From the NCBI GenBank assembly GCA_023539445.1, contig JAKCEW010000002.1, positions 1-64,000 on the forward strand: a DNA stretch of 64,000 nt. The letters run 5' to 3'. Both the position numbers and the translations under genes were made by a program. This document shows, piece after piece, positions 1 to 64,000 of the stretch. Every line of letters begins with the position of its first letter. The stretch's first letter is position 1. The notes beneath the pieces were generated by a model. The model ran no database searches. It was not told the origin of the DNA and saw only the letters and a list, made by a program, of their open reading frames with translations. This DNA is from Candidatus Terraquivivens yellowstonensis. Lineage in GTDB: Archaea; Thermoproteota; Nitrososphaeria_A; Caldarchaeales; Wolframiiraptoraceae.

Positions 1-1199
1 TTGAGCCCGGACTTGTAGGATTCTTCGAAAAGCCCGATTACCTCCTCCCTCTTGTCCTCCACGGCCCCTTTCAGAGAATTTTCTCTACCGTCTCTCATCA
101 CTAAGGATTTGCCAAGCTCCACGGCCAGATCAATAAGCTCAGCGGTCTTGCTACCGGCCTCTTTAACGATTTCGGAGAATTCCCTCCCCTCTGCCCCCTC
201 TTCGCCTAATATCTCCAATTTTTTCATTATTTCGCTTCTTTCATCCCTAACACGCTCTACCTCTTTCTTTAAATGCTCGATGTCCTTCTCGATACTCGCG
301 ATTTCTTCTTTCAGTTTATCCTTCTGCCTTATCCTTTTCTCAACCTCATCCTTTAACTTCATCTGCTCCAATGCCGACTCGTATTCCTTCAAATCTTCCT
401 TTCTCTTCTTAATCCAAACATTAGCGACATTCTTGATGGATCTAATTGTGGATAAAGCTTTGTAGTATGCCTCACTAAAACGTTGCATATTTTCTAGTTC
501 AGCCTTCATTATATCCCGCTCTTCTTTTAGTTCTACAAGGCGTTGCTCCTTCTCTTTCAATTCTTCTTTAAGCTTGCTCAGAGCCTGCTCGTACTCCGAG
601 ATCTCTCTGCTAATTCTACCTACATCATCAACTGAGTATCCCGTCTCTTTCCTTACCTTTTCCTCAAAATCTTTAATCACATCACCCATCCTTTTATAGG
701 CAACTTCCATCATGCTAAGGCCTAAGAGGTCATCGAATAGTGCTTTTATCTCCTTGGGTTGCCATGAAAGTATTCTGTCTATTTCTCCTTGCTGGATGAT
801 AACTGAAGCCCTCAACCTTTCGTATCCCATGCGCAGGATTTCTTCAACCTTTTTGGTTACCGCATCCTCCCTCTTCCTCTCACCGCTCACCAAGGGTTTT
901 CCCTCAACCCTTAAGTAGGCATCCTCCAGCCTACCTTGGCCGTCAAAGCTCCTGCCGACCGTGTACGTCTTACCCTCAAGCACGAACTCAACTTCCACCT
1001 GACCTCTAGGCGCCCCGTCCCTAGCTATGTTTGTATTGGCCCCCCTTCCATGCTTACCGAAGAGCGCGTACGTTATCCCATCTACGACTGAAGTCTTTCC
1101 AGAACCGTTTCTACCCACGAAGACATGAAGGCCCGGTCCCAACTCTAAGTAAGTCTCCTTATGTGATGTAAAGTTCTTGAGAAAGACCTTGGTGATCAC
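1..1199 (-). CDS. rad50: DNA double-strand break repair ATPase Rad50 (partial, N-terminal ~399 residues)
   Basis: This gene is absent from the ORF track because it starts with GTG and runs off the left edge. I translated it by hand from GTG at 1199-1197. The start overlaps the mre11 stop (GTGA), which fixes it. Residues 1-40 carry the SMC-type N-terminal beta strand and Walker A (GRNGSGKT, about 29-36). A Q-loop follows (IIQQGEID), then a long charged coiled coil begins and continues to the edge. The zinc hook and C-terminal ATPase half lie outside the window. Rad50 pairs with Mre11 to process DNA ends, and with HerA-NurA upstream it forms the archaeal resection operon. The family call is secure. 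Confidence 0.95.
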   Translation of the reverse strand, partial: MITKVFLKNFTSHKETYLELGPGLHVFVGRNGSGKTSVVDGITYALFGKHGRGANTNIARDGAPRGQVEVEFVLEGKTYTVGRSFDGQGRLEDAYLRVEGKPLVSGERKREDAVTKKVEEILRMGYERLRASVIIQQGEIDRILSWQPKEIKALFDDLLGLSMMEVAYKRMGDVIKDFEEKVRKETGYSVDDVGRISREISEYEQALSKLKEELKEKEQRLVELKEERDIMKAELENMQRFSEAYYKALSTIRSIKNVANVWIKKRKEDLKEYESALEQMKLKDEVEKRIRQKDKLKEEIASIEKDIEHLKKEVERVRDERSEIMKKLEILGEEGAEGREFSEIVKEAGSKTAELIDLAVELGKSLVMRDGRENSLKGAVEDKREEVIGLFEESYKSGL

Positions 1200-2311
1200 C
1201 TCAACCTCCCCTCCTTGAAGGCCTTCCAGATGATTTCCAGCGCTCCCTTCCTCCAATCCTCATCGTTAAGGGCTTTGAGCAACTCGAAGAGCGCAAACTC
1301 AGCCTTCTCGTTACTCCCCAACGCAACCTCCGTCAACCTCCTAAGCTCGGCATCCATGTCGGGAACTTCGTGCAAAACTTCTCTACCAACTTCTTTTAAG
1401 ATCTGCTTGATATCGACCATGTAGGAAACGCTCAGCGAATCTTCAAACGGCTTAGGATCAAAGGGTCTATCGGTCTCTACTTTTATCAGGAGACATGGTT
1501 TCTTATGGTCTTCATGTTTAAGCGATATTAATTCCCGCACCAAGGTTTCTAGCTCTCCGAATTTCACATATCTTTCCATTCTCGGCCTTACAGACTCCAA
1601 CCTAACTTTGTTTATTTTTGGTTCATCGGAAGAAAGGTCAACCAAGTTAACGAAAGAAGTTTCTGGATCGTCCCAGTCTACCCAATGGGTCATCCCTGGA
1701 TACGAACCCAAACCATTACCATGCCTAAAATCGTAGGACATATGGATGTGTCCCATCGCATAGTAGTCAAAGTCCATCGGAATGTCGTCCTTGGATATTT
1801 CGCCTGCGAATCCATGCAACCCGATAAGTCCTTGATGCAGTACGAGAATCCTCCTCTTTCCATCGATCTGCTTTGCTCTATTAGCGACCTCCTTGATCTT
1901 CCTACACAACTCTTCTCTCTCAACTTTTTTGTACTTGTGAAGACCGGCCATGATGACGTCTCCTATAACCAACGGTTCTCCTGTTCCAACATAGTTAGCA
2001 ATCCCTAAGACATCAAGAATGTAGGGGTGGGGTGTGCTAGGGACGTTGGATATGTCGTGTTCACCAAGAGTAAAGATGAATCTTATACCCTTTTCATTCA
2101 GCCGTTTAACTCCCTCTGCAAGAACCTTCATCGCAGTTCCGTAAGGTTTAGAAGAGTCCAGTATATCGCCCGAGTGTATGACTAGCTTAACATGGTCTTT
2201 TATGAAGATATCGACGGCTTCTTGGAAGGCATCGTAGTAATCTTGCTCCCTCTCCCTATCCTTTCCTGCGTAAGCTCCGAGATGCGTATCTGATACGTGT
2301 CCGATAATCAT
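1196..2311 (-). CDS. mre11: Mre11 DNA repair nuclease
   Basis: A calcineurin-like metallophosphoesterase of 371 aa, a normal length for archaeal Mre11. Visible metal-binding motifs are SDTH (7-10), SGDILD (D49), GEHD (83-86, in place of the common GNHD; the Glu variant also occurs in crenarchaeal Mre11), LHQG (about 159-162) and GHIH (187-190). Mre11 is the Mn-dependent 3'-5' exo/endonuclease that binds the base of the Rad50 coiled coil. The ATG overlaps the end of herA by 4 bases and the stop overlaps the rad50 start, so the genes are probably translationally coupled. Confidence 0.96.
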   Translation of the reverse strand: MIIGHVSDTHLGAYAGKDREREQDYYDAFQEAVDIFIKDHVKLVIHSGDILDSSKPYGTAMKVLAEGVKRLNEKGIRFIFTLGEHDISNVPSTPHPYILDVLGIANYVGTGEPLVIGDVIMAGLHKYKKVEREELCRKIKEVANRAKQIDGKRRILVLHQGLIGLHGFAGEISKDDIPMDFDYYAMGHIHMSYDFRHGNGLGSYPGMTHWVDWDDPETSFVNLVDLSSDEPKINKVRLESVRPRMERYVKFGELETLVRELISLKHEDHKKPCLLIKVETDRPFDPKPFEDSLSVSYMVDIKQILKEVGREVLHEVPDMDAELRRLTEVALGSNEKAEFALFELLKALNDEDWRKGALEIIWKAFKEGRLR

Positions 2312-3798
2312 AGCCTGATAAGTTCCTCCGTTGATATGCCCTTCCGTCTTACGTTAGCTTCCTCGGCCCACAGCTCTATAGCATCCAAGTCCTTGCCCAT
2401 GTGCTTTTCTTCGACATGATCCACCTTGACGAGTGCAGGTACAGTTACCCATTGACCCGCCAATATCATCTCGCCGGTGTTGAGGCTTGGCAAAGTTGCA
2501 CCCAATTCTGTTGAAACTTCATCCGTCACATCCATGACGAAGCTTTGGTCCTTTGGATGGGTTAATCCAGATATGGCGAAGCTACCCATTTGACTCACAA
2601 CGTCTGCATTTAATTTACACGGCCTTTGTGAAACTAAAATCAGAGAGACCCCGAACTTTCTCCCCTCCCTCGCTATTCTAGCTAACACATCGGAACATCT
2701 AGAACTTCTATCCTGCGGTATGAATGTGTGTGCTTCCTCGACCGCTATGATTACTGGTGATTTGAACCTCGAGCTTCTCTTGAATATTGCATTTTTCCTA
2801 TCGTTCAGGATTTCTGTGAGGTAATGCGCCACGATTATCTGGGCCTGTGTTTCTGTTAGTTCTGAAAGATCTAGCACGTTTATTTTGTTAGGCTCAATAA
2901 GATTGAGCGGGCTTTCTGCCTCTGTATCGAATATCTTACCCTTTATCGCAAGCCCCCTATCGATTATCTCCAATAATCTGCTGGCGGTAGCTCTCGTTTG
3001 GAATTCTTCATCTTCATTATTTGCATAACTTTCAAGCTTCCTCTTCAAAGTTCCCCATAAGTCCGGCGACTTTACTACATCCTTACCGTATACTTTTCTC
3101 AGCAAATCCCTCTGTTTTGTAGCATCGCTCCTTATATCAAGCATATCTGCCAATTCTTCGGAATCCAGATATCTTGGGTTAATTCTTGGAGGCACAAACT
3201 TCACCTTTTCAATCTTCAGCTCATGATATTCAGCATGATAATCTAGGATTATCATTGTCCCGTTTTTCTCTGCTATCCTTTTCGCTATCAACGCCAAAAG
3301 ATTCGATTTTCCTTTACCCGTAGCGGCCAGTATCGCGAGATGTCTGGAGGCGACTTTGTTCAAATTTACAGAAACCGTAACGTTCTCTCTCCTTAACAGC
3401 TTTCCGACCGCGACCCACTCTTTCGAACTATTATGGAATATTCTCTTTAACAGTTCATCCTCGGCTAGAAAGACAGGTGTTCCCGGATCGGGTGGTAGTG
3501 TAGGATAAACGCGCCTACCATTCAAAATTTCTTCGATCAGCCCAACGGCCCTTGCGGTACAGTGCCTAACGGTGTCTCTAGGGTTAACTTTGCTCGCTTC
3601 CCTGGCCTCTATCGCCGTTATATAGTCGCCCACTTTTGACAAAAGCTTGCTCTCCAATTTTGAAGATTCCACCAAGTATAGGACTCTTCCATCCACAGTA
3701 TCTGCCCTGACGAACTCTCCGACCCTCACAACATCTTTAGCTAAGAATTGTATACGCTCAGGCCGTGCCTCGCCGACCACTATTCCGATTTCAACCAA
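2308..3798 (-). CDS. herA: HerA bipolar DNA translocase/helicase
   Basis: A 496-aa FtsK/HerA-type hexameric ATPase. An N-terminal HAS-barrel-like beta domain (about 1-95) precedes the RecA-like core with Walker A AATGKGKS (158-165) and the Walker B/catalytic Glu motif VEEAH (353-357). A typical downstream SQRP segment follows. HerA pumps DNA to the NurA nuclease to make 3' single-stranded tails after Mre11-Rad50 action. The start overlaps the nurA end by 8 bases and the stop overlaps mre11 by 4, as in other archaeal nurA-herA-mre11-rad50 operons. Confidence 0.95.
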   Translation of the reverse strand: MVEIGIVVGEARPERIQFLAKDVVRVGEFVRADTVDGRVLYLVESSKLESKLLSKVGDYITAIEAREASKVNPRDTVRHCTARAVGLIEEILNGRRVYPTLPPDPGTPVFLAEDELLKRIFHNSSKEWVAVGKLLRRENVTVSVNLNKVASRHLAILAATGKGKSNLLALIAKRIAEKNGTMIILDYHAEYHELKIEKVKFVPPRINPRYLDSEELADMLDIRSDATKQRDLLRKVYGKDVVKSPDLWGTLKRKLESYANNEDEEFQTRATASRLLEIIDRGLAIKGKIFDTEAESPLNLIEPNKINVLDLSELTETQAQIIVAHYLTEILNDRKNAIFKRSSRFKSPVIIAVEEAHTFIPQDRSSRCSDVLARIAREGRKFGVSLILVSQRPCKLNADVVSQMGSFAISGLTHPKDQSFVMDVTDEVSTELGATLPSLNTGEMILAGQWVTVPALVKVDHVEEKHMGKDLDAIELWAEEANVRRKGISTEELIRL

Positions 3799-4690
3799 CT
3801 TCGAGCACCTCCCTAGCTGTAGGAAGAACAGAAAGTCCTGCCACTTCGCTGAGCATGTCTATGAGATCATTGGGTACCGAGGCCATTTCGTGGGCGATCA
3901 TAAGGGCGTATGGGTATCCTTTGACTGCCGTACTATATAACGCATCAATCACGGATTTGACATATTCAGAATCAATGATCGCAGGAACCTCCACATGTAT
4001 CGCGTCGGAATTTTCTGATAACCTCACGTAAAAGACCGATACGTTTACCTCCTCTTTCTCAGTTGTTATGGGTTCCGTATATCCGATACCCCTCGTCGCT
4101 TTGTTAATGTAGTAAACATCACCTAACGCTCCACCCACAAGGCTCCTGTCTTGAGAATATTTCGAGATGAAAAGGATGTTTTCTGAATTTCTCAACGGTC
4201 TGACATAAGCAGTATACTCCCTAAAGAGTTTGACCCTGTTCAAAGTACGCACTTCACTCAGCCTAGCCAAAATGGACCCATCAACCAATACCACATCAGA
4301 AAGATTTGATGCCCTTGACGCCAAGTCATGCTCATAGCATTCAGCAATGCTTTTCATGTAGAGCTCAGGGCTTAAGCCAGAACCCTCCGCCTCCATGGGT
4401 AGTATATCGACCTCAACAACGGGCTCTATAACGGTTTCTGATGATGGTGCGACGGCTATGGCCCTGATGGCATACAAGTAAAAACCGCAATACGTTCTAT
4501 AGTTCCATCCGCTGTCGATTGCCGCAATTTTCTTCTTTACCTCCTTAGGTTGGTAATGCCTCCAGACATCCTTTGCCCTACCCAACCATTCCCTATACCT
4601 CTCACTACTTTCTTCTTCCTGTAATTTTTGTTTGAGCAACTTTGCGCGTTCAAAGAGTTGCTTCAGAGTCATTGGTATAAAGTTGGACAC
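3791..4690 (-). CDS. nurA: NurA 5'-3' nuclease
   Basis: A 299-aa protein with the NurA RNase H-like fold. The first catalytic aspartate lies in AAIDSGWN (D59) and a second acidic motif in VLVDGS (D137). It is the partner nuclease of HerA and the first gene of the operon, which fits promoter-proximal placement. N-terminal residues 8-45 are charged and helical, as expected for the HerA contact region. The gene is divergent from the GfcR-like gene at 4778, leaving an 87-bp shared upstream region. Confidence 0.9.
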   Translation of the reverse strand: MSNFIPMTLKQLFERAKLLKQKLQEEESSERYREWLGRAKDVWRHYQPKEVKKKIAAIDSGWNYRTYCGFYLYAIRAIAVAPSSETVIEPVVEVDILPMEAEGSGLSPELYMKSIAECYEHDLASRASNLSDVVLVDGSILARLSEVRTLNRVKLFREYTAYVRPLRNSENILFISKYSQDRSLVGGALGDVYYINKATRGIGYTEPITTEKEEVNVSVFYVRLSENSDAIHVEVPAIIDSEYVKSVIDALYSTAVKGYPYALMIAHEMASVPNDLIDMLSEVAGLSVLPTAREVLEVG

Positions 4691-4777
4691 GGCTTAAAAT
4701 AAAGCTTGAGTGCGGCCCATCATTCGTCACACACTGTTTAAGAAATTATAAATAATGCAACAAAGCTTAACATATCC

Positions 4778-5494
4778 GTGAACAAACTGGCCCTGATGAA
4801 GAAAAAGATTTTCGCGGTTGAGATATTGAGGGTTCTGAAAAAGAATTACGCCTACAAAGAGCTCTCCAAGCTGATAGACCTGCCGCCGAGTGTTTTGAGC
4901 AGATACATAAACGGCCACGTAATACCGAGCATCGAAAAGGCTGAGATGATAATAGAAGCCTTCAAGGAAAACTACATACGCGACATACTCAGGTCAAAGG
5001 TCGTAGAGAGGAATGGGGCCTATGACCTAACCTCAGTTTGCTACGATGCTGGCCTTCAACAGCTCATCGCGAAATGTGTGGCTGGTGAGTTTGAACTCAT
5101 AAAGGTGGACAAGATTCTGACGGCCGCGGTTGATGGAATACCGATAGCAATCCAGCTCGGGAACGAGCTCGGCGTCAAGTCCATCGTCGTAGCAAAGGGA
5201 ACAAAGGAGGTGGGTGTAGAGGAGTTCCTCGAAGAGAAGGCAGTGTTCTCACCAGCGCTCTTTAAGACCTTCTACATACCCAAGGGCTCTATCAAGAAGG
5301 ATGAGAACGTCCTCGTGGTTGACGACATAATGAGAACCGGCGCGACACTCGAGGCAATGGTGAGACTCGTGGAAAAGTCGAAAGCAAAAACCGTGGGAAT
5401 ATTTACGTTGTTCTCAATCAGGAATTGTGAAGAAGAGCTGAAGAAGAAGTTGGGGCTAAAGTGTAAGGTCATATCGTTCTTAAACCTCTCATAG
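4778..5494 (+). CDS. GfcR-like transcriptional regulator (HTH plus phosphoribosyltransferase fold)
   Basis: A 238-aa protein. Residues about 18-60 form a Cro/XRE-like helix-turn-helix (segment LSKLIDLPPSVLSRYINGH). Residues about 80-238 are a type I phosphoribosyltransferase domain with the PRPP-binding motif VVDDIMRTGAT. This HTH-PRTase arrangement matches archaeal GfcR/OPRT-like regulators; haloarchaeal GfcR controls glycolytic genes. It is not the pyrimidine OPRT itself, given the DNA-binding domain. The start is GTG at 4778; an ATG six codons later is possible. It is divergent from nurA and followed after 45 bp by tiaS. What it controls here cannot be read from the sequence. Confidence 0.82.
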   Translation: MNKLALMKKKIFAVEILRVLKKNYAYKELSKLIDLPPSVLSRYINGHVIPSIEKAEMIIEAFKENYIRDILRSKVVERNGAYDLTSVCYDAGLQQLIAKCVAGEFELIKVDKILTAAVDGIPIAIQLGNELGVKSIVVAKGTKEVGVEEFLEEKAVFSPALFKTFYIPKGSIKKDENVLVVDDIMRTGATLEAMVRLVEKSKAKTVGIFTLFSIRNCEEELKKKLGLKCKVISFLNLS

Positions 5495-5539
5495 TTAGGC
5501 TTAAATCCACGCCTAAAACAGATAATTCCCAAGGCCGCG

Positions 5540-6844
5540 TTGGTAACGCTACACATCGGTATTGACGATACCGATTCTAAGAAGGCAATGTGCACGACAT
5601 ACGTAGCCGCAATAATCTACGAGGACCTGCTGAAAATGGGCTTAACCCCTGTTAAGAGGCCCCAACTTATTCGTCTTAACCCAAACTGTCCCTACAAAAC
5701 GAGGGGCAATGCAGCGGTGGCCTTGAGGTTTGCGGTAAATTCGGGAAAGCTGGACAACGTCAGAAAAACAGTATTGGACAGAGTGTATGAGCTGGCTGAG
5801 CTGGAGTGTGAGGGTACGGAGCCTGGCGTCGCGTTCTACGTTGGCGAGGAGATACCGGACAAGTTAAGGGATTTCTCTATGACAGTCGTTAGGAGGATGG
5901 TTTCTGTTGAGGATGCTTTCTCTGTCGCCTCGGATGTTGGAGCCGAGCTTTATGCGCTGAAGGGAAGAAGAGGAGTAGTCGGTGCACTGGCTGCTATAGG
6001 TATGGATAAGATTCCTAGAAAAACTTACGAACTTATAGCGTATAGGGTTAAACAGAACTGGGGCACATTAAGGAGGGTTGACGAGGACTCCGTCATTAAG
6101 ATGGATTCGATGACAAGTCCGTGGACTTTCGACAACTTTGACTATGAGACGAAAGAATCGAGGATAACACCACACACGCCATGTCCTGTGCTCTTGGGTA
6201 TTAGGTCGCTCGACCCAGACATGGCCTTTTACGCATTCTCAATTCTAAGGATACTGGAACCAGTGGAGAGAGTATTGCTCTTCGAGACGAACCAAGCAAC
6301 CGACCTGCACATACAAGAGGTAAGGATTTCGGATATAGAAGAGAACACCTCGGTATCGGTTGAAGGGATTGTCGCAGACTTGCCTAAAGTCGTGCCGGGT
6401 GGTCATGTATTCTTCACGTTGAGGGATGAGACGGGGGTAATTCAGTGCGCCGCCTTTGAACCCACGAAGTCTTTCAGAAACGTTGTGCGCGCCCTCAGGC
6501 CCGGAGATAGGGTAAGGGTTTACGGCGGCGTAAAATCTAAGCCCGGCATGCCCTTAACGATAAATTTGGAGAAGATACATGTGATAAGCCTCGCAAAATA
6601 TGTCCGTGCCCTACCACCGTCCTGCAACGTTTGCGGAAAGAAAATGAAGTCAATGGGCCAAAACAAAGGCTATAGGTGCCCGAAGTGCGGGAACAAGCTG
6701 CCAGAAGATTCGAGGGTACTCGTTGAGGAGCAAAGGGCTTTAACACCGGGCGTTTATGAGGTCCCACCTTCAGCAAGAAGGCACCTATCAAGACCGTTGT
6801 CCCTCGAAGAATTGGCACACCACCAGGAAGCGTTGAAAGCTTAA
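5540..6844 (+). CDS. tiaS: TiaS, tRNA(Ile2) 2-agmatinylcytidine synthetase
   Basis: A 434-aa protein matching archaeal TiaS in length and domain order. An N-terminal domain carries the GIDDTDS motif, followed by a ferredoxin-like middle domain, an OB-fold (about 270-345) and a C-terminal zinc ribbon (CNVC...CPKC). TiaS attaches agmatine to C34 of tRNA-Ile(CAU) so that it reads AUA codons. The start is TTG (5540); an in-frame stop at 5513 leaves no better upstream codon. nadK follows 48 bp downstream on the same strand. Confidence 0.94.
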   Translation: MVTLHIGIDDTDSKKAMCTTYVAAIIYEDLLKMGLTPVKRPQLIRLNPNCPYKTRGNAAVALRFAVNSGKLDNVRKTVLDRVYELAELECEGTEPGVAFYVGEEIPDKLRDFSMTVVRRMVSVEDAFSVASDVGAELYALKGRRGVVGALAAIGMDKIPRKTYELIAYRVKQNWGTLRRVDEDSVIKMDSMTSPWTFDNFDYETKESRITPHTPCPVLLGIRSLDPDMAFYAFSILRILEPVERVLLFETNQATDLHIQEVRISDIEENTSVSVEGIVADLPKVVPGGHVFFTLRDETGVIQCAAFEPTKSFRNVVRALRPGDRVRVYGGVKSKPGMPLTINLEKIHVISLAKYVRALPPSCNVCGKKMKSMGQNKGYRCPKCGNKLPEDSRVLVEEQRALTPGVYEVPPSARRHLSRPLSLEELAHHQEALKA

Positions 6845-6892
6845 TGTTTATAGTTAACGAAATGTGTTGAGGTTAGGGAGAGTAAAAGGTCG

Positions 6893-7693
6893 TTGATAAA
6901 GAAGGTGACAATAGTCTACACACCGATGAAGGCAAAAGCTGTGGGGATGGCTAGCGAGTTATCTAAGCGCTTAAGCGATTTAGGGGTTGAGAACGAAGTC
7001 TTGGACTCTGAACGAATAATGGAAATAGGAAGTAAGATATTCGCCGACCTTGTCATAACGCTTGGCGGCGATGGCACGATACTGAGGAGTATACATTCCT
7101 TGGCCGATCATAGAACGCCCATACTTGGAGTGAATTTCGGTAGAGGTGGCTACCTCGCCGAGCTCGACCCAGAGGAAGTGCATGGAGTCTTGGATAGTGT
7201 ACTTAAAGAGAACTTTGAAGTTGAAGAAGTGATGAAGCTTTCGGTCTATGCAGAAAATAGAAAGTTAGGGGATGTTGTCAACGAAGTTTACGTCTCAGGC
7301 GAATACATCGGTAAGGTCGTCGAGTTCGAGATTGTACGTGGTAGCTATGCTCTACTCGAAGGTGTGGCTGACGGTGTTATAATCGCGACACCGCTAGGTT
7401 CGACAGCTTACGCCATGTCTGCAGGAGGTCCGGCCGTTGACCATAAGCTCAACGTTGTGGTTGTTGTGCCTGTATGTCCGCTTACGAGAATGAGCCCGCT
7501 TGTGCTACCAGTTGATGGCACCATAACTCTGCGCTTAAAAGCTCCGAGGGTTCACGTGCTAATCGATGGTCAGATTAGGGAGATTCTAGATAAGGAAAGA
7601 CTCATCATAAGCAAGTCCGAACAAACCGTCCGCTTCGTCCGAGTTAAGAGGGAGTGCAGCTTTGCAAGAAGACTCAGGAAACGTCTCCGCTAA
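6893..7693 (+). CDS. nadK: NAD kinase
   Basis: A 266-aa ATP-NAD kinase. It has the family hallmark GGDGT (58-62) and the glycine-rich motif GSTAYAMSAGGP near residue 170, where substrate and inorganic phosphate bind. It phosphorylates NAD to NADP in the cytosol. The start is TTG at 6893. The last 32 bases overlap nob1 in a different frame, so the two genes are probably co-transcribed and coupled. Confidence 0.95.
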   Translation: MIKKVTIVYTPMKAKAVGMASELSKRLSDLGVENEVLDSERIMEIGSKIFADLVITLGGDGTILRSIHSLADHRTPILGVNFGRGGYLAELDPEEVHGVLDSVLKENFEVEEVMKLSVYAENRKLGDVVNEVYVSGEYIGKVVEFEIVRGSYALLEGVADGVIIATPLGSTAYAMSAGGPAVDHKLNVVVVVPVCPLTRMSPLVLPVDGTITLRLKAPRVHVLIDGQIREILDKERLIISKSEQTVRFVRVKRECSFARRLRKRLR

Positions 7694-8207
7694 GGAAGAC
7701 AAAAAGCCGACGTTATATGTTCTTGATTCAACGGCTCTTATAGCCGGTCAAACGGATTTTTCGAGGAAGGAATTCGTTACCACACCTTCTGTCCTGTCAG
7801 AGGTCATGCATGATGAGTCTGTAAAAAATATCGTGGAGGTCGCCATCGATTGTGGTCAATTGGAAGTTTCCAGTCCTTCAGAAGATAATATCAAAGAAGT
7901 GGAGAAGATTGCGACCTTGACCGGTGATAAATTTAAACTATCGAGAACGGATATAGAAATCTTGGCACTCGCTCTGGAGAAGAGCAAAGCGGGAATGGAT
8001 GTTACCATAATAAGTGACGATTACAGTATCCAAAACCTTGCTAGACGCATGGGTATAAAAACCGTCGGTGTCATTCATCCCGGAATCAGGAAACAAATAA
8101 CTTGGGTAGCTTACTGTCCCGTGTGCGGTATGGAATATGGTGTCAGCAACTTAAACGTCTGCGCGAAGTGCGGCGTTGAGCTGAAGCGAAGGCCGGCAAA
8201 ACGATAA
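7662..8207 (+). CDS. nob1: Nob1-type rRNA maturation endonuclease
   Basis: A 181-aa PIN domain plus zinc ribbon. PIN acidic residues are seen at LDSTALI (D22), RTDIEILALA (D97) and SDDYS (D119/D120). The zinc ribbon is CPVC (152-155) with CAKC (167-170). This architecture is Nob1, which cuts the 3' end of precursor 16S rRNA. The only start consistent with the reading frame is TTG at 7662 inside nadK. A Fap7/AK6-like kinase lies just beyond icd, and RIO2 is elsewhere in the window; all three belong to small-subunit maturation. Confidence 0.9.
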   Translation: MQEDSGNVSAKEDKKPTLYVLDSTALIAGQTDFSRKEFVTTPSVLSEVMHDESVKNIVEVAIDCGQLEVSSPSEDNIKEVEKIATLTGDKFKLSRTDIEILALALEKSKAGMDVTIISDDYSIQNLARRMGIKTVGVIHPGIRKQITWVAYCPVCGMEYGVSNLNVCAKCGVELKRRPAKR

Positions 8208-8273
8208 CGTCGCTTTACGACCGAAAAAGATTTAAACCATATGTATTACTAAGTTTCACGAAGTGAAAGATTC

Positions 8274-9302
8274 ATGAAAACCGTTGCCTTAATAAAGGGT
8301 GACGGTGTTGGGCCAGAACTCGCTGAAGCATTTCTAAAGGTTTTTAATGCTGTTAAACCTAACGTCAAGATTATTCCGTTGGAAGCAGGTTTCGAATGGT
8401 GGCAGGCACACGGAGGCCCATCCCTAATACCTCCAGAAACTTGGGAAGTTTTGGAGAGGTCTGATGCGTGCTTGAAAGCTCCGACTACGACACCTTGGGA
8501 AAGGGGCATGCCTAGGAGTGTCGCAGTAAGCATCAGGCAGAGGTTCGACCTCTACGCCAATATAAGACCGATTAAGACTTTCAAGGGATTGCAGGGACGA
8601 TTCGGCGACCTCGATTTCATATGCGTCAGGGAGGGCACCGAAGATCTTTACACAGGAATCGATGTTAGACTATCTGACGATTGCGCAATAGCTATCAGGA
8701 AGATTTCTAGGAAGCAGTCCGAGAGGGTAGCTAGGAAAGCGTTCGAGATAGCCAAGTCAAAGGGCTGGAGCAAGGTAATAGTTGTCACGAAGAGGAACAT
8801 AATGAAGGAGGCCGATGGGATGTTCTGGGAATCTGTGGAGAGGGTTGCGAAAGAATATCCCGGCATATCTTATGAAGAGTATTTTGTCGATAATATGGCA
8901 CAACAGCTTGTGAAAAATCCAGAGAGATTCAACAATAACGTGATACTCGGGACCAATATGTTCATGGATATATTGTCTGAGGAAGCCTCCGGTCTTGTTG
9001 CTAGCATAGGTTGCATATATTCTGCAAACTTTGGCGATAATTACGCGATGTTTGAACCGGCGCATGGAAGTGCGCCAAAGTACAAGGGCATGAACAAGGT
9101 AAACCCAACCGCCATGATTCTGTCGGGTGCGTGGATGCTGGAATATCTAGGAGAGGTTGATGCGGCTAAGGCGATATTTGAGGCCACGGAAGCTGTTATA
9201 GCTGAGGGGAAGAAGGTCACGTACGACCTAGGCGGCACAGCCACGACTTTTGAGATGGCAGAGGCCATAGCCGAGAAAGCAAAAGAACTGCTGAGGAAGT
9301 AG
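8274..9302 (+). CDS. icd: Isocitrate/isopropylmalate dehydrogenase family protein, probably NADP-dependent isocitrate dehydrogenase
   Basis: A 342-aa beta-decarboxylating dehydrogenase with GDGVGPE near the N-terminus, DLYANIRP, REGTEDLY and an adenosine-binding segment HGSAPKYKGMNKVNP. In the family, Lys-Tyr after HGxAP favours NADP, whereas Asp-Ile favours NAD, so NADP use is inferred. The substrate segment reads RSVAVSIR where typical isocitrate enzymes have Ser-x-Asn, so the exact substrate (isocitrate, isopropylmalate or homoisocitrate) is less certain. A TATA-like tttaaa lies about 40 bp upstream of the ATG. It converges with the gene at 9306. Confidence 0.8.
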   Translation: MKTVALIKGDGVGPELAEAFLKVFNAVKPNVKIIPLEAGFEWWQAHGGPSLIPPETWEVLERSDACLKAPTTTPWERGMPRSVAVSIRQRFDLYANIRPIKTFKGLQGRFGDLDFICVREGTEDLYTGIDVRLSDDCAIAIRKISRKQSERVARKAFEIAKSKGWSKVIVVTKRNIMKEADGMFWESVERVAKEYPGISYEEYFVDNMAQQLVKNPERFNNNVILGTNMFMDILSEEASGLVASIGCIYSANFGDNYAMFEPAHGSAPKYKGMNKVNPTAMILSGAWMLEYLGEVDAAKAIFEATEAVIAEGKKVTYDLGGTATTFEMAEAIAEKAKELLRK

Positions 9303-9305
9303 ACG

Positions 9306-9893
9306 TCAGCAATACTTCGAAAGAAATGATAACAGTTTACTGAGTTTGTTATTTTTTTCTAACAAAGAGATCCAATCAACGAAATCCCCTCTGCCCCCCT
9401 CAGATAGTAGCTTTACTGTCATTTTTGCTGCTTTGTGTCTCCCCAAATGCGTGACATCCAATTGAGCAACTTTTGAGCGACCGAATTTGTGAACGAATTC
9501 GACATACTGTTCATCCGTAAGCTCAGCCGCGACATTCGCAGCAACCTTTCTGAGAGGATACCCGCGAGAACGCAACACGGCAAGCAGACTTAGTGGGTTC
9601 CTCCTGAGTACCACGACTCTCAACACCTTACAGTCCCTTGGCTTGAATGCTATGTGAGTGGCGACAATCGGTGGCTTTACTTCTTCCTTTATTGCTGAGC
9701 TAAGAGCGGCCGAGAGCGCTCTGAGGTCAATGATGTAAGACCTGCTGCTCCTATCGTATGCCGTATAAAGTCTCTCCGACTTCACGAATTCTGGTATATC
9801 AATGAACCTCGTACGCATCAATTTCGCGGTCAAAGAACCTATCGTCGTCTTGCCTACGCCGGGAACGCCGGCTATTATGTACAGGTCCGTCAA
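9306..9893 (-). CDS. AK6/Fap7-like adenylate kinase-type NTPase
   Basis: A 195-aa P-loop protein. Walker A is GVPGVGKT (9-16). The downstream segments YDRSSRSYIIDL and VATHIAF, and the lid segment VVLRRNPLSLLAVLRSRGY, follow the archaeal AK6/Fap7 pattern rather than the bacterial Adk lid. Fap7 (hCINAP) acts with uS11 in late small-subunit maturation in yeast and archaea, and also has adenylate kinase activity. Its proximity to nob1 agrees with a ribosome-maturation role. The C-terminal ~50 residues are basic and less conserved. It is divergent from amzA. Confidence 0.8.
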   Translation of the reverse strand: MTDLYIIAGVPGVGKTTIGSLTAKLMRTRFIDIPEFVKSERLYTAYDRSSRSYIIDLRALSAALSSAIKEEVKPPIVATHIAFKPRDCKVLRVVVLRRNPLSLLAVLRSRGYPLRKVAANVAAELTDEQYVEFVHKFGRSKVAQLDVTHLGRHKAAKMTVKLLSEGGRGDFVDWISLLEKNNKLSKLLSFLSKYC

Positions 9894-9950
9894 CGCATTC
9901 CACGTAATGGCTCAAGCTTAATAAAACATTCGGTTATTATTGGAAATGTA

Positions 9951-10463
9951 ATGCGAAGGCTCAGAATAATTCAATCAAAGTACTTAGGGAGGATCGCGGA
10001 AATCGTAGCGGGACGTCTGAAAGAAGTTTATGGACTCGATGTTGTGGTAGATGAAAAGACATTTAATGTTACTCCGTATAGCTTTAATGCTTTACGAAGA
10101 CAGCACAACGCAGTCTCTATAGCAGAAGTGCTTTCGAAAATGAAGATGAACGATGAACTCCTACTTGCATTGGTTGATGTAGACACGTACGCACCTGGGT
10201 TGAATTATTGCTTCGGCATAGCTTTAAAGGATGTCGCCGTCGTTTCCACATACAGGCTCGACCCAAGGTTCTATGGCTTGCCATACGATGAGTCTCTTTA
10301 CCATGAAAGGATAATTAAGGAAGCATGTCATGAAGTCGGTCACCTTCTTGGGCTCCAGCACTGCGATAACCCAAAGTGTGTGATGCACTTCAGCAACTGG
10401 ATACACGATACGGATGTTAAAGGTTATATGCCGTGTGCGCGTTGCATAAGCAAGCTTAGATAA
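9951..10463 (+). CDS. amzA: Archaemetzincin (zinc metallopeptidase)
   Basis: A 170-aa protein with the complete archaemetzincin signature: HEVGHLLGLQHC (H127, E128, H131, H137, C138), then C143, the metzincin Met-turn (V-M-H) and C162-x2-C165. The first zinc is catalytic and the extra cysteines hold a second structural zinc. The family is widespread in archaea; the physiological substrate is unknown. The sugar nucleotidyltransferase follows directly. Confidence 0.93.
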   Translation: MRRLRIIQSKYLGRIAEIVAGRLKEVYGLDVVVDEKTFNVTPYSFNALRRQHNAVSIAEVLSKMKMNDELLLALVDVDTYAPGLNYCFGIALKDVAVVSTYRLDPRFYGLPYDESLYHERIIKEACHEVGHLLGLQHCDNPKCVMHFSNWIHDTDVKGYMPCARCISKLR

Positions 10464-10471
10464 CATATATA
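10463..10471 (+). promoter_or_regulatory. TATA box of the sugar nucleotidyltransferase gene
   Basis: The sequence acatatata is centred near 10467. The expected start of transcription, about 26-27 bp on, falls near 10494. This is just before the second in-frame ATG (10497) and after the first ATG (10473), so it decides the start codon of the next gene. Confidence 0.5.
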
Positions 10472-10496
10472 CATGCCCGCAAAAATTGTACTTTTC

Positions 10497-11780
10497 ATGA
10501 AAGCTGAGGATCTGACGTGCTTCATACCCGTTGGTGGCATGGCAAAAAGGCTAAGACCATTGACCTATGATGTATCTAAGCCATGCGTAAGATTCATGAA
10601 CAGAGCGCTTATAGAGTTTCCAATACTCGCATTGGCGAGTCAAGGAGTAAGGAATTTTATACTGGGTGAGCAGGGCTACACGAACTACACAGACCTTTTT
10701 GACCAGTTTGGTGACGGTACTGGTTTCTCTGCGAAGTATGGCATAAACCCAAGAATCCACATAATGCACCAGCCGAATGTAGATGACTTGGGGAGTGCCG
10801 ACTCGTACAGGATAAATGTTGAATATTATGATGTCGAAGGGCCAGTGATAGTCGTCCAAGGAGATAACATATTTGATATAAATCTCGAAGACATGATAAG
10901 GTGGCACGAGAAGAAGGGCGCATTGATGACGATTGCCCTCTTCAGGGTGAAAAATGTAGAAGAGTATGGTGTGGCCGCAGTCGATGGTGATATGAGAATA
11001 AAAAAATTTGTAGAGAAACCAACACCCGAGCAGGCTCCGAGCAATTTGATAAATGCTGGAATATACTTGCTAGCGCCTGAAGTTAGGAAGCTGGTCGGAT
11101 GCGATGAAGTAAAGAAAATTTTGGATGAAAGAAAAAGGCTGGACTTCGGCTACGACCTGATACCTTATCTTGTAGATAAGGGCTTTCCAGTATACGGTTA
11201 CGAGATATCTGTTTGGTACGACGTTGGCAACCCAAAGGAATACCTGAGGGCTATGGTTGAGATACTCAACGGCGCGATTGACATCAAAATGCCGGAAAGG
11301 TTGGTCCAGCTAAACAGTAAGGTTTGGGTACAAGAGTATGGTGACGAGTCCAATAAGATCAGGGATGACGTGTTGAGAAAGTACAGGGATGGCAAGATAA
11401 TCGTCGAGGGTGCGGCACTGATAGGCAAGCATGTGAAAATAGGCGAACGTACGGTGATACAAGATTCCTGTATAGACAACTACTGCATAATAGGGGACAA
11501 CGTCAGGATTGAAAGGTCTGCGATAATGGATGCCGTGAAGATCGGCGATAACGCTTGCATAGTTGATAGCATAATTGGTAGGAAGTCTATCATAGACTCT
11601 TCTCGGAACAATCCAACTTACATCGGCGAGTACTCAGTGATCGGCAACGCCGTCAGGATAAGGGAGGGTTGCAAGCTTATCGGGACGAGGGTGAATCCAT
11701 ACTTGACTATACCGCCGGGCATGAAGTACGTTAACAAGTACATCGAGGATTACAAGGACGTTGTACAGATGGCCGAGTAG
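10497..11780 (+). CDS. NDP-sugar nucleotidyltransferase with C-terminal left-handed beta-helix
   Basis: A nucleotidyltransferase of about 427 aa. The N-terminal Rossmann domain has PVGGMAKRLRPLT, a variant of GGxGTRLRPLT, then the metal-binding QGDNIF and FVEKP motifs. The C-terminal ~120 residues contain hexapeptide repeats (for example IGDNVRIERSAIM, IGDNACIVDSIIG) forming a beta-helix. It would activate a sugar phosphate (glucose-, mannose- or GlcNAc-1-phosphate) with an NTP for glycan synthesis. The exact sugar cannot be assigned. The track starts at 10473; I prefer ATG 10497 because of the TATA spacing and because homologues begin close to the GG motif. Confidence 0.8.
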   Translation: MKAEDLTCFIPVGGMAKRLRPLTYDVSKPCVRFMNRALIEFPILALASQGVRNFILGEQGYTNYTDLFDQFGDGTGFSAKYGINPRIHIMHQPNVDDLGSADSYRINVEYYDVEGPVIVVQGDNIFDINLEDMIRWHEKKGALMTIALFRVKNVEEYGVAAVDGDMRIKKFVEKPTPEQAPSNLINAGIYLLAPEVRKLVGCDEVKKILDERKRLDFGYDLIPYLVDKGFPVYGYEISVWYDVGNPKEYLRAMVEILNGAIDIKMPERLVQLNSKVWVQEYGDESNKIRDDVLRKYRDGKIIVEGAALIGKHVKIGERTVIQDSCIDNYCIIGDNVRIERSAIMDAVKIGDNACIVDSIIGRKSIIDSSRNNPTYIGEYSVIGNAVRIREGCKLIGTRVNPYLTIPPGMKYVNKYIEDYKDVVQMAE

Positions 11781-11805
11781 GTTTATATAATTAGTTCAGC
11801 ACGGT

Positions 11806-11822
11806 GGGAAAAAATTTTTCCC
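11806..11822. terminator. A/T-rich inverted repeat between convergent genes, possible terminator
   Basis: The 17-base sequence gggaaaaaatttttccc is almost a perfect palindrome (one extra A). It lies 26 bp after the nucleotidyltransferase stop and 44 bp before the end of the convergent ORF at 11866. The T-run on either strand suits archaeal termination for both genes. A TATA-like tttatataa just before it (11782-11790) leaves open that it belongs to a promoter region instead. Confidence 0.35.
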
Positions 11823-11865
11823 GCGGTGGGAAGCTAAAACAGCGTGGTACTGTCGTCCCATTCCC

Positions 11866-12300
11866 CTATGGTACGCTGGCCAAATCCTCCCCGTCCTTCG
11901 TGCCCTGCTGGGACGATTTTAGCATGGAAAGCATTTGCTGTATCTGGTTGGGTGTTAGTATGCCGGCTTGTAATAGGTTCACTATGGAGTTGGGGGAGGC
12001 ATAACCAGTAAGCTTGCCGATGTTGCCCTTAATCTGCCTCCACTTTAGGCTAGTGTTCCCGCTCTTGGAGGAGTATAGGACACCAAGAACGTCGGCTACC
12101 TTCACAAACTTTACGTTTCTGATCTGGCCGAGGAAGACCTTAGATACCGCCTCCACATGAATCGTCCCTTCTTGGGGGTCCCTTTCCGGGAAAACCGTGG
12201 GGTCCTCTAGATATTCTTTGGGAATGAATGACGCGCAAGAGTTGCTTATCACAAACCTCCTGAACTTCTCGAGTGTCGTCTTCGTTTCGATCTTTGTCAT
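11866..12300 (-). CDS. Uncharacterised 144-aa protein
   Basis: I do not recognise this protein. It is soluble, with no signal peptide or membrane helix. The middle part (residues about 45-110) looks like a mixed alpha/beta or winged-helix domain. The C-terminal third is Gln/Ser-rich with a run resembling an EH/UBA-like helix pair (ILTPNQIQQMLSMLKSS). It has an ATG start. On the minus strand a T-rich TATA-like tgtttatga lies about 20-28 bp upstream. Codon use is like that of its neighbours, so it is probably a real gene. It converges with the sugar nucleotidyltransferase. Confidence 0.55.
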   Translation of the reverse strand: MTKIETKTTLEKFRRFVISNSCASFIPKEYLEDPTVFPERDPQEGTIHVEAVSKVFLGQIRNVKFVKVADVLGVLYSSKSGNTSLKWRQIKGNIGKLTGYASPNSIVNLLQAGILTPNQIQQMLSMLKSSQQGTKDGEDLASVP

Positions 12301-12643
12301 AGTCTTTTTCTACAAATTGTCATAAACAGGCGCATCATTAAACCTTTACGGGAATCTTAGCCGAAAACCTGCCGCCCCTTGGCCGGTAAACTTCAGGATG
12401 GTATGCGGGGTATTAGGATACCAAGGCAACCCGTATATGGCGCCTCTATAGACGGAAAGGCATCCTTACACCCTGTCGTTTTAGAATTTGCCATTATAAA
12501 CGTCTTCGTATCCCGATTCAAAAATAAAAAGACTTTCTTGAAAAACCGAGGCTATATAGAATTTTTTAGCCCAAAATAAGCCATATAAAAGGAAATCTTT
12601 GGAACAAAAACGTTAAAGCGTCCGGGCGGTATTAGAGCCTTGG
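12301..12643. other. 343-bp stretch without a convincing gene
   Basis: A plus-strand ORF (12379-12579, TTG start) covers part of it, but has no recognisable domain or ribosome binding site. The left part is GC-rich (12360-12480) and the right part AT-rich (12500-12610, with taagccatataaaagg, a plausible TATA for the small ORF downstream). I looked for the conserved cores of SRP RNA, RNase P RNA and tRNA and did not find them. A non-coding RNA or gene remnant in the GC-rich part remains possible. Confidence 0.4.
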
Positions 12644-12652
12644 GTGATTATT

Positions 12653-12874
12653 ATGTTGAACCTAACGAGCATAATAATAGAGTCCGCAGTATTCTCGATC
12701 ATCCTGATAACCCTATGGATGAGTGCTGAGAGGTTAGTGCCCAAACTCTCGGCAGCCCTTAAGGAAATCATAAGGAGGCGCCGTAAGGCTAAGTATAACA
12801 ATAACCACAAGAGGAGGCGCAGGTCTTCATCGCTAGTGGTAGGGCCGAGCGTGCCACACTTCTGGAATAGGTAG
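12653..12874 (+). CDS. Possible small membrane protein with an arginine-rich tail
   Basis: A small ORF of about 73 aa from ATG 12653, preceded by ggtgat at a ribosome-binding distance; the track version starts at GTG 12644. Residues 5-25 form one hydrophobic helix. A strongly basic cytosolic-type segment follows (EIIRRRRKAK, then HKRRRRSSS). Such a hydrophobic helix plus poly-basic tail could bind nucleic acid or membrane lipid at the inner face. No family was recognised. It lies just upstream of the SMC operon on the same strand, but 235 bp separates them. Confidence 0.4.
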   Translation: MLNLTSIIIESAVFSIILITLWMSAERLVPKLSAALKEIIRRRRKAKYNNNHKRRRRSSSLVVGPSVPHFWNR

Positions 12875-13108
12875 TTATACCGATTTTATGGTAAAACACG
12901 CAAGTAATGTCTTGCGCAACATAAATTCGCCGGCAAAATAACGCTCTGTTAATCGTAGTTTGGACGTTGCACGGCATCTGTCATATTATGGCCAACGATG
13001 CGGCATTTGGCATCCTTAAAGTTTGGTGCGTCATGGCCTTAAGCCTCTTTACGGTAAACCCAAATATATTGCGGTTAAAATCAAAGGCAAGGGAGGAGAA
13101 CCCTTAAA
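12875..13108. other. Leader region of the SMC-like operon
   Basis: A 234-bp non-coding stretch. It contains a short hairpin-like repeat (acgcaagtaatgtcttgcg, 12899-12917), an AT-rich caaatatattgcgg at 13059-13072 that could be a TATA box, and a strong Shine-Dalgarno gggaggag (13091-13098) ten bases before the GTG of the SMC gene. No RNA gene was recognised. Confidence 0.45.
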
Positions 13109-14896
13109 GTGGAAAATACAGACGAGCGCTCCGCGGGAAAGCTTGAGCTGGAGGAGAGGGTAAAATCTGTACCGCACATAAAGGAGGTAATTCTAGAGAA
13201 TTTCATGTCCCATGAATACTCTAGGATACCGCTAAAACCGGGTCTTAACGTCATAATGGGGCCTAACGGTGCTGGAAAATCCTCAATACTTCTCGGGATA
13301 TCCGTCGCCCTCGGCCAGACCTACACGGAGAGGGGTGAACGATTAAGTGACCTCATACGTCGTGGGAAAGATGTGGCTAGGGTCACTGTTGTGTTCAACA
13401 ACAGTGCACATAACGGCAAAAGACCATTCAGAACTATAAACACGGACACAGTATCCATCGCCAGATACCTCAAGAGAAACGGAGACTACTGGCATTACGT
13501 GAACAACAGATTCATGACGAAGGCTGAGGTCGAGCACTTGCTTAAGCAGGTGGGCATAAACCCCAACAACATGCTCATAATAATGCACCAGAATATGATA
13601 GAACAGTTCGTAACAAAAAGCAGCGTTGAAAAGCTCCAGATGGTCGAGGACGCCGTAGGTGCATCGAAGCTTAGGGAGAGGATAATAGATGCCGAGGCCA
13701 AGCTGAACATGTTGCTTACAGAAGAAGCGGGCCTCAAGAAAACTCTGGAGGAAGCAAGGGCGACAGTTGAATATTGGAAGGAAGAGTACGGGAAGCTAGT
13801 AAAGCTCAGAAGGCTTGAGAACCATAGGGTTGAGCTTGAGCGTGAGCTTGCTTGGTCTCAAGTAATAGCTCTAGAGAACGATGTAAAGAGGATTGAGGAT
13901 AAAATATCCTCCCTCATCTTAGAGATTGAGGATCTAAACAAAGAAGCTAAAGAGCACGAGTTAAAAGCTGGAGCTTTACGTGAGGAGATCCGCGGAGCGG
14001 TACACCAATTAAAAGGAGCGGGACCTCAAACATCCGAAGCTTTGGACGATTTGGAAAAAAGGATAGATAGGCTGATAGACGAACTCGTTGACGAAAAGGT
14101 GCAAGAAGGAATTGCAAGGTTCAAGATACGCTTAACAGAATCCGAGATGAGAAAGCTAAAGTCTCAGTTAAGCGAGCTGAAGACGAAGCTTGCCTCTCAG
14201 CTGTCTGAGGCTGAACTGAAAGGGCCTCGTGTCGAGACTAACAGAAAACCAATGGAAATCCAAGAAGATTTGAAGATCTTAGAAGTTCAAATAAACTCTT
14301 TGGGTAGCGTAACGCCCAATGCTGAAGAGATGTACCTCTTAGCGGATGCTAAGTATAGCGAGGTCGAGATGAAGGCCAAGCAGCTCTCTGAGAACATAGA
14401 AAAGGCAAAGGAAGAAGTTGAGCGTAGGAAAGAAGTTTGGAGGGAGTTCCTAAGGAAGCTTATGTCGGAGGTCGAGCCGGCTTACATCCAAATACTAAAA
14501 TCTGTCGATGCGAACGGCAAAATATCTTTACGCAACCTGGAGGATATTGAGAAGGCATCCCTTGACCTTTATGTTGGCTTCAGGGGTGTCGAACCTGTCC
14601 TCCTAGACTCCCACACACAGAGTGGTGGTGAGAGGATAGTAGCGACACTCGCTTTCCTTCTTGCGTTACAGAAGTACGTTAAATCACCATTCAGGGCTGT
14701 TGATGAATTCGACGTTCACTTGGACCCGCTCAATAGGGAGAGAATGGTAAAGATGTTGACGGCAACCGCCAAGGCCGATCCGTACGTCCAGTATATAATA
14801 ATAACGCCGGGTTACATAAACGTGGGCGAGGATGCGAACGTAATCATCGTCCAAAACGTAAGCGGAAAGTCATCCGTAGGTGTGGTAGAAAGGTAA
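13109..14896 (+). CDS. Short hinge-less SMC ATPase with Smc5/6-type head motifs
   Basis: A 595-aa SMC-superfamily ATPase. The N-terminal head has ENFMSHEY and Walker A GPNGAGKS (51-58), and the Q-loop is around H160-Q161. Coiled coil runs about 185-300 and 310-460. The distal motif LGSVTPNAEEMY (398-409) matches the conserved 'LGxVNxxAxxEY' region of SMC C-terminal coils. The C-terminal head has signature QSGGER (504-509), Walker B VDEFDVHLD (531-539) and IITP (564-567). DEFDxxxD and the ITP motif are typical of Smc6/Smc5 heads rather than Smc1-4 or bacterial SMC, which have DExDAxLD. There is no room for an SMC hinge and no CxxC zinc hook; the turn is near GAGPQ (303-307). The start is GTG with a strong Shine-Dalgarno. 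It is followed after 6 bp by a kleisin-like gene. Crenarchaeal coalescin-type SMCs are the alternative family to test. Confidence 0.85.
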   Translation: MENTDERSAGKLELEERVKSVPHIKEVILENFMSHEYSRIPLKPGLNVIMGPNGAGKSSILLGISVALGQTYTERGERLSDLIRRGKDVARVTVVFNNSAHNGKRPFRTINTDTVSIARYLKRNGDYWHYVNNRFMTKAEVEHLLKQVGINPNNMLIIMHQNMIEQFVTKSSVEKLQMVEDAVGASKLRERIIDAEAKLNMLLTEEAGLKKTLEEARATVEYWKEEYGKLVKLRRLENHRVELERELAWSQVIALENDVKRIEDKISSLILEIEDLNKEAKEHELKAGALREEIRGAVHQLKGAGPQTSEALDDLEKRIDRLIDELVDEKVQEGIARFKIRLTESEMRKLKSQLSELKTKLASQLSEAELKGPRVETNRKPMEIQEDLKILEVQINSLGSVTPNAEEMYLLADAKYSEVEMKAKQLSENIEKAKEEVERRKEVWREFLRKLMSEVEPAYIQILKSVDANGKISLRNLEDIEKASLDLYVGFRGVEPVLLDSHTQSGGERIVATLAFLLALQKYVKSPFRAVDEFDVHLDPLNRERMVKMLTATAKADPYVQYIIITPGYINVGEDANVIIVQNVSGKSSVGVVER

Positions 14897-14902
14897 TGCG
14901 GT

Positions 14903-15694
14903 ATGTCTCATGAAAGAAGAACTGTAAATAGGGAGGAGCTTGAAAGGATAATAGCGCTCTGCGAATCTATCGAGAAAAGGGGTCTGGACCCGTTCTCGGT
15001 CAATGTGAAGGAACTTCTAATGAAGCTAAGGCGCATATTGGAAGAGCAGAAAGATTTAGAGATAATAATCCTCGATGCTGAGACGCTCTACAAGATAGCG
15101 GTCCTAATATCGCTGCAACAAAAGTGGTTGAAAGAAAGGGCATCATCGCTTTTCATAGATAGTCAGCTCGTATCGCTCAAAATAACCTCTGCCGAACCAA
15201 AGCAGTTGGCTGCGGCGCTCGCTAGGAGCTGGAGACCCATCGTCAGGGCTGAGCAACTTACGCCTTACAGAGTAAGGCAGGGTATGGAATACTTTTTGAT
15301 GTTGCCTCCTAGGGATAGGGCCTACGAGAAGCTTCCGACAGCGCAAGAGGAAGCATTACGCATCCTAAAGGGAGCAGAGTATGCGAAGGATGTAGTGTTG
15401 GAGGATGAAGTGAGAAAGATGCATGAAAGGTGCATTATGGCAGCAGGGAGCGATGGCGAAGTAGATTATTGGTCCATAGTAAGCGCCGACACATTTGAGG
15501 AGACTGTATGGAGGGCCTATGTACTCAGCTTCGTCATCAGCGAGGGATTAGCAGATATAAAGAAAAATCCCCTTACGGGTGAGATAAAGGTAGTGCCTTA
15601 TCCTTCAAAGCGTACGAGAGAGAAGGTAGCCGCATTCGTAATCTCCTTAAAAAGCGGGGAGGTGCCAAAGGCTCTTGGAAGAGAAAAGGAATGA
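14903..15694 (+). CDS. Kleisin-like partner of the SMC ATPase (ScpA/Nse4-like candidate)
   Basis: A 263-aa, mostly helical protein. The N-terminal segment (GLDPFSVNVKELLMKLRRIL, 27-46, and the helix through LISLQQKWLKERASSL) resembles the ScpA N-terminal domain. In ScpA, 'LDP..i.i..L...L' and a following helix bind the SMC neck. The middle 90-180 is low in recognisable features, as linkers in kleisins are. The C-terminal 185-235 has a winged-helix pattern (VWRAYVLSFVISEGLADIKK with a 'GEIKVVPY' wing), where kleisins bind the SMC cap. The call rests on this pattern plus position between an SMC gene and a KITE-like gene; sequence identity alone would be weak. Its last 20 bases overlap the next gene. 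Confidence 0.6.
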   Translation: MSHERRTVNREELERIIALCESIEKRGLDPFSVNVKELLMKLRRILEEQKDLEIIILDAETLYKIAVLISLQQKWLKERASSLFIDSQLVSLKITSAEPKQLAAALARSWRPIVRAEQLTPYRVRQGMEYFLMLPPRDRAYEKLPTAQEEALRILKGAEYAKDVVLEDEVRKMHERCIMAAGSDGEVDYWSIVSADTFEETVWRAYVLSFVISEGLADIKKNPLTGEIKVVPYPSKRTREKVAAFVISLKSGEVPKALGREKE

Positions 15695-16274
15695 GGTCGA
15701 GCGAGCAAGTAAGAAGATAGCAATAGCTGCTAGTATGCTTCTCTTCTCAAGCCATAGGCTTCCAGGCGTCAGGGGCTGGGAGCTACGTAGGAGGTTGGGC
15801 AAAGATTATCTCAAGATAATTGATGCGCTGAATAATAAACTGAACAGCATAGGTCTCAGAGTAAAGATAATGTTCGACCAACCATCGGGCGAACATCCAG
15901 CTCAGGACGACTTTGACAAAGCTAGATTCTTCATAACACTCTCCGAACCGCTCACAGTCGCCGATATAGTGGCCGCAGGTTGGAGCATAGAAGATGTGGC
16001 AATATTGGCTGCTGTGCTCTCTTATATTTTCACGAAGGGTGGTAAGGCTACTGAGAAGGAACTAATGGAGCTTCTAGAGGTAAAGTTCCCAAGATGGAAG
16101 GTGGAGGCAGCCATAGAGCGGTTTATCAGGAAAGGGTACCTTACGAGAATTGAGGATAACATGATAAAGGTTGGATGGAGAACTTTGGCGGAGGTGGATG
16201 AAAAGGAGTTGTTAAAGGCTATAACGGACATCACTCCGTCGCAACCAAAGGAAGATAATAAAGAGAATATCTAG
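15675..16274 (+). CDS. Nse3/MAGE-like tandem winged-helix (KITE) protein
   Basis: A 199-aa protein with two predicted winged helices, about 14-90 and 105-175. The second carries VAILAAVLSYIFTKGGKATEKEL (108-130), which strikingly resembles the MAGE homology segment (L-x-I-L-x-x-I-F-x-K-G-x-x-x-S/T-E-x-x). The tail (176-199) is polar. KITE proteins (ScpB, MukE, Nse1, Nse3) bind kleisin linkers in SMC complexes. The start is TTG at 15675 inside the kleisin-like gene. The stop overlaps the convergent Nudix gene by 4 bases. An alternative is a ScpB-like protein, but the second-domain motif reads more like MAGE. Function is inferred. Confidence 0.6.
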   Translation: MEEKRNEVERASKKIAIAASMLLFSSHRLPGVRGWELRRRLGKDYLKIIDALNNKLNSIGLRVKIMFDQPSGEHPAQDDFDKARFFITLSEPLTVADIVAAGWSIEDVAILAAVLSYIFTKGGKATEKELMELLEVKFPRWKVEAAIERFIRKGYLTRIEDNMIKVGWRTLAEVDEKELLKAITDITPSQPKEDNKENI

Positions 16275-16717
16275 CCGAAGAATCCCTTTTCCTTTAGCTT
16301 GCGAAGCATGGCTCTTAAACTCTCCGTAATTTCCATATTCATAGCTTCGTCTACAGATGCCCAGAGTACGTCTGAGGCATCCGATGCTGCCCTGAGATTG
16401 CCGCCAACCGGTCTAGCTAGATAATCTAAGATTACATAATGGAAGGCTATGTTGCCAGCATCATCTTTCCTGATAACTTCAATAATGTCCAGCAACTCGA
16501 GCACCTCAACCACGAGACCTGTTTCTTCATAAACTTCCCTAACTACTGCATCTTTCAACGACTCTCCGAGCTCGACGGCACCTCCTGGGATTGACCACTT
16601 TCCCTTACCAGGCTCGTTTACTCTCTTAACGAGAAGTATGTTGTGGTCTTGAAGTATTAGCGCACCTACTGCGACAACCGGCATCTTTGGATATTCTTTA
16701 CCCATATAGCGCTTCAC
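16271..16717 (-). CDS. Nudix hydrolase
   Basis: A 148-aa protein with a complete Nudix box, GGAVELGESLKDAVVREVYEETGL (quoted in part: GESLKDAVVREVYEETG), residues about 45-67, following GX5EX7REUXEEXGU. This loop binds the Mg ions that hydrolyse nucleoside diphosphates linked to another moiety. The segment KGKWSIPGG is like ADP-ribose or 8-oxo-dGTP pyrophosphatases, but the substrate cannot be assigned. It lies 4 bp after the lhr start on the same strand and is probably its operon partner. Confidence 0.9.
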   Translation of the reverse strand: MKRYMGKEYPKMPVVAVGALILQDHNILLVKRVNEPGKGKWSIPGGAVELGESLKDAVVREVYEETGLVVEVLELLDIIEVIRKDDAGNIAFHYVILDYLARPVGGNLRAASDASDVLWASVDEAMNMEITESLRAMLRKLKEKGFFG

Positions 16718-16721
16718 CGCG

Positions 16722-19583
16722 TTATTTGAATGCCGAAATCAGCTTTTTCTTCTCCTCCTCGATTATGTATTGTATCAACCTATTCGTTAAACCTCCCTCT
16801 TTCTCTAAGACCCTAGCAGCGTCATTTACAGTAAAACCTTTCCCCGATAGTGCCACGAGTGCTGCCTTTCCATACTTCTCTACTAAAATCGAACTCTTCT
16901 CTATTTCCTTAAGGAGCTCCTTCTCCCTTCTGCTTATAGGCTTGCCCTTTCTAGATATCAGGCCGTAAATATCCTCCACCTCACCTCTCACGAAGCCAAG
17001 TTTTCTTGAGCCACATGCAGGACAAGATGGTCTTTCATCAACATCCTTGATAACCACTTTGTCAAAGTACTGATAACAGTCAGAACATACAAGAACGCCT
17101 GTCTCGTTCATCAATCTGGCCCTAACTGCCATCAATACCAATCTTTCAATTCTATCTGAAGATACTGTTTCGTAGGCCTCTTGGTAGCGTCTGAGCGTGA
17201 GCAACGCTAGAGGTGAGGGAGTTATGGTATCAGATGGCGAGTATATTGTAAGTTCATAATTTCCCATAGATATTGAGCGGAGAAGCTCATAAGCACCGTA
17301 CTCGTCAAAATCTTGGAACAGACAATAGGACATCGCCTCATCATAAACCACAGTACCTTTCAGCACTTCAGCGATCTTCGAGAGGTTGACGTCAAGTATG
17401 CTCGCTTCTTTGCTGACGACGCCCATTTTTCTTGCCACATGAACTAGCCTCCTCCTGAATAGCGTCGACCCTTCTATAGCTTTTCTTAAGACCTCTCCGA
17501 AGGCCCCTTCGGATAAAATCTTTAAGGCCTCGAGTACGAGCTCTGGATAAACGTGCTTTGACCTTATGACAATTCTGTAAGGGTCTTGCTGAACGGCGAT
17601 TGGCATTCCAATCTTTTCGGATATTAAGAACGAAATAACCTTGGCCAAAGTCCTGTTTATTCTAAGCCCTCCGTGTATGTGTATCACCGTATAGTCCCCT
17701 GCCTTTTCCACAACGATCCTCTTGTTCGTAGGCACGGGTATCCCTGAGTTGATGTGCGCCCTAACCTCAGACATACTCCTTGAGATGACCTCCTCCGAAA
17801 CGCCGTATCTCTTAGCTATATCGGTGCAGATGACATCATGCGGCTCGCCTCCGCGAAGACGTTCCTCGTACTCTGCCCTTAGGCTACCGACCTCTTCTGC
17901 AACCTCGTATGGAACCGGTATCTCGTCGCCTACCCACGAAGGTACGGCACCTTCATATTCATCCAACTTCCTGACGTAAATCTTCTCACCGAGTGTGCTG
18001 AGAATCTCCCATGCCTTACCTAGCAGTATGAACCTCGTCCCAGGTTCACCATACTCAGCGACGAACTCTTCATCCAATATACCTACAGGCTCTCCCGTGC
18101 TTTCTTGAATAACTAAGTACTGTCTCTCCTCGGGTATCATGGAAAGGTTTCCGAAATAGTAATCATAAAGTGGCTTAGAATTGATAGGTTTCCAGAAATA
18201 ACCATCGTCGGTAAGCACACAAATATTCAATCCCCTCATATGCTCAAGGACCCTTAGTAGCGTGTGCCTGTCAAGTTCTGAGAAGCTGTATGCCCGCCTG
18301 AACATTCTCAAAGCGTCTTCGATATTAACACGGCCGTACTCTATCAGGAGTCCGGCCAGTTGGTGCATTAAAACATCGAGGGAGTTCATGGGTATTCTGA
18401 CATCTTCCAGCCTCTCCTCCAACGCTCTCTTGGCTATGACTATGGACTCGAGAGCATCATCCGAATCCATAACCAGTATGACGCCTTTCGCTATCTTCCC
18501 TATGCTGTGACCGCTCCTGCCGACCCTTTGTATGAGCCTCGTCACTTCTCTGGGCGAGTTGTACTGTATGCAGAGGTCTATCCTGCCCACGTCTATGCCG
18601 AGTTCCAAAGATGATGTGCAGACTATGCCAAGTAGCGTACCGGCCTTTAAGCCCTGTTCGGTTGATATCCTTGCGGACTTTGCTAGTGAGCCGTGATGTA
18701 TGCCCACGCTGAAGCTCTCGTCCCATGCCCTAAACCTGTTCGTCAATATTTCTGCCAAAGGTCTTGTATTCGTGAATATCAGCGTCGAACCATGCGATTC
18801 TACGAGTCTCCTTATCGTCCTAAGCCTAGATGCTACATCTGGCATAATGGCGAGTTCCTCGGCCAGTACGACGTCTTCATCTTCCGGCACAGGATAGAGG
18901 ACGTCTATTTTCATACCCTTGGCTACGGGAACCCTTACGATCTCGCAATCCCTTCCTGGCCCGACTAAGAATTTTGCTATGGTCTCAGGACTGCCGATTG
19001 TGGCTGATAGGCCAATCCTCTGGAACTCGGAACCAACTATCTCCAACAACCTTTCAAGTGCTATGGAGAGTTGCGCGCCTCTCTTATCTGTGGCAAGTTC
19101 GTGCACTTCGTCAACGATGACCCATTTTATACCTTTTAAATGCTTTCTGAGAACCTTTCCGCATAGGATTGCTTGGAGCGTCTCAGGGGTTGTTATCAGT
19201 ATATCTGGAGGTATGAGGGTTTGTGTCCTTCTCTCCGCAACCGCAGTATCTCCGTGCCTAACGGATACTTTGATATCCAGTCTCTTTGCCCACCAGTCAA
19301 ACCTTTCCAACATGTCCCTATTGAGTGCGCGAAGCGGCGTTATGTAGAGCGCCTTTATTCCTGGAAGTCCAGGATTTTGCAGTAAATTGCTAAGTATAGG
19401 TAGGAGGGCTGCCTCTGTCTTTCCAGTACCAGTCGGTGCCATTAGCAACAGGTTTTTACCCTCCAGTATCTTCGGTATGCTTTCAATCTGGGGTGGAGTT
19501 AACTCTCCGAACCTTTCGACGAAAGCTGTCCTGACAGGTTTCGCCAATAGTTCCAACACGTCCTCGCTTGTTAGGTCACCCAC
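16722..19583 (-). CDS. lhr: Lhr-type large superfamily 2 DNA helicase
   Basis: A 953-aa helicase. RecA1 has APTGTGKT (49-56) and DEVH (158-161); the SAT motif LSATIG follows. RecA2 contains RLIQRVGRSGHS. The winged-helix and Lhr-specific domains come next (about 420-830). C-terminal residues include a CxxC...CPAC zinc-binding site (VCSDCYQYFDK ... SCPACGSRKLG) before the last ~80 residues. Lhr is a 3'-5' DNA helicase of the Ski2-like group linked to replication-coupled repair and recombination in archaea. The start is ATG. Nudix and lhr share a strand and a 4-bp gap. Confidence 0.93.
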   Translation of the reverse strand: MGDLTSEDVLELLAKPVRTAFVERFGELTPPQIESIPKILEGKNLLLMAPTGTGKTEAALLPILSNLLQNPGLPGIKALYITPLRALNRDMLERFDWWAKRLDIKVSVRHGDTAVAERRTQTLIPPDILITTPETLQAILCGKVLRKHLKGIKWVIVDEVHELATDKRGAQLSIALERLLEIVGSEFQRIGLSATIGSPETIAKFLVGPGRDCEIVRVPVAKGMKIDVLYPVPEDEDVVLAEELAIMPDVASRLRTIRRLVESHGSTLIFTNTRPLAEILTNRFRAWDESFSVGIHHGSLAKSARISTEQGLKAGTLLGIVCTSSLELGIDVGRIDLCIQYNSPREVTRLIQRVGRSGHSIGKIAKGVILVMDSDDALESIVIAKRALEERLEDVRIPMNSLDVLMHQLAGLLIEYGRVNIEDALRMFRRAYSFSELDRHTLLRVLEHMRGLNICVLTDDGYFWKPINSKPLYDYYFGNLSMIPEERQYLVIQESTGEPVGILDEEFVAEYGEPGTRFILLGKAWEILSTLGEKIYVRKLDEYEGAVPSWVGDEIPVPYEVAEEVGSLRAEYEERLRGGEPHDVICTDIAKRYGVSEEVISRSMSEVRAHINSGIPVPTNKRIVVEKAGDYTVIHIHGGLRINRTLAKVISFLISEKIGMPIAVQQDPYRIVIRSKHVYPELVLEALKILSEGAFGEVLRKAIEGSTLFRRRLVHVARKMGVVSKEASILDVNLSKIAEVLKGTVVYDEAMSYCLFQDFDEYGAYELLRSISMGNYELTIYSPSDTITPSPLALLTLRRYQEAYETVSSDRIERLVLMAVRARLMNETGVLVCSDCYQYFDKVVIKDVDERPSCPACGSRKLGFVRGEVEDIYGLISRKGKPISRREKELLKEIEKSSILVEKYGKAALVALSGKGFTVNDAARVLEKEGGLTNRLIQYIIEEEKKKLISAFK

Positions 19584-19668
19584 CTATCCTATCCCTCTCC
19601 TATCACATTTTCTATCGGCGATAAATTTAAATCCATTCGTGTAAAATTGACACATTAGTTGGTGTAAC

Positions 19669-19923
19669 ATGAATAAAGACCGAGCGATCGGTGTTTGCGT
19701 ATTTGTGGTAAGCATCGCGGTCTTAGTGTTGTACTTTTGGCTCGTCTTCCTATCGCCACCAACGTGGCAGCTCTTAACGATACAAATAACGGCATTTCTT
19801 GGTGTGGGTGCGATCCTTGTAATACTGGCATGGATAGGTTATACGCTTGCAACTGCACCAGCCCCTGAGCCTCTGTCAGAGTTGACGGCAGAAATGAAGC
19901 CAGAAGAGGAGAAAAAGGAATAG
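19669..19923 (+). CDS. Small two-helix membrane protein, WIGY family A
   Basis: An 84-aa protein with two hydrophobic helices (about 7-29 and 35-58), then a Pro/Glu-rich tail ending in EEEKKE. The motif AWIGYTLATAPAPEP after helix 2 closely matches GWIGYVMYTTPIPRS in the 73-aa protein at 54709-54930, so the two are paralogues. No known function. A TATA-like gataaatttaaa lies about 40 bp upstream. It is conserved enough within this genome to be treated as a real gene. Confidence 0.65.
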   Translation: MNKDRAIGVCVFVVSIAVLVLYFWLVFLSPPTWQLLTIQITAFLGVGAILVILAWIGYTLATAPAPEPLSELTAEMKPEEEKKE

Positions 19924-19950
19924 CTCTTCTGACTACATGCTGCGTTTTTA

Positions 19951-20865
19951 TTAAACATCATCATACTCGCTTGTTTTTACATTTTCCCCTACGTCTACCG
20001 GAAAAGATTCATACAAAACCTTTCGCATAGCTTCCAAGGGTTCGTACGTTAATCCAGAGAATTCTGCAGCATTACAGACACGAGTGCCGAAACTCTCCGC
20101 ATACGTTATAAGCTCATTTATCCTGTCCTTCCAGCTTAGGTCCCTAAGGAGATGATGGTCGAGCACTAGAAAGGCTGGATGACAAGAAGCTACAACCTTT
20201 ATGAGATTGTTTATCGATTTTTCTAGGTCCTCTTCAGTAAACCTGCTGCCGAGCATGTAGGTCATGGGCCCATCGCATATGATGATGTCGGGTTTGTTCT
20301 GGATGATAAATTTAAGTTGTCGCTCATCTACTAAGCCCTCAACATCAGATGTGTGGACTAAGCACTCATCACCTGTGCGTATGCACACCTCTACGACGTA
20401 TCCAAGCTTTGGAGAATTTCCATGCTGTACTGCCTCTGAAAACTTTATTAATGTATTTCCGATCTTGACTTCTCCCCCATCAACAACTGATATTTTACAA
20501 TCAACCTTTCGCAATTGTTCTAGAAAAATACGGGCTCTTGACCTTTGACTGAAGTTTATGTTATTCTCTGGGTCTTTCATCATGACAGTTTTTCCTCTGA
20601 GCCATGACACGCCTTCATAGGGTCTAGGTATATGATCATAGTGGTAGTGTGTGACTATAATCAAGTCAGCCTTCGATGTTAAGTTAACAATTTCAGCTTT
20701 ATGCTCCTCTAATTTTTTGACCTCCTTCGGGTGCGGTCTGAGACCGTACCTCCAAGGACCGAGCGCCGCTCCTGGGTCTATCACTATGGTTAAGTCTCCG
20801 GTATCAACAAGCGTACACATGCTTCTTGTTCCAAGACTGTCAGCGGCTAACGGTTTTATCAGCAT
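19951..20865 (-). CDS. UPF0282-type metallo-beta-lactamase-fold hydrolase
   Basis: A 304-aa MBL-fold protein. The metal motif is THYHYDH (72-78), with further ligands at TSDVEG and LDHHLLRD. The early IDPGAALGP and HPKEVKKLEEHK segments are those of archaeal UPF0282 proteins. Biochemical role is not established for the family. The gene ends close to the small membrane protein gene and is followed upstream by a zinc-ribbon membrane protein on the same strand (33-bp gap). Confidence 0.85.
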   Translation of the reverse strand: MLIKPLAADSLGTRSMCTLVDTGDLTIVIDPGAALGPWRYGLRPHPKEVKKLEEHKAEIVNLTSKADLIIVTHYHYDHIPRPYEGVSWLRGKTVMMKDPENNINFSQRSRARIFLEQLRKVDCKISVVDGGEVKIGNTLIKFSEAVQHGNSPKLGYVVEVCIRTGDECLVHTSDVEGLVDERQLKFIIQNKPDIIICDGPMTYMLGSRFTEEDLEKSINNLIKVVASCHPAFLVLDHHLLRDLSWKDRINELITYAESFGTRVCNAAEFSGLTYEPLEAMRKVLYESFPVDVGENVKTSEYDDV

Positions 20866-20898
20866 GGAAAGCCCGCCATGAGCGATGTTACGATAATC

Positions 20899-21501
20899 TC
20901 AGCCTTTTTTAACCCTTTTTCCACACAAAGGACAGAAGATAGCATCTGAGGGTATTTCGCTCCCACAGTGCGGGCATGTTATCATCTTCGTGACCTCCTC
21001 GGCCGTTTTCTTAAGAGCTTCCTGAGTTATCTCTTCCGTTGTCTGTGGGAGAGGTGTCGTGGTTTCTGGCTTTTCTTCTACAACGATCACCTCTTTTACC
21101 AGTTCCTCGATAGGAGGTGTCACCCTCTTCGGCTGTGTGGAAACTTCTATGAGTTTCGTGATGCCAGCTGTGATGCCGACCGCTATGGCAATCAGTAGTA
21201 GTCTACCGAGTATTTCCGAAACTCCGAGAATCGCAAGTGGATTCCAAAGTTGGAGCTGAATGTTGGAAATGTATGGGATTAAGAATACAAAGAGTACGGC
21301 TACGACTCCACCGATACACATGCTAACCACACTAATAACCAAAGATCTAGCTATCAGGCTGACTAATATTGCTGAAACTGCAACACTAGACACTGCGATC
21401 AATTCACACGTCTTACCGCATAAACTCTCAACAAGTGATAATACCACTATGACTGCAAACGAGGTGAACGTTGCAGCCATTAACTTAATGTATGATGCCA
21501 T
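20899..21501 (-). CDS. Membrane protein with C-terminal zinc ribbon
   Basis: A 200-aa protein. Four hydrophobic helices occupy residues about 5-130. A Pro/Thr/Glu-rich linker (135-170) leads to a zinc ribbon, CPHCGSEIPSDAIFCPLCGK, at the C-terminus. No enzyme motif. The same plan (helices, low-complexity linker, CPxCG-x8-FCPxCG ribbon) recurs at 44158-44862 and in the TatC at 49261. The ribbon would face the cytosol if the helix count is even. Function unknown. Confidence 0.7.
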   Translation of the reverse strand: MASYIKLMAATFTSFAVIVVLSLVESLCGKTCELIAVSSVAVSAILVSLIARSLVISVVSMCIGGVVAVLFVFLIPYISNIQLQLWNPLAILGVSEILGRLLLIAIAVGITAGITKLIEVSTQPKRVTPPIEELVKEVIVVEEKPETTTPLPQTTEEITQEALKKTAEEVTKMITCPHCGSEIPSDAIFCPLCGKRVKKG

Positions 21502-21642
21502 TTTTTCCCATCTCTGCGTTTTTAATCCTTAATGGGTGTTTAATCCGTATTTAAATAAAAACTAGGTCTTAAAAAGTATTATCATGAACTTTTGATGACA
21601 TTTTTTGCGTATTTCCTCAAAAATATGTGAGTATTTTCGATC

Positions 21643-23031
21643 CTAAAGTTCACCATGCTTTCCTAGAATGATGAGGTCACCGACGTTCGTACCCGTAGGA
21701 CCGGTAAAAATTAGACAGGATGTCTCCTTCAAGAACGTGTAGGAGTCGTTGTTTTCCAGGAATACCCTTGCATCATATCCGACCTCTCTTCCCTTCTCAA
21801 GTGTCCGGTAATCTGTTATAGCACCTGCGGCATCGGTCGGCCCATCAAGCCCATCAGTCCCTATTGATAGGCACACACAACCTCTCAAACCATTCAGCTC
21901 GATGGCCGCTGAGAGTGCTAACTCTTGGTTCCTACCACCAACTCCCTTGCCCCTCACGGTTACTGTAGTCTCACCACCCAACACCACCGCAATTGGTCTT
22001 TTTGTCTTTCCACACTTAATATCGAGTATGAATCTGGCTAGTGTCTGGCCGACGTACCGGGCCTCCCCTTCAAGTCTATGTGTCAGATAAATTGTGTTAT
22101 AACCCAACTTCCTAAGCTTAGAAAAGGCAGCGTTACAAGCATCGGAGCATCCGCCTATGATTATGTTATGCACCCTTTGAAATGCTGCATCATCCGGCTT
22201 CGGTGTTTCGGGCACCTCACCATTCATACCACGTTCCAGTCTGGTCTTTACGCTTTGCGGTGAAGAATCCCAAATACCGTACTTTTTCAAAATCGACACA
22301 GCATCAGTATATGTACTTGGATCCGGCGATGTAGGCCCTGAAGCGATAACCTCCAACTTGTCCCCGACAACATCGGAGAGTATGAGCGATATAGTTCTCG
22401 CCTTCGAAAGATGACGTGCAAGCCATCCGCCCTTTATCATGGAAAGATGCTTCCTGACAGTATTCATCTCGTCGATTGTAGCACCAGATTTTAGAAGCAT
22501 CCTCGTGATTTCTATCTTGTCTTCTAAAGTTACGGGCTCTGCTGGTAGTGGCATGAGGGCCGAGCCACCGCCTGAAATGAGCACTAACACTAAACTTTTT
22601 GGTCCAGTGCTCTGCGCAATCTCAACAAGCTCCTTCGCAGCCTCGTATCCTTCTTTATCTGGAACAGGATGTCCACCGCCCCTAACCTTTACTTTAGAGG
22701 ATGTATAAAGCTCTGCAACATTATGCGGCACTATTATGAGCCCCCTTGTTATCTTATCGCCTAAGAGTTGCTCGATATAGCGACACATAGTGTGGACGGC
22801 CTTACCAGCCCCCAAGATAACAACCTCATCAAAATCCGTAAGTTTGACGCTTATATTACCAATCCTCAGTGTCTTACCTTTTAACTTGAGCTTCTTGCGT
22901 AAGAGTTCGTCTGGCTGTACAGCTCTTATCCCCTCCTCTGCAGAGCTAAGCAAATCTTCTCTAAACTTCCTTTCAAGTTCTGAATAACCCTCGAGTAGCT
23001 TATCCATATTCTTTATCAACCTTTCCATCAT
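21643..23031 (-). CDS. gckA: Glycerate 2-kinase (MOFRL/GckA family)
   Basis: A 462-aa protein of the type II glycerate kinase family. It has GAGKAVHTM near residue 75, SGGGSALMPLP near 175, and the C-terminal MOFRL domain with VLGGETTVTVRGKGVGGRNQELAL and GTDGLDGPTDAAGA. It phosphorylates D-glycerate to 2-phosphoglycerate, as in the archaeal non-phosphorylative Entner-Doudoroff route or serine/glycine breakdown. A TATA box 25-34 bp upstream of the start supports ATG 23031 or the adjacent ATG 23028 in a near-leaderless transcript. Confidence 0.93.
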   Translation of the reverse strand: MMERLIKNMDKLLEGYSELERKFREDLLSSAEEGIRAVQPDELLRKKLKLKGKTLRIGNISVKLTDFDEVVILGAGKAVHTMCRYIEQLLGDKITRGLIIVPHNVAELYTSSKVKVRGGGHPVPDKEGYEAAKELVEIAQSTGPKSLVLVLISGGGSALMPLPAEPVTLEDKIEITRMLLKSGATIDEMNTVRKHLSMIKGGWLARHLSKARTISLILSDVVGDKLEVIASGPTSPDPSTYTDAVSILKKYGIWDSSPQSVKTRLERGMNGEVPETPKPDDAAFQRVHNIIIGGCSDACNAAFSKLRKLGYNTIYLTHRLEGEARYVGQTLARFILDIKCGKTKRPIAVVLGGETTVTVRGKGVGGRNQELALSAAIELNGLRGCVCLSIGTDGLDGPTDAAGAITDYRTLEKGREVGYDARVFLENNDSYTFLKETSCLIFTGPTGTNVGDLIILGKHGEL

Positions 23032-23055
23032 GCCGTAAAGAAAATATTACATGAA

Positions 23056-23065
23056 CATTTATAAG
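23056..23065 (-). promoter_or_regulatory. TATA box of the glycerate kinase gene
   Basis: The minus-strand cttataaatg is centred about 30 bp upstream of the start at 23031, the spacing expected for a transcript starting at or just before the ATG. It sits in the 42-bp space between two divergent genes. Confidence 0.5.
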
Positions 23066-23073
23066 CACAACGG

Positions 23074-24468
23074 ATGGTGAACTCTGTGATGAGGTTAGCG
23101 GCTAAGCTAGTATTGATCTCGGCCTTACTGCTCATTTCAACGATTCAGCCGGCGATGTCTATTAAGGTTTTAGACTACTATAGTTTTCAGCTTAGAGGAG
23201 ATCTGCCTACGCATATAGCCGTCGAAAGTCAAGAAAGGATCTGGTTATCACTACCATCAAGGATGGAGGTCGTCCTTTTCATGCCGAAAACCGGTGAGAT
23301 GATTGCGGTAAGTCTCCCGGGCCTTCCATCCAAGATTTTGTATTACGAAGGAGTAGTAATCGTGGCCCTTAGTAATGCAAAGTCCGTGGCTGTTATAGAC
23401 CCAAATACGTTCGAAGTAAAGACATTCGAGTTCAGGGCGAACGTCGTGGATATGTATCCAACGAAAAATGGTATATGGCTTACGCTTCCTGATATCCCTC
23501 AGGTCGTGTTATTTTCACCGTCCGAGATGAGAGTGTTAAAAGAGTTGAATTTGAACGTTGCCACCGGTGAAGGCATCATTGCAGAATCTGACTCTGGTCT
23601 ATGGGTTATAGAGAAGTCCTACAGAAGCTTGCTACTTGTTGATACGCTGTCTGGCTCTATCAAAACGTATGAAGTCGGAAACCAGACTTATCTTGTAGCG
23701 CCGGCAAAGGACGGTGGTGTTTGGGCAGTGACTGTCGAGGGTTACTTAATTCGCATAACAAGGGACTTAAAGCTGGTCGAGAAAGTAGCTCTGCCAGCTG
23801 GGACAGTTGTCGCTCCACCCCTTCTTTCAACCGATTATGGCTCTGTTGTTTACTTCTGCAGGCCAAGAAATTCAGCGGGAGAGGTTTTTGATGGAAATGT
23901 GGAGGAAATTCGTATGGGCCTCGCCTCACCATGGCATCCGACAAAAGGTCCTAATAATACGTTTTGGTTCATCGATATAACGAAGAATGCCATAGGCGTT
24001 GTAACAATTTCTAAACCACCAACGATAAAGGTTGCAGGAGTCGAGAAACTTACAGATAAAGATTTCAGAGTTTTTGCTGAGGTCGAAGACAGAGAGGGTG
24101 ATTTGATGCACGTTATGGCTGTCGTGGAACAGTATGTGGGCGGAAAACTCATCATGAACTCTACCTTCGAGATGGGCTTAGTCCAAGGTAACAGGTACGC
24201 CGGAGATGAGAGTATAGGAATCGATAATGGGATAGCTATGGTAAAGGTTGTTGCATCTGATGCGGTAGGTAACGTTGTTTACTTTCGTGCCGGAAACATA
24301 ACAATAAAGGATGGTGTTATAACCAATATCGAGCTAAAAAAAGGTGAGGAGCAAGGAACCGGTATACAGATTTACATACTCATCTCGGAATTGCTGCTGC
24401 TTATACCGGTGGTGCTTGCAGTTTTTTACGTTATTAGGAGAAGGAAAAAGCCTCATAAGCGTAAATAG
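23074..24468 (+). CDS. Secreted, membrane-anchored beta-propeller protein
   Basis: A 464-aa protein. A signal peptide occupies residues about 6-30 (start possibly the ATG at 23089). The next ~280 residues contain repeats ending in 'W' or 'I' blades (RIWLSLPS, GIWLTLPD, GLWVIEKS, GVWAVTVEG), like Vgb/SMP-30 type propellers. Residues about 320-420 form an Ig-like domain. A C-terminal helix (about 433-455) and RRRKKPHKRK anchor it, with the propeller outside the cell. Ligand or enzymatic activity cannot be read off. The last 16 bases overlap convergent cofC. Confidence 0.75.
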   Translation: MVNSVMRLAAKLVLISALLLISTIQPAMSIKVLDYYSFQLRGDLPTHIAVESQERIWLSLPSRMEVVLFMPKTGEMIAVSLPGLPSKILYYEGVVIVALSNAKSVAVIDPNTFEVKTFEFRANVVDMYPTKNGIWLTLPDIPQVVLFSPSEMRVLKELNLNVATGEGIIAESDSGLWVIEKSYRSLLLVDTLSGSIKTYEVGNQTYLVAPAKDGGVWAVTVEGYLIRITRDLKLVEKVALPAGTVVAPPLLSTDYGSVVYFCRPRNSAGEVFDGNVEEIRMGLASPWHPTKGPNNTFWFIDITKNAIGVVTISKPPTIKVAGVEKLTDKDFRVFAEVEDREGDLMHVMAVVEQYVGGKLIMNSTFEMGLVQGNRYAGDESIGIDNGIAMVKVVASDAVGNVVYFRAGNITIKDGVITNIELKKGEEQGTGIQIYILISELLLLIPVVLAVFYVIRRRKKPHKRK

Positions 24469-25094
24469 TTTAAGATTTTAAGACTCTCGATACCTTTACG
24501 ACCCGACTCTAACAACTTTTTGAGCGTTTTCAAGTCTTTAGGCAAGTCCACATCCAAACATACTCCTAACGATGCGTATACCGCCACTTTTTTCCCGCAT
24601 GCCTTTGCTGAAGACATGTGTTTGGAGAAGCTCGAGACTCCAAACTGCATCTTGATTATATGTGCGCCCTTCATTGCTAGGGCATTTGTACCCTTCAACC
24701 CAAAGGAAGGAGAAATTACGACTTCGTTGTACTCCAGTAGCCTTCCTATGGTTTTCACATCTTCTGGTAAGAGTAACGGAAGATCGCAGGGGAATATGGC
24801 AAAACCTCCCGCATATTTTGAGCAAAGCGCGCTAATAGTGTTCTCGAGGGATTCGTTGAGTTCATGCCATACATCGGGTATAAAAGACAACCCCCTCTGC
24901 TTAGCCAGCAACTCTACCTCGGGATCGCTTCCGATTACATATACGTTATTTAGACCAGCCCCTAGGCATGCATCAACAACTAACTCGAGCATTTTGATGA
25001 TAAGCTGCTTGCGTTGCTCTTGGTTAAGTAACCTCCTAAGTCTTGATTTCCCATCCGCTAACTTCTTAACCGGAATTATAGCAAATTCAAGCAA
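24453..25094 (-). CDS. cofC: CofC, 2-phospho-L-lactate guanylyltransferase
   Basis: A 213-aa nucleotidyltransferase. It begins AIIPVKKLADGKSRL, the CofC form of the nucleotide-binding loop, with FPCDLPLL as the metal-binding motif and a later GTNALAMKG. CofC makes the GDP/GTP-activated phospholactate used by CofD in F420 synthesis. cofD lies 4.4 kb away at 29493 on the same strand. The gene overlaps its convergent neighbour at the 3' end. Confidence 0.9.
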   Translation of the reverse strand: MLEFAIIPVKKLADGKSRLRRLLNQEQRKQLIIKMLELVVDACLGAGLNNVYVIGSDPEVELLAKQRGLSFIPDVWHELNESLENTISALCSKYAGGFAIFPCDLPLLLPEDVKTIGRLLEYNEVVISPSFGLKGTNALAMKGAHIIKMQFGVSSFSKHMSSAKACGKKVAVYASLGVCLDVDLPKDLKTLKKLLESGRKGIESLKILNYLRL

Positions 25095-25222
25095 GACAAG
25101 TCTAAGTTTAATTTTTGAAATTGTTAAATATTAAATTTCCTCACTTTTACGCTAAGTATAAACCAAAAGTAAAAATTTAGGCGGTGTTGATTACCATCAG
25201 AGGGTTTTCGCGGGGATAAAGG

Positions 25223-28200
25223 GTGATACCGGTAATATACGAAGATTTGTGTATTGTTTGCAAAAAGGACGTGTCCTCTGAGGAAATTTCTGAAAGAAAG
25301 TGTAGCGTCAAAAAAGTCCCCTTCAACTCGGCGATGCAGATTGTAGAAGAAGCTGGACTTGAAAACCTATTTAGGAAAACATTAGGAGAACCGAGAGAGT
25401 TGCAGAAGTTTTGGATAAAAAGGTTCATCAGAAATGAGAGCTTCACCATAGTAGCTCCGACCGGTATTGGAAAAACCGCTTTCGGGTTAATTGCCTCACT
25501 CTTTTTAGCATTAAAGAGAAAGAAAAGCTATGTTATAGTACCCACGACGATTTTGGTCGGGCAGTGTGTTAATGAGCTGAGAAATTTTTGCTCAAAGATA
25601 GGCAAAAGTGTTGGCACAAACGAAAAGGGAGATATAACCGTAGTATTCTATCATGAAAAGATTGATAAAAAAGAAAAAGAGAAATTCGAGGAAGCCCTCA
25701 ATAATGGTAACTTTGACATTATGGTAACGACCGCGGCCTTTCTTTCTAAGAGGTTTGAGAAGATCAAAAACATTTTTTTCGACTTCATATTCGTTGATGA
25801 TGTAGATGCCATCCTAAAAGCCTCAAAAAACGTTGAAAGGATCTTATACCTTCTAGGGTTTAGGAAAGTTGATGGGCAGTGGACGGGTGAACCGAAAGGC
25901 ATCCTGATAGTCTCCACAGCGACCACGAGTAAAGGCAAGGCTACAACGCTATTTAGAAAATTGTTAAATTTTGACGTCGGCTCCTCTTTCTTCACAGTTA
26001 GAAATATTGATGATTTTTACCTAAATCTGGAAGAAATAGAAAAGATAAAGGAAATTTTGAGGACGATGGGCAATGGATGCATAATTTATGCCCGAGATGG
26101 TGAGGAGGCTGAAAAATATTACGAAGCATTAAAAAACGAATTCAGAATTGGACTTGTGTTAGCTGGAAGAAAGAGAGATTATGACCTTTTTTACGAGGGC
26201 AAGATTGACCATTTGATTGGAACATCGTATTACTATGGTTTACTCGTTAGGGGATTGGACCTTCCCCAAAAAATAAGATACGTTATTTTCATCGGCGCTC
26301 CTGTTTTAAGATTTAGATACGAAACCCTAACACCAAAGCTGATAAAAACCTTGGCCCTTGGTCTGCAGGAAGATGAATCTATACGAAAAAATCTTCCACT
26401 GATACTTAATTTGGAGAAGCACCCAGAAAAATTGGAAGAGATAAAAAAACTGATAAGCGAGGTTTTGCAAAAAAGAAAAATTGAGGACTTTGTTGTAAGG
26501 GAAAACGAGATAATATTTCCGGACATCAAAACTTACATCCAAGGATCTGGAAGATCATCTAGGCTGACGGTTAATGGTCTAACAAAGGGCGCATCGTTTT
26601 TGCTAGAAAAAGACGAAGAAATACTGAACGCATTCGTTAAAAGAGCAAAATATTACGACATAGTGTTTAAAACATTTGATGAGGCTAACTTCGAATCGCT
26701 AAAGAAGGAAATCGATGAAACCAGAGCGCCTGGATATCATGCAGTCGAGGCAATAAGGCCTGCGTTATTAATTGTCGAAAGTCCTACAAAAGCAAGGATA
26801 ATCTCCCGATTTTTTGGGCGTCCAAGCGTTAAAGTTCTTAACAATTTGGTTGTGTACGAGGTTGCGAGCCAAAATTACGTATTATCTATAACCGCTTGCC
26901 TCGGTCACATCGTTGACTTGGTTACTGACAGAGGCTTTCATGGAGTTCAAGTTAACGGAAACTTCACGCCCATATATACAACAATAAAGCGGTGCAAACG
27001 ATGCAACTACCAGTTCACCAACAAACAGGATAGTTGTCCAGTGTGCGGGCATAGCGAAATAGACGATTCAGCAGGAAGAATAGACTCCCTGAGGAACATT
27101 GCTTACCAAATAGGTTTTGTCATTATCGGTACAGACCCTGATGCCGAAGGTGAAAAGATTGCTTGGGACCTAAAAAACCTCTTGAGCGGATTGGCGGAAG
27201 TAAAGCGTGCTGAGTTTCATGAGGTCACGCCCTCAGCCATCATTAGAGCCATTTCAAACTTAAGGGATGTTAACGAGGATCTTGTGAAAGCTCAGATACT
27301 CCGAAGGGTAGAGGACAGATGGATAGGTTTCGTCCTTTCACAGTTACTCTGGAAACGTTTTGGAGATTATAACTTGTCTGCAGGTAGAGTCCAAACACCC
27401 GTCCTAGGGTGGATAATCCAGCGTGCGGATGAATTCAAGAGGAAAAAGAAGGTTGCTTACGCCCCGCAGTTGGGCTTGACCTTTGAAGAGCTGGAAGGTG
27501 AGCAGAAACAACTACGCGTAGAAATTTCATTAATAGAAGAAAGACAAGAAAAACGCCTACCGCTTCCACCTTATACGACAGACGAAATGTTGAGGGATGC
27601 TAACCGCATCATGCACCTAAGTTCTAATGTAGCAATGAAGTTGGCACAAGATCTTTTCGAGAGTGGTCTTATAACCTATCACAGAACAGACTCGACACAC
27701 GTAAGTGATGTCGGATTAAGGATCGCAAAGGAATTTCTAGGGGAAGAGTTTGCAGGTAGGCATTGGTCAACAGCCGAGGGTGCTCATGAATGCATAAGAC
27801 CCACGAGACCTTGGGATAGATTTACACTTCAGAGAATGATATACGAGGGTGTTGTACCAGTTGAGGGGTTGACTGCTGAGCACTTTGCACTCTATGACAT
27901 GATTTTCAGACGCTACATGTCAAGTCAGTGCCGTGAATTTGAGGTTAAAATTAAGAAATACTTGTTAAAGTTTTTGGATAAGGAGAAAATAATCGAGAGA
28001 ATAGTTGATGCAAAAGGTAGGGCTTTAGAACTCTACAGAAGCGTGGTTATCGATAAGGAACTTCCAGAAGGGGTCTTTGACGTCGAGTTGGAATACCGAA
28101 TAGTACCTTCTGCCTACCCATACACACAGGCCGATGTGATAAAACTCATGAAGGAAAGAGCAATCGGTAGGCCGTCCACATACGCAACGATAATCGATAA

Positions 28201-28420
28201 GCTCTTCCGGAGAAAATACGTTACAGAAAGGAAGCGTCTACTCTTTCCGACGATTGTCGGGCGTAAGGTCTTTGAATTTTTGGAGAAGAATTATAGTAAC
28301 TTCGTCTCCGAAGAAAGGACTAGGCTTTTACTTAAGATGATGGATGACGTTGAAAGAAGAGCGGCCAATTACGAGGATATGATAAGAGACGTTTACGAAG
28401 AAATCAAAAGGATAGGGTAA
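25223..28420 (+). CDS. rgy: Reverse gyrase
   Basis: A 1065-aa fusion of an SF2 helicase-like domain and topoisomerase IA. Walker A is APTGIGKT (78-85) and the DEAD-like motif DDVD (192-195). Toprim begins at LLIVESPTKA (515-524) and has DPDAEGE (638-644). A zinc finger uses C591/C594/C605/C608, and the catalytic Tyr is Y819 in ITYHRTDS. It introduces positive supercoils and marks thermophiles. The N-terminal zinc finger seems incomplete (C10, C13, C27 and no fourth Cys). The first half is visibly A/AAA-rich compared with its neighbours. GTG start. No intein. Confidence 0.96.
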   Translation: MIPVIYEDLCIVCKKDVSSEEISERKCSVKKVPFNSAMQIVEEAGLENLFRKTLGEPRELQKFWIKRFIRNESFTIVAPTGIGKTAFGLIASLFLALKRKKSYVIVPTTILVGQCVNELRNFCSKIGKSVGTNEKGDITVVFYHEKIDKKEKEKFEEALNNGNFDIMVTTAAFLSKRFEKIKNIFFDFIFVDDVDAILKASKNVERILYLLGFRKVDGQWTGEPKGILIVSTATTSKGKATTLFRKLLNFDVGSSFFTVRNIDDFYLNLEEIEKIKEILRTMGNGCIIYARDGEEAEKYYEALKNEFRIGLVLAGRKRDYDLFYEGKIDHLIGTSYYYGLLVRGLDLPQKIRYVIFIGAPVLRFRYETLTPKLIKTLALGLQEDESIRKNLPLILNLEKHPEKLEEIKKLISEVLQKRKIEDFVVRENEIIFPDIKTYIQGSGRSSRLTVNGLTKGASFLLEKDEEILNAFVKRAKYYDIVFKTFDEANFESLKKEIDETRAPGYHAVEAIRPALLIVESPTKARIISRFFGRPSVKVLNNLVVYEVASQNYVLSITACLGHIVDLVTDRGFHGVQVNGNFTPIYTTIKRCKRCNYQFTNKQDSCPVCGHSEIDDSAGRIDSLRNIAYQIGFVIIGTDPDAEGEKIAWDLKNLLSGLAEVKRAEFHEVTPSAIIRAISNLRDVNEDLVKAQILRRVEDRWIGFVLSQLLWKRFGDYNLSAGRVQTPVLGWIIQRADEFKRKKKVAYAPQLGLTFEELEGEQKQLRVEISLIEERQEKRLPLPPYTTDEMLRDANRIMHLSSNVAMKLAQDLFESGLITYHRTDSTHVSDVGLRIAKEFLGEEFAGRHWSTAEGAHECIRPTRPWDRFTLQRMIYEGVVPVEGLTAEHFALYDMIFRRYMSSQCREFEVKIKKYLLKFLDKEKIIERIVDAKGRALELYRSVVIDKELPEGVFDVELEYRIVPSAYPYTQADVIKLMKERAIGRPSTYATIIDKLFRRKYVTERKRLLFPTIVGRKVFEFLEKNYSNFVSEERTRLLLKMMDDVERRAANYEDMIRDVYEEIKRIG

Positions 28421-28482
28421 GTTACCCATACGTTCACACAACACCAAGAATTTTTATAAAGCATAATGAGAACCTGTTAAGC

Positions 28483-29496
28483 ATGAAAGCTGCACTTCTC
28501 TACAAGCCAGCCCCTGCTGAGAAAGACCCGCTTGTTATTGAAGATTTGCCCATACCTGAACCAAAGGATGGGCAGGTTCTGGTTAAAGTGGAAGCGTGTG
28601 GTGTATGCAGATCAAACCTTCACATGATTGAAGGGGATTGGGTCAAGTATGGTTTGCCGTCTAAATCGCCGATAATACCTGGGCACGAAATAGTTGGCAC
28701 TATAAGCGAAATTGGCCGGGGCGTGGAAGGTTTGGATATTGGACAGAGAGTGGGCATTCAGCCGCTATGGACCGCTTGCGGTAGGTGTGAGTATTGCTTA
28801 AAAGGGTTTGAACATCTTTGCCCTAACAAGAAGATAACTGGTGAGACTGTTGATGGAGGGTACGCCGAGTATATCCTTGCCGACTGGCGACACGTCTATC
28901 CCATACCCGACAACTTGGATCCAGTTGAAGCCGCTCCGCTGTTCTGTCCTGGTGTAACCGCTTATGGTGCGGTGCTTAAGGCTGAACTGAAGCCTGGAAA
29001 GAGGGTTGCTGTCTTCGGCATAGGCGGAGTAGGTCACATGGTTGTCCAAATCGCTAAGCTTTACGGTGCTGAAGTAATAGCGGTCAGTAGGAGCGAGGAG
29101 CACCTAAAGGTTGCAGAGGAGCTGGGAGCTGACCTAACAATAAATTCGTCAACCAGCGATCCGGTAGATGAAATAAAGAAACTGGGTGGCGTTGATGCTA
29201 GTATAGTCTTTGCACCTTCGGATATAGCCGCGGAACAAGCGATAAAGGTCACAAAGCCGCTTGGGACGATAGTCATCGGTGTTCACGTCAGGCTTGGTGA
29301 ATTCTTCTTTCACGAAGAGAAAAGAATAGTCGGCTCGGTGATTGGTTCTAGATGGATGATGAATAATGTGATAAACTTAGCGCATGCCGGAAAGATAAGA
29401 GCTGTCTGTGAGAAGTATCCTCTAGAAGAGGTGAACGAAGTCCTCAAGAGGCTGAAAATGGGAAAGGTCAGGGCAAGGGCCGTCTTAGTTCCCTAA
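28483..29496 (+). CDS. Zinc-dependent medium-chain alcohol dehydrogenase
   Basis: A 337-aa MDR family enzyme. Catalytic zinc ligands are seen in CGVCRSN and GHE, with the third Cys in LFCPGVTAYGA. The structural zinc site is CGRCEYCLKGFEHLC. The Rossmann motif is GIGGVG. The catalytic motif has Arg-Ser-Asn where many ADHs have His-Ser/Thr-Asp. It oxidises alcohols or reduces aldehydes with NAD(P); the substrate is not readable. A TATA-like tttttataaag lies 28-38 bp upstream of the ATG. The end overlaps convergent cofD by 4 bases. Confidence 0.9.
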   Translation: MKAALLYKPAPAEKDPLVIEDLPIPEPKDGQVLVKVEACGVCRSNLHMIEGDWVKYGLPSKSPIIPGHEIVGTISEIGRGVEGLDIGQRVGIQPLWTACGRCEYCLKGFEHLCPNKKITGETVDGGYAEYILADWRHVYPIPDNLDPVEAAPLFCPGVTAYGAVLKAELKPGKRVAVFGIGGVGHMVVQIAKLYGAEVIAVSRSEEHLKVAEELGADLTINSSTSDPVDEIKKLGGVDASIVFAPSDIAAEQAIKVTKPLGTIVIGVHVRLGEFFFHEEKRIVGSVIGSRWMMNNVINLAHAGKIRAVCEKYPLEEVNEVLKRLKMGKVRARAVLVP

Positions 29497-30431
29497 GCTT
29501 TCCTATGCATTAAGGCGGCATCCAAGACGAATTTAGCCAGCCTAACCCTATCATCTTTTGTTTTCATTAGCGTGTTGGTCGTAACGGCCTTTATGCCTAA
29601 TCTTTCAACGTCGTGCATGAGCGCGGCATCAACCTCATCCATCACGAATATATCTAGGAAGTCAGCGTAAAGTTTGGCTACACCTAGAGCCGAGACTTCA
29701 ATCCCCAAGTGCCTCATCATCTTATCTGCAGGTCCCTTGACGACAGTGCCGCCGATTATGGGCGAAACCGCAACCTTCTTAGCCTTAGTATTCCTAAGGG
29801 CTTGGCGCACTCCCTTAACAGCAAGTATCGTGCCTATGCTCACCAAAGGGTTGCTCGGACATATGATAACAATTTCAGCCTCCATTATCGATTCTATCAC
29901 GCCCGGTGCTGGCTTCGCGTTCTCCGATCCATCATACACAATTTCACGAATGACATCAACAGAACCTCTTTTCACTAAGTATTCTTGAAAATGCATAGTC
30001 TCATTATCGGTCCTTATCTTCGTCGCGAAGTAGTCATCAGTCATCGGTATGATTCTTTGTTTGAGGCCGAGCCTAGTGCATATGTCTTTCGTTACTTCGG
30101 AGAGTCTGTAGCCAGATTTTAGCATCATCGTCCTATGGATATGGGTTGCTAGGTCTCTATCTCCGAGCTTGAACCATGTGTCGTGGCCGTAAACTTTTAA
30201 CATCTCAAGGCAGTTGAATGTATCGTTCTTGATGCCCCAACCTTTCTCTTCATCGACGAGTCCCGCCAATGTGTAGATGATTATATCGATATCTGGTGAG
30301 ATGTGAAGGCCGTGGAATTCGCAGTCGTCTCCTGTATTCACGATTATCGTCAGTTCTTCAGGTGGAACTATCGAAGATAGACCATCGAGAAGTTTAGCGG
30401 CCCCGACACCACCAGCAAGGGTCGTTATCAT
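29493..30431 (-). CDS. cofD: CofD, 2-phospho-L-lactate transferase (F420 biosynthesis)
   Basis: About 312 aa from ATG 30431, which overlaps the previous stop as ATGA and places the nucleotide-binding motif TLAGGVGAAKLL right at the N-terminus as in the family. The track start at 30458 would add nine residues inside the neighbouring gene. Other motifs: VNTGDDCEFHGLHISPDID, ICPSNPLVSIG and SPIIGG. CofD joins the phospholactyl group to the deazaflavin Fo, giving F420-0 (or the dehydro form). It is coupled to the nitroreductase upstream. Confidence 0.94.
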   Translation of the reverse strand: MITTLAGGVGAAKLLDGLSSIVPPEELTIIVNTGDDCEFHGLHISPDIDIIIYTLAGLVDEEKGWGIKNDTFNCLEMLKVYGHDTWFKLGDRDLATHIHRTMMLKSGYRLSEVTKDICTRLGLKQRIIPMTDDYFATKIRTDNETMHFQEYLVKRGSVDVIREIVYDGSENAKPAPGVIESIMEAEIVIICPSNPLVSIGTILAVKGVRQALRNTKAKKVAVSPIIGGTVVKGPADKMMRHLGIEVSALGVAKLYADFLDIFVMDEVDAALMHDVERLGIKAVTTNTLMKTKDDRVRLAKFVLDAALMHRKA

Positions 30432-31054
30432 ATTGGGTTCCCCCAAAAGTTTAGACATGCAACTTCGCTTAACGGTTTTCTTGGAGGTTTAGATGAAAAG
30501 CCTCCGCGTGAAACTTCCACGATCGCTTGCGGCTCAAAAGAGTCCGGCATCCTTAAAACCTTCTTCACAACTTCTGGGGCGAATAATGCGCTACTCCTCC
30601 AGCAAGCCGATATGCCCATAGCATGAAGCGCCAAGAGCAGGTTCTCTATGGCAGCGGCGACCGATTGAACTGCCATAGTGTGTTCGCACGCTTGACGTCT
30701 ATCGTCAGGGTACTTATGCATATCCTCCATTGTTAAGCATACGACGATAATGACCGAAGCTTTCATGCTTCTTTCCGTTGAGGTTTTTATGATTTCATCT
30801 ATGGTTCCTTCGTCCAGCCCATCCTTCCTCAAATCCTCGCGCCATAAGGCCGCCATCTCTCCTATCAGCTCCTCTTTTACTTTCGGGTCCTTAACGATGA
30901 CAAACCTCCAAGGTTGAGCATTATGCGCCGAAGGTGCGGAGATCGCAACCTCCAATGCCTTTACAACTTCGTTAAGCGAAACCTCTCCATCGCCTGGGAT
31001 CTTCGCGCTCGCCCTTGAGGATATAAATGAGAGTATTTTTTGGGTTTCTATCAC
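30428..31054 (-). CDS. Nitroreductase-family protein, probable dehydro-F420-0 reductase (FbiB C-terminal-like)
   Basis: A 208-aa FMN-binding nitroreductase. ALEVAISAPSAHNAQPWRFV near the N-terminus matches the FbiB C-terminal domain ('aPsahhtrPWRFv'). A later HTMAVQSVAAAIENLLLALHAMG is the typical dimer/FMN helix. In actinobacteria this domain reduces dehydro-F420-0. The ATGA overlap with cofD supports the F420 assignment. A generic nitroreductase is the alternative. GTG start. It is divergent from the LarA-like gene. Confidence 0.8.
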   Translation of the reverse strand: MIETQKILSFISSRASAKIPGDGEVSLNEVVKALEVAISAPSAHNAQPWRFVIVKDPKVKEELIGEMAALWREDLRKDGLDEGTIDEIIKTSTERSMKASVIIVVCLTMEDMHKYPDDRRQACEHTMAVQSVAAAIENLLLALHAMGISACWRSSALFAPEVVKKVLRMPDSFEPQAIVEVSRGGFSSKPPRKPLSEVACLNFWGNPI

Positions 31055-31073
31055 AATATTATGTGCGCATAAT

Positions 31074-31083
31074 CACTTATATC
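31074..31083 (+). promoter_or_regulatory. TATA box of the LarA-like gene
   Basis: The sequence cacttatatc centred near 31079 lies 23-28 bp before ATG 31102. This indicates a leaderless transcript and argues against the track start at 31027, which would lie upstream of the promoter. Confidence 0.5.
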
Positions 31084-31101
31084 AATCTTATCAACCTGTT
31101 T

Positions 31102-32349
31102 ATGCAAGGTCGGAACGATTTGGTTGAGCTTTGGCTAAAGTATGGCAAAACAGAGGTATTCGTCGACGTCCCATCAGATATGCAATATTTCGTAGCCGAG
31201 CCAAGTAAATCGGTCGAGGTCGAGAACGTTGAAGCAGATTTAGAATCGGCTATCGTGGGTTTAGGGCGTGAAGAGCTTGAAAGACTAATCCACTCATCCA
31301 AAAAAATTTCGCTCGTGGTTGATACGCAACTGCCTGCTGAAAGTTTCTTATCTGTATATAAAAAACTGATAGAATACATCGCTCAACATAAAAGCGCCGA
31401 AGCATCTTTCAGCGTATTGCTCTCACCATGGAGATATAGCGGGATAGGGATTGAGAATTTTATGAACATTGATGACATAAAGATTAATTCGATCGTTGTG
31501 GACCGTTATTCAGAAGCTTCTGAATGGACTTTGGACGATGCTACTGGTCTTCAAGTCCACCAAGAATATTTGAGTAGCGACTTAAAAATCGTGCTTCTAC
31601 CCACGGAGTATCATGGTGCTTACGGTCTACTTGATTACAGACACACGATCGTTATGGGGATAGCATATTCAAAATCGAGACCAAAACGAGTAAAGAGTAT
31701 AGAAAATCTGTGGGAGGTTGCTAACAGTATTAAACCTAACCTTACCATCCAAACGGTTCACTCGTATAAAAAAGGACTTGTAAAAGTTTTTGCGGGACAA
31801 CCGGAACAGGTTGCGACCTCCGCATCCAGTTTAGCCCACGACACTTTAACGGTAAGGTTGAAGAATAAAACAGACATCGTCATAGTAAGCCCAGGAGGCA
31901 CGCCCTACGACTTAACATTGATGAATGCGCTCCAAACTTTAGGAAACGTCGAGCATGCGATAAAGAACGATGGTATACTGATACTCGCGAGCGAGTGTAC
32001 AAATGGATTGGGCGGCCCCGATTTTATAGCAGAGTTGGGTAGGTATGCGTTGGAGAAAGACGATTACCGTCCATCGAGTATAATTAATCATGAAGCCGTG
32101 CTTATCAATAAATTTAGACTCTTGTCCAGAAAGTGCAAGATAGCTCTGGTCTCGACATTGCCAAAGACATACGTGGAAAGGTTATTGGGGGCGAAGGCAT
32201 TCGACACTTTATCGGATGCACTATCGTATGCTTTGAGGATAAAGGGAAAAGAATGTAGCATAAGCTTAATCCCGGATGTAGCGAGAATGTCGGTGTCGCT
32301 AGAAGGAGAGGGGAACAAAAGTCAGGATGAGAATCCCAATAACCCCTAG
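31102..32349 (+). CDS. Divergent LarA-like (lactate racemase superfamily) protein
   Basis: About 415 aa from ATG 31102. The start LVELWLKYGKTEVFVDVP and the C-terminal DIVIVSPGGTPYDLTLMNALQTL ... GILILASECTNGLGGPDF match LarA (the former DUF2088). In true LarA, a segment H-x-x-A-G-x-S-G-G-x-K holds the nickel-pincer lysine. Here the equivalent reads YHGAYGLLDYRH, so the His is kept but Gly-Gly-x-Lys is not. It is therefore unlikely to bind the cofactor in the standard way. The substrate is unknown. It is divergent from the F420 genes and its end overlaps the convergent protease gene by 51 bases. Confidence 0.7.
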   Translation: MQGRNDLVELWLKYGKTEVFVDVPSDMQYFVAEPSKSVEVENVEADLESAIVGLGREELERLIHSSKKISLVVDTQLPAESFLSVYKKLIEYIAQHKSAEASFSVLLSPWRYSGIGIENFMNIDDIKINSIVVDRYSEASEWTLDDATGLQVHQEYLSSDLKIVLLPTEYHGAYGLLDYRHTIVMGIAYSKSRPKRVKSIENLWEVANSIKPNLTIQTVHSYKKGLVKVFAGQPEQVATSASSLAHDTLTVRLKNKTDIVIVSPGGTPYDLTLMNALQTLGNVEHAIKNDGILILASECTNGLGGPDFIAELGRYALEKDDYRPSSIINHEAVLINKFRLLSRKCKIALVSTLPKTYVERLLGAKAFDTLSDALSYALRIKGKECSISLIPDVARMSVSLEGEGNKSQDENPNNP

Positions 32350-33417
32350 AAGGGCTAGCTTCCTTTTCTTTGAAAGTGGTGAGACTTGATCAAGCGGTAC
32401 TATGTCAGGCGTCCGAGAAGACATTAGTAAAATTAAAATGCCCAGCAAGAAGTATCCCATCATTATTAGGACGATCGCCGAAACGTATGAGGCTATGATG
32501 TATTGTTTTCTCGAGAGTAGCGGCCTAAAAATTCTACCACCATCCAGTTGCCATGCGGGGAACAAGTTTATCGCTGTCACCACCATGCCGAGCCATGCTG
32601 CGAAACCTAGCGTGGAAAAGAAAGGCACCATGTCCGGTTTACCAAATATAGGTCTAATTAAATAGAATGCAAGCGGCGATGGCAGAAACACCCCTCCCTC
32701 TTTCTCTATTATTGTTTGGACAACCTCGTATTCTGATACGCTCAGCCAATTGGCGGTCAGAAAAGCGGCAATCGTTACGAAGATGCTCACGACGAATCCT
32801 GTGATAGGGCCGCTTATGCCGCTATCGAATAGGCTATCCTTATTTATCGCAGGATCTTTTTGAAATATGACGGCGCCAAACGTTGGCATGACGCCCGGTA
32901 CTCCTGGTATAAAGTATGGAGGCGTTGCACCCATGCCGCTAGCCTTGGCCGAAAGGAGGTGACCGAATTCATGCAAACCTATTATAGACATGAGAGCAAC
33001 CGCGAAAAGTAATGTGTTTAGTAAAATGTCCATAGTACTGAACCGACCGAATATTCTCGAAAATACATCAGCATAAGACGCAGAGCGCAGATAACCGTCG
33101 ATAAGTACTGTGCCCATAGTCACAAAGAACAGTATTAAAGGCATCCTGCTCGTTTTCTCGGCGACTCTCCTGTAAGGAAACACCCTTATGAGCACTCTAT
33201 CCTTATCCTGAACTGCCATGGGAACGTATCCGATCTTTCTCAGGTCAAAAACTAACTCTTTGAATGGCTCTTTAATGGTGCGCTCCTTTATAACAAAGGA
33301 TAGAACATTTTCCTCAAAAAACACGTCTTCGACCGTGAACCTTTTCATAACAAATGTCTTTATATTCTCTAAGTCGTCTAGGCCGTATCCGAATTCTGAC
33401 AAATGCACCCGCAACAA
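32299..33417 (-). CDS. Site-2-protease-like intramembrane metalloprotease (M50)
   Basis: A 372-aa membrane protein. A soluble N-terminal domain (about 1-90) is followed by about seven helices. Zinc-binding HEFGH is at 149-153 and the third ligand motif LDGG at 291-294, both in hydrophobic segments. M50 proteases cut transmembrane substrates, often to release regulators. The N-terminal domain resembles the small alpha/beta domain seen in archaeal S2P homologues related to Sulfolobus. Convergent overlap (51 bp) with the LarA-like gene. Confidence 0.9.
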   Translation of the reverse strand: MLRVHLSEFGYGLDDLENIKTFVMKRFTVEDVFFEENVLSFVIKERTIKEPFKELVFDLRKIGYVPMAVQDKDRVLIRVFPYRRVAEKTSRMPLILFFVTMGTVLIDGYLRSASYADVFSRIFGRFSTMDILLNTLLFAVALMSIIGLHEFGHLLSAKASGMGATPPYFIPGVPGVMPTFGAVIFQKDPAINKDSLFDSGISGPITGFVVSIFVTIAAFLTANWLSVSEYEVVQTIIEKEGGVFLPSPLAFYLIRPIFGKPDMVPFFSTLGFAAWLGMVVTAINLFPAWQLDGGRIFRPLLSRKQYIIASYVSAIVLIMMGYFLLGILILLMSSRTPDIVPLDQVSPLSKKRKLALLGVIGILILTFVPLSF

Positions 33418-33490
33418 CTTTTACATCTAAGCCTCAATAAATATCTTTATCTAACCCCCGGATTGTATAATATGTGCTGGTGATGTATAG

Positions 33491-33997
33491 GTGGAAGATC
33501 TTTCGAAATGCGTCGAAATTCCACCAAACATAGTTATAAGAAACGTAAACTCAGACGAGTTGCTTCAAGTAATGCATATTAATAGATTATGCCTCCCGGA
33601 AAATTATACTTTCTCCTTTTTCGAAACGCTTTACAGAGATGCTCCCAAAGCGTTTTTTGTTGCAGAATGTAACGGAAAGATAGTGGGTTATGTTATGTGT
33701 AGAGTAGAAAGGACGTTTTCGAAGATAGATAGACTTAAGTTAAAGAGGGTGGGTCACATAGTCTCTATAGCGGTCCTTCCAGAATATCGACGGATGCATA
33801 TAGGTACCACCTTGATGAAATGCGCGATGGAGGCGCTGAAGAATGAGTATAATTGTTACGAAGTTTACCTAGAGGTAAGGGTTTCCAATGAACCCGCTAT
33901 CGCAATGTACGAGAAGCTTGGCTTCCAAAAAGTTGAGATACAGTCACATTATTACATGGATGGTGAGGATGCGTACGTTATGGCGAAAAAGCTATAG
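33491..33997 (+). CDS. RimI-type N-acetyltransferase
   Basis: A 168-aa GNAT protein with a GTG start just after tataggtg. The acetyl-CoA loop is VLPEYRRMHIGTTLM, preceded by the strand VGHIVSIA. The C-terminal EPAIAMYEKLGFQKV is typical of RimI/archaeal ArdI-NatA enzymes that acetylate protein N-termini. It lies alone between convergent and divergent neighbours. The exact substrate is inferred from the family. Confidence 0.88.
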   Translation: MEDLSKCVEIPPNIVIRNVNSDELLQVMHINRLCLPENYTFSFFETLYRDAPKAFFVAECNGKIVGYVMCRVERTFSKIDRLKLKRVGHIVSIAVLPEYRRMHIGTTLMKCAMEALKNEYNCYEVYLEVRVSNEPAIAMYEKLGFQKVEIQSHYYMDGEDAYVMAKKL

Positions 33998-34003
33998 CGT
34001 TGC

Positions 34004-34705
34004 TTAAAGATTAAAGCATAAGCTCTTTACGAGTTTTGCTGCCTCTTCAAGGTCCTTATGCGTGTCTATGCTCATCCATTCGCACTCGTTAAACGGCACG
34101 GCTTTAAGCAATCCTTGGCCCGCTAGCTCAGGAAAAGTGGTCTTCTCCAAATCGCCTTGTTGTGGTAGGTAGTTAAAGATCTTGGAGGTAAATGCATAGA
34201 CGCCGGCGTTTATCCAATAATCGGAAAGCCTAGGCTTTTCCTTAAATTCACTTATTTTAAATGTAACGTTATCAAAACTCACTATTCCGTATGGTGACGG
34301 TAAAGGAATCACAGCTATGGCTCCTACAGTATCATCCCGAAGTACCTTGATAAGTTCTATTGGATTCAGGTTTGTTAAGACATCGCCGTTGATTACGATA
34401 AACGCCTCTTCTTTATTTAGAAGGTGCATCGCATTTTTTAGAGCTCCACCCGTCCCTAAAGGCTCATCCTCCACCACGTAGCCTATCATCACACCGAACT
34501 TTTGGCCGCTGCCAATGTCCTCCATGATCTTTTCCTTTAAGTGGCCCGCGCATATTATTATTTCCGTGATACCGTGAGCCTTCAACCATTCAAACTGCCA
34601 GCAGAGTATCGGTTTTCCTGAAATATTGAGTAAGGGCTTTGGAATGTTCTCGGTTAGGGGTCTGAGTCTTTTACCATAACCTCCCGCGAGTATTATGGCT
34701 TTCAG
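34004..34705 (-). CDS. Sugar-1-phosphate nucleotidyltransferase with apparent CTG start
   Basis: The track gives 193 aa from an internal ATG, but the frame continues upstream. It encodes the family's essential nucleotide loop LAGGYGKRLRPLTENIPKPLL, so the track start is wrong. The upstream in-frame stop (TAG at 34720-34718) leaves only GGT GCT GTA AAA CTG before KAIILAGG. CTG at 34705-34703 is exactly where homologues have Met. A GGTG Shine-Dalgarno ends eight bases before it and a TATA box is about 40 bp upstream. This gives 233 aa. It activates a sugar phosphate for glycan synthesis; the sugar is not determined. Confidence 0.82.
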   Translation of the reverse strand: MKAIILAGGYGKRLRPLTENIPKPLLNISGKPILCWQFEWLKAHGITEIIICAGHLKEKIMEDIGSGQKFGVMIGYVVEDEPLGTGGALKNAMHLLNKEEAFIVINGDVLTNLNPIELIKVLRDDTVGAIAVIPLPSPYGIVSFDNVTFKISEFKEKPRLSDYWINAGVYAFTSKIFNYLPQQGDLEKTTFPELAGQGLLKAVPFNECEWMSIDTHKDLEEAAKLVKSLCFNL

Positions 34706-34740
34706 TTTTACAGCACCCTAACTTTTCACAAAGCATAAGG

Positions 34741-34749
34741 ATATATAAA
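34741..34749 (-). promoter_or_regulatory. TATA box upstream of the CTG-start nucleotidyltransferase
   Basis: The minus-strand tttatatat, centred near 34745, predicts transcription from about 34719. This leaves a 14-base leader with the sequence AGGGTG ahead of CTG 34705. It lies just after the cysS stop, so the gene can be transcribed separately from cysS. Confidence 0.45.
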
Positions 34750-34761
34750 ATTAGTGAAACG

Positions 34762-36204
34762 TTACCTCTTTAACCTCACCCTTTGTCCTTCTTTTGTATC
34801 TTCGATTATTATCCCAACCTCTTTGAGACTTTCCCTAATACGGTCACTTAAATCGTACATACCCCTTTTCCTCAATTCTTCCCTGATGTTGAGTAGTATC
34901 TGTAAAATCCCTGAAGCGGTTAAATTATTTATCTCCGTCTCTGGTTTAAAGCCCTGCAGTAGGCCTATAGAATTGCAAAGTTCTAGTATCGTGTTATAAT
35001 AAGCATCGATACCTGCAATTGTCGTGGTTTTTGATGAAAGATACGCATTCGCTTTGCGTATAAGTTCGTGGAGTACAGAGAGGGCTTCTGGTGTGTTGAA
35101 ATCCATCTCCATGGCTTCTATGAATCTTCTCTTCATTTCTGTACAAACATTCGATGCCATTTCATCGTGTCCAGCACGAGCGTCCTCCTTTTCGTAATAC
35201 AATTCCCTTAGCGTGGACTTAATCTTATCTATGGCGTCAGCTGCCCTCTTTATGGCCTCCTCGTTATAATCTATGTTGCTTCTGTAGTGTGAAGAGAGTA
35301 CGAAGAACCTTATTGCATCTGCATCGTACTTCTTCAGTACCTCCCTTATCGTCACGAAGTTTCCTAAAGATTTGGACATCTTCTCACCAGCTATCGTCAG
35401 ATAGCCTGTATGAAGCCAATACTTAACGAAAGGTTTCTTACCTGTAAAAGCCTCCGATTGAGCTATCTCGTTTTCATGATGGGGTAGTATGAGTTCTTGT
35501 CCTCCACCATGTATGTCTATTTGTGGTCCCAAGTATTTCATGCTCATTACTGAGCATTCTATGTGCCATCCAGGGAATCCTTCACCCCATATGCTGGGCC
35601 ATTTTAGCAAATAACCCTTTTCAGCTTTCTTCCAAAGTGCAAAATCAGCTGGATTCCTCTTTCTCGGGTCGGGCTCTATCCTATGTTTAATGAGTTCTTC
35701 GTATTTGATTCCTGATAGCTTACCGTAGTCCGGGAATTTGGATACATCAAAGTATACGTTACCATCTACTTCGTATGCGTACCCCTTTTCTATCAGCGAT
35801 TTGGTCATTTCGATCATGTCTAATATGTGCATCGTTGCCCTAGGTTGTATGTTCGGTCTTCTGAGCTTTAATGCGTCCATGTCCTCAAAGAACATCAGCA
35901 TATATTTGTCCACAAGTTCCATCGGTTCAAGCTTCTCTCTATCAGCACCCTCTAGTATCCTATCCCTACCAGACTCTTCTCTTATGTGTCCAACATCCGT
36001 GATATTCCTAACGTAGAATACTCTATACCCTCTGTACTCAAGGAATCTTATTATGGCGTCGAAGGCTATGTAGGTTCTTGCATGACCCAAGTGCGCTACG
36101 TCTTGGACGGTCGGTCCGCATACGTACATCTTTACAAAATTGTCCTCAAAAGGCTCAAAATTTTCCAGCCGCCTAGTAAGGGTGTTATAAACTTTTATTC
36201 CCAT
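34762..36204 (-). CDS. cysS: Cysteinyl-tRNA synthetase
   Basis: A 480-aa class I synthetase. It has CGPTVQDVAHLGHAR (HIGH-type motif), the zinc-site Cys/His residues (C29 region, WHIECS, HHENE) and KMSKSLGNFV. The C-terminal DALR-like helical domain is complete. It charges tRNA-Cys in the cytosol. Promoter-like AT-rich sequence lies at 36237-36258 on the minus strand. It is divergent from TFB. Confidence 0.97.
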   Translation of the reverse strand: MGIKVYNTLTRRLENFEPFEDNFVKMYVCGPTVQDVAHLGHARTYIAFDAIIRFLEYRGYRVFYVRNITDVGHIREESGRDRILEGADREKLEPMELVDKYMLMFFEDMDALKLRRPNIQPRATMHILDMIEMTKSLIEKGYAYEVDGNVYFDVSKFPDYGKLSGIKYEELIKHRIEPDPRKRNPADFALWKKAEKGYLLKWPSIWGEGFPGWHIECSVMSMKYLGPQIDIHGGGQELILPHHENEIAQSEAFTGKKPFVKYWLHTGYLTIAGEKMSKSLGNFVTIREVLKKYDADAIRFFVLSSHYRSNIDYNEEAIKRAADAIDKIKSTLRELYYEKEDARAGHDEMASNVCTEMKRRFIEAMEMDFNTPEALSVLHELIRKANAYLSSKTTTIAGIDAYYNTILELCNSIGLLQGFKPETEINNLTASGILQILLNIREELRKRGMYDLSDRIRESLKEVGIIIEDTKEGQRVRLKR

Positions 36205-36312
36205 TTTCGAGACTTTTGTGATAGCGGTTACTAATATCTTTATAACGATATAAGACCTGTCTCTGACTAGGGTGGTCTATGCGTTATACCGCCGCCACAA
36301 TGAAGCAAAAAG

Positions 36313-36366
36313 CTTATATATTGGATATGCAGATACAATTATAGATTTCGTAACCTTTATATAAAA
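36313..36366 (+). promoter_or_regulatory. Two tandem TATA boxes before TFB
   Basis: cttatatatt (36313-36322) and tttatataaaa (36356-36366) are both good archaeal TATA elements. The first would begin RNA near 36343 and allow the GTG start at 36379 (Shine-Dalgarno aggtgagg). The second would begin near 36387 and allow only the ATG at 36421. Two transcripts with different N-termini are possible. Confidence 0.45.
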
Positions 36367-36378
36367 ATTAGGTGAGGG

Positions 36379-37374
36379 GTGACGTCCAGTAATAGTGGTA
36401 ATGAAGGGGTGAAAAGGCGCATGCCAAAGATGAGAGGCTTGAAGGACGAAATGGTTTGTCCAGAATGCGGAAACGCTGCTTTAATAACTGATGCTAAGAC
36501 TGGCGAAGTAAGCTGCCCAGTCTGCGGTTACGTCATCCTTGAGAGGGACGTTGATTGGGGTCCTGAATGGAGAAACATAGATGAAGAGGATGAGAGCCGC
36601 AGCAGAGTTGGTGCGCCACTTTCCATAATGTATAGGGACCATGGATTATCAACGGTTATCGAAAAAGTGGACGAGGATGCCGCAGGGAGGAAACTCCCCA
36701 AAGAAGTTAAGGAGAAAATGCTAAGACTCAAGAAGCTTGATGCGATATCACAGGTCAACACGTCTGAGACTAGAAACCTTCAACAAGCAGTGAACATTCT
36801 TGAAATATACGTTGACAAGTTACACCTATCGAAGGCAGTTGCGGAAAGGGCTATGCTGATATACAGGAATGCACTGAAGGCTGGTCTTGTTCGTGGAAGG
36901 TCGATAAGGTCTATAATGGCCGCGGCGACTTATGCAGCTTGCAGGATGATGGATACGCCAAGGGACTTAAGGGAATTCGAAAAAGCTTATCCTGTAGTGA
37001 AGAGGAAGACAATAGCCCAAGGCTACCGTCTGCTCTTAAAGCACCTGAACCTTAAAGTACCAGTTGCCGACCCCAAGATCTACCTTTACAAAATAGCGTC
37101 AAAATTAGGCTTAGAAGAAAAGGTCGTACAAGAGGCCATCAAGGTGCTAGCGACAGCCTCATCAAAGGGTGCGACTGTGGGAAAGGACCCAGTAGGCATG
37201 GCAGCAGCTGCGCTCTATATGGCTTGTCAAGAGACGGGTCAGAACGTAACGCAGAAGGACATAGCAAGGGCGGCTGGTGTGACAGAAGTAACTGTCCGCA
37301 ACAGATTCAAAGGTTTAAAGGACATCCTAGAAGGTATAACATCCACACAGACTTCCACTACAAGTACAAGTTAA
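36379..37374 (+). CDS. tfb: Transcription initiation factor B (TFB)
   Basis: A 331-aa TFIIB homologue. The N-terminal zinc ribbon is CPECG...CPVCG, then the B-finger/linker (DRDVDWGPEWRNID-like segment), followed by two cyclin-fold repeats (about 125-215 and 222-312). It recruits RNA polymerase to TBP-bound promoters. The start may be GTG 36379 or ATG 36421; the intervening 14 residues (Ser/Asn/Gly-rich, then basic) are not part of the conserved fold. It is divergent from cysS and converges with aIF1. Confidence 0.95.
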   Translation: MTSSNSGNEGVKRRMPKMRGLKDEMVCPECGNAALITDAKTGEVSCPVCGYVILERDVDWGPEWRNIDEEDESRSRVGAPLSIMYRDHGLSTVIEKVDEDAAGRKLPKEVKEKMLRLKKLDAISQVNTSETRNLQQAVNILEIYVDKLHLSKAVAERAMLIYRNALKAGLVRGRSIRSIMAAATYAACRMMDTPRDLREFEKAYPVVKRKTIAQGYRLLLKHLNLKVPVADPKIYLYKIASKLGLEEKVVQEAIKVLATASSKGATVGKDPVGMAAAALYMACQETGQNVTQKDIARAAGVTEVTVRNRFKGLKDILEGITSTQTSTTSTS

Positions 37375-37386
37375 CATATGTAACCC

Positions 37387-37695
37387 TTATATCACGTCAA
37401 TGTTTTCAGGCTGTATGCCCATACTCACCAAAACCTCTTTTACTTTCTCCCTATGATCGCCTTGGAGAATTATGACACCATCCTTAAGGGCGCCACCGCA
37501 TGCGCACACAGACTTTAGTTTTGATGCTATCTCCATCAAGTCTTTCTTGTTACCATCTAAACCTTCTATAATAGTAGATACTTTACCCCACTTCCTCATT
37601 TCTAGCTTCACTCTAACGTGCTGTTGTTCACGGCTTATCGTCTCGCAAGCACAAATCGATTTCGGTAGTCCACAACGCGGGCATATATCCGGCAT
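37387..37695 (-). CDS. Translation initiation factor aIF1 (SUI1)
   Basis: A 102-aa SUI1-fold protein. An N-terminal zinc-binding motif CPRCGLPKSICAC is as in many archaeal aIF1 proteins. The SUI1 core follows, with KKWGK-like RKWGKVSTIIEGLD and CACGGALKDGVIILQGDHR. It helps start-codon selection on the small subunit. Convergent with TFB (12-bp gap). Confidence 0.94.
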   Translation of the reverse strand: MPDICPRCGLPKSICACETISREQQHVRVKLEMRKWGKVSTIIEGLDGNKKDLMEIASKLKSVCACGGALKDGVIILQGDHREKVKEVLVSMGIQPENIDVI

Positions 37696-37790
37696 TACCC
37701 ACTCTCCTTAGCAAAGTACTAATATGATTTTTGTAAATTTAAACTTAACCTCTATATACCATGGCTCCCCCTCATTTATGAGTAGATGAT

Positions 37791-38507
37791 TTATATATCG
37801 TGCCGTGAACCCTTGACCTCATAATCAGACTTTTTCTTTAGGAATTCGTCCTTGGTCATGTACAATCTAGCAGGTACGCCTTTAACAACAACGCCGGGCG
37901 GGACGTCTTTCGTGACTACAGCACCGGCGGCGACGACCGCCCCCTTTCCGACAGTTATTCCGGCTAGTAATATTGCTCCGCAACCTATCGAAGCACCATC
38001 TTCTATACGTACCCCTAGGAGTCTTTTACTTGGCGGGTACAAATCGTTCGTCACCTTGACGCCCGGTCCCAAAAACACATTGTCGCCGACTTCGGTTAAG
38101 TGAGGCAAATAAACCATCGATTCAACCCTGACATTACTGCCGATCTTTACGGAACCGTCAAGTTGAGTTCCTGTGCCTATAACGCAATTATCGCCTATTT
38201 TTGAGCCAGACCTTATGAGGACGTTGTGGCCTGTCTCCACACAATTTCCCACGTCTACATCTTCGTATATAACAGTACCGCATCTTACGATACAGCCGTC
38301 GCCTATTTTGGAACCATTACTCAAACTATCCAAAACTTCGATTGCCTGCCGGCCCTCAAATCCTGCCTTTATAAGCTTGCCTCTAGAAGGATAGCCTACC
38401 ACAACGTTCGTGTCGATGAACGTGCCGGTACCAATATAGCTGCTACCGAACACATAGCAGCCTTGGCATGGATATCCTTTCACGGTTGCCCTTTTCGAGA
38501 CGAACAT
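37791..38507 (-). CDS. Left-handed beta-helix acyltransferase
   Basis: About 238 aa from ATG 38507. The protein is built almost entirely of hexapeptide repeats (IGDGCIVRCGTVI, IGDNCVIGTGTQL, VGDNVFLGPGVKV, VGKGAVVAAGAVVTKDVPPG). The closing VVKGVPARLY is typical of sugar N- or O-acetyltransferases such as WbpD-like enzymes. It would transfer acetyl from acetyl-CoA to an amino-sugar nucleotide; this is inferred. The track start (38546) lies before the TATA box, so I use the third in-frame ATG. Confidence 0.82.
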   Translation of the reverse strand: MFVSKRATVKGYPCQGCYVFGSSYIGTGTFIDTNVVVGYPSRGKLIKAGFEGRQAIEVLDSLSNGSKIGDGCIVRCGTVIYEDVDVGNCVETGHNVLIRSGSKIGDNCVIGTGTQLDGSVKIGSNVRVESMVYLPHLTEVGDNVFLGPGVKVTNDLYPPSKRLLGVRIEDGASIGCGAILLAGITVGKGAVVAAGAVVTKDVPPGVVVKGVPARLYMTKDEFLKKKSDYEVKGSRHDI

Positions 38508-38525
38508 GCCTTTTAGAAAGCCCAT

Positions 38526-38537
38526 AAAAATATAACC
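38526..38537 (-). promoter_or_regulatory. TATA box of the beta-helix acyltransferase gene
   Basis: The minus-strand ggttatattttt is centred near 38532, 25 bp before ATG 38507. This predicts a leaderless transcript and rules against the longer ORF in the track. Confidence 0.5.
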
Positions 38538-38604
38538 GTTTCCCAAACTCTACATGCATAACTTTAAAGCGCCTTCATATTAAGCAAAATGTGGTCAGTA
38601 AACG

Positions 38605-39612
38605 GTGAGTCTCTTGACCCTTAAACTTTCTGTAGAGTTTGCACCAAAGTGGCCTCCCCCCGTTCTTAGGGACTTAGCTAAATTGATTGATGGACTTGGT
38701 TTCGATACGATCTGGGTCAGCGACCATTATCATAACAGAAACGTATTCATTACCTTAGCCATTATCGCCTCGGCTACTCATCGTACCAAAATAGGTCCCG
38801 GGATCCTAAGCCCGTACATACACCACCCAGCATACATAGCCCAGAGCGTCTTAACCCTGACGGATTTGGCAAAGGGCAGGGTTGTATGTGGTATAGGGGC
38901 AGGCGACTTTCTGAGTCTTATGCAGCTAGGTTTTGAAAGACCTAACCCTGTAGGAGTCGTAAGGGATGCGCTGTTTATCATCAGGAGTCTCTTGAGGGGA
39001 GAATCTATGAATGTTTGCAGCTCTATGTTTAAGTTAATCAACGTGAAGATAAATTTCGGAGTTCAAGATAACGTCCCCATATATGTAGGCGCTCAGGGTG
39101 ATAACATGCTCAGAATGGCAGCACGCTTTGCGGATGGTGTACTCATAAACTTCTCTGATGAGAATATGTTAAAATCTGCACGCGATTTGGTATGTTGCAC
39201 GAGTGCAGAAGCCGGAAGGCGTGTATCAGATATTGACATAGTGGCCCACACACCCGTCTCAATATCCGATGACGTTTTACTTGCGAAAAAGGCAGTGCTG
39301 CCTTATGCTGCATACATACTTGCGGGCTCAAGTGATGCAGTCCTCAAACGGTTGGACGTAAACATAGAAAAAGCATCAAAAGTTAGGTCGGCGATCATGC
39401 GTATGAATCTTCAAGAAGCTAAGTCTTTAGTCGAGGATGAGGTTGATAAGTTTGCAATTTATGGGACGCCTAAACAGGTAAGTGAGAGACTTCTTGCCAT
39501 ACGGTCTCTTGGTTATGAACACATAGTTATCGGTTCACCAATTGGACCCGACCCGCAAAGGGCTATGGTGCTTTTGAGTAAAAATGTGTTGCCGGCGTTA
39601 AGGGGCGAATAG
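38605..39612 (+). CDS. Luciferase-fold (Mer-like) F420-dependent oxidoreductase
   Basis: A 335-aa TIM-barrel protein of the luciferase-like family. It has FDTIWVSDHYHNRNVF, SATHRTKIGPGI and RVVCGIGAGD, with IYVGAQGDNMLRMAARFADGVLIN in the second half. Archaeal members such as Mer (methylene-tetrahydromethanopterin reductase) use F420. Given cofC and cofD in the window, F420 rather than FMN is likely. The substrate is unproven. GTG start. It precedes elp3 by 26 bp on the same strand. Confidence 0.82.
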   Translation: MSLLTLKLSVEFAPKWPPPVLRDLAKLIDGLGFDTIWVSDHYHNRNVFITLAIIASATHRTKIGPGILSPYIHHPAYIAQSVLTLTDLAKGRVVCGIGAGDFLSLMQLGFERPNPVGVVRDALFIIRSLLRGESMNVCSSMFKLINVKINFGVQDNVPIYVGAQGDNMLRMAARFADGVLINFSDENMLKSARDLVCCTSAEAGRRVSDIDIVAHTPVSISDDVLLAKKAVLPYAAYILAGSSDAVLKRLDVNIEKASKVRSAIMRMNLQEAKSLVEDEVDKFAIYGTPKQVSERLLAIRSLGYEHIVIGSPIGPDPQRAMVLLSKNVLPALRGE

Positions 39613-39638
39613 GATTAAAGTAAGATATTGCCTGTAGG

Positions 39639-41237
39639 GTGATGAGGATGATGGTGAAGGAGGCCGCATTAAAAGAGTTCGCGAAAGCTCTTATGGATAG
39701 GTGTCGCGGAGGCTTTAGCGGAAACATTTCAAGTCTTAAGATATCCGTTGCTAAGGAGATGAACTTTGGTCGCGTACCATCAAACTTAGAGATTTTAGGG
39801 GCGATTACGGATGAAAGCGAGAGAAAGAAACTTGCCCGCATACTAAGGATTAAACCGGTCAGAACGGCCTCTGGCGTATCTATAATTACTGTTGTAACAC
39901 CGCCTAGCAGATGTCCGCATGGCAAGTGCGTTTATTGTCCAGGAGGTGTTGAGCACAATACGCCTCAGAGCTACACTGGTGAGGAAGCCGCCGTCAAGTT
40001 GGCTAGCATGAGCTCCTACGATCCATATTTACAAGCAAAGAAAAAGGTTGAGACTTTACGTTCTATGGGCCATGAAGTTGATAAGGTCGAGATCATAGTA
40101 ATAGGTGGCACCTTTACGGCTTTTCCCATCCCTTTCCAGCGCTATTTTTTGAAACGTTGTTTGGAAGCGGTAGCTGAGCTAGAGGCTATAACACTCGAGG
40201 AGGCTTTAACTAAGGCAGAATTCAGCAATAGAAGGGTATCTGGAATAACTGTGGAGACAAGACCGGATTGTGTCTCATTAGAACAGGCTAACGCCCTTCT
40301 CGAAATGGGAGTAACTAGGGTGGAGTTGGGTGTTCAAGCACCTGATGATGAAATCTACAGAATATGCAAGAGAAATCATACAGTCGCTGACGTCATTAAT
40401 TCCACAAGGATTCTGAAGGATTTAGCGTTCAAAGTTTGTTACCATCTTATGCCCAACTTACCAGGATCGAGTTATGAGAAGGACTTAGAAATGTTCAAGG
40501 AGTTATTCGAGAACCCTGACTTCAGGCCAGACATGCTGAAAATCTATCCCACACTAGTCCTTCCAGGCACTGAGCTTTACAAAATGTGGCAAGAAGGCAT
40601 GTACAGGTCTTATAATGATGAGGAGTTGGTCAACCTTCTTTGTGAATGGTTCAGCATGGTGCCCCCCTATGTTAGGATAATCAGGGTCCAAAGAGAAATC
40701 CCTCTACAATTGGCGGTCTCAGGAAACAGGTTGTACAACTTAAGGGAAATAGTTGAGAGAAGATTAAAAAAGATGGGCAGGCCTTGCAGATGCATAAGAT
40801 GTCGTGAAGCTGGTCATAAGGCCTTAAAGGAAGGTATCTATCCGGACATGGACAATATAGAGTTAAGAACCTTAAAGTATGAAGCGTCAAATGGTTTGGA
40901 GTATTTTCTATCCTATGAAGACGTGAAGAACGACATACTTCTTGGCTTCATTAGGTTGAGGATACCATCAGAAGCGCTGAGATCTGAGCTGGAAGGGGCT
41001 GCTTTGGTGAGAGAGTTACACGTATACGGTCAGATGACACCAGTAGGTGATGAACCGTCAGATAAGAGTTGGCAGCACAGGGGTTTTGGATCAAAATTAC
41101 TCTCCGAGGCGGAAAGAATCTCGGCTGAGGAAGGATGTAGAAAGGTTGTCGTGATAAGCGGCGTAGGTGTTAGGGAATATTACTATAAGCACGGATATGT
41201 GAAAGAAGGACCTTACGTTACGAAAAAACTCTATTGA
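39639..41237 (+). CDS. elp3: Elp3, tRNA U34 carboxymethyl-transferase (radical SAM plus GNAT)
   Basis: A 532-aa protein with the radical SAM cluster motif in CPHGKCVYC (C-x4-C-x2-C, about 91-99) and GGTFTAFPIPFQ. The tRNA-binding basic core follows, then a zinc-binding CRCIRC segment. The C-terminal GNAT domain includes HRGFGSKLLSEAE. Archaeal Elp3 acts alone to make cm5U-type modifications at wobble U34. The start is GTG 39639 with nearby ATG options. The next gene starts 14 bp later. Confidence 0.96.
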   Translation: MMRMMVKEAALKEFAKALMDRCRGGFSGNISSLKISVAKEMNFGRVPSNLEILGAITDESERKKLARILRIKPVRTASGVSIITVVTPPSRCPHGKCVYCPGGVEHNTPQSYTGEEAAVKLASMSSYDPYLQAKKKVETLRSMGHEVDKVEIIVIGGTFTAFPIPFQRYFLKRCLEAVAELEAITLEEALTKAEFSNRRVSGITVETRPDCVSLEQANALLEMGVTRVELGVQAPDDEIYRICKRNHTVADVINSTRILKDLAFKVCYHLMPNLPGSSYEKDLEMFKELFENPDFRPDMLKIYPTLVLPGTELYKMWQEGMYRSYNDEELVNLLCEWFSMVPPYVRIIRVQREIPLQLAVSGNRLYNLREIVERRLKKMGRPCRCIRCREAGHKALKEGIYPDMDNIELRTLKYEASNGLEYFLSYEDVKNDILLGFIRLRIPSEALRSELEGAALVRELHVYGQMTPVGDEPSDKSWQHRGFGSKLLSEAERISAEEGCRKVVVISGVGVREYYYKHGYVKEGPYVTKKLY

Positions 41238-41251
41238 AAGTTGAGTGAGCG

Positions 41252-42574
41252 ATGCGCTTTAAAGCTCCCTCCTTATCAATGAGATGCCTTAATAGGATAT
41301 ACGAATTTTTTCAAAAATACTTCATCCTAATATTAACGACCGCTGTTCTAGCTGTCAAGTTGCTTATAGTGAATATTCCAAGCCCTTCTGCGCCGCCTGA
41401 AGCGTGTATGAGTATGAGGGGTGAGGGTTGTGGTTTTATTTTTGATGAAGCCCACTACATTCCAGCAGTAAGAAAGCTCATGAGAGGTGAGGCGGCAAAC
41501 AATGAGCACCCTCCTCTCGCCAAATTCATCATCATGGCAGGTATGTTGCTTCTCGGAGATGGTGTAGGTAATGCTGCTGGGTGGAGAATCTTCATAGCAA
41601 TTTCCGGTGCGATATCTGTAATGATGGTCGGCCTTATAGCCCAAGAAATTTCCAGCAGAAAGTCTGTGGGATATGTTGCGTCCTTATTGTTTGCCACGGA
41701 TGTCATGTCATTTAACTTAAGCTCAATAGCCATGCTCGACGCACCTGCCATGGCTTTTTCCCTAATTGCGGTTTACTTTGCTCTTAGAAAGAGGTACGTT
41801 CTGGCAGGTATTTTCATGGGCTTGTCCTTACTTTGTAAGCTCAGTTTTTTGAGCATTCTTGGCCCAATCTTGGTAATAGTTGTTGCACAAAGTCTAAGGG
41901 GATGGACAAAGAAATTAGACAAGTTTCCGTTTTTGTTCAAGAATCTTTGTAAAGTGTTCCTAATAACGGCTGCCGTTTTTCTCTTGGGATTATGGCTCTA
42001 TGATTATACGTACAACACCTTTCAAACACCTTTTGAACACATAGCATTCATGTTAAATTATCACAGCAAGCTCAAGTATACAAATCCGTCTGAAGTTGAT
42101 ATGCCCCTATCATGGATAAACCTGATAAGTCCTTTTAAACCTGCACCTTATTACATAGAGACGGTAAAGTCAGACTCTGCAGTTTATCACCCTGTTGCTT
42201 ACTGGGGCATCCATAGTCCGGTATGGTGGTCAATATGGTTTCTTATTCCGATCTATGTCTATAAACTAGTGTTCAACATTAGGAAAAACCATGCTATATT
42301 TGGTGAAGTCTTGGTCTTGAGCTGGATAGCATTTACCTATCTACCATACTTTCCAATAGCGCACATCTTGGAGCGTTGGGTCTTTCCGTTTTACTTCTAT
42401 GCGACAGTACCGGCTCTTGCGATCGGTTTGTGTCGGTTTAAGGAATGGGGGGATTGGATGACGACGTTGCTGATTGCAGTAATATCTGCGCAACTCATTT
42501 GGTTTTTCATATGGTTCCCAGTAAAAAACGACGTTTACATAACGATCTTGAGATTACTAAATCTGCCTACATGA
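41252..42574 (+). CDS. PMT-family (GT39-like) membrane glycosyltransferase
   Basis: A 440-aa protein with about ten hydrophobic helices. The first external loop carries FDEAHYIPAVRKLMRGE, with the Asp-Glu pair catalytic in PMT and related GT-C enzymes, and NEHPPLAKFII just after. GT-C enzymes transfer sugars from lipid-phosphate donors to proteins or lipids outside the membrane. Donor and acceptor are unknown. It probably forms a transcription unit with elp3 because of the close spacing. Convergent with metK (14 bp). Confidence 0.85.
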   Translation: MRFKAPSLSMRCLNRIYEFFQKYFILILTTAVLAVKLLIVNIPSPSAPPEACMSMRGEGCGFIFDEAHYIPAVRKLMRGEAANNEHPPLAKFIIMAGMLLLGDGVGNAAGWRIFIAISGAISVMMVGLIAQEISSRKSVGYVASLLFATDVMSFNLSSIAMLDAPAMAFSLIAVYFALRKRYVLAGIFMGLSLLCKLSFLSILGPILVIVVAQSLRGWTKKLDKFPFLFKNLCKVFLITAAVFLLGLWLYDYTYNTFQTPFEHIAFMLNYHSKLKYTNPSEVDMPLSWINLISPFKPAPYYIETVKSDSAVYHPVAYWGIHSPVWWSIWFLIPIYVYKLVFNIRKNHAIFGEVLVLSWIAFTYLPYFPIAHILERWVFPFYFYATVPALAIGLCRFKEWGDWMTTLLIAVISAQLIWFFIWFPVKNDVYITILRLLNLPT

Positions 42575-42588
42575 ACGAGACATTATTT

Positions 42589-43872
42589 TTAGAATAGCGT
42601 AGTCTTACCTTCTAAGACTATTTTCGTTATGTCCCTGATGTTCCTAAGACCTTCCTTTACTATTTCTGTAATTTCATAATGTAGGCTGTTTTCGCTACAT
42701 CCATGCGATGGTATGTACTCTACCGAGACGACCTGTGGTTTGTCTATCGGTTTCCCTATCTGGCTGAGAATCTTCACGTAGACTTCTTCGACACCTTTCG
42801 TCTCTTCGTATATTCTTTCTGCCATCAACTTGGCAGCAACATTGTATATCTTCCCGACATGCGACACAGGGTTCTTTCCAGCCGTCGCCTCTAACGACAT
42901 TTGTCTGTTCGGTGTTATGAGGCCGTTAACCCTATTGCCTCTACCTGTGTTACCGTCATCACCAGCTTCTGCAGAAGTGCCTGTAACCGTTAAGTATACA
43001 ACCTCCTCTCCTGGACGCTTACCAAATATATCGGCCGTGTTCACGTAAACTTCGACATCATGGTCACTAGCATACTTAGAGGCTAGGTCTAGGACCTTCT
43101 CCCTTATCGCCTCCTTCGTCGCTTTGTACTCGTCCACGTTATGTGTAAGACTACTGACGATACCATCAGCAACAGTTAGGCGTATCTTCTTACCCACTCG
43201 CAAGCCCATAACCTTACAGTCTTCTCCACTAGCAGGGATCTCTCTCTTGAAATCTTTTGAATTTATCATCCTCTCGCACTCGTAAACAAGCTTTTCCAGC
43301 TGGGTCATGGGCGCATAGCCAACACCGAATGATGTATCATTCGCCAACGGCATCTCATCAGAGGCCTCCACTATTGCTTTAAGATCAGCCGAACCCTGTC
43401 TAACTTTGAAGTCTATTACCACGTGCTTCTCAGCGTCAAGGAATCTGAAGTTTTTCTTGATAAACTCTTTGACTGCTTCCATCATTATGTCCTCTACAGG
43501 TATCCTCGTCTTACCAGTTGGGCTATTTACCTCTACAGTTGCACGACCGGCCACTAGTATGTAAATCGGCACCTCAACAATACCGCCACCAAACCTTGGA
43601 ACGGCTCTGCCTCCGACCAGCAGACCTTTGTCAACGTTATGATGCAAGATTTTTCCAAAATTTTGCAGATAGTATTTTGAGAGGGCTACACTAGCAGCCT
43701 CGCATGCAGAGTCTATTATGTAATCTGGATGACCTAAGCCTTTCCGCTCAACAAACTCGCAGGCATGCTCACTAACTGGTTTATGTCTTAATGGCTCGAT
43801 GATTATGTCGCCGCTCACGTCAACACCGCCTACGTTAAGCGTAGACGTCCTCGTTATAAATCTACTACTCAC
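42589..43872 (-). CDS. metK: Archaeal-type S-adenosylmethionine synthetase
   Basis: A 427-aa archaeal MAT, a family divergent from bacterial MetK. Motifs: ERKGLGHPDYIIDSACEA, HHNVDKGLLVGGRAVPRFGGG and GDDGNTGRGNRVNGLITP. It makes SAM from methionine and ATP. The N-terminus has about 20 more residues than most homologues, so a later start is possible. The ATG lies 2 bp after the LSm stop, so the two are co-transcribed. Confidence 0.95.
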   Translation of the reverse strand: MSSRFITRTSTLNVGGVDVSGDIIIEPLRHKPVSEHACEFVERKGLGHPDYIIDSACEAASVALSKYYLQNFGKILHHNVDKGLLVGGRAVPRFGGGIVEVPIYILVAGRATVEVNSPTGKTRIPVEDIMMEAVKEFIKKNFRFLDAEKHVVIDFKVRQGSADLKAIVEASDEMPLANDTSFGVGYAPMTQLEKLVYECERMINSKDFKREIPASGEDCKVMGLRVGKKIRLTVADGIVSSLTHNVDEYKATKEAIREKVLDLASKYASDHDVEVYVNTADIFGKRPGEEVVYLTVTGTSAEAGDDGNTGRGNRVNGLITPNRQMSLEATAGKNPVSHVGKIYNVAAKLMAERIYEETKGVEEVYVKILSQIGKPIDKPQVVSVEYIPSHGCSENSLHYEITEIVKEGLRNIRDITKIVLEGKTTLF

Positions 43873-43874
43873 TA

Positions 43875-44126
43875 TTAATCCTCTAAAATGGGAGTTAATT
43901 GTATGTAAATTATGTTATTTCCACGTATTAGGATTTTTGAATACTTCACCTTCTTGCCGTCTCCCTGATATTCGGCGGCCTTCTCGATCACAAGGTTCAT
44001 ATAACTGTCACACTCCACCATCGTCCCACCATAAACTAAGTCGTTCTTTAGGACAACCTTGATGGGTTTATTAAGGTATTTGGTGATGACCGTCAAAGGT
44101 CTTTCGATCGTTGGCATACAGATCAC
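43875..44126 (-). CDS. LSm (Sm-like archaeal) RNA-binding protein
   Basis: An 83-aa Sm-fold protein. The Sm1 motif is VVLKNDLVYGGTMVECDSYMNLVIEKA and Sm2 is KILIRGNNIIYIQL. SmAP proteins form heptameric rings that bind U-rich RNA. The start may be ATG 44126 or the ATG three codons later (44117, MPTIERP). It is first of the LSm-metK pair. Confidence 0.93.
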   Translation of the reverse strand: MICMPTIERPLTVITKYLNKPIKVVLKNDLVYGGTMVECDSYMNLVIEKAAEYQGDGKKVKYSKILIRGNNIIYIQLTPILED

Positions 44127-44157
44127 GCGCTTTACTTTTACATAATTTTAATCATAC

Positions 44158-44862
44158 TTAAAGCTTTTTCGAAAGTTCCTTCGGAATCTCTAACTCACTG
44201 AAGCATACCCTGCAAACATATATTTTATCAGTCAACTTCTGTGGGTTCTTCAAGGGAGCATCACATACCGGGCAGCTCGGAAGGTTAGGGTCTTCAACAT
44301 AAATATCGGCCCCGCACTCCGTGCATTTTTTCTGGCCTAAGGGATTTATGGCCCCGCAGGATGGGCACACTTCATCCGTGCCTGCTGTAATAACTTTTAT
44401 AGCGGCCTTCTGTTGAACCTCTTGTTGTGGTTTTGGTGGAGGGGTAGGCTGTTCCACAGACGCTTTGTTTATAGCCTCCTCTAGCTCCTTTTCTATAGAT
44501 TCAACGACTTCTTCAATACGCTTCACCGGTGGTTGCCGAGTTACGGCTCCCCTTGTGGGTGTCGGCCTAGCTACGGTTGGGGTTGGCGATACAATCCTAG
44601 GCATGGTTCCCGTCCTAACACGTGGTGCGCTAGGTTCTTGCGCGTGCCTGATAGCTCTTACAAACGTTATTAGCCCTACGAGCGTCACCGCGACTCCCAC
44701 GAACGAAAACACTAGGTATAGTGGTATGCCACTCGCAACTTCGGTTTCTAGTGTTTTCAAAAAACTGAGCTCCTGAGAATACGCGATATAAAGAACCGTT
44801 GGAATGAGTGCTATTGCTATACCAATGGCACACAAAATTATGGATGCTCTATAAAAGCCCAT
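44158..44862 (-). CDS. Membrane protein with Pro-rich linker and C-terminal double zinc ribbon
   Basis: A 234-aa protein. Two helices (about 6-28 and 48-70) are followed by a Pro/Thr/Arg-rich linker (78-150, for example PTPTVARPTPTRG). A zinc ribbon CPSCGAINPLGQKKCTECG and a second CPVC...CRVC ribbon close the protein. No enzymatic motif. The layout repeats that of 20899-21501. It sits 26 bp after rio2 in the ileS-rio2 operon direction. Function unknown. Confidence 0.7.
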   Translation of the reverse strand: MGFYRASIILCAIGIAIALIPTVLYIAYSQELSFLKTLETEVASGIPLYLVFSFVGVAVTLVGLITFVRAIRHAQEPSAPRVRTGTMPRIVSPTPTVARPTPTRGAVTRQPPVKRIEEVVESIEKELEEAINKASVEQPTPPPKPQQEVQQKAAIKVITAGTDEVCPSCGAINPLGQKKCTECGADIYVEDPNLPSCPVCDAPLKNPQKLTDKIYVCRVCFSELEIPKELSKKL

Positions 44863-44887
44863 GCCGCCTTGTCCCTATCGCTCTTTG

Positions 44888-45796
44888 TCACTCGTAATAT
44901 ATATTAATGCTTTTCCCAGTAATTTCCTCAATAATCTTCTCATATTCCGGGGGTATATTCCGAACATCCCATTTTCTAGCAAAAAAACTCAGTATGTTCT
45001 TAACATCCCTTTCTAGATAAAGGGATGCCTGCGGATGGCTCCTTTTCACCCATTGAGGCCAGTCTATCAGCATTATGCTCCCATCAGGTTTGATTAAGAC
45101 GTTATAGGCACTAAGATCTCTATGAACCACGCCAGCCTCGTAAGCGGACTTTATGGCATCTATTATCTTTAGTAAAACTTTTTCGGCATTCTCAAGCTCA
45201 GAAAGTGAAGCAAGCTCGATCCCCTCGAATAGCTCAGTTACTACAACATGCCTTGTCCTATAGACCGGTGCAGGAACTGGTACCTTTCCGACGAGCAGCA
45301 ACAAGGCTTTGAATTCCATTTGCGCAGCCTTAATGGATGCCTCTAAGTAGTTATGAACTCTAACCAAGGATTCTCTAACCCTTTCGTATTTTTTAAAGCT
45401 CGGCCTTCCAATCCTGAAAAACTTTACCGCGAGTCTCCTCCCTTCACGGCTTATTGCGTCATAAACATCCGCTTCCTTTCCCATACCGATGGGCATGCCC
45501 AGCCCGGATATTATTCCCTTTGATGATAGAGTCCTTAGGGCAAGGGCGTCCAAGCCGAGATAATTTAACACGTACGCAATTTTCTTACCCTTTGGGCTCC
45601 AGATAAGCCTTAGACGGTGAAGTTTTTCCAAACTCCGCTCTAACTTTGTTTCGCTGAACTTAATTGACTGTAAGATGACCTGATATGGTACCTCACGAAA
45701 TTTCCCCAAATTCCTTTCCATAATAGAAAGGACACAGTAATCCTCCTCCGTAAGTTCACCAAACCTTCTAACAAGCTCATGCAAGGGTAACGACAT
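44888..45796 (-). CDS. RIO2 serine/threonine kinase
   Basis: A 302-aa protein. The N-terminal winged helix (about 8-85) defines RIO2. The ATP loop is GMGKEADVYDA, the catalytic loop HRDLSAYNVLI, and the metal-binding loop LIDWPQ. RIO2 is an atypical ATPase/kinase that assists final maturation of the small ribosomal subunit. It lies 17 bp after ileS on the same strand. Confidence 0.95.
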   Translation of the reverse strand: MSLPLHELVRRFGELTEEDYCVLSIMERNLGKFREVPYQVILQSIKFSETKLERSLEKLHRLRLIWSPKGKKIAYVLNYLGLDALALRTLSSKGIISGLGMPIGMGKEADVYDAISREGRRLAVKFFRIGRPSFKKYERVRESLVRVHNYLEASIKAAQMEFKALLLLVGKVPVPAPVYRTRHVVVTELFEGIELASLSELENAEKVLLKIIDAIKSAYEAGVVHRDLSAYNVLIKPDGSIMLIDWPQWVKRSHPQASLYLERDVKNILSFFARKWDVRNIPPEYEKIIEEITGKSINIYYE

Positions 45797-45813
45797 GTTC
45801 TCCTGCTACTTTT

Positions 45814-48800
45814 TCATTCTTTACTTAAAGCTATCCTTACCTGTACTTGGCCTATCTTCCAGTCCTTTTTATAAAACTTCTCTTCTGGCTCGGATGTCTG
45901 TTCATAAACCTTCAGCCTCGTTCTTGTTTCCTCCTCGATGTAATCACTCATTCTCTCAACAACTTTAACAAGTTCTTCGGAACTAGATACCAATATACAC
46001 TCAACGACCTTGTCGATATCGAGCCCTATTTCTCTACGCATGACCTGTATCCTCCTTATCAACTCGTTGGCTAATGACACTAATTTTATGGTCTCTGTCT
46101 CAGTCAGATCGACGTAAACTTCAGCAAAGCGTCCGTCCTCATAACTTAAATTCTCTGGTATTTCATCAAGGAAATTTACGTCAGAACCCGTTAGCTCCAC
46201 TATCGTCCCATCTTGGAGTGTCATCTTTACAACACCGTCGTTTGTTATGGTTTCTTCAAGCTTTTCGGCTGGAAATGAACGGATCGTCTTGAGAACGTCG
46301 CCGAGTCTTGGGCCAAACTTAGGGCCAAGGGACGAAAGAACAGGTACGGCCTTTCTACGGAGCCATCTTGGCCTTTCGCCCACATTTAATATGATGAGCT
46401 CCTCGGTGTTAGCTTGAGATTTCAAATAATCTCTAAACTGATTTAGAGCGTGCTTAGCCTTCAAAGTCTTTGGGACTAACGTTATGGATTTAACTGGCCA
46501 CCTGAGCTTTCTTCCTGCTTTCTGCCTCGCTGCTAGTATACTACTCAACACGGACTGGACGATATCCATGTTGTCCTCTAACTCTTGGTTTATGAACTCC
46601 TCGTCAACTCTTGGCCATCTTAACAGATGAACGCTCTCCGGATCATCCTTTTGCTTTATTGCAGCAAAAATGTACTCAGAGAGATACGGTACGAAGGGTG
46701 CCAGCAGGGTCACCAACTTTCTCATCAAATAGAAGAGCACGGAATATGCAGTAAGCTTATCCACAGTCGCCTTTTCCACCCATATCTTGCGCCTTATGCT
46801 TCTGATATAAATATGACTCAGATCTTCTACAATGAAGCTCCTTATGGATTTTGCGGCAGTATATATCTCCAAATCTTCAAGAGAGTTTGTAACGAGCTTT
46901 ACTAGGGAGTTTATTCTCGATAATACCCATTTATCAACAGGATCAGCATACTTTAACATTGCCTCTACTCGGTATTTCTCTGGGTCAAATTTATCGAGGT
47001 CGAAGTAGGTTTTTGCAAAAGCAAAAACGTTCCAAAGTATGTTCAACTCCTCGGCAACTCTATCAACCTCTTCTGGTACGAAATTGATAGTGTCCCAAGG
47101 TTTGGCTTTCGAAACTAAGTATAACCTTAGTGGGTCAACACCAAACCTCTCAAAGGCATCCATGGCCCATACCACGTTGCCTTTAGACTTTGACATTTTC
47201 TTGCCCTCGCTATCAAGAACGTGTCCTTGGTTAAGCACGGAACTGAAGGGCGCTCTTCCGAAATAGAGTACTGATGTGAAGAGAAGCGTATAGAACCATC
47301 CCCTAGTTTGATCTATAGCCTCTGTTATGAAATCGTAAGGGAATAACTTTTCGAACAAATTTTTGTTCCTTAAATAATCAACGCTTGCGAAATGGGCTAC
47401 GCCAGAATCCAGCCAAGTATCCAATACGAATGGCTCCCTCTTCATCTCGCCACCGCAATTTTCGCACCTGAAAACAACTTCATCTATCCAAGGTCTTAAG
47501 AGTCTGATTTTTTCGGGCTTCTTTATGGCACTTTCGAGCTCAGCTTTGTTACCTACAACTTTTTTCGCTCCACAATTTGTGCAAGTCCAAACTGGTAACG
47601 GTGTACCCCATATTTTTGTCCTTGATATGCACCAATCCTCCGCGCCCGCTATCCAGTCTCCAAATCTACCCATTCCAGCCCATTGAGGCTGCCACCTTAC
47701 TTTCTTATTCTCTTCCAACATTTTCTCCTTAATTTTGTCTATCTTAAGAAACCATTGACGGCTTGCCAGATATATGAGTGGGGTCCCGCATCTCCAGCAG
47801 AATGGATACGTATGAACAATTTTTCCTTCTTTCACCAACAAACCTTTTGACTTTAGGTCTTGTAACACCCGTTCACCGGCTTGCTTGAAATACATGCCAG
47901 CATACATACCGCCCTCCTCTGTGAATGTACCGTTAGGTCTTATAGGACAAAATATTGGTATACCCAACGACTTTCCAAGTTCGAAGTCTTCTGGTCCGTG
48001 CGCTGGTGCGACGTGCACGCATCCTGTACCCTCAACCATTGTAACAAAATCTGCGGCCACTATCATGTGAGCTGGGTTGTTGTGCTTCTTATGTGCAGGA
48101 ACTTCTTCAGCAAGTGGATGCCAATAACTTTCACCCACAAGTTCTGATCCTTTCACCCTCCGAATTACTTTGTAACTTTCCACACCCATGTCACTCATCG
48201 CCCTTTCCAATGCTTCTTCACCAATTATCCATATTTCGTCCCCGACTTCGCACTCGACATATTTTGAGTTTGGATTAACCGCGACAGCCTCATTCCCCGG
48301 AAGTGTCCAAGGTGTTGTTGTCCATATCACAACGTACTCGTTTTTACTTCGTTTAAGGGGGAACTTTACATATACGGACGGGTCTTCTACTTCTTCGTAA
48401 CCTTGCGATACTTCATGGGAGGAAAGTGGTGTTTCGCATGAAGGACAGTAGTGAACAACCTTAAAGCTTTCAACAAGGTTGCCATCTTCATATGCTTTCT
48501 TGAGTAAGGTCCAGACGTGCTCCATATAATTCTCTTTTCTCGTTTCGTATGCGTTCTCATAGTCAAGCCACAACGCAAGCCTTTCGGAAGCCCTTCTCCA
48601 ATGGTCTATGTAAAAGTCTACGAGTTTATTGGCCTCCTCGACGAAACGCTCGAGACCAAACATTTCCACATCCTTTTTAGAGGTAAAGCCTAATTTTTTC
48701 TCAACTTCTAGCTCTGTAGGTAATCCTAGGCAGTCCCAGCCGGCCCTCCTCCACACGTTCAGACCTTTCATCGTCTGGTATCTGAGCACTATGTCCTTGT

Positions 48801-48996
48801 ATACCCGGCCTCTGGCATGGCCCACATGCATGAAACCGTTTGCCGTCGGCGGCCCCTCTAAGAAAGAAAATATGGGTGCGTTTTTATTGGCTTCGAAGAC
48901 TTTCTTTTGAATATCTCTCTCACGCCACCAGTTCGCTACTGCTTCCTCAATCTTCTTGGGGTCGTATCTACCTTGGAAAAGCGACAAATAGGTCAC
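45814..48996 (-). CDS. ileS: Isoleucyl-tRNA synthetase
   Basis: A 1060-aa class I synthetase. It has PPTANGFMHVGHARG (HIGH motif), a full CP1 editing domain (TTPWTLPGNEAVAV), KMSKSKGNVV and the archaeal/eukaryotic-type anticodon-binding C-terminus. Two CxxC knuckles (CTNCG, CENCG) lie in the connective region. It charges tRNA-Ile. The start is ATG 48996; a 264-bp non-coding space separates it from tatC, in which I recognise only AT-rich promoter-like sequence (ttgtataatatag, 49078-49090). Confidence 0.97.
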   Translation of the reverse strand: MTYLSLFQGRYDPKKIEEAVANWWRERDIQKKVFEANKNAPIFSFLEGPPTANGFMHVGHARGRVYKDIVLRYQTMKGLNVWRRAGWDCLGLPTELEVEKKLGFTSKKDVEMFGLERFVEEANKLVDFYIDHWRRASERLALWLDYENAYETRKENYMEHVWTLLKKAYEDGNLVESFKVVHYCPSCETPLSSHEVSQGYEEVEDPSVYVKFPLKRSKNEYVVIWTTTPWTLPGNEAVAVNPNSKYVECEVGDEIWIIGEEALERAMSDMGVESYKVIRRVKGSELVGESYWHPLAEEVPAHKKHNNPAHMIVAADFVTMVEGTGCVHVAPAHGPEDFELGKSLGIPIFCPIRPNGTFTEEGGMYAGMYFKQAGERVLQDLKSKGLLVKEGKIVHTYPFCWRCGTPLIYLASRQWFLKIDKIKEKMLEENKKVRWQPQWAGMGRFGDWIAGAEDWCISRTKIWGTPLPVWTCTNCGAKKVVGNKAELESAIKKPEKIRLLRPWIDEVVFRCENCGGEMKREPFVLDTWLDSGVAHFASVDYLRNKNLFEKLFPYDFITEAIDQTRGWFYTLLFTSVLYFGRAPFSSVLNQGHVLDSEGKKMSKSKGNVVWAMDAFERFGVDPLRLYLVSKAKPWDTINFVPEEVDRVAEELNILWNVFAFAKTYFDLDKFDPEKYRVEAMLKYADPVDKWVLSRINSLVKLVTNSLEDLEIYTAAKSIRSFIVEDLSHIYIRSIRRKIWVEKATVDKLTAYSVLFYLMRKLVTLLAPFVPYLSEYIFAAIKQKDDPESVHLLRWPRVDEEFINQELEDNMDIVQSVLSSILAARQKAGRKLRWPVKSITLVPKTLKAKHALNQFRDYLKSQANTEELIILNVGERPRWLRRKAVPVLSSLGPKFGPRLGDVLKTIRSFPAEKLEETITNDGVVKMTLQDGTIVELTGSDVNFLDEIPENLSYEDGRFAEVYVDLTETETIKLVSLANELIRRIQVMRREIGLDIDKVVECILVSSSEELVKVVERMSDYIEEETRTRLKVYEQTSEPEEKFYKKDWKIGQVQVRIALSKE

Positions 48997-49260
48997 ACTC
49001 CACCTTATTATTGCCCACTCCTTCCGGAAGGGCTATCGAATTTGGCGGTACATTTCACCTGCACGGATGAGGGTTAGTTGTATAATATAGCTTTTCTTTT
49101 TTGATTGTACATGTGGAACCGCAATGCTTTTACGATGGTTAAGTAACAATGAAAAAGGTTACGGTATATCTATTAATCGTTAATTCAAGTCATAGAAGTC
49201 AGGAAATGCTCTGATCGCAAAACTTTTTTACACGACACTACGATGCAAGTTGTTGCTTGC

Positions 49261-50136
49261 TTACTTAAGAGCCCTATTACACTTCGGACAAAATACGTCA
49301 TCCGGTGAAATTTCAGCACCGCAGAACTTGCACTTAAGCTCACCATACAACTCTTTAAACCTCTGTTTTTCATACCTTCTCCCAATAATAAGCGCAACTT
49401 CAAACATTACAACGAGTGGTATGAACAGTATGAAGTTGCCTGCTATTCCACCATCTGGTGTAATAAATGCCACAACTATATACATAAATGCATAAATGTA
49501 TCCTCTGTATTTCTTGAACGGAGCTGTTCCAACTATACCGACTCTTATGAGAAGAATGAGTATCACGGGAAAAGTAAAGACCATACCAGTGGCTAAAGCT
49601 GTAAAAAAGACCATCGTGTAGAAGGATATGGCGGTAATTGTCGCCTCTATTTTAAACATGACGGCGAATATCAATAAGAACCTCATCAAAGCTGGCAGGA
49701 CAAAAAATAATGCAAAGGCAACACCAACGAAGAAGAGGGTTATGAACGCCGTTAAGAACGGATAGATGAGTCTCCTTTCATGAGGATAGAATGCAGGGTT
49801 AACAAAAGCGTATATCTCATAACCAACGACGGGCATGCTGAGAAGGAGTCCGATGAGTATTGAAGCCACAATCCAGATCTCAAAAGGTGATGAAAGTTCG
49901 CCGGCTATCAGCTTCACACCTTCAGGAAGTATGTAACTATTAACCAACGTAAGCACTCTTGCCACAATAGGCTCATACATTTCTAGAAACTGTATGGGGT
50001 TTGCGATGAGTGCAACAGGGTCTGCGGGGAATACCATCATGAATATTGTCGCGGCGAATACTGCTATGAGTATACGTTTAAGCCTCATACCCAGCTCTCT
50101 AACATGATCCCAGAAAGGAGCCTCTTTGCTAGACAT
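49261..50136 (-). CDS. tatC: TatC twin-arginine translocase subunit with C-terminal zinc ribbon
   Basis: A 291-aa protein. Six hydrophobic helices and the TatC segments WDHVRELGMRLKR (N-terminus), LSSPFEIWIVA and PVVGYEIYAFVNPAFYPHERR are present. The final 23 residues form a zinc ribbon, CKFCGAEISPDDVFCPKCNR, which standard TatC lacks. TatC binds Tat signal peptides of folded exported proteins. The ribbon would be cytosolic, since both TatC termini face inside. No tatA is seen in the window. Confidence 0.9.
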   Translation of the reverse strand: MSSKEAPFWDHVRELGMRLKRILIAVFAATIFMMVFPADPVALIANPIQFLEMYEPIVARVLTLVNSYILPEGVKLIAGELSSPFEIWIVASILIGLLLSMPVVGYEIYAFVNPAFYPHERRLIYPFLTAFITLFFVGVAFALFFVLPALMRFLLIFAVMFKIEATITAISFYTMVFFTALATGMVFTFPVILILLIRVGIVGTAPFKKYRGYIYAFMYIVVAFITPDGGIAGNFILFIPLVVMFEVALIIGRRYEKQRFKELYGELKCKFCGAEISPDDVFCPKCNRALK

Positions 50137-50207
50137 CAGGTTATGCCTCCGACTTTTTGCTTGTTATTCAGAAATATTGTTAAGATAAATGTTTTATAGA
50201 TTGGTTG

Positions 50208-51344
50208 TCAATAGCCCATTTTACGTAAACGTTCCTCCAGATCTCCAATGGCTTGACGATTTATACCATCAACCTTGAATGACATGACATCTAAGATGGC
50301 ATCATAAACCTTAACAGTTTTTTCCACGCTAAGGTTTCCCATGTTGGCGACCCTTATAAGCGAGCCTTTCATGCTTCCCATACCGCCAGCGGCTACTATG
50401 CCATACTTAACCCTGAGCTCTTTGAGAATTTCAGAATCCGTCACGTTGTTCGGTAACGAAATCGAGATTGTTGTAGGTGATCTATAATCTTTCTCTGCGA
50501 ATAGCCTCACGTTAGCTTTCTCAAGAACTTCGTAGATGTTGTTAGCAAAGTCTATGTGCCTTTTTATCCAATTATCCGCTCCATACTCTAAGACGATATT
50601 AAGCGCCTCATCCATTCCATACATCAGGTTGACTGCCGGTGTGAAAGGTGTCTCACGGTTTTCCTCATAAGATTTTTTATACTTGATGAGGTCAAAGTAG
50701 AAAGGTCTCCTAGAACTTCTAATTTTATTCCAAGCCTCTTCGCTTACGGTTATTATCGAAAGACCCGGTGGGCCTGCATAACACTTTTGGCTACCGATAA
50801 CACAAACATCTATACCCCAAGTATCAATTTTGAGGGGTAGTCCTCCAGCTGCAGAGACCGCATCTACTGCGACGAGAACGTTACGCTCCTTACACGCCCT
50901 AACAATTTCGTGAAGTTCTCTACTTGTTGTACCAGTTGAGGTTTCGTTGTATACCAACAATGCGACGTCGTATGCTCTTTCGTCGAGTGCTCTCTTGATG
51001 ATTTCAGGATTTGGGGCAGTTTGTGGTTTGATGTTTAAATAGGTAATCTCAGCGCCGTAGAACTTTGCAGCTTCAGCGAACCTTTCGGAGAAAACACCGA
51101 ACACCGGCGATAGCACCTTATCGCCTTTGTTTATTATATTTGAGACAGCACACTCTATGCCGCCTGTGGCGGAACATGCAAGAACAAATACGCTACCATC
51201 GGTTTTGAGCAACTTCCTAAACTTCTCGACTAAAGAAGTGTAGAGTTCCCGAAGCTCGGGCCCTCTATGGCTGACTACCTGCTTGGACATCGCCTCAAGG
51301 ACACGCTTGTGAAGTTCCGTAGGACCTGGTGTTACCAGCAACAT
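50208..51344 (-). CDS. Class V aminotransferase (serine-glyoxylate / alanine-glyoxylate / phosphoserine type)
   Basis: A 378-aa PLP enzyme. It begins TPGPTELHKRVLEAM and has YNETSTGTT, VDAVSAAGG (PLP-binding Asp) and the Schiff-base Lys in SQKCYAGPPG. The family includes AGAT/SGAT and archaeal enzymes that act as phosphoserine aminotransferase. Divergent neighbours serA and trpB2 suggest it may aminate 3-phosphohydroxypyruvate; this is inference. A minus-strand tttaaaata is centred about 26 bp upstream of the ATG. Confidence 0.85.
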   Translation of the reverse strand: MLLVTPGPTELHKRVLEAMSKQVVSHRGPELRELYTSLVEKFRKLLKTDGSVFVLACSATGGIECAVSNIINKGDKVLSPVFGVFSERFAEAAKFYGAEITYLNIKPQTAPNPEIIKRALDERAYDVALLVYNETSTGTTSRELHEIVRACKERNVLVAVDAVSAAGGLPLKIDTWGIDVCVIGSQKCYAGPPGLSIITVSEEAWNKIRSSRRPFYFDLIKYKKSYEENRETPFTPAVNLMYGMDEALNIVLEYGADNWIKRHIDFANNIYEVLEKANVRLFAEKDYRSPTTISISLPNNVTDSEILKELRVKYGIVAAGGMGSMKGSLIRVANMGNLSVEKTVKVYDAILDVMSFKVDGINRQAIGDLEERLRKMGY

Positions 51345-51405
51345 TAAAAAATTGCAAAATAGTGGGTATTTTAAATCTTTTACCTAGATTGCCTTATGCT
51401 ATGCG

Positions 51406-51421
51406 TGCACATATTTGTGCA
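51406..51421. promoter_or_regulatory. Palindrome TGCACA-TATT-TGTGCA
   Basis: A perfect 6-bp inverted repeat with a 4-bp spacer, in the middle of the 257-bp region between the divergent aminotransferase and trpB2. The tgcacata core appears again at 51559-51566 just before the trpB2 TATA box. A dimeric regulator site is likely, but its protein is unknown. Confidence 0.4.
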
Positions 51422-51423
51422 TA

Positions 51424-51455
51424 TAAACATTCTAATGGTTCAAGTAAACATTCTA
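51424..51455 (+). repeat. Direct repeat TAAACATTCTA x2, 21-bp period
   Basis: Identical 11-mers at 51424-51434 and 51445-51455 are 21 bp apart, two turns of the helix. Two bound proteins would lie on the same face. Part of the divergent control region described in the neighbouring entries. Confidence 0.45.
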
Positions 51456-51500
51456 TACATTTTAAAGGGCATGCTTTCCGATTGTCGTAGTTTACTTGAA
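51439..51500. promoter_or_regulatory. 11-bp inverted repeat with 40-bp loop
   Basis: TTCAAGTAAAC (51439-51449) and its exact reverse complement GTTTACTTGAA (51490-51500). The first arm overlaps the second direct-repeat copy. This could be two operator half-sites joined by looping, or an RNA stem if transcribed. Confidence 0.45.
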
Positions 51501-51569
51501 TTTTTTTGACGTATGTTGAATACACAATTTTGTTCATTGTTGCGAATGCATTCATTTTTGCACATAACG

Positions 51570-51578
51570 TTTATTAAA
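51570..51578 (+). promoter_or_regulatory. TATA box of trpB2-serA
   Basis: tttattaaa is centred near 51574, 28 bp before ATG 51602. It supports a leaderless transcript. Confidence 0.5.
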
Positions 51579-51601
51579 GCTCAAAATTCGAAAAAGACAC
51601 C

Positions 51602-52993
51602 ATGCAGCGTAAAGTAGTCCTAAACGATAGTGAAATACCAAAAGAATGGTACAACATACTGCCAGATCTGCCAAAGCCCCTCCCTCCACCAATAGATCCT
51701 GAGACGAGAGCTCCGGTCTCACCGGCAAAGCTTGAGAGAGTCTTTGCGAAGGAGTTGCTCAGGCAAGAGATGAGCATGGAGAGATGGATTCCAATACCTG
51801 AGGAGATAAGGGAGGTCTATGCTCTGTGGAGACCAACACCGTTATATAGGGCGATAGGACTCGAGAGGTATCTGAAGACGCCGGCAAAGATTTACTATAA
51901 GTTCGAGGGCGTTAGTCCGCCTGGTTCCCATAAACCAAACACTGCTGTCGCACAGGCTTACTACAACATGAAAGAGGGACAGGAGAGGCTAACCACGGAG
52001 ACTGGTGCCGGCCAGTGGGGTTCTGCGCTTGCCTTCGGTTGTATGTTGTTCAATCTAAAGTGCACGGTTTACATGGTAAGAGCGAGCTATGATCAAAAGC
52101 CTTATAGGAAGATAATGATGCAGGTTTGGGGTGCAGAGGTTCTACCAAGTCCCAGCGATAGGACAAACTTTGGAAGAAGCATATTGAAGAACGATCCGCA
52201 GAATCCAGGAAGCTTAGGTATAGCGATAAGCGAGGCCATTGAAGATGCTTTGTCACATGAAGGCACGAAGTACACGCTGGGTAGTGTGCTTAACCACGTT
52301 CTAATGCATCAGACGGTCCAAGGTCTCGAGGCGAAGAAGCAATTAGAGGTTTTGGACGAGTATCCTGATGTGGTGGCTGGTTGCGTTGGAGGTGGGAGTA
52401 GCTTCTCAGGTCTCTTTTGGCCATTCTACTACGACAAAGTAACGAAGAAGGCTGAGAAGGACATAGAGTTTATCGCAACAGAGCCCACGGCCTGCCCCAC
52501 CCTAACTAAGGGTATATACACTTACGACCACGGCGACACAGCAAGGTTGACACCGCTTTTAGCAATGTACACAGTAGGTTCGGACTTCATCCCACCGCCT
52601 ATACATGCTGGAGGGTTAAGGTACCATGGCGATGCGCCGACACTCTGCCTACTCGCGAAGGAAGGTTATATTAAGGCTGTAGCCTATGACCAAGTATCCG
52701 TCTTCGAAGCCGCAACGATATTCGCTAGGACAGAGGGAATCGTGCCCGCGCCTGAGCCATCTCACACTATAAGGTATGTGATAGATGAGGCTTTGAGGTG
52801 TAAGAGGACGGGTGAGAAGAAGACGATACTCTTTAACCTTTGTGGTCACGGGCACTTCGATATGCATGCCTATGACGAGTTCTTTGCAGGAAGGCTGCCT
52901 AAATGGGAATATCCCGAGAGCGCCATAAGGGATTCTATAGAAAAGTTAAAGAGGCTCTATCCATGGATTAAAGACCTGCCGTACCTAGGGTGA
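51602..52993 (+). CDS. trpB2: Tryptophan synthase beta chain-like, TrpB2 type
   Basis: A 463-aa fold-type II PLP enzyme, longer than TrpB1 (about 390-400 aa), as TrpB2 is. RPTPLYRA, the PLP lysine in [16 protein letters not shown] and the phosphate loop [11 protein letters not shown] are present. The N-terminal extension carries [15 protein letters not shown], typical of TrpB2. Sulfolobus TrpB2 has been reported to use O-phosphoserine with indole. No trpA is nearby. The stop overlaps the serA GTG. Confidence 0.93.
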
Positions 52994-53940
52994 TCCGTTT
53001 GATTGACGACCCTCCGAAAGTCTTAGTTTGCGATAAGGTCCATAATGCTGGAATAAGAATGCTAAAAGACGCAGGCTTTGAGGTTACCTTAGCCGAGGGA
53101 ATCTCCCACGAAGAGTTATTGAATGTTATTTCAGAATACGACATAATTATGGTCAGAAGTAGAACAAAAGTAAGCAGGGACGTCATAAAAGCAGCAAAGA
53201 AGCTGAAGGTAATCGCAAGGGTTGGGGCTGGTACGGATAACATAGATGTTGATGCTGCTCATGGAATGGGAATAAAGGTAATCTGCGCCGGTGATGCGGT
53301 TGCGAATGCAACAGCTGAACTGACCGTGGGTCTTATGTTGGCCCTCTCACGAAACATATGCCTACTAAATGAGGAAATGAAGAAGGGCGTTTGGCCTAAA
53401 GGAAAATGCGAAGGTGTGGAATTAAGGGGCAAGACCGTAGGTATAATCGGTGTGGGAAGAATAGGTAGGAGGGTCGCGGAGTTAACTAAGGCATTCGGTA
53501 TGGAAGTACTAATGAATGATGTAGTTCCAATACCTGAAGACTTTCTGAAGAAAGTTTCGGGAAGGTTTCTTCCACTAGTAGATCTTTTGAAGGAATCGGA
53601 TTACATAACGCTCCATGTTTCCTTGACACCTTCAACTAGGAATTTGTTGAACAAAGACAATATGCGCTTCATAAAACAGGGAGCATTCTTAATTAACACG
53701 TCGAGAGGTGCCGTAATAGATGAGGATGCTCTCTATGAAGCCTTGGTAACCGGTCGGCTCAAGGGCGCTGCTTTGGATGTATACAGCGTGGAGCCGCCTA
53801 TTAACAAGAAGTTACTCGAACTCCCAAATGTTATATGCACACCGCATATAGGTGCCCAGACCCTAGAGGCTCAAGAGAGGGCCTCCATTGAGGTTGCAAC
53901 GAAGATAATAGATCTTTTTTCTTATGCAACCATCCGATAA
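52990..53940 (+). CDS. serA: D-3-phosphoglycerate dehydrogenase (short form, no ACT domain)
   Basis: A 316-aa D-2-hydroxyacid dehydrogenase. It has [29 protein letters not shown], the Rossmann [21 protein letters not shown] and the catalytic-site ending [15 protein letters not shown]. The N-terminal [15 protein letters not shown] is SerA-like. It oxidises 3-phosphoglycerate to 3-phosphohydroxypyruvate with NAD. The ACT regulatory domain of long SerA is absent. The GTG start overlaps the trpB2 stop (GTGA), which implies coupled expression. Confidence 0.88.
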
Positions 53941-53986
53941 CTTAAGCCAGTTAATTTTTATTACGTCCCTCAAGAAAATATGATGT

Positions 53987-54712
53987 TTGACCTTGAGAAG
54001 GGATTATGTAAAAAACCCTCTATGGAAGATTCTTGTGGATACTGTTAGGAGCATGAGCCTCTATCCCGTTCACAAGTCTTACGTTAGAGACAAAATAATC
54101 ATGAACGAACCATCCATAAGTGCAGAAGAGTTGAGCGTGAGACTGAGTATGCCGTTGGGTGAGGCTATGGTTATCTTGGATGAGTTAAGGATGTACGCGG
54201 CAGATTTTGAGGAAGAACTCAAGGCCCCTCTACCGACTGAGCGAAAGTATAACCGTGTATGCTTAGGAGGCACCTTTGATGTAATCCATTATGGACATCT
54301 TGCTTTACTCCTGACGGCTTTCAGGAGTGGTAAGAAAGTGACGATAGGTGTTACTAGCGATGAGCTTGCCAAGAAATTGGGGAAGACTCATGATGTAAGG
54401 CCTTATAATGAACGCATGAATAACCTAAGAAAGATTTTAGAGAAATATGACTGGATTGATGACGCAACAATAGTAAAACTTGACGACCCCTATGGCCCTG
54501 CGGTAACTGACGCTATTATGGAAGCAATCGTGGTCAGCCCATTTACAGCATTCAGAGCTCTAGAAATAAACACAATAAGGACCGAGAGTTTGATGAAGCC
54601 TTTGGATGTGATAGAATGCCCGTTAATCCTAGCAGAAGACGGAAAGCCGATATCGTCATCAAGGATAATTAGGGGCGAGGTAACACCTGAAGGGAGGCTT
54701 GTCCGCTCTTAG
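53987..54712 (+). CDS. Phosphopantetheine adenylyltransferase (archaeal type) with N-terminal extension
   Basis: A 241-aa protein. Residues 90-241 are archaeal PPAT: GGTFDVIHYGH (94-104), IGVTSDELAKK, RPYNERMNNL and the C-terminal SSSRII. It makes dephospho-CoA. Residues 1-85 are an extension not needed by PPAT; part (ISAEELSVRLSMPLGEAMVILDEL, 44-67) looks like a winged helix. The start is TTG 53987, supported by gttaattttt about 35 bp upstream; nearby ATGs are out of frame. The end overlaps the convergent small membrane gene by 4 bases. Confidence 0.85.
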   Translation: MTLRRDYVKNPLWKILVDTVRSMSLYPVHKSYVRDKIIMNEPSISAEELSVRLSMPLGEAMVILDELRMYAADFEEELKAPLPTERKYNRVCLGGTFDVIHYGHLALLLTAFRSGKKVTIGVTSDELAKKLGKTHDVRPYNERMNNLRKILEKYDWIDDATIVKLDDPYGPAVTDAIMEAIVVSPFTAFRALEINTIRTESLMKPLDVIECPLILAEDGKPISSSRIIRGEVTPEGRLVRS

Positions 54713-54930
54713 CCTCCTTTGAAGGACCTTGGTATGGGTGTAGTGTACATAACGTACCCTATCCATCCTACGACAAAGAAGAAGAATAAGACAATGATTA
54801 GTATTGGTATCTTCACGGCGAGTTCAGGATCAAGACCGTTTATGAAACCGAAAAACCACGTCATGTAGAACGTAGCCAAGATGACAGAGACCAGCATCAG
54901 AAAAAAGCCGAAAGCCTTACCTAACCTCAT
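54709..54930 (-). CDS. Small two-helix membrane protein, WIGY family B
   Basis: A 73-aa protein with two hydrophobic helices (8-30 and 40-62) and the closing motif VGWIGYVMYTTPIPRS, matching the 84-aa protein at 19669. It follows the NuoK-like gene in the same direction after 62 bp, so it may belong to that membrane complex. Function unknown. Confidence 0.65.
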   Translation of the reverse strand: MRLGKAFGFFLMLVSVILATFYMTWFFGFINGLDPELAVKIPILIIVLFFFFVVGWIGYVMYTTPIPRSFKGG

Positions 54931-54992
54931 AGGATTTCAAGCCGAATAACATAGTGTACCTAAAATTAAATGTATCCTTCAACAATAATTGG

Positions 54993-55310
54993 CTATCTTC
55001 TCAGCTTTCTCAGGAGTGTTATATCCAACGTCTTGTACGTTCTGTATACATGGACGCTAAGCAGTAGGGCTAATGCTATGACTGCTGCTCCCACGGCCAT
55101 AGAGATAAGGACGACGCTCTGAGCGAATGGGTCTATCATGCCTCCAGGAAAGTTTGTAGATAGTGCTATAAAGTTTAAGTGGGCAGCGTTTATCATAATC
55201 TCAATACCTATTATCATCTTTATGATGCTTCTCTTTGTTGCTAGGACATAGATGCCGATTATGAAAAGCAGAACGGCAGTAAGAACATAGTATAAGATAA
55301 AAAGCGACAA
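54993..55310 (-). CDS. NuoK-like complex I / MrpC-like antiporter subunit
   Basis: A 105-aa, three-helix protein. Helix 2 has GIEIMINAAHLNFIA, keeping the conserved Glu of NuoK. Helix 3 reads DPFAQSVVLISMAVGAAVIALAL. Here the second conserved Glu of NuoK is replaced (MAVGAAV), making helix 3 more like MrpC. The tail VYRTYKTLDITLL is NuoK-like. It helps proton or sodium translocation. It is the third gene in a nuoJ-nuoJ'-nuoK order. Confidence 0.82.
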   Translation of the reverse strand: MSLFILYYVLTAVLLFIIGIYVLATKRSIIKMIIGIEIMINAAHLNFIALSTNFPGGMIDPFAQSVVLISMAVGAAVIALALLLSVHVYRTYKTLDITLLRKLRR

Positions 55311-55313
55311 CTT

Positions 55314-55571
55314 TCATTCCCTCCTAAGTAAGACTACAAGGGCCATAACAAAGGCCAATAAAGCTATAACCAATGCGATTACTGCCGGGAATAAATCCTC
55401 CCATATGTAAATACTTATAGCTTTACCGGATTCTAAAGCGCTAGGCATTATGAGCCTGCTTGTTGCATCATTCCAATGCTCGTATGTAGGTGGACTGGTA
55501 GCAAAACTGTACAGGATTGCTATTGCAAGTACGAGCGTTGATATCGAACCTAAAAGCTCCGTACGCTTCAT
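55314..55571 (-). CDS. NuoJ C-terminal-half-like membrane subunit
   Basis: An 85-aa protein with two helices (about 7-27 and 57-81) separated by an external loop. This matches the second half of NuoJ, which some archaea encode as a separate gene. Little specific sequence signal remains; the call rests on its place between NuoJ-N and NuoK and on the ATGA overlap with the gene upstream. Confidence 0.6.
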   Translation of the reverse strand: MKRTELLGSISTLVLAIAILYSFATSPPTYEHWNDATSRLIMPSALESGKAISIYIWEDLFPAVIALVIALLAFVMALVVLLRRE

Positions 55572-55813
55572 TTCTCTTTACCCACCGTCAGAGAGACTAC
55601 GATCAGCATAAGGGCTATCAAACCACCCGCATAAACTAGCAGTTGTGCTATGCCAGCATAGTACGCTCCCATCAGTATGAATAATATGGCTATAGTGGCT
55701 GTCATACCAAAAAGCCCAAATATGGACCTATACAGGCTATTTGCTTCAACGGCTAGAATTGAGAACACTACGGAGAGTGAAAGCAGTAACAGCGAAGCGA
55801 CCTCGTATATCAT
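55568..55813 (-). CDS. NuoJ N-terminal-half-like membrane subunit
   Basis: About 81 aa from ATG 55813, preceded by the Shine-Dalgarno gaggtg; the track start (55867) adds 18 residues without a ribosome site. Three helices include FGLFGMTATIAILFILMGAYYAGIAQLLVYAGGL, matching NuoJ ('A..l...LgA.yvA..QilvYaGai'). No other complex I genes are present in the window. Confidence 0.8.
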   Translation of the reverse strand: MIYEVASLLLLSLSVVFSILAVEANSLYRSIFGLFGMTATIAILFILMGAYYAGIAQLLVYAGGLIALMLIVVSLTVGKEK

Positions 55814-55893
55814 GTGACCACCTCTAAACCACACTAACACATGGGTAATAAAGGTTATTCCACTCAAGTCACGCTAAAACTTATCTTTGGGTC

Positions 55894-56958
55894 GTGTTGT
55901 TTTGGAATGGGTTGTCCGAAGTCAGCGTTAGACGAAGAAAGGTAATGCGTTTCATCATGTTGACTTTCGTTCTGACTTACGGCTTAAACTTAGGTATGGC
56001 CCTAGCGTTCGGCTTCAAGCTACCGGCTGAGGCTAGAACTTCCATGATGACTATGATGCTTGTGCCGGCCTTCTCGGCAATCGTCCTTAAGATGTTCTTC
56101 GAAAAAGACAGCAACATATATTTTAGAACTTTCCGAGAAAAAACTAGGCTGTTCTTTTATTTCTTCCTTCTTTACTTTGCTGTCTTTCTAACACTCTCTA
56201 TAGCATCATGGATTTCACCCCAATACGTTGAGTTGGCAGACACGCTGACGTTCGCTATGACAAGCTTAGGTTTACTGTTCCTAGTAGCTCTTAGGTTCAT
56301 GTTGGGTGGTGATGCTTTCCGTAGGGCGGGGCTATCTTTCGGAAGCTCCAAATATTATCTTATATTCGGCTCACTTCTGGTGGCGCTTTACGGTGGTATG
56401 GCATGGCTAAACTGCAACCTTGGCTTGGGCACACCTGTCAGATTAGAGGAGTTGTTTGTTACTTCGGATATTGAAGCATCTGGATTAATGGGCGCCCTTA
56501 TCTTAATGGGAATCCAGCTGATAATCATATCGCCCTTTCTCACGTTACTCGTAACGTTTGGTGAGGAGTATGGCTGGAGAGGTTACCTCCAAACGGAGCT
56601 GACGGGCATCGTAGGTAAGTTAAAGGCCGCCCTTCTCGTCGGTCTGGTATGGGGTGTATGGCATGCACCCGTTATAGCTATGGGTCACAACTATCCAGGT
56701 TATCCTGTGCAAGGTGTGTTCTTGATGATCGCATACACAGTTGCCTTGTCCGTGATCTTCGGTCTAGCTTTTCTCAAATCAGGTAGCGTCTGGCTCGTAT
56801 CCTATATGCATGGTGTGAACAATCAGTCCGCATCGTTCTTCCATGCCTTTTGTTGCACACCTTCAGATCCCGTATTATCCTTCGGCATAGGTCTGTACGG
56901 TATAGCAATATTCGCCGTAGTAGCCTTGCTATTGTTAAAGAGTAAAGCATGGAAGTAA
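55894..56958 (+). CDS. CPBP-family intramembrane metalloprotease (CAAX protease-like)
   Basis: A 354-aa protein with about eight hydrophobic helices. Motif 1 is EEYGWRGYLQTEL, motif 2 WHAPVIAMGHN, and motif 3 MHGVNNQSAS; all three CPBP/Abi motifs are present, giving Glu-Glu and His residues for the metal. Such proteins are linked to prenyl-protein processing or immunity to bacteriocins. The substrate is unknown. The start is TTG 55894 or a GTG/ATG within the next 20 codons. Divergent from the nuoJ-like genes. Confidence 0.88.
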   Translation: MLFWNGLSEVSVRRRKVMRFIMLTFVLTYGLNLGMALAFGFKLPAEARTSMMTMMLVPAFSAIVLKMFFEKDSNIYFRTFREKTRLFFYFFLLYFAVFLTLSIASWISPQYVELADTLTFAMTSLGLLFLVALRFMLGGDAFRRAGLSFGSSKYYLIFGSLLVALYGGMAWLNCNLGLGTPVRLEELFVTSDIEASGLMGALILMGIQLIIISPFLTLLVTFGEEYGWRGYLQTELTGIVGKLKAALLVGLVWGVWHAPVIAMGHNYPGYPVQGVFLMIAYTVALSVIFGLAFLKSGSVWLVSYMHGVNNQSASFFHAFCCTPSDPVLSFGIGLYGIAIFAVVALLLLKSKAWK

Positions 56959-57021
56959 ACTTGCCCAAAAATAGGACATCGTCGAACATTGCCTGATTCC
57001 AATACTTATGGTACCGGCGCT

Positions 57022-58176
57022 CTATAGAGCGAATATTTCAACCAAATCCTTATCTTGCAATACGTGGTCGATGCCTACTTTTTGACCTTGTACTTTAACT
57101 GAATTGCCCCAAACCTTCGCGTACCTGAAGCCCCTTGCAAGCTCTTTATGGATGAGATATGCAAGTTGACCAACGGTTGTGCCACTCGGCACGACAATCG
57201 GTTTCCTCGCGACAATACCGTCCTTCTGTGTATAAACCCTTATGAGTTCTAAGGTTTTGAATATCAGTTGCTTCAATTCTTCCAACCCCTTCCCTTCTTT
57301 TGCCGAGAACCTTACCAGCGGAATTCCAAGCCGTGCGGTCATTTCCTCGATTTCGCTCGAGTATTCCGAGTTAAGGTCAAGCTTATTAAGTATCACAAGG
57401 CCCTTCTTATAAACAAATTCGTATATGACCTGTTCTTCGACATCTTCTATTGTGGCATCGCCGATTATCTTGACCACGGCATTTCTTATACCGACGCTTT
57501 CAAGTAGCTTCTTAACATCATCTATGTTGCCTTGAAACTTGCCGAATGTAACAAGTCTTATGCCGCCGCTGTCTTTCTTCTCAAGGATGACCCTAGTCCG
57601 TTCCCTCTTCAACACTACGCCAATATCCTCTAACATTTCAACAATCTTTCTGAGCTGCTCATGAGGCCTGTTTGTCGCGTCCAGAACGACCGCTATAAGA
57701 TCAGCATTTCTCGCCATACCAAGACTCTTGTATGCTATGCTGGTCTCTTCCAATGCTTCTGTCAAAATTGCTGGGAGTTCCACCACCTGTATTTCAACAT
57801 CCTCGTACACCATCATGCCCGGTACTGGTCTCTTTGTCGTCATTGGGTATTCGGCTATCTCAGGGTTTGCATTCGTAAGCAATGCGAGTAATGAAGATTT
57901 GCCGCTGTTTGTAGCACCCAATAGTACGACTTGGGCTGCCCCCTCTTTTTCAATACTGAACTCATCCTTCCTACCACCTTTTACTGGTTTACGCTCGAGC
58001 TCGCGCCTGAGTTGGGCAAGCCTCTTTTTCAGTTGTCTGAGCATTTTTTCTGTATGCTTATGGTGGGGTATGCAGGATATTGCTTCCTCTAATGCCTTAA
58101 TTTTTTCCTCGTGCGTCCTAGCCTCTCTGTACTTAGCTAGCTTGGCCTTTGCCTCCGCCGGCAGGTTCGTTGGCAT
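57022..58176 (-). CDS. DRG/Obg-like GTPase with TGS domain
   Basis: A 384-aa protein. An N-terminal helical hairpin (7-65) precedes the G domain with G1 GATNSGKS (87-94), a G3 that reads VVELPAI (instead of DxPG, as in this archaeal subfamily) and G4 NKLD. The C-terminal TGS domain (about 315-384) is present. DRG proteins associate with ribosomes and RNA. It lies close to an MFS gene on the same strand, probably without functional meaning. Confidence 0.9.
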   Translation of the reverse strand: MPTNLPAEAKAKLAKYREARTHEEKIKALEEAISCIPHHKHTEKMLRQLKKRLAQLRRELERKPVKGGRKDEFSIEKEGAAQVVLLGATNSGKSSLLALLTNANPEIAEYPMTTKRPVPGMMVYEDVEIQVVELPAILTEALEETSIAYKSLGMARNADLIAVVLDATNRPHEQLRKIVEMLEDIGVVLKRERTRVILEKKDSGGIRLVTFGKFQGNIDDVKKLLESVGIRNAVVKIIGDATIEDVEEQVIYEFVYKKGLVILNKLDLNSEYSSEIEEMTARLGIPLVRFSAKEGKGLEELKQLIFKTLELIRVYTQKDGIVARKPIVVPSGTTVGQLAYLIHKELARGFRYAKVWGNSVKVQGQKVGIDHVLQDKDLVEIFAL

Positions 58177-58246
58177 AGTCAGCCCATTTTAACATTATGT
58201 GGAACTCTCTTATTTGCGTTCTTTTTATCTTAATAAGGGCAGTTTT

Positions 58247-59404
58247 TTACTTCAACCTTCTCGCAAAGGTTACTGCGGTTGCTCCAATAAAGCATATGGG
58301 GGCTAGCGTTGCGAAGGCGATGTTCCATCCCATCGGAATTATAATGCCAAGCACTAATGGGCCTATGAGGTATCCAATGTTGCTCATGAAATTAAGGATT
58401 CCTAGTCCAACGCTAGCCAATTTAGGTCCCAATAATGCGCCCGAGCTGGCAAGGGTAGGTGCTGGCACGAATCCCCATATTGTACCAAGGGCGATCACGT
58501 ATGCGGTCAATATCCAAAAATTGCTTGTGAAAAATATGTAAAGCGGAAATGCAATGCCTGAAAGGATGCAGGACGTAACGATAAGTTTCTTCATAGATTT
58601 TATCTTGTCAACAACAACTCCTGCTATTGGACCGATAGGTATGCACATAACCATCGGAATTGTTGAGACTACTGATGCTAATGTCAGCGAGTAACCAATT
58701 TCGGTAAGGTGTGTGGGTAACCAAGTTGAGAAGCCTATTGCTGCAAAGTTAAAGCAAAGCCATCCAAAGGCCACTAACCATATATCAGTGTGCCTATAAG
58801 CAGCCACTCCGCTTGCTTTCTTTTCTTCTTTGTAGGTTATAGTGGTTGGGGGCGTTTTAATTAATGTCACGAAAAACACGCATGCTATTATCGAGAGCAA
58901 TGTGGTAAACCACCACATACTTTGCCACGATGTTGTTACGAGTGCGGGTGCCACCGCATAAGATAGAAGCATTCCTATTGGGACACATGGTGCAAAGATA
59001 CCCAAAGCCTTTCCCAACTCATTCGGAGGAAACCACATGGTTATTAGCGCTGGTGCGAATATTAGTGCAGAACCGAATGCAAACCCCTCGAGGAACCGTG
59101 ATATAAGTAAGGTTGTATAGTTCGGGGCGAAGCTCCCGATTATCGAGCCCATTGTGAGACATGCAAGCATAAGAGTCCCTATCTTTTTAGGACCAAAACG
59201 TTCAGTTAACGACCCCGTGGGGAGCGATACGATAACTGCAGAGATAGAGAAAGAGGACATAAGAAGACTGGCCATCGCATAATCTAGCCTGAAGGCCTCG
59301 ATCAAAATAGGCATTATTGGCGGAGGTTTAAAGTAATTTATGGCAGCAACCACGCTTACGAACACTGCTACGAAGAGTATGACCCAGCGGTATTTTGTTA
59401 TCAC
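58247..59404 (-). CDS. Major facilitator superfamily transporter
   Basis: A 385-aa protein with about twelve helices. The MFS loop signature appears as PTGSLTERFGPKKIG between helices 2 and 3, and the second-half equivalent as IAGVVVDKIKSMKKL. The type resembles nitrate/nitrite or oxalate-formate antiporter-like MFS members, but the substrate cannot be assigned. It is divergent from argS (87-bp space). Confidence 0.85.
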   Translation of the reverse strand: MITKYRWVILFVAVFVSVVAAINYFKPPPIMPILIEAFRLDYAMASLLMSSFSISAVIVSLPTGSLTERFGPKKIGTLMLACLTMGSIIGSFAPNYTTLLISRFLEGFAFGSALIFAPALITMWFPPNELGKALGIFAPCVPIGMLLSYAVAPALVTTSWQSMWWFTTLLSIIACVFFVTLIKTPPTTITYKEEKKASGVAAYRHTDIWLVAFGWLCFNFAAIGFSTWLPTHLTEIGYSLTLASVVSTIPMVMCIPIGPIAGVVVDKIKSMKKLIVTSCILSGIAFPLYIFFTSNFWILTAYVIALGTIWGFVPAPTLASSGALLGPKLASVGLGILNFMSNIGYLIGPLVLGIIIPMGWNIAFATLAPICFIGATAVTFARRLK

Positions 59405-59491
59405 GCTCGCTCCCTTTAATTTTACGCTTGTTTTTACTTTCGACTTAATAAGCCCAATCTTAAAGATTTATCAAGGCTTTTGAGACCTTAG

Positions 59492-61399
59492 GTGGGAAGA
59501 AAGCCGTTGACCGTGAAGACATTGCTTGCGGAATCAGCGAAAATTCTAGAGGAAGCTGGGTTGCCAGACCCAAAGCTCGAGATACCCAAATCCCCGGAGC
59601 ATGGTGAGGTCTCATGTACCTCTGCCTTCGAGCTTGCCAAAAAATTGAACAAGAGTCCGATGGATATTGCTCTAGATGTCGCATCGAGGGCTAAGGAGGT
59701 TATTGAAAGAAAAAGAGGTTTAGTAAAGTCCGTGGAGGTCGTTAGGCCGGGGTTCATCAATTTTTATGCTGATTGGCCCTCCTACGCCGTCAAGATAATT
59801 GAAAATGTTCTAAACTCCGCCGAGGCATATGGCTCATCTGACATGGGAAAGGGGCGGCGTATACTCATAGAACATACGAGCGTGAACCCGAACAAGGCGT
59901 TACATGTAGGCCATGCAAGGAACGTATGTCTAGGTAGTGCGCTGGCCAGATTGTACAAGTTTGCGGGCTTCAACGTTTTGGTGGCTAACTACATTGATGA
60001 CAGCGGAAGCCAGATGGCCGACATCATATTGGGCATCAAGTATCTAGGGTATCCAATGGAGCCGCCGGAAGGTATGAGGTTTGATGAATACTGCGGTGAC
60101 AAAGTGTACGTCGAGGTCAATAAGTTATTAGAGCAGAAGCCTGAGTTATCCGAGAAGAAGCGTCTGTTGATCAAGGAGATAGAGGATAGGTCGAGCGATA
60201 GCTTCGCACTTAGCAGAGAGATAGCCCTCAGAGTCTTAAAGGAACAACTAAAGACATGCTGGAGGTTAGGTGCCTCATATGACATTCTAAACAGAGAAAG
60301 CGATGTGGTTGCCTTCGGATTGTGGGAAGAAGTCTTTTCAAAACTCAAGAAAAATAATGCTTGTTACCTCGCTACATCTGGGCCCAAGGCAGGTTGCTGG
60401 ATGCTAGACCTTTCAGCTCACAAAACGCTTAGTAAAGAGGGCGATGAGGTGTTAGTAAAAAGTGATGGGACTACTACGTATGTGGCAAGGGACATAGCGT
60501 ATGCAGCATGGAAACTCGGAATAGTTGAAAGAGACTTCAAATACAAATTATTCGGCAAGAACAAAGATCAAAGCGATATACTCATAACCGACATAGATGG
60601 TGATATCGATTTTAAAGTTAAGGATGTTGATATAACAATAGCCGTTGTGGACGTAAGGCAAAGGAGGCCGCAAGAAATAGTGAAGTATGCCCTTGGCCTA
60701 ATTGGTGCAGACCCCTCGAAATATGTGCACTTCGCTTACGAGGTTGTTTCTCTAAGCGCAAAAGAGGCGGAGAGGATGGGCTTAAACGTCAGCGGCGCCG
60801 AGTTCGTTCATATGAAAGGTAGGGAAGGTATATACGTAAAGGTCGACTCAGTCATAGATTCCATAAAGAATAAGATAATATCCGAAACATCTCAAAGGCA
60901 TCCAGATTGGCACCCACAAAAGGTCGAAAGCGTTGCGGAAAATGTGGCCATTGGGGCACTCGTATACGCTCTGGTGAAAGGTGATGCGGATAAAATAATA
61001 GTCTTTGATAGAGAGGACGCTCTAAAGATTGAGGGAGATACCGGGCCCTACTTACAGTACTCTTATGCAAGGGCTTGCAGGATACTCGAAAAGTCGCCGA
61101 TAAAACAGGAGGAAGTTAAGCGGAGGGAAACCTTAGAAATGCAAGAGATATCACTCCTCAGGGAGATATCGCTCTTTCCCCTTTTGGTGGAGGAATCCGT
61201 AAAGTTGATGTTGCTCAAAAAGCTTGCCAACTACGCCTATAACTTGGCATCGGCTTTCAATAACTTTTACGAATCCTGTCCCGTGTTAACGGATGATGAG
61301 GAGGTTATGAAATTTAGGCTGGCCCTTACGAGGGCTTATCTGATAACCATGGGCAATTGCTTAAGGATCCTTGGAATACCAATAGTCGAAGAAATGTAA
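59492..61399 (+). CDS. argS: Arginyl-tRNA synthetase
   Basis: A 635-aa class I synthetase. It has the ArgS-specific N-terminal Add-1 domain (about 1-110), NPNKALHVGHARN as the HIGH motif, and VVDVRQRRPQEIV near the second active-site loop. The DALR anticodon-binding domain at the C-terminus contains YARACRILE. It charges tRNA-Arg. GTG start after taggtg. rpoD follows 78 bp later. The gap contains a 6-bp hairpin (ccttttcctaatgaaaagg, 61414-61432) that could end argS transcripts and a TATA-like taataaaag (61448-61456) for rpoD. Confidence 0.96.
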   Translation: MGRKPLTVKTLLAESAKILEEAGLPDPKLEIPKSPEHGEVSCTSAFELAKKLNKSPMDIALDVASRAKEVIERKRGLVKSVEVVRPGFINFYADWPSYAVKIIENVLNSAEAYGSSDMGKGRRILIEHTSVNPNKALHVGHARNVCLGSALARLYKFAGFNVLVANYIDDSGSQMADIILGIKYLGYPMEPPEGMRFDEYCGDKVYVEVNKLLEQKPELSEKKRLLIKEIEDRSSDSFALSREIALRVLKEQLKTCWRLGASYDILNRESDVVAFGLWEEVFSKLKKNNACYLATSGPKAGCWMLDLSAHKTLSKEGDEVLVKSDGTTTYVARDIAYAAWKLGIVERDFKYKLFGKNKDQSDILITDIDGDIDFKVKDVDITIAVVDVRQRRPQEIVKYALGLIGADPSKYVHFAYEVVSLSAKEAERMGLNVSGAEFVHMKGREGIYVKVDSVIDSIKNKIISETSQRHPDWHPQKVESVAENVAIGALVYALVKGDADKIIVFDREDALKIEGDTGPYLQYSYARACRILEKSPIKQEEVKRRETLEMQEISLLREISLFPLLVEESVKLMLLKKLANYAYNLASAFNNFYESCPVLTDDEEVMKFRLALTRAYLITMGNCLRILGIPIVEEM

Positions 61400-61477
61400 G
61401 CCTAAATAAAGGCCCTTTTCCTAATGAAAAGGTATTTAGCTAACAGCTAATAAAAGGTCGGAAGAGACCGATAAGGC

Positions 61478-62140
61478 ATGAGCGGCGGAAATATGGTCGT
61501 TAGGCTGTTAGAGTCGAACGGTAAGTCGATGAAGATTGAGTTTGAGGGTGTGCCCTTAGCGGTAGCTAACGCCATAAGGAGACTCATAATATCTGAGGTA
61601 CCTACAATGGCGGTCGAGGAGGTGCTTATCATAGAGAACAGCTCTGGAATGACAAACGAGGTGCTTGCCCACAGGATATCTTTGATCCCCTTCGTCTCAG
61701 ACATCGACCGTTATGTGCCGCCAGAGGAGTGCACATGTGGTAGCAAACTGGGTTGTGAAAAATGCGTCGTTAGATATGTCCTAAAAGCAGAGGCGGGTGA
61801 CCAGCCCATAACGGTATACTCTAGAGATATGGTACCAGAAGATCCGAACACAACGGTGATTCCCGTTAGCGGGAACATACCAATCGTTAAGCTAGCGCCC
61901 GGTGAGAAGATAGAGCTTGAACTCTACGTGAGGGTTGGAAAAGGGAAGAAGCATGCCAAATGGCAGCCAGGTATAGCCACTTTGTATGAATCTAAAGAAA
62001 GTGCCGATAAAAGAATACTTTTCGTGGAGTCTTTTGGATTCTTAGAACCTAAGAGGATGGTGCTTGAGGCCATCAAGATTCTTAACAAGAAAGTAAGCAA
62101 CTTAATGCACGTGATTAGGGAGTGTGAGCAACATGCTTAG
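61478..62140 (+). CDS. rpoD: DNA-directed RNA polymerase subunit D (Rpo3)
   Basis: A 220-aa alpha-like subunit. It has IEFEGVPLAVANAIRRLIISEVPTMAVEEV (the RPB3/alpha dimer motif), then a domain with CTCGSKLGCEKC. It is shorter than the ~265-aa Sulfolobus subunit; the separate ferredoxin-like Fe-S domain seems absent. The C-terminus overlaps rpl18e by 17 bases. First gene of a typical archaeal rpoD-rpl18e-rpl13-rps9-rpoN operon. Confidence 0.96.
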   Translation: MSGGNMVVRLLESNGKSMKIEFEGVPLAVANAIRRLIISEVPTMAVEEVLIIENSSGMTNEVLAHRISLIPFVSDIDRYVPPEECTCGSKLGCEKCVVRYVLKAEAGDQPITVYSRDMVPEDPNTTVIPVSGNIPIVKLAPGEKIELELYVRVGKGKKHAKWQPGIATLYESKESADKRILFVESFGFLEPKRMVLEAIKILNKKVSNLMHVIRECEQHA

Positions 62141-62456
62141 CTTACAGGTATATCGCACTCTCAAAAAGTTAGCAAAAGAATCTAGATTTTGGAGAGCAAT
62201 ACTCAAGGAGGCTAGTAAGCCCAGAAGGGTGGTAAATGTATATAGGTTGAACAGATATACAAAAGGCGGCGAGGTAGTCTTCGTCCCAGGCAAGTTACTG
62301 GGCTTTGGGAACATAGACCACCCTGTTACAGTATCTGCCTTCGCTTTCTCCAAATCTGCGTATGAGAAGGTTATAAGAGCAGGTGGCAACGTCCTCTCCA
62401 TGGAAGATTTTATGAAACTTTATCCAAAAGGAAGGGGTGTGAAGATAATTGGTTAA
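62124..62456 (+). CDS. rpl18e: Ribosomal protein L18e (eL18)
   Basis: A 110-aa protein with the L18e core: VYRTLKKLAKESRFWRAILKEASKPRR, VVFVPGKLLGFGNIDHPVTVSAFAFS and the end LYPKGRGVKIIG. Start GTG 62124 or the ATG three codons later. Overlaps rpoD and rpl13. Confidence 0.96.
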   Translation: MSNMLSLQVYRTLKKLAKESRFWRAILKEASKPRRVVNVYRLNRYTKGGEVVFVPGKLLGFGNIDHPVTVSAFAFSKSAYEKVIRAGGNVLSMEDFMKLYPKGRGVKIIG

Positions 62457-62934
62457 TATTCAAACTTATGCACAGGAAGAAGAAATAGTCGTCGATGCCA
62501 CGAACCTAAAGTTAGGCAGAATGGCGTCTTACATAGCAAAGAACCTTATGCAAGGTAAGAGGGTCACCGTTGTAAACGCCGAGAAAGCCATCGTTACTGG
62601 GAATAAGAAAGCTATACTCGAAAGGTATCTTATGCTCTTGGGAAGAAGCCAGAAGAGGTCGATACATAGGCCCAGTGTATGGTATCCGAGGACGCCGAAT
62701 AAATTGGTGTGGTACACTATAGTAAGAATGTTACCAAGGAAGAAGGCCAAGGGCAAGATGGCGATGCATAGACTCAAGGTGTATGTAGGCGTACCTGAAA
62801 AGTATAAGAATGCAACGCTGACGTCTTTTGAAGAAGCCAAGCTAATTAGTACTAGGAATAGGAGTGGTAAGCTTATAAGATACATGACGATTGAACAAAT
62901 ATCTAGAGAATTAAAAGGTGGGAGACAAACGTGA
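62449..62934 (+). CDS. rpl13: Ribosomal protein L13 (uL13)
   Basis: A 161-aa archaeal L13. It has IVVDATNLKLGRMASYIAKNL, AEKAIVTGNK and RMLPRKKAKGKMAMHRLKVYVGVP. TTG start (62449) inside the end of rpl18e. The stop overlaps the rps9 start by 4 bases. Confidence 0.96.
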   Translation: MVNIQTYAQEEEIVVDATNLKLGRMASYIAKNLMQGKRVTVVNAEKAIVTGNKKAILERYLMLLGRSQKRSIHRPSVWYPRTPNKLVWYTIVRMLPRKKAKGKMAMHRLKVYVGVPEKYKNATLTSFEEAKLISTRNRSGKLIRYMTIEQISRELKGGRQT

Positions 62935-63332
62935 GCAAGGTACTCGAACAAATATTTGTGGGAAAGAGGAAGACGGCTGTTGCAAGGCTTAAGGTGAGAC
63001 ATGGAAACGGTGAAGTGCTAATAAATAACATGCCCGTCGAGATGCTTGGGCACGAAATCGCCATCAAAAAAATTTTAACCCCGCTATATTTCGATGAGAA
63101 ATTTTGGAAAACTCACACGTTTGATGTAAATGTTTCAGGTGGTGGAGTTCTCGCTGCTGCTGATGCTATAGCTATTGCGATAGCGAAGGCTGTTGCAGCT
63201 CACAGCTCGAAGGCAAGAGAGGCTATATTGCAGTTTGACCGTGCATTATTGGTCGACGACCCTCGCAGGACTGAGCCCAAAAAACCAAACAGGAGATCAG
63301 CAAGAAGATTCAAGCAAAAGTCATACAGGTAA
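62931..63332 (+). CDS. rps9: Ribosomal protein S9 (uS9)
   Basis: A 133-aa archaeal S9. It has FVGKRKTAVARLKVRHGNGEVLIN and the basic C-terminal tail RRSARRFKQKSYR that reaches the P site. GTG start overlapping rpl13 (GTGA). Confidence 0.97.
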   Translation: MSKVLEQIFVGKRKTAVARLKVRHGNGEVLINNMPVEMLGHEIAIKKILTPLYFDEKFWKTHTFDVNVSGGGVLAAADAIAIAIAKAVAAHSSKAREAILQFDRALLVDDPRRTEPKKPNRRSARRFKQKSYR

Positions 63333-63357
63333 ATTATGGGTGGTGTTATCTGGTTTG

Positions 63358-63579
63358 ATGTTTCCTATTAGATGTTTCACATGTGGTGCACTCATAGCCG
63401 ATAAGTGGGAGGAATACAAAGCTAGGGTGGATGCAGGTGAGAGTCCTGCTAAGGTTCTTGACGAGCTAGGTATAAAGAGATATTGTTGCAGGAGGATGTT
63501 CATATCCGCAGAAGATTATTTCGATGAGATTGTTGAGTTTAGGTCAAGGTTTGGTAAGAGGGGAGACATAAAGACGTGA
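63358..63579 (+). CDS. rpoN: RNA polymerase subunit N (Rpo10)
   Basis: A 73-aa protein from ATG 63358; the track extends it upstream into rps9 in another frame. It has the RPB10 zinc motif CFTCG ... RYCCRRMF (C-x2-C...CC) and the MFPIRCFTCG start shared by the whole family. Confidence 0.95.
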   Translation: MFPIRCFTCGALIADKWEEYKARVDAGESPAKVLDELGIKRYCCRRMFISAEDYFDEIVEFRSRFGKRGDIKT

Positions 63580-64000
63580 ATACATCTTCAAAAATAGTAG
63601 ATGCTTATGCAAGGATAGTGCTCGATAGTAGGGGCGATGAAACAATAGAGGTCGAAATTAGGACTGCTAAAGGTCTTGGAAGGGCCGCGGCCCCCGCTGG
63701 TAAGAGTAGGGGCATAAAGGAAGCCGTTCCCTATCCTCCGGGCGGTGTCAGAGAATCTCTTGAAATCTTCAAAAGAACTATAAGGCAACGCTTGATAGGT
63801 CTCGATGCGTCTGAACAAGAATCAATAGATTATATGCTTAAAGAAATTGATGGCACTGATAGATTCGAAAAGATTGGAGGAAATCTCGCTTATGCCATAT
63901 CCCTCGCGACGGCGCTAGCAGCATCCGCGGCTTTGGAAAAGCCGCTTTATGAGTTTTTGGATCCTGACGCATCATCCATCCCATTGCCGCTTGGTAATGT
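63576..64000 (+). CDS. eno: Enolase or enolase-like protein (partial, N-terminal ~141 residues)
   Basis: Not in the ORF track: it starts with GTG 63576, overlapping the rpoN stop, and runs off the right edge. I translated it by hand. It has the enolase start YARIVLDSRGDETIEVEI, GRAAAPAGKSRGIKEAV where enolases have (A/P)SGASTGxxEA, and ends at LPLGNV. The PAGKSRG form lacks the Ser-x-Thr loop residues. Thaumarchaeal enolase-like sequences share the 'KIGGxxAYAISxA' and 'PLGNV' segments. Position after rpoN is usual for archaeal eno. Catalytic residues in the barrel lie outside the window. Confidence 0.85.
   Translation, partial: MNTSSKIVDAYARIVLDSRGDETIEVEIRTAKGLGRAAAPAGKSRGIKEAVPYPPGGVRESLEIFKRTIRQRLIGLDASEQESIDYMLKEIDGTDRFEKIGGNLAYAISLATALAASAALEKPLYEFLDPDASSIPLPLGN

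Follow-up and report, generated by a model that had tools for sequence, protein, structure and literature searches.

The hinge is treated as a hallmark of SMC proteins: it joins the two motors and shuts the ring, and models of the entry gate and of loop extrusion are built around it. Here, we asked what kind of complex is encoded by an archaeal operon whose SMC-like protein, according to an initial annotation made from the sequence, has neither a hinge nor a zinc hook. The operon lies in a 64,000-nucleotide stretch of DNA from Candidatus Terraquivivens yellowstonensis, referred to below as the window.

Architecture of the short SMC protein

The gene in question (13109..14896, + strand, GTG start) encodes a 595-aa protein that its open reading frame, an SMC_N match (2e-39), a profile comparison with the PDB, and head-domain trees identify as a hinge-less SMC5/6-type ATPase. 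The features of the head, like all those of this protein located on the + strand, are (i) the Walker A motif GPNGAGKSS (residues 51-59; 13259..13285), (nearly) invariant in the orthologue alignment; (ii) the invariant ABC signature SGGER (residues 505-509; 14621..14635); (iii) the conserved Walker B/D-loop segment SPFRAVDEFDVHLD (residues 526-539; 14684..14725); and (iv) ITP at the H-loop position (residues 565-567; 14801..14809), which alignments show to be the same in yeast Smc5 and in human and yeast Smc6. The AlphaFold2 model (mean pLDDT of 87.6), built with 42 orthologues as input, is that of an SMC head with two short arms. The outgoing N-terminal arm is a single unbroken helix of 118 aa (residues 186-303; 13664..14017), about 17 nm long at 0.15 nm per residue, and is followed by a turn of five residues at the coil apex (304-308; 14018..14032), essentially where the initial annotation had put it (near residues 303-307). 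The returning arm comprises the helices 309-371, 381-397, and 405-464, about 156 residues in all; the initial annotation had given coils of about 115 to 150 residues. Within it, a distal coil (residues 309-371; 14033..14221) leads to a predicted SMC joint (residues 372-404; 14222..14320), recognized by its helix breaks and by the top Foldseek match of the model, the Pyrococcus Smc head-coil-joint construct 5xei, with Smc5/6 heads among the next matches; a head-proximal coil follows (residues 405-464; 14321..14500). The C-terminal coil piece that the annotation described as retained, LGSVTPNAEEMY (residues 398-409; 14300..14335), borders this joint and is indeed conserved in the alignment, with G399, V401, and E406 nearly invariant. 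The interval originally highlighted, 13995-14345, corresponds to codons ~296 to 412 and thus extends from the coil apex to the joint.

At the tip of the arms the model contains no globular domain, and profile searches agree with this. PF06470 (SMC_hinge) was not found at an E value of up to 10 among the families listed for the 42 aligned orthologues. This listing gives the top 25 of 218 families by frequency, so that hinge matches in up to three members would go unseen; PF06470 is also absent from the complete family lists of the window SMC and of ten further orthologues, the longest (up to 756 aa), which rules out a hidden hinge in the latter. The same profile does match full-length SMCs of the same phylum (1e-10 to 1e-24) and the hinged Asgard homologues described below (1e-10 to 1e-13). 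A stand-alone hinge elsewhere in the genome was likewise ruled out, as the sole PF06470 match (19 bits, below the cut-off) is the hinge region of a second, canonical SMC of 1,154 aa. A zinc hook is equally missing: the CxxC motif occurs in 0 of 23 orthologues checked, and the window SMC has no cysteine at all. Both absences claimed by the initial annotation therefore hold, and since the arms end in a plain turn, a hinge-closed ring is absent.

Family assignment and operon partners

The SMC-like label of the initial annotation is correct as regards the head but incomplete, as all three subunits of the operon resemble those of Smc5/6 (SMC5/6, Nse4, and Nse1/3). For the SMC itself, a search with its sequence alone retrieves yeast Smc5 proteins as the best solved relatives (8e-36), and the family profile compared with the PDB ranks SMC6 (9e-64) and SMC5 (2e-60) before bacterial SMC (2e-46). 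In head-domain trees, the hinge-less proteins are monophyletic, with support of 97.5/99 in the first tree and 98.6/100 in a second one calculated under LG+F+R4. In the latter, the hinge-less clade joins eukaryotic SMC5/6 with moderate support (88.7/93; the eukaryotes are represented by three SMC5/6 sequences), hinged Asgard homologues fall just outside this combined group (87.5/95), and canonical SMCs split from all SMC5/6-type groups at 99.9/100. Canonical SMC families score far below their cut-offs (TIGR02169, SMC_prok_A, 206 versus 729 bits; TIGR02168, 158 versus 567 bits). On these sequence comparisons, the window SMC is a member of the archaeal "SMC5/6-related" clade and not a generic SMC-like protein. 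Its genome contains one SMC5/6-type gene, the other full-length SMC being canonical, rather than the two SMC subunits that characterize Smc5/6.

Downstream of the SMC gene lie the two partners that the initial annotation had named, a kleisin and a KITE protein. The kleisin (14903..15694, + strand, 263 aa) is Nse4-like: Nse4_C (PF08743) was detected in 22 of 34 orthologues (best value 3.5e-7), and the kleisin profile matches Nse4 structures in the PDB (6e-5), in both cases within the C-terminal domain, whereas the window kleisin by itself gives a weak match (E value of 0.09). The KITE protein (15675..16274, + strand, 199 aa) resembles Nse1/Nse3 (MAGE), its orthologues matching MAGE at 2e-5 and Nse1 at up to 1.2e-4. 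Because the KITE sequence profile gave no match in the PDB, we turned to a fold search; the AlphaFold2 model consists of two winged helices in tandem, and nearly all of its best Foldseek matches are Nse1, Nse3, or MAGE proteins, headed by an Nse1-Nse3-Nse4 structure. The operon has one KITE gene, whose product contains no cysteine and hence no RING domain, and none of its genes encodes the Nse2 SUMO ligase that sits on the arm of Smc5/6. Among the orthologue loci, the order SMC-kleisin-KITE is retained almost everywhere.

Could the unusual length be trivial, or the family assignment misleading? That the SMC is an assembly artefact or a decayed gene missing an internal segment has next to no likelihood, its length being the only thing to recommend the idea. 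The check for a frameshift or deletion that the initial annotation proposed revealed neither: five species of the same genus have 595-aa versions with 85 to 93% identity, and profile searches recovered full or partial hinge-less orthologues in 178 genomes of two phyla: 157 of the 398 genomes drawn from the window's own phylum, and 21 of the 28 from the phylum to which a Hadesarchaea record belongs. The distant orthologues are collinear with the window SMC, and the Walker, signature, and D-loop motifs are invariant, a degree of conservation that already refutes decay. In-frame stops had been listed for several orthologues; in all seven genes that we re-checked, the reading frame runs uninterrupted from the start codon and the operon is intact, so the reported stops lie upstream of the starts. 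It is also highly improbable that the protein merely resembles SMCs and is instead a relative of the defence ATPases (Lamassu LmuB, MADS) or of ASRP/Rad50. ASRP (coalescin/Sph), Rad50, and LmuB do share SMC-superfamily heads with it, ASRP and LmuB share its short arms, LmuB being likewise about 650 aa long with short coils (PMC10586767), and the window SMC obtains 105 bits for MAD3 and 85 bits for LmuB in PADLOC and 72.6 bits for ASRP (NF045487) in NCBIfam. Yet the last value is far below the cut-off of 300, Rad50 families, whose cut-offs are 700 to 1,087 bits, give no more than 82, and both are surpassed by SMC_prok_A and by the family profile against SMC5/6 (200 to 219 bits). A zinc hook is present in most ASRP, in Rad50, and in many LmuB proteins, and Nse4 and KITE partners are absent from those systems, whereas the partners here are of the SMC type. 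The operon holds the kleisin and the KITE protein, not the Lamassu effector partners (LmuA/LmuC); PADLOC gave no match for the kleisin and a weak winged-helix match for the KITE protein. Moreover, the gene is retained through whole lineages, while defence systems are scattered, and we saw neither a sporadic, horizontally moving distribution nor an effector nuclease in the operon.

Hinged Asgard homologues and the coil tip

A search of 228 genomes from the phylum to which a Lokiarchaeota record belongs detected no hinge-less version. Instead, at least four genomes of this phylum encode Asgard homologues of 831 to 841 aa (L098 to L101) in the order SMC-kleisin-KITE, with profile matches to all three subunits, and in a fifth, an ORF with the same two neighbours is truncated by the end of its contig to 761 aa. 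These operons share the gene order of the window operon, but their SMC has longer arms and a hinge (PF06470 in all three homologues scanned). The family profile aligns to them as two pieces that flank the hinge, which occupies the position of the turn in the window SMC. A hinge in the same position in orthologues, which the initial annotation had named as evidence against its reading, thus occurs only in distant Asgard homologues, which speaks for an ancient hinge loss and not for an error of the annotation. An AAA+ ATPase gene with a lid domain overlaps the 5' end of the hinged SMC gene at the two Asgard loci checked (L099:7573-8964 and L100:8243-9628), and its product is perhaps an extra subunit or a remodeller. 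The same phylum also contains divergent SMCs of about 1,000 aa (L102, L103, L108) and 970 aa (L106, L107) with weak or unrecognized hinges, which branch near SMC5/6 with low support. A further Lokiarchaeota match, L070, was rejected, as it is a hinged SMC nearest to cohesin/condensin and bacterial SMCs and not of the SMC5/6 type.

Two questions follow for the apex of the coil, namely, how it arose and whether it still holds two SMCs together. On the first, the head tree suggests that the ancestor of the versions in Thermoproteota and Hadarchaeota probably lost the hinge and outer arm in one event, a single ancestral loss being simplest because hinged lineages surround the hinge-less clade. The opposite order, in which the SMC5/6 branch began without a hinge and its hinged members independently kept or reacquired one, is improbable; the hinge-less clade is old and spans two archaeal phyla, but the canonical SMCs, the Asgard homologues, and eukaryotic SMC5/6 around it are all hinged. 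On the second, the initial annotation held dimerization by a distal contact to be impossible, which is too strong, since the sequence allows a contact at the tip, even though conservation within the coil is lowest there and no other part of the coil varies in length. The SMC could dimerize distally after all, either by a short contact between coil tips, for instance as a four-helix bundle, or with the help of an unlinked partner, and so form a small closed ring. Self-association is frequent in coiled coils, the tip retains 29 to 44% hydrophobic residues, and an AlphaFold2 monomer model is blind to dimers. Nevertheless, we consider this arrangement unlikely. Column entropy at the apex, 2.3 to 2.7 bits, is the highest of the coil, compared with 1.2 to 1.8 bits over the greater part of the head-proximal coil and 0.3 to 0.9 bits in the ATPase motifs, and the sole indel site of the coil lies here, with insertions relative to the window SMC of up to 107 columns after residue 314 (both protein ends and two single columns were set aside in this count). 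An apex that varies in both length and sequence is unlike a conserved dimerization domain; the orthologues checked have no CxxC that could take its place, and the genome has no second hinge-like match that could supply it from elsewhere.

A putative DNA clamp beside the canonical Smc-ScpAB

Given the parts encoded, we think it rather probable, by analogy with yeast, that the operon specifies a hinge-less SMC5/6-type complex that works as an ATP-gated DNA clamp made of two heads, an Nse4-like kleisin, and a KITE protein. In yeast Smc5/6, the heads and necks assemble with Nse1-3-4 into a clamp around DNA, for which Nse4 serves as a scaffold and whose top is closed by Nse3 (PMC9191643); the window operon keeps all these types of parts, and the distal ring-closing part alone is absent. 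The single SMC gene would presumably provide a homodimer of heads, whose partners would be a kleisin resembling Nse4 and a KITE of the Nse1/Nse3 type, each from one gene. The short clamp closed by heads, kleisin, and KITE that the initial annotation envisaged is thus plausible. Two ATP-engaged heads would form the floor of the clamp, the kleisin would link the neck of one SMC with the head of the other, and the KITE protein, probably as a dimer, would close the top, such that a DNA segment is encircled as in yeast; ATP hydrolysis would then open the clamp. More tentatively, though as quite possible, we propose that this Smc5/6-type clamp is open, without any hinge contact, its heads being joined via ATP, kleisin, and KITE, and that it is sister to eukaryotic Smc5/6.

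This complex would act beside a canonical, hinged Smc-ScpA-ScpB in the same cell. Next to the gene of the 1,154-aa SMC mentioned above come a 172-aa ORF, located where ScpA would be expected, and then ScpB (131 bits); PF02616 gave no score on the 172-aa ORF, which we infer to be ScpA from its position. Because this separate operon is present, the window operon encodes an additional complex and not the cell's Smc-ScpAB. The two have in common the SMC-kleisin-KITE layout, which is that of bacterial and archaeal Smc-ScpA-ScpB in general, and homologous heads, but the canonical SMC has a hinge, and the partners of the window SMC are neither ScpA nor ScpB. In a related genome, a canonical SMC of 1,305 aa (L052:6655-10572, − strand) contains an intein-splicing domain in its N-terminal part.

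As to function, it is the gene neighbourhood that suggests a role in DNA repair at forks or junctions as the most likely one, as the operon has retained its linkage to an Lhr-type helicase. This gene is the convergent neighbour in the window (16722..19583, − strand; identified through the Pfam assignment of the orthologue in L068). Of the 24 long non-Asgard loci, 13 have it beside the operon, and these come from more than one phylum. The retained linkage suggests a functional link with the operon; archaeal Lhr favours fork DNA (PMC7437997). The contig L068 (JASEGJ010000011.1) is titled Hodarchaeaceae but shares its phylum with the Hadesarchaea record, so that its label looks wrong.

The closest solved relatives of the window SMC, kleisin, and KITE are those of eukaryotic Smc5/6 (Smc5, Smc6, Nse1, Nse3, and Nse4), from which the archaeal system differs in lacking the hinge and the RING, in its much shorter arms, and in having one SMC and one KITE gene instead of two each. 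Archaeal "SMC5/6-related" SMCs were named from phylogeny by Yoshinaga and Inagaki (2021), as cited in Yoshinaga et al. (2022; PMC9389158), and they occupy the same branch as the window SMC, with eukaryotic SMC5/SMC6 and apart from canonical SMC; the 2022 text is silent on a missing hinge, an Nse4-like kleisin, or a KITE gene. Hinge-less and CxxC-less SMC homologues have been reported from marine metagenomes, but these are bacterial (annotated to Actinomycetes), are not reported alongside a normal SMC or kleisin and KITE genes, and represent a separate occurrence (PMC12153180). In the literature covered, which does not extend to the 2021 paper and a 2024 preprint on SMC evolution, we found no description of archaeal SMC5/6-type proteins that lack a hinge and have Nse4- and Nse1/3-like partners; others may thus have remarked on the missing hinge before. 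A hinge-less Smc5/6-type complex beside a hinged Smc-ScpAB would be a natural experiment on which activities depend on the hinge; if the proposal is true, Smc5/6-type function would require neither a ring closed by a hinge nor any DNA transport dependent on such a ring. The compact complex (595 + 263 + 199 aa) would also be a good target for structural and single-molecule work, and the origin of eukaryotic Smc5/6 is touched upon as well, in that its three core subunit types already co-occur in archaea.

Some further observations concern the surroundings of the operon. Immediately upstream, about 800 bases (12301-13108) contain no ORF of 80 aa or more, and Rfam and tRNA scans of the window, this region included, returned no match. 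The window begins at the contig start, which cuts a Rad50-like gene (1-1256, − strand). In one genome, a gene for a Vps4/CdvC-like ATPase (MIT plus AAA; L050:4860-6002, − strand) adjoins the hinge-less SMC gene in divergent orientation.
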